DNA of 10,348 bases, taken from positions 2,535 through 12,882 of the forward strand of contig VXXH01000463.1 in the NCBI GenBank assembly GCA_009835515.1, given 5' to 3'. The notes under the pieces are model-generated. The model was not told the origin of the DNA. It did no database searches and saw only the letters and a list, made by a program, of their open reading frames with translations. Made by a program: the position numbers and the translations under genes. Origin of the DNA: Candidatus Poribacteria bacterium (GTDB taxonomy: Bacteria > Poribacteria > WGA-4E > WGA-3G). This document shows, piece by piece, positions 1 to 10,348 of the stretch; position 1 is the stretch's first letter; each line of letters begins with the position of its first letter.

Positions 1-161
1 AAAACGCTGACGCGCATGCAGGCAACGCGCATCCAACCTATTCTTCTTTCATTTTAAAGTCCCCCTGATAAGGGGGATTTAGGGGGTTTCTTCTAACTCA
101 TAACCAAAAACGCTGACGCGCATGCAGGCAACGCGCATCCAACCTATTCTTCTTTCATTTT
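1..161. repeat. 55-bp perfect direct repeat (1-55 and 107-161)
   Basis: Positions 1-55 are repeated exactly at 107-161, an offset of 106 bp. The second copy contains the last five codons and stop codon of the WD40 gene plus its downstream flank. The first copy therefore carries an orphan copy of that gene tail. The 51 bp between the copies hold a C5/G5-rich palindromic repeat. Inside each copy the octamer acgcgcat occurs twice. The arrangement suggests tandem duplication of the gene end, possibly with further copies beyond the window edge. Confidence 0.9.
61..86. repeat. GC-rich dispersed palindromic repeat, copy 1
   Basis: A C5 run followed by ctgata and then two runs of five G. The C run can pair with either G run. 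A longer version of the same sequence, with C6 and G6 runs, lies at 1411-1438, so this is a dispersed family in this genome. Lying just downstream of the minus-strand WD40 gene, it could fold in the transcript as a terminator-like hairpin, but no clear T-run follows on that strand. Confidence 0.7.
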
Positions 162-938
162 TCGCAACAACAAAGGAGATGTAAGGTCCCATAGGCGGAC
201 TGTGCTATCGTAACTCCCACTTGCAAGCGTTACACCATCCGGACTGAACGCGACGCTCTTGACGGGTCCCGTGTGCCCCGTGAGGGTTGCGATGTGCTTA
301 CCCGTGGCAATATTCCAGAGTCGGATTGTTTTGTCATGACTCCCACTTGCGAGTGTTAATCCATCCGGACTGAACGCGACATTCCACACAGTAAACGTAT
401 GTCCAGTAAGCACTTTCAGCTGCTGTCCTGTAGTTATATCCCATAGACGGATTGTCTTGTCCCAACTTCCGCTTGCGAGTGTCTGCCCATCTGGACTGAA
501 AGCGACGCTGAAGACCCAATTCGTATGCCCAACGAGTGTTTTCAATAGCGCACCGGTAGCAATATCCCACAAACGGATCGTGTTTTCTGCATTGCCACTC
601 GCTAACGTTCTTCTGTCGCTACTGAAAGCAACACTAAAGATATTCTTCGCATCTTCGGTAAGAGCTTTCAGCCTTCTACCTGTCTCCACATCCCACAGAT
701 AGAGATTGCCATCCTCACTGCCACTTGCGAGTATCTTGCTATCAGGGCTGAATGCTACCGTATTGACCCAATGCAAAGCATTCGGTGCATTTTCCTTCAT
801 GAATCTGAGGTTCTCGCCGGTCGTAGCGTCCCAAATACAAATAACTTCACTTTCGTTGATCCCACCTGCGATCATCCGTCCATCTGGACTGAACGCGACG
901 CTGTTGATGTCCGCAGTGAAATTTCCCTGAAAAGCCAC
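144..938 (-). CDS. WD40-repeat beta-propeller protein, main body (six blades) of an interrupted gene
   Basis: This open frame of 264 codons encodes six WD40 repeats, each with a VAFSPDG-like start and a closing IRLWD-like end. The repeats have a 126-nt (42-codon) period, except that the first interval is 15 nt longer. WD40 repeats form beta-propellers that serve as protein-binding scaffolds; the partner here is unknown. The only nearby start is GTG at 938, which has no convincing ribosome binding site. The frame continues upstream, through TAA at 963-965 and TAG at 984-986, into an N-terminal piece with a signal peptide and half a first blade. The piece is thus most simply the body of one exported seven-blade protein broken by nonsense mutations. 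Internal re-initiation giving a separate cytoplasmic protein is possible but poorly supported. The stop codon lies in a 55-bp direct repeat. Confidence 0.8.
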   Translation of the reverse strand: MAFQGNFTADINSVAFSPDGRMIAGGINESEVICIWDATTGENLRFMKENAPNALHWVNTVAFSPDSKILASGSEDGNLYLWDVETGRRLKALTEDAKNIFSVAFSSDRRTLASGNAENTIRLWDIATGALLKTLVGHTNWVFSVAFSPDGQTLASGSWDKTIRLWDITTGQQLKVLTGHTFTVWNVAFSPDGLTLASGSHDKTIRLWNIATGKHIATLTGHTGPVKSVAFSPDGVTLASGSYDSTVRLWDLTSPLLLRKMKEE

Positions 939-983
939 CCGGAATTTTTTTTCTATCTCTTTTTACTGTCCTGTTACGGAATC

Positions 984-1214
984 CTAGTGTCGTCGGGTGT
1001 TTTTCTTCTCTATTTCTACTGTTGTGCCATCCGGACTGAACGCGACACTGTGGACACCTCTCCTGGTGGCTAAATCAATCGTGATACGAGACAAATCTGG
1101 AGCAGAAGTTGGTTCCATAGTGGATTTCTCCTTTTGGGGCGCATCTTCAGATTTCACTGACATTATCTCAGTACTGCCTAACATCAAAAGTGCCATCGTC
1201 ACCAGCGTTCTCAT
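984..1214 (-). pseudogene. N-terminal fragment of the same WD40 gene: signal peptide and truncated first blade
   Basis: The ATG at 1214 has an excellent ribosome binding site, GGAGG with a 6-nt spacer. The first ~20 residues are hydrophobic with an Arg near the start, resembling a Sec signal peptide (MRTLVTMALLMLGS...). After a short linker the first WD40 blade begins with VHSVAFSPDG and then degenerates. It meets TAG exactly where the blade should have the Trp of its WD signature: NTRRH-stop-D aligns with KTIRLWD of a later blade. A second stop, TAA at 963-965, follows after DSVTGQ. Both stops are in frame with the 264-codon body downstream, so no frameshift is needed to join them. A 76-residue secreted product would have no propeller and probably no function. 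Confidence 0.7.
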
Positions 1215-1300
1215 AAGTTACCTCCGATTTCCAGAGTGCCGCCACTTGTCGGAAAGCAGTGGCGTAATTCTGCCTGTCTTTCGATGTATCAGTTGTTTAG

Positions 1301-1329
1301 ATTTTACTATAAAACCCAAACTGTGTCAC
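1301..1329 (-). promoter_or_regulatory. Candidate sigma-70-type promoter for the WD40 gene
   Basis: On the minus strand GTGACA (1329-1324) and TAAAAT (1306-1301) are separated by 17 bp. Each matches the housekeeping consensus in five of six positions. The -10 lies about 87 nt upstream of the ATG at 1214. This is read from consensus only. Confidence 0.45.
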
Positions 1330-1374
1330 TTTTTTTATCATTAGTCTGTCCAGTTTAAAATTGGCAGTAACCCG

Positions 1375-1500
1375 TTTGTAGTAGGGCAATTCTGCGGCGT
1401 ACTCGCCTGCCCCCCTGATAAGGGGGGATAAAGGGGGGTTGCGAAGTGCATTATTGCCCGTTCTGATCGACAGACGTGCGATAAATCGCACTACTACGAA
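1375..1500. repeat. MITE-like composite repeat with inverted ends
   Basis: The element begins tttgtagtag (1375-1384) and ends ctactacgaa (1491-1500), inverted repeats matching at 9 of 10 positions. Inside are a second inverted pair, gggcaat (1384-1390) and attgccc (1453-1459), a second copy of the GC-rich repeat at 1411-1438, and a 7-bp-stem palindrome gtgcgat-aa-atcgcac at 1476-1491. It encodes no transposase. It resembles a non-autonomous mobile or palindromic element lying in the shared upstream region of the WD40 and sigma-factor genes. The 64-codon open frame across it is composed of repeat sequence and is probably not a gene. Confidence 0.6.
1411..1438. repeat. GC-rich dispersed palindromic repeat, copy 2
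   Basis: C6-tgataa-G6-ataaa-G6, a longer relative of the sequence at 61-86. It is nested in the MITE-like element. Confidence 0.7.
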
Positions 1501-1787
1501 CCAATCTATCTACATTTTAAAGATGGATGGAACATTATGCACGATTTCCACCGAAAAATGAGGTTTTTAAAGGACATAAGACGGTAATAGACATTATGAC
1601 GATTTAAGAACATATTGTGCAAATTAACTCTTAGGATATATTTCACGTTGTTTTGTTGTCTTTTAGCGGGATCATTTGCGAGTTGTTCTCATTTTGCCAT
1701 TTTAAGCAAAATGTGTTTGTCGGATGACCAAAAATAGGTGAATAAAGGCACACAATTTACTCACTATTAGGTCCAATGTCTATTTTA

Positions 1788-1815
1788 TGCAACCTTTCGT
1801 CCTAACATACGCGTT
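1788..1815 (+). promoter_or_regulatory. Possible ECF-type autoregulated promoter
   Basis: TGCAACC at 1788-1794 resembles the AAC-centred -35 element of many ECF-sigma promoters. CGCGTT begins at 1810, 16 nt after TGCAAC, in the position of the -10. ECF sigma genes often transcribe themselves, which makes the site plausible. An alternative -10, TATAGT at 1815-1820, has no good -35. Read by eye, weak evidence. Confidence 0.25.
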
Positions 1816-1858
1816 ATAGTAATATGAAGCCTCTATTTTTTGTTTCTGGAGGCATCAC

Positions 1859-1879
1859 ATGAAATACAGTTTAATGTAA
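1859..1879 (+). CDS. Possible six-codon leader peptide upstream of the sigma factor
   Basis: ATG at 1859 follows GGAGG (1848-1852) with a 6-nt spacer, the best ribosome binding site in this region. It opens only MKYSLM before TAA. The ORF ends about 90 nt before the sigma-factor gene. It could be a translated leader that controls downstream expression, or the remnant of a lost gene start. Confidence 0.3.
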   Translation: MKYSLM

Positions 1880-1968
1880 CCTTTTTGCTCAATTTTGTCA
1901 CTACTACCACATGAAACATTAACGCGCTGTTTTTGTAGGCAGAGTTTTGGTTAGGAGTTGATGATGTT

Positions 1969-2556
1969 TTGAGCGACGGGGAACTCGTGGCAGCGTATCG
2001 GAAAGGTGATAAAAATGCGTGGGATATCCTCTGCAAGCGATATACAGACAAACTTTTCGGGTTCTTCGTGAATGAGACAGGAAACTATGAAGATGCAAAA
2101 GACCTCGTCCAAGAGACGTTGATTGAGGCGATGGTTAACCTCTCTACACTTCAGAAGCCTGAAAGTTTCAAAGGGTGGCTCTACAGGATCAGAGGTGGAA
2201 TCTTGGCGAAATATTTCAGAGACAGATACAAGTGGGGAATACACGAACCGATTGATGACAGTGTGCTGGAGACGAGAGCCCCCTACGCTGCACCGACGGA
2301 TCAGCAACCCGAGCATCTCGTTATTGCGCAAGAACATTTGGACATCGTCCACAATATGGTAAATCGGCTGCCGAAATCGGAACGTGAAGTGTTCCTATTG
2401 AAATTTGCGGATCCTGAGATGCCGCAGAAAGAGATAGCCAAAACATTGAGGATATCCGTGAATGCTGTGAAAACCCGATGGCGGCGAGGCAAGCAAAACC
2501 TCCGAAAACAGCTGGAGGCGAAATATCCGGGGGAGTTTACGTATCTATTTGAGTGA
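1969..2556 (+). CDS. ECF-family RNA polymerase sigma factor
   Basis: A 195-aa sigma-70-family protein of the extracytoplasmic-function type, having only regions 2 and 4. Region 2 spans about residues 5-86, including DAKDLVQETL (42-51) and FKGWLYRIRGGILAKYFRDR (67-86) for core binding and -10 recognition. Region 4 spans about 124-182, with the helix-turn-helix PQKEIAKTLRISVNAVKTRW (152-171) for -35 recognition. It directs RNA polymerase to a dedicated regulon. The only in-frame start is TTG at 1969; a stop at 1936-1938 closes the frame upstream. The GGAG at 1954-1957 is 11 nt from TTG but 6 nt from an out-of-frame ATG (1964) that reads ATG-TTT-TGA. One extra T in the T-run would place that ATG in frame. 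Four genes for membrane or exported proteins follow, which are plausible targets. No anti-sigma factor is recognisable nearby. Confidence 0.92.
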   Translation: MSDGELVAAYRKGDKNAWDILCKRYTDKLFGFFVNETGNYEDAKDLVQETLIEAMVNLSTLQKPESFKGWLYRIRGGILAKYFRDRYKWGIHEPIDDSVLETRAPYAAPTDQQPEHLVIAQEHLDIVHNMVNRLPKSEREVFLLKFADPEMPQKEIAKTLRISVNAVKTRWRRGKQNLRKQLEAKYPGEFTYLFE

Positions 2557-2609
2557 GGTAGAGGGGCGAACCTGTTTTGAATTGTTAGGGGTTGGCAACC
2601 TTTGCCCGA

Positions 2610-2644
2610 AATAGCAACGGAGACTTCTATCAGCGGTTGCTATT
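2610..2644 (+). other. Hairpin between the sigma factor and the 62-aa protein
   Basis: aatagcaac (2610-2618) pairs perfectly with gttgctatt (2636-2644) around a 17-nt loop. A smaller inverted repeat ggttg-g-caacc lies just upstream. No solid T-run follows, so a Rho-independent terminator is doubtful. The hairpin may instead separate or modulate expression of the sigma gene and the downstream genes. The rest of 2557-2727 shows nothing else. Confidence 0.4.
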
Positions 2645-2727
2645 ATCTTCTAACCTGTTTTCTTGATAGGTTCAGCACCCCCTGAATAGGTCTTGAAAAC
2701 AATCTTCCTTTTGGGTTTTAATAAGTT

Positions 2728-2916
2728 ATGGTATTGATCTTCTCTGTATGGAAACGACTAAAACGTTGGTTGCCGGTTGTGCTGGTGATAGGTGTCGGTG
2801 TAATCGTGTGTTTGTTTACACGCACCCAAGAATGCCCCGAGGCACCCCGCGATCAAGTCTGTCCATATCCGGCTCCTACTTGTCCATACAGAGCAGATAA
2901 CACACCAAAGCCTTAA
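2728..2916 (+). CDS. Small single-pass membrane protein with a Cys/Pro-rich tail (62 aa)
   Basis: The protein has a basic N-terminus (KRLKRW, residues 9-14), one hydrophobic segment (about 15-30, LPVVLVIGVGVIVCLF), and a polar tail with three cysteines, two in CPYPAPTCPY. By the positive-inside rule the tail would face outward. The family is not recognised. The ribosome binding site is weak, and the ORF is short enough that chance cannot be excluded. The membrane-protein pattern and its position 46 nt before another anchored protein favour a real gene. Its short cytoplasmic part is too small for a conventional anti-sigma domain. Confidence 0.5.
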   Translation: MVLIFSVWKRLKRWLPVVLVIGVGVIVCLFTRTQECPEAPRDQVCPYPAPTCPYRADNTPKP

Positions 2917-2962
2917 TCCCAACATCTGATTGGTGATGTCCTAACCGAAAGGAGAATAAGAA

Positions 2963-3802
2963 ATGTTGAAAAACCTGTTATCCAACCGCATTTTTATAGG
3001 TATTTTGGTTCTTATCATCTGTGGTGTCGTGAGCGTTTACTTCCTACGCACAGACCTCCCCGAAGAACCGATCAAGATTTATACGCCTGTCGAACCCATG
3101 CCGAAACCGAAAGCAGAAGCTCCTATTGGGGAGACAGAACAAGATGGACATGTTCATGAGGATGGCACCTGGCACGAGGGGACTCACGAGGCACACGCGC
3201 CGCCCGCTGTGCCAAACACGTCCCCCCCTGGTGTGGCGACAACCCCTGATTTCCCGTCCGTCGATCCCAACGAGGATCCCGTAGAAGCGGCATATAAGCG
3301 GCTGGAATACATTAAAAACAACCCGTATGCGTGGGGGGGAGTTCATTCCGAGCGTGCAACGGAACTGATCGCGCAGTTGATGCCAGCATCACTTCCGATC
3401 GATCACAATGACTCTGATGAACGCGAGTTGCTGATTGAAGAACTCTGTCAACAAAACGATCCGCGCGCTGCGGGGGCTTTAATCGCGCTCATGTGTGACG
3501 GCGGCACGAAGGGACGGGTGATGTTTGATACGTTGGAAGCGATCGGCCCCCCTGCCGTGCCATACATCCTGCCCTATTTGGAAAGGGTAAATACGATGGG
3601 GACAGACTGGATTCAAGTTAGTTTTGCAGTCTTTGACCCTTTAAGTCGTATTGGCGTGCGGTATCGTGAAGACTTAGGCGGTATTTTGGATCACATCATT
3701 ATCGCGAAGTTTCAAGAGATCGCTGCCGATGAAAATAATGAACGTTATGGCCCTACTACTGTCAGGCGTGCCCGCGAGGCCCTTTCTGTGCTGGGTCGAT
3801 AG
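2963..3802 (+). CDS. Membrane-anchored protein with His-rich linker and HEAT-like domain
   Basis: A 279-aa protein. Residues 10-28 form a single hydrophobic anchor, preceded by a short basic start. A Pro-rich stretch follows (about 33-100) with a cluster of histidines at 63, 65, 71, 75 and 78 (GHVHEDGTWHEGTHEAH). From about residue 105 on, the chain looks helical, with a HEAT-like segment in the middle (DPRAAGALIALM and AIGPPAVPYILPYL). HEAT repeats usually bind proteins. The His cluster could bind metal, but this is inference. The start is ATG at 2963, with GGAG and an 8-nt spacer. Only 12 nt separate it from the M15 peptidase gene, whose ribosome binding site overlaps this gene's stop codon, so the two are surely cotranscribed. 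Function unknown; likely outside the cytoplasmic membrane. Confidence 0.8.
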   Translation: MLKNLLSNRIFIGILVLIICGVVSVYFLRTDLPEEPIKIYTPVEPMPKPKAEAPIGETEQDGHVHEDGTWHEGTHEAHAPPAVPNTSPPGVATTPDFPSVDPNEDPVEAAYKRLEYIKNNPYAWGGVHSERATELIAQLMPASLPIDHNDSDERELLIEELCQQNDPRAAGALIALMCDGGTKGRVMFDTLEAIGPPAVPYILPYLERVNTMGTDWIQVSFAVFDPLSRIGVRYREDLGGILDHIIIAKFQEIAADENNERYGPTTVRRAREALSVLGR

Positions 3803-3814
3803 GAGATTTTTCAG

Positions 3815-5566
3815 ATGCGTGTTAGATTTTTTGTGTTTTTCTGTTTGATTCTATTTGTGTGTTCGTCATTATATTCAGCGACGACAAATCAACAGGGCTC
3901 TGGTTCTGGTAAATTAGGTAAGCCGTCGGTGAAGTTCGAGGCGTGGCAGATTGGTCGGAGCCCTAAAAACACGGACACCAATTCTGCGAACCATAACCCG
4001 ACCTCTTTTATCACAAGTACCGAGGAGGAATGCCATTTTACCGCGTCGGTTGTCTACGATGGCAATCAGGGGGATAGTGTTTCCCCGATTGATGTGTCTA
4101 CAATAAAATGGACCCTCACGGGTCAGGCCCCGTCGAGTCTGGCAATTAAGACCTCGGAGAAGAACTGGTCGGGTAAACATCCGTCGAGGTTGGCGGGCAC
4201 GTCCTTTAATGTTGTCGGGACGATCAGCGTTCCGAAGTTTAATAGGAACACTTCCTGTAGCCACCCAAATGACGATGATCGCTTACTACGTCAGCCTCGG
4301 CATCGGGGCGGCACGTATTTAGGGTTCACGTTGGTGTTTTCGGCGAAGACCGAGGATGATCAAGATATAAAACCTGCGAGGTTAGTCTTGAAAGCAGACC
4401 AAATAGACCGGGTGCGTCAGGAGTATGTCGATTACAACAAACCGATTCCAGAGCGTGGGGATTCTCGGTTGCAGAACCAAGACACCTACGACTTCGGTCA
4501 CTATCAGATAATGCTCAACTATCTGCTTCAAAACAAGCATCAGGACTGGGTTGATGAGATCAATAAATTGAGAGGTACAGACAGGGAGACCGGTGAAAAA
4601 ATCCCCGCATTTTCGGTGAGTGATTTTGTCTTGACGAGTGGGTATCGGCATCCGCACCACAACTACGAGCATACGCCGTCAACGGCAAAGTTGAGTCCGC
4701 ACATGTATGGGTATGCGATGGATGTCAGAGGTAGAGCACTTGCTGAAGATAAACTCCTTGATATAAACGGTGATAAAAAGAACACCGACTTGGACCGAGA
4801 TGTAATGGAGGAGGCAGCGAAGCCGAATGCTGAAGCGCGTTATACGTATATTTATCCGTCGAAGCATGTGCATGCCGACTGGGCCCCGCCGAATTGGGCA
4901 TATCGTACGAAAACATCTGCTGCTGCGCGGACGTTTTCGTTGCCTGCGCAAGGCACTGATCAGCCTGTCACGGCGGCACCCGCGCCATCCGCATCCATAA
5001 CGGGTGACTGTGGTACGCATACGATTTCGACGAGTCAAGCCGCAAATCATGCCGCTGTCAATTTTGCGTGTGGGAGTCATACGTATTATGCCTGTCAAAC
5101 GCCAGCGACATCAGAAACGAATCGTCATAGTCATCAGACATTGCCGTGTGGTTCGCATTCGGGGTATCGCTGCACCGCGACATCCAGCCACACGCAAACC
5201 ACAACATGTCCATCAGATACTAACGGTCAGTCGTGTTCTTATGGCTCGTATTATGCGTGTTCGCCGCATACCCACGCCTATCCAGAGCCTCCAGCGAATC
5301 CACCACCACCACCCTCGCCGCCACCCTCAACAACGGTTTCGTGTGGTCGCTCGGCTTGCACTGCGAGCGTGAGTTCAAGAAGCGAGCACTGGACACCGTG
5401 CGATGCGGGGCATTCGTATTGGTCGTGTTCTGATAGTCAGACGAATCGTCACCGGACGCGCACCTGCCGTCGGAGTGGCTGCGGTCAGTCGTGGCAAGCG
5501 TGTGTTGATGGATGGAACGCCCCGGCGTGTCCTTCGCCGTACGGAGATTCCTGTTGGGCACAGTAG
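3815..5566 (+). CDS. Secreted M15-type zinc peptidase (D-Ala-D-Ala carboxypeptidase-like) with Cys/His-repeat tail
   Basis: A 583-aa protein. Residues 1-22 are a signal peptide ending LYSA. About 30-190 look like a beta-rich domain of unknown family. About 220-360 match the M15 peptidase fold: SGYR (275-278) supplies the conserved Arg, SPHMYGYAMD (294-303) the zinc ligands His296 and Asp303, and KHVHADW (350-356) the HxH pair His351/His353. This arrangement is that of the Streptomyces albus G DD-peptidase type, which cleaves D-Ala-D-Ala in peptidoglycan; cell-wall peptide cleavage is the likely role. The tail (399-583) is rich in Cys (17) and His, with recurring C-x2/3-H-x4-C motifs at 419-427, 445-453 and 529-538. 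A Pro-rich linker at 490-504 splits it. The tail might bind metal, form disulfides or attach to the wall. AGGAG with a 9-nt spacer supports ATG 3815. The next gene starts 5 nt after the stop. Confidence 0.8.
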   Translation: MRVRFFVFFCLILFVCSSLYSATTNQQGSGSGKLGKPSVKFEAWQIGRSPKNTDTNSANHNPTSFITSTEEECHFTASVVYDGNQGDSVSPIDVSTIKWTLTGQAPSSLAIKTSEKNWSGKHPSRLAGTSFNVVGTISVPKFNRNTSCSHPNDDDRLLRQPRHRGGTYLGFTLVFSAKTEDDQDIKPARLVLKADQIDRVRQEYVDYNKPIPERGDSRLQNQDTYDFGHYQIMLNYLLQNKHQDWVDEINKLRGTDRETGEKIPAFSVSDFVLTSGYRHPHHNYEHTPSTAKLSPHMYGYAMDVRGRALAEDKLLDINGDKKNTDLDRDVMEEAAKPNAEARYTYIYPSKHVHADWAPPNWAYRTKTSAAARTFSLPAQGTDQPVTAAPAPSASITGDCGTHTISTSQAANHAAVNFACGSHTYYACQTPATSETNRHSHQTLPCGSHSGYRCTATSSHTQTTTCPSDTNGQSCSYGSYYACSPHTHAYPEPPANPPPPPSPPPSTTVSCGRSACTASVSSRSEHWTPCDAGHSYWSCSDSQTNRHRTRTCRRSGCGQSWQACVDGWNAPACPSPYGDSCWAQ

Positions 5567-5571
5567 CCACA

Positions 5572-6129
5572 ATGAGCCAAACACAACGTAACCTTATCAA
5601 CAAGCGCGTCGGTAATCTTTGGATTGCTGGCGCGTTGGTTTTACTGGGGATTGTCTTTGTGGTAAGTTTTCCGTCGCCCTCGCCACCGATCCCTGAACCC
5701 TCACCCGTCAAGGGAAACCCGAATGCACCCCCTCGCCTCGGCGAGCAGCCCCGCACCCCGTCGCGCACCCGCTTCCAATCTTCCGCTCTTCCTTCTGCCT
5801 CGCAATCGGATTTCTACCGCACCATCATAGACAACAATCTGTTCCGTCCCTTGGGATGGACACCGCCGCGTCCGATAGAACCCTATCGTCTCCTTGGCAC
5901 CATCCTCCCGACAGACGAAAAAACGCCCCGGCAAGCGATCATCCTCGCAACCGCCGCTAATAAAACGCATATCGTCGGCATCAGTGAACGACTTAGCGCG
6001 GAGACAAAAGTTGTTGACATCCAATCGAAGCAGGTCACCCTTGACAGCGCAGGGCAGCGACGAGTGCTCAGATTAGACACCTCCGCGTGGATCAGCACTT
6101 CCACAGGTAGACTCTCACGCCGAAGATAA
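5572..6129 (+). CDS. Membrane-anchored protein with GspC/PilP-like periplasmic domain
   Basis: A 185-aa protein from ATG 5572. It has a short cytoplasmic start, one membrane segment (about 16-33), a Pro-rich linker (34-63) and a compact domain (about 81-171). That domain opens FYRTIIDNNLFRPLGW and continues with YRLLGTI, QAIIL and a closing VTLDSAGQRRVLRLD. The order resembles the homology-region domain of type II secretion GspC and of pilus protein PilP, which link inner-membrane machinery to the outer-membrane secretin. No other secretion gene is visible. An upstream in-frame ATG (5512) lies inside the peptidase gene and would add 20 residues before the anchor, so it is unlikely. There is no clear ribosome binding site. 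The start lies 5 nt after the peptidase stop, which suggests translational coupling. Confidence 0.7.
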   Translation: MSQTQRNLINKRVGNLWIAGALVLLGIVFVVSFPSPSPPIPEPSPVKGNPNAPPRLGEQPRTPSRTRFQSSALPSASQSDFYRTIIDNNLFRPLGWTPPRPIEPYRLLGTILPTDEKTPRQAIILATAANKTHIVGISERLSAETKVVDIQSKQVTLDSAGQRRVLRLDTSAWISTSTGRLSRRR

Positions 6130-6180
6130 TCGTTAACCTTGTCCGTTTTTGCAAAGAGATTTCACAGTGCCACTGGCATA

Positions 6181-6209
6181 CCGAGAGCCGATCGCTGATG
6201 GCTGATAAC
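6181..6209 (-). repeat. Dispersed repeat at the 3' end of anmK
   Basis: Read on the minus strand, this 29-mer (gttatcagccatcagc...) matches 8651-8679 on the plus strand at about 22 of 29 positions. It fills most of the gap between the convergent GspC-like gene and anmK, where no clear terminator hairpin was found. Confidence 0.5.
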
Positions 6210-6216
6210 CAATAAA

Positions 6217-7416
6217 TCACGGACAAACGAACTTACCCAGAACTTTCCGAACGGATGCCCCCGTCGCTGAAGGCAGATTCCCAGCGTTTCCGTGGAGTGT
6301 CTCATTCGCCAGAATCGCGAACGCAATCGCCTCCTTCGCATCCGCTGAGATACCAGAGTTGTCTACCGGTTCAACCGATGTATCTGATAGCAGTTCACCA
6401 AACCGTCGCACGATCGTCTGATTGTGGACACCACCCCCGCTCACATAAAGCGTGTCTATCAGGCTCTGTCCTGTTATGAATCGCTCGATATAGCCGACAA
6501 TCGTCTGGACCGTCAGTTCGGTCAGTGTCGCGATGCAGTCGTTGTCTGAAAGTGCGTGTTCACGGCAGTCCGCCAGGCATTCCATTGCATAAGTGTGTCC
6601 AAACATCTCGCGTCCGGTGGTTTTCGGGGGTGGCAGATGGAAAAATGGGTGTTTCGACCATTCGTCAATGAGCGGTTGGTATGGCGTGCCCTGTGCGGCA
6701 CGTTTGCCCGCATCGTCATAATGCTCTGTCCCGTGTGTTATTTCCGTTACGACTGCATCGATGCACATATTGCCGGGACCCGTATCCGCAGCGCAGACAG
6801 AATCAACCGTTCCGTTTGCAGGCAGCACCGTGAGATTCGCGATCCCGCCGATGTTCAACAATCCAACTGTTTTAACGCTGTTATGGAACAGTAGATAGTC
6901 GATGTATGATACCAACGGCGCGCCTTGCCCGCCCGCTGCCATATCAGCGACCCGAAAATCCGCTATCGTTGGAATTCCAGTTTCGTGCGCGATGACCGCA
7001 GGTTCGCCGATCTGTAGCGTTGAGGGATAACGAGAATCGTTGCAATCCGCGCTTGTGTCTTTTGGCAGATGATGAATTGTTTGTCCGTGTGAGCCGATGA
7101 GGGCGATGTCGTTGGCGCGCATTCCACTTTTTTGCAGGATGTGTTTCACTGCTTCTGCGAAGAGGTGTCCGATATAAAAATTCATCTCGCAGATGTCATC
7201 AACGCGACCGGTATTGGGTTGGCAGAGCGCAAGGATCCGTTGTGGCACGCCGGATGGAAACGGAAAGGTCTCAAAAGCGATGAGGTCTACTTCAGTTTCC
7301 AAGCCGTGTCCGGTAATTTCAACGATAGCAGCATCGATGCCATCAACAGAGGTACCGGACATTAAACCGATAACATATTTTTTTTCTCTCTTGAGAAGTC
7401 GAAAAAAATCTTTCAT
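6217..7416 (-). CDS. anmK: Anhydro-N-acetylmuramic acid kinase
   Basis: A 399-aa protein, slightly longer than typical AnmK because of about 13 extra N-terminal residues. The enzyme opens the 1,6-anhydro ring of anhydro-MurNAc and phosphorylates it with ATP, giving MurNAc-6-phosphate for cell-wall recycling in the cytoplasm. Family motifs are all present: GLMSGTSVDGID (17-28, nucleotide binding), SHGQTIHH (109-116), ADFRVADMAAGGQGAPLV (152-169, with probable catalytic Asp158), NIGGIANLT (188-196), DTGPGNMCID (211-220), VSGGGVHN and the late ISADAKEAIAFAILA segment. The start ATG lies 9 nt after the namZ stop with only a weak ribosome binding site, indicating coupling to namZ. MurQ, the etherase that would use the product, is not in this window. 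Confidence 0.96.
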   Translation of the reverse strand: MKDFFRLLKREKKYVIGLMSGTSVDGIDAAIVEITGHGLETEVDLIAFETFPFPSGVPQRILALCQPNTGRVDDICEMNFYIGHLFAEAVKHILQKSGMRANDIALIGSHGQTIHHLPKDTSADCNDSRYPSTLQIGEPAVIAHETGIPTIADFRVADMAAGGQGAPLVSYIDYLLFHNSVKTVGLLNIGGIANLTVLPANGTVDSVCAADTGPGNMCIDAVVTEITHGTEHYDDAGKRAAQGTPYQPLIDEWSKHPFFHLPPPKTTGREMFGHTYAMECLADCREHALSDNDCIATLTELTVQTIVGYIERFITGQSLIDTLYVSGGGVHNQTIVRRFGELLSDTSVEPVDNSGISADAKEAIAFAILANETLHGNAGNLPSATGASVRKVLGKFVCP

Positions 7417-7425
7417 CTATGTTCT

Positions 7426-8610
7426 CTAAGCGTAGGCGTGATGTTGTTTTGCTTTGTCGCGCCACGTCTGAAGTTCTTGTACCCAGCGCGCCCGAATCGT
7501 ATCCACTGATTCTCCATTTGACAGAGCATCTCGGAGCCAAGTGTTTCCTACTAACCTATCAAAATGGGCGGGTAAAAATCCAAAATGGTCTCTATACTCG
7601 GTGGTTAAAACGGATAACATCTGGAGAGCGGTCTCTATTGGACGGAAACGTTCTCTGTCGGTAATGTGGATTGCAACGCCTCCGCAGGTCTGTTTTGCGT
7701 GTTTTGTGGTCTCAACGACCGGCGCGGGTGTGAAAACAACAGGACGGAACCGAACCCCCGGTAGTTGGCAGTCATTCAGCAGTTCTGCCCATCTTTCGCC
7801 ATTGCACCAAGGCGCACCTATGTATTCAAACGGATTTGTCGTGCCTCTGCCCTCGCTCATATTTGTGCCTTCAAAGAGACATAACCCCGGGTAAAGCACT
7901 GCGGTTGTAAGCGTCGGCATATTCGGCGATGGCGGCACCCATTGCAAACCGGTGTTATCGTGCCACATGCCTCGTCTGTATCCATACATCCATGCCACTT
8001 TTAGTTGACATGACGGTACGCGCTCCGCTTTCAATAACATCGCCAATTCACCGACCGTCAACCCATAACGAACTGGAATCCTATGTATACCTACGAACGA
8101 TTCAGAGCCGCTCGCCAATACCGGTCCCTCCACAGCAGTGCAGGTAATTGGATTCGGTCGGTCAGCAACGATAAGCTCAAGTCCATAGTCACTGGCTGCC
8201 TCCATCGCATGTAGTAAGGTCGAAATGTAGGTATAATAACGCGCGCCGACATCCTGCATATCATAGACAAGCAGATCTATGCCTTCAAGTTGATTTGCTG
8301 TTGGGCGCATCGACTGTCCATACAGACTGAAAATCGGCACGCTTAATGGATTTTCATCAGACGTGTCAACACTATTGATAGCGATACCGTCTTGGACGGA
8401 TCCCCAGAGTCCATGCTCTGGCGAAAAAATCGCGGAGAGTTGACACTCAGGTGCTTCAGCAAAAAGCCGATAGTTACTTCGCAGAGCAGCATCAACCCCA
8501 GTATGATTTGTAATCAGCCCGATTGATTTTCCTCGAATCCAATCACTTTTCTCGCTGAGTAAGATGCTCAACCCTAATTCTGTTTGTTGTGATCTTGCCG
8601 GAACATTCAT
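7426..8610 (-). CDS. namZ: Exo-beta-N-acetylmuramidase NamZ (DUF1343, GH171)
   Basis: A 394-aa protein with the diagnostic motifs of the former DUF1343 family: GLITNHTG (31-38), FSPEHGLWG (62-70, with Glu65 the likely catalytic acid), LVYDMQDVGARYYTY (114-128), ADRPNP (149-154), RYGLTVGELA (181-190), PPSPNMPTL (226-234) and EGTNMSEGRGTTNPF (247-261). NamZ removes MurNAc from the non-reducing end of peptide-free glycan chains. The Bacillus enzyme is secreted, but here the N-terminus (MNVPARSQQTELGLS...) has no signal peptide. An in-frame stop lies a few codons upstream of ATG 8610, so no longer form exists. The ribosome binding site is weak. It sits between a serine hydrolase and anmK in the same direction, as part of a MurNAc-recycling module. 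Confidence 0.95.
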   Translation of the reverse strand: MNVPARSQQTELGLSILLSEKSDWIRGKSIGLITNHTGVDAALRSNYRLFAEAPECQLSAIFSPEHGLWGSVQDGIAINSVDTSDENPLSVPIFSLYGQSMRPTANQLEGIDLLVYDMQDVGARYYTYISTLLHAMEAASDYGLELIVADRPNPITCTAVEGPVLASGSESFVGIHRIPVRYGLTVGELAMLLKAERVPSCQLKVAWMYGYRRGMWHDNTGLQWVPPSPNMPTLTTAVLYPGLCLFEGTNMSEGRGTTNPFEYIGAPWCNGERWAELLNDCQLPGVRFRPVVFTPAPVVETTKHAKQTCGGVAIHITDRERFRPIETALQMLSVLTTEYRDHFGFLPAHFDRLVGNTWLRDALSNGESVDTIRARWVQELQTWRDKAKQHHAYA

Positions 8611-8650
8611 CTTCTCGTTTTTTTATAGTTATCGGAGGGAATAGTTACCA

Positions 8651-8727
8651 GTTATCAGTTGTCAGTTATCGGCTATCAGTTACAAGAGGTTTCTGATTAA
8701 ACAATACCCCTCCTTAACTGACAACTG
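8651..8727. repeat. cagttatc-type repeat and 13-bp inverted repeat between the hydrolase and namZ
   Basis: 8651-8679 consists of degenerate cagttat-like units and matches 6181-6209 in the other orientation. In addition, cagttgtcagtta (8656-8668) and taactgacaactg (8715-8727) form a perfect 13-bp inverted repeat. The hairpin would form in the transcript just after the hydrolase stop codon and before namZ. It may terminate transcription in part, or stabilise the ends of processed mRNA. Confidence 0.65.
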
Positions 8728-8730
8728 TTC

Positions 8731-9777
8731 TCACTGCGAAGCATAACAACTGAAAACTATTTCATGGAACATCCTCCGAAATTCAATAATACCGCGTCGG
8801 TCAGCATCAGGGTGTACCCGATTTGTCAACAGAATAGCAGCGAGTTTCCTCTTCAAACATATCCGTATTGAAGTACCAGTGAATCCTGTATGATAAAGAC
8901 ATTCATCATCCGTCACTGCCCAACCGATGCAGCGGCGTTCTCCTTCTGCTGAGACGACTTTACGCATCACGTCGAGGCTCTCCAAACGTAATAGGACACC
9001 ACCGTTATCCATTAACGCGCTGCAAAATTTTCCGAGGTCTGTTGACGTAGCGAAGAGTCCCGCATTGCCTGAAACACCGCCGAGAAAATGCGCGTTTTCA
9101 TCGTGGACCTGTCCGATAATCACACCTTCTCGCCAGTCGTAGCGTTCATAGTTTACCATCCGACGTTCAAAACTGTTGGAATCCTCAGTGGCAGCACAGT
9201 TTCCATGCCACGCTTGGGGCGGATTGAACCACGTCTGCTCCATACCGAGTGGTGCGAATATCCGCTCTCGCGCCAATTGATCAAGCGGCTGTTTCGTTAC
9301 CTTTTCAAGCAGCGCACCGAGCACAATATACCCTAAGCAACTGTATACCGCCTTCTCTCCAGGTTGAGATTCCAATGCCACCTCACCGAGATAAGAAATA
9401 ACATGCTCGCGGGATCCTGCCCGTAGGTAGAGCGGTATCCATGCCGGAAGACCTGAAGTATGTGTCAACAGATGGGTAAGCGTTACGCCTTTCTGTCCGA
9501 AGGCTGGCAAGTATTTCTCAGCAGGTGTACTCAGGGAGAGCCTGCCTTTCTCAACAAGCTGCATGCAGAGCGTCCCGATGACAATCGGCTTTGTCAGCGA
9601 TGCCAAGTCGAACAGGGTCGTGCGAAGCATCGGCAGTCGTTTCGGCTTTATAGATCGGCACCCAAAAGCTTCGTGGTAAAGCACCTCTTTATCGGTAAGG
9701 ATACAAGCAACTGCCCCAGGAAATACCTTTTCCGTAATGCTATTCTCAATGAGTGTTGAAATCGAATCTTTAAACAT
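8731..9777 (-). CDS. Serine hydrolase of the beta-lactamase fold, AmiE/YbbE-like
   Basis: A 348-aa protein of the class C beta-lactamase/penicillin-binding family. The active site shows SLTK (60-63, nucleophile Ser60 and Lys63), YSC (145-147, where the family has YSN or YSD) and HTG (296-298, the KTG equivalent). HDENAHFLGGVSGNAGLF (225-242) is typical of the subfamily next to namZ. B. subtilis AmiE, encoded in the murQRP-amiE-nagZ-namZ cluster, is a muropeptide amidase of this fold. Removing stem peptides so NamZ can act is therefore the likely role; an esterase is possible. No signal peptide is present. The start is taken as ATG 9777 because it gives 18 residues before the family's FPGA motif. 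The upstream GTG (9789) has GGAG only 1 nt away and lies inside a repeat. GGAG is 13 nt from the ATG, in the loop of a repeat hairpin. Confidence 0.9.
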   Translation of the reverse strand: MFKDSISTLIENSITEKVFPGAVACILTDKEVLYHEAFGCRSIKPKRLPMLRTTLFDLASLTKPIVIGTLCMQLVEKGRLSLSTPAEKYLPAFGQKGVTLTHLLTHTSGLPAWIPLYLRAGSREHVISYLGEVALESQPGEKAVYSCLGYIVLGALLEKVTKQPLDQLARERIFAPLGMEQTWFNPPQAWHGNCAATEDSNSFERRMVNYERYDWREGVIIGQVHDENAHFLGGVSGNAGLFATSTDLGKFCSALMDNGGVLLRLESLDVMRKVVSAEGERRCIGWAVTDDECLYHTGFTGTSIRICLKRKLAAILLTNRVHPDADRRGIIEFRRMFHEIVFSCYASQ

Positions 9778-9778
9778 G

Positions 9779-9849
9779 GTAGTAGGCACGCTCCGTGTGC
9801 CGTAACGTTGAAGTCATAGTAGTAGGCACACTCCGTGTGCCGTAACGTT
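9779..9849. repeat. Tandem hairpin repeat, two 31-bp copies 40 bp apart
   Basis: The copies at 9779-9809 and 9819-9849 differ at one base (g9790 versus a9830). Each holds a palindrome, ggcacac-tcc-gtgtgcc in the second copy (9825-9841), with one G-U pair in the first (9785-9801). They lie directly upstream of the hydrolase start codon. Confidence 0.85.
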
Positions 9850-9898
9850 AAATGGTTTCTACTGAAAACCAGATGCCTCGGGTGGACTCCTGTTTTAG

Positions 9899-9928
9899 TT
9901 GACTATCGGACTGCCTATATGATACACT
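9899..9928 (+). promoter_or_regulatory. Candidate promoter for the cupin gene
   Basis: TTGACT (9899-9904) and TACACT (9923-9928), spacer 18 bp, match the housekeeping consensus at 5 of 6 and 4 of 6 positions. It lies about 60 nt upstream of ATG 9990. Confidence 0.35.
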
Positions 9929-9947
9929 ATCTATCGTATTTTTGTAA
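9919..9947 (-). promoter_or_regulatory. Candidate promoter for the hydrolase-namZ-anmK genes
   Basis: On the minus strand TTACAA (9947-9942) and TATCAT (9924-9919) are 17 bp apart. The -10 is good and the -35 weak. It overlaps the candidate plus-strand promoter, and the transcript would include both hairpin repeats in its leader. Confidence 0.3.
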
Positions 9948-9989
9948 GCATTTTTTCATAGATGTGCATCACAGTTCGGAGAATAAATT

Positions 9990-10348
9990 ATGGAATTATC
10001 CGCGCAAGAACTTCAAAAGATCACAACAGTTGAAAAACCTTGGGGTGGCTTCATACAATATGTACTCAATCAACCTGTCACTGTCAAAATCTTAGAAATT
10101 CGGGCAGGGGAGCAGGTGAGTTATCAGTATCATCATCATCGGAGTGAGTTATGGATTCCACTTGATGAGGGTGCCTGTTTGAAACTTAATGGCACCATTC
10201 AACGTCCTGAACCTATGGAACCTGTGTTTATTCCACAAGGTGCGAAGCATCAACTCATCGGTGAATCGAAAGACTATCGGATCCTCGAAATCTCGTTCGG
10301 GCACTTTGATGAAGAAGATATCGTCCGCCTCTCGGACAAGTATGGAAG
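9990..10348 (+). CDS. Cupin of the type II mannose-6-phosphate isomerase family, 3' end outside the window
   Basis: ATG at 9990 follows GGAG with an 8-nt spacer. The frame stays open for 119 codons to the window edge. The protein begins MELSAQELQKITTVEKPWGG and shows the cupin signature: EIRAGEQVSYQYHHHRSELW supplies the metal-binding histidines, and EPVFIPQGAKHQL the second cupin motif. The VEKPWG opening and the late ISFGHFDEEDIVRLSDKYGR are typical of the single-domain mannose-6-phosphate isomerase and of the C-terminal isomerase domain of mannose-1-phosphate guanylyltransferases. It would interconvert mannose-6-phosphate and fructose-6-phosphate for GDP-mannose or glycan synthesis; a different sugar-phosphate substrate is possible. 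It probably ends within a few codons after the window. Confidence 0.85.
   Translation, partial: MELSAQELQKITTVEKPWGGFIQYVLNQPVTVKILEIRAGEQVSYQYHHHRSELWIPLDEGACLKLNGTIQRPEPMEPVFIPQGAKHQLIGESKDYRILEISFGHFDEEDIVRLSDKYG

Follow-up and report, generated by a model that had tools for sequence, protein, structure and literature searches.

The window, i.e. the whole stretch of 10,348 nucleotides analysed here (Candidatus Poribacteria, contig VXXH01000463.1), carries on its forward strand a gene (3815-5566) for an apparently exported, M15-like protein of 583 aa that ends in a Cys/His-rich tail and that, judged from sequence and profile matches, is a putative peptidase. The protein begins with a signal-peptide-like stretch (residues 1-21; 3815-3877), helical at residues 2-16 in the AlphaFold model, and continues with a beta-sandwich, Ig-like domain at approximately residues 38-200 (3926-4414), which is indicated by strands in the model (block pLDDT 59-97) and by the aligned span of Ig-like and other beta-sandwich PDB chains. 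An M15/Hedgehog-type domain follows (residues 227-364; 4493-4906). A preliminary description had proposed a complete M15 zinc site, and R278, H296, D303, H351 and H353 are indeed all present: the SxHxxGxAxD and HxH metal-site patterns read S294-P-H296-M-Y-G-Y-A-M-D303 and H351-V-H353, and H296, G299, A301, D303, H351 and H353, though not the Ser, are invariant across 14 aligned sequences. The nearest known family is Peptidase M15 (PF08291/MepK-DUF882, LAS fold; Hedgehog N-domain), from which the window protein differs by its added N-terminal Ig-like domain and Cys/His tail and by a score of 17 bits against PF08291, under the gathering cut-off of 23.2 bits; one relative (P0036) bears a precomputed PF08291 label.

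The earlier reading of the tail had left out the two neighbouring genes on the same strand. Upstream (2963-3802), separated from the peptidase gene by 12 bases, lies the gene for a partner protein of 279 aa comprising an N-terminal transmembrane (TM) helix, a His-rich motif (residues 63-78, HVHEDGTWHEGTHEAH; 3149-3196) and a variable C-terminal domain of the class that accompanies M15 heads. It matches partner profile A6 (E=1.3e-23), which was built with this protein included, and no Pfam family. Downstream (5572-6129), starting 5 bases after the peptidase stop, a short GspC-like protein of 185 aa is encoded (E=3.9e-78 to profile A7, of which it forms the first row). Two genes upstream of the partner, also on the forward strand, is a gene for an ECF-type sigma factor of 195 aa (1969-2556; Pfam Sigma70_r4_2, E=1.9e-11, and Sigma70_r2, E=1.5e-9), and at 2728-2916 (forward) a small, single-TM-like protein of 62 aa with a Cys-rich C-terminus and no Pfam match is encoded. 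The reverse strand carries adjacent genes for AnmK, NamZ and a beta-lactamase-fold hydrolase (6217-9789), a peptidoglycan-recycling set close to the putative cell-wall peptidase gene; the set is not among the recurrent neighbour clusters listed. A WD40 protein (144-1214, reverse) looks split, with a 76-aa frame running from 1214 to 984 and the WD40 frame resuming at 938, as if frame-broken.

Module families of the Cys/His tail

Within the tail (residues 399-583, 185 aa) we confirmed the 17 Cys counted previously, together with 12 His, as well as the C-x2/3-H-x4-C motifs CGSHTYYAC (419-427), CGSHSGYRC (445-453) and CDAGHSYWSC (529-538) and the degenerate, His-less form CSYGSYYAC (474-482). At least three such motifs occurred in 30 of 20,000 shuffles of the tail. 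The three repeats noticed earlier are pieces of a larger pattern of two kinds of unit, here called beta and gamma, for which profiles of 45 and 70 positions, respectively, were built from database relatives (82 found with the whole protein, 6 with the tail alone and 54 with the tail region, the lists of 82 and 54 overlapping and including the window's protein). All six relatives with an organism name are Candidatus Poribacteria, as are both named loci. In the window, the tail opens with an incomplete beta unit and the Cys/His stretch behind it (residues 399-444; 5009-5146; beta HMM 16.2 bits at 399-429), after which come a beta module (445-490; 5147-5284; 57.3 bits), a Pro-rich linker (491-509; 5285-5341; pLDDT below 50 at 498-509) and a gamma module (510-583; 5342-5563; 73.4 bits). 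In the AlphaFold model gamma reaches a block pLDDT of 61-89, whereas beta is modelled poorly (block pLDDT 43-77).

The beta pattern, C-G-x-H, H, C, C, C-x2-H-x-H-x-Y-P, contains four Cys and four His, which in 129 distinct copies (gaps excluded) are conserved at 100% (C1), 90% (H4), 96% (H14), 90% (C20), 100% (C29), 100% (C37), 87% (H40) and 96% (H42); the gamma profile has its own further set of Cys and His. Across 14 aligned sequences including the window's, C399, H402, H412, C419, C427, C474, C482, H485, C529, C551, C556 and C563 are invariant, while C445, H448, C453 and H533 are not, because another unit sits there in some relatives. The conservation of Cys and His positions on which the proposal of a new module depended thus extends across the module family. 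The suspicion that the tail is no known domain also stood, since no Pfam or NCBIfam profile was matched above its cut-off, and among PDB sequences the tail's best match had E=0.29. What the window encodes is a conserved, unnamed set of modules on an apparently exported protein.

Both families are nearly confined to one family of this uncultured phylum and constitute, from our survey, an undescribed Cys/His module family. Among 84 Poribacteria genomes, beta is present in 33 and gamma in 36; every beta genome and 35 of the gamma genomes belong to the window's family, which counts 58 genomes, and one gamma genome lies outside it. A second module protein is encoded at C536 in the genome from which the window comes, which is 78.6% complete. 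Titles and opening lines of abstracts among the Poribacteria papers listed contain no description of this family, in a coverage that leaves out most subscription papers and preprints, and no relative turned up in two scans of viral contigs.

In total, 180 module proteins (171 nonredundant) were recovered; beta matched 275 times and gamma 227 times, with overlap between some matches. Of the 123 proteins with an intact C-terminus, 108 have no more than 30 aa after their last module. After trimming, 125 usable heads fell into 30 BLAST families that are mostly unrelated; by eye they comprise M15 peptidases (44), a hydrophobic stretch flanked by two helices (41), beta-rich heads (30), family 2 (9) and one other. 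The repeats occur on many other, unrelated and apparently exported proteins of the lineage. The suggestion that the tail targets or regulates the peptidase is not supported as put: the same modules on 30 BLAST-distinct head families imply that the tail serves something common to these payloads. One frame of 731 aa running off its contig end (L056:4619-6814, reverse strand) consists almost wholly of beta modules (13 by profile; 14 matches).

Heads and tails also have partly separate histories. Identity over residues 399-490 is 88-97% for eight of 13 aligned M15 relatives and 31-60% for the other five, and the histories of head, module 399-490 and gamma often differ (identities of 31, 96 and 49% in P0032, and of 69, 97 and 37% in P0003), although some relatives lack such mosaicism (52, 31 and 46% in P0017; 59, 54 and 44% in P0016). 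M15-head genes are present in 14 of 84 phylum genomes. Within the family there are 20, of which, by coordinates, 12 are joined to a beta or gamma match within one open frame, one (G031:C426) has a module match just behind the head in another frame, three (G056) run off contig ends, and four (two each in G050 and G034) have no module match. At G050:C181 a CxxC-type, Cys-rich tail lies behind the head in a different frame and at G034:C4 the head frame is lost inside the first metal motif, so part of the tail-less set reflects decay. Other C-termini are found on some M15 heads, and the M15 homologues P0027 and P0031 carry FN3-type modules instead of the Cys/His tail. Payload genes behind partners at three loci (L127, L144, L167) look frame-broken or truncated, that at L127 with a CxxC-type Cys-rich tail in another frame. 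The database protein P0072 (368 aa) starts like an M15 payload and then, by eye, shows a partner variable domain of another class, being either a gene fusion or an assembly chimera. At L140 (G018:C24), in a different family, an Ig-like stretch follows by eye the gamma-like module of a tailed protein.

Metal binding or disulfides in the tail

Of the two chemistries proposed for the tail, metal binding is the better supported; we consider it likely for gamma and, with somewhat less assurance, probable for beta. A rough regular-expression parse of 200 distinct gamma copies found His in the knuckle of 89, Cys in 45, both in 4 and neither in 27 (35 unparsed), and the last His of beta is replaced by Cys in 12 of 224 parsed copies (35 unparsed). 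Of 107 tails, 43 have an even and 64 an odd number of Cys; for 122 whole mature proteins the figures are 64 and 58, which shows no bias to either parity. A search of the 38 genomes of the window's genus (g1) that detected its control families found neither DsbB nor VKOR in any of them. The His/Cys swaps, the lack of preference for even Cys counts and the failure to find DsbB or VKOR lean towards metal rather than disulfides.

Motif statistics were obtained by comparison with shuffled sequences. In favour of metal, CG-x-H occurred 186 times against 13.3 after shuffling and C-x2-G-H 63 times against 14.1; against it, C-x2-C-G knuckles were not clearly enriched (29 against 18.6, maximum 34). A C2HC-finger-like pattern (C-x2/3-C-x3-aromatic-x6/9-H-x2/5-C), which also counts for metal, was found in 50 of 171 proteins, compared with a mean of 1.1 in shuffled sequences, and in 23 of 41 members of the coiled-coil class; it lies partly within gamma knuckles and is absent from the window protein. 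Some coiled-coil heads (e.g. L058, L084, L104, L105) are followed, ahead of beta, by an extra C2HC-finger-like C-x-G-x-C-x3-aromatic-x9-H-x3-C. Five delta pieces compared with zinc-finger families gave nothing above cut-off, the weak match of one to Phage_zn_bind_3 having E=0.019.

No similarity of the tail to a known fold or family is statistically firm. The best PDB sequence match of the gamma profile is CHORD2 of RAR1, a zinc-binding domain (2xcm; E=0.015); behind it come the disulfide protein COA6 (0.058) and zinc fingers of KLF4 (at least 0.22). Among 15 Foldseek hits of the tail model, nine were Parkin, TRIM21 RING, TRAF6, PHD or CHORD, each of the 15 having an E of at least 0.97 (2xcm_E, 6.7), and weak Pfam matches of beta were mixed, including the disulfide families resistin, PAN and colipase. 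CHORD domains are eukaryotic and intracellular, and Pfam CHORD (PF04968) matched one of 13 gamma sequences, under cut-off (E=2.1). Gamma and RAR1 share the start C-x4-C-x13-C (residues 510, 515 and 529 in the window; 159, 164 and 178 in RAR1; PMC2935968), with the next His at +4 in the window and at +3 in RAR1. Later ligand spacing differs, the window gamma departing after the first three Cys from the CHORD arrangement C-x4-C-x13-C-x2-H-x14-C-C-x15-C-x4-H.

Partner and GspC-like genes around the modules

The partner gene is a recurrent neighbour. In 78 fetched loci around most beta places, the same family lies directly upstream on the same strand in 64 of 86 module genes, with 6 of the 86 at contig ends and one more partner recognised by its motif; the two genes overlap by 1 or 4 bases in 16 of 65 pairs. 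By profile scan with the window added, a partner occurs within 1.5 kb upstream of 69 of 87 module genes, and 8 of the 18 without such a match are at contig edges while 10 are not. The architecture is constant in outline, with one N-terminal TM helix, a His motif in most cases and then the variable domain. The motif is HxHxDGxWH in g1, including the window, and often HGDHxH in genus g3, and neither form is present in a few partners; both His of HxH are invariant in 12 aligned partners.

Partner variable domains track the heads. Among 1711 pairs of loci (59 loci), 88 were similar in both head and partner domain, compared with a mean of 15.4 and a maximum of 36 in 2000 permutations, although this covariation may reflect only joint inheritance. 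Partner domains were similar and heads dissimilar in 140 locus pairs, while the reverse was true of 28.

Partners are more widespread than tails, with a match at E<=0.01 in 51 of 58 family genomes, of which some weak ones, e.g. in G034, are probably other TM proteins. Seven g1 genomes have one to five partner matches and neither beta nor gamma, and detectable modules are missing in some partner neighbours; a different set of seven g1 genomes, which have no partner, has neither module either. Outside the window's family, G018 is the sole genome of family f3 with a partner match (E=1.4e-13) and also the sole one with a gamma match (E=1.7e-5, the only gamma match outside the family), and its two genes are adjacent and on the same strand. 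Partner-profile matches in G005 (in a 68-aa frame) and G009 (E of 0.0025 or weaker) were not counted.

Genes farther upstream recur less often. An ECF family was seen at 10 of the 78 loci fetched. A stricter clustering placed 8 of 11 members on the same strand, two or three genes upstream, and by eye an ECF gene also precedes the partners at L122 and L123. In g3, small single-TM proteins with a Cys-rich C-terminus are often found ahead of the partner (L079, L081, L090, L094, L100, L102, L104, L106-L108; also L156 and L157) and are possibly a further cassette component. They form a family in 10 g3 loci, to which the window protein at 2728-2916 is similar in kind only.

The GspC-like proteins have an N-terminal TM segment and an HR-like domain, as GspC of type II secretion does, but the payload-linked copies are short (approximately 157-185 aa in 7 of 8 A7 rows), numerous per genome and placed behind payload genes. 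Seven of eight A7 members match Pfam T2SSC (PF11356) weakly (best E=3.5e-5; one bit score 23.7 against a cut-off of 27); the window's own protein has no Pfam match and reaches only E=0.0061, under cut-off, against NCBIfam GspC_delta. A GspC-like gene lies downstream of 27 of 48 g1 module genes, three of the remainder being at contig edges, and of 0 of 39 module genes in g3. In the examined loci, 41 of 134 partner matches have a GspC-like match within 5 kb downstream and 50 of 65 GspC-like matches are preceded by a partner, so the gene is not essential everywhere.

GspC-like matches were found in 83 of 84 genomes, with 1-18 per g1 genome when split genes are counted more than once. Copy numbers in g1 (38 genomes) rise together, the Spearman coefficient of partner copies being 0.88 with GspC-like, 0.78 with gamma and 0.61 with beta (beta with GspC-like, 0.49); in g3 (18 genomes) partner copies correlate at 0.54 with GspC-like and 0.64 with gamma. 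The secretin, on the other hand, is represented by one match in 37 of 38 g1 genomes, and by two, one of them partial, in G050. The N0 domain of the secretin is bound by the HR domain of GspC, and this HR domain is also similar to PilP (PMC3169554); because of that resemblance the secretin could instead belong to a pilus.

A proposed payload cassette and its alternatives

The explanation that we prefer, at a probability of roughly one half for the whole, is that small modules, specific to the lineage and probably zinc-binding, are arrayed in the tail, which forms the constant C-terminal part of exported payload proteins encoded in a two- or three-gene cassette. The data establish the module family, its presence on many heads, the partner operon, the covariation of heads and partners, and the parallel rise of GspC-like and partner copies in g1, whereas zinc as the ligand, its transfer from the partner and a secretin route are inferred. 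The pairing of constant with constant and variable with variable parts suggests that the tail meets the anchor and His motif of the partner while the head meets its variable domain. In the periplasm, the constant part of the partner (membrane anchor and His motif) would supply metal to the tail, or hold it, and the variable domain would recognise the head class, which in the window is a putative M15-type cell-wall peptidase. The presence of a GspC-like gene in genomes with a single secretin suggests export, and in the window's genus the short GspC-like protein may link the payload/partner pair to that secretin. A transfer of metal from partner to tail would have a precedent, by analogy, in PhtD, an extracytoplasmic protein that binds zinc through HxxHxH-type motifs and hands it to its operon partner AdcAII (PMC3842936). 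Many g3 partners carry HGDHxH; the partners described here, however, have one motif after their TM helix, and what is encoded next to them is a Cys/His protein instead of a subunit of a transporter. Seven partner proteins gave no match to the Pfam histidine triad at E<=10.

The main rival to this payload cassette is a polymorphic toxin with its immunity protein, in which the heads would be effectors against other cells, cutting peptidoglycan or damaging membranes, the tail the delivery or receptor-binding part, and the partner, with its variable periplasmic domain, a membrane-held immunity protein. Heads that include an M15 peptidase and the helix-hydrophobic-helix class, which seems to us reminiscent of pore formers, would suit such a role, as would the covariation of heads and partners, the patchy occurrence (M15-head genes and beta alike), the truncated or frame-broken state of several payloads, and the mosaic heads and tails. 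Polymorphic toxins usually have a constant N-terminal delivery part and a variable C-terminal toxin, however, whereas here the order is reversed, modules ending most intact proteins; moreover, partner domains are more conserved than heads, five proteins gave no PADLOC match, and none of 10 payloads had a Pfam match above cut-off or a recognised toxic domain. We regard this rival as possible but rather unlikely. One constant part with many payload heads is also seen in T9SS exoproteins, whose substrates share the C-terminal position of the constant domain. Por CTD-like domains occur in Poribacteria without Por structural genes, according to PMC3909097, but none is listed for the proteins that were run through NCBIfam.

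Less probable again is that the tail serves in adhesion outside the cell, as a disulfide-rich module that would attach payloads to the cell surface, the wall or a host matrix, with the partner as a dedicated chaperone. This reading would fit Cys-rich tails on apparently exported proteins, the weak beta matches to resistin, PAN and colipase and the one weak gamma match to COA6, the FN3-type modules in place of the tail on P0027 and P0031, and a phylum known from marine sponges (PMC3909097). It fits poorly with odd Cys counts as common as even ones, with the His/Cys swaps, with the lack of DsbB and VKOR in the 38 genomes searched and with the nearly invariant beta His, which is unexpected in disulfide domains. 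An ordinary M15 endopeptidase or endolysin whose known wall-binding domain has diverged past recognition would account for the M15-like head, but the tail occurs on many non-M15 heads, no relative appears in the scanned viral contigs and no wall-binding family is among the weak matches listed; we hold this reading to be very improbable.

Within the payload-cassette explanation, a more specific proposal, which we advance tentatively, is a modular export route in which an interchangeable C-terminal zinc-finger tag would be loaded with metal by a His-motif partner and a private GspC-like adaptor from the same operon would connect it to a shared secretin, making secretion metal-gated and cassette-based. 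Starting from one odd tail, the analysis has arrived at an undescribed Cys/His module family and at a gene cassette present in multiple copies in genomes of an uncultured phylum, and it offers defined pairs of parts: head with partner domain, tail with His motif, and GspC-like domain with secretin. Should the cassette explanation hold, metal-finger repeats would be at work outside the cytoplasm and many GspC-like adaptors would share one secretin, both of which are rare to our knowledge, and this would bear directly on how secretion systems choose their substrates.
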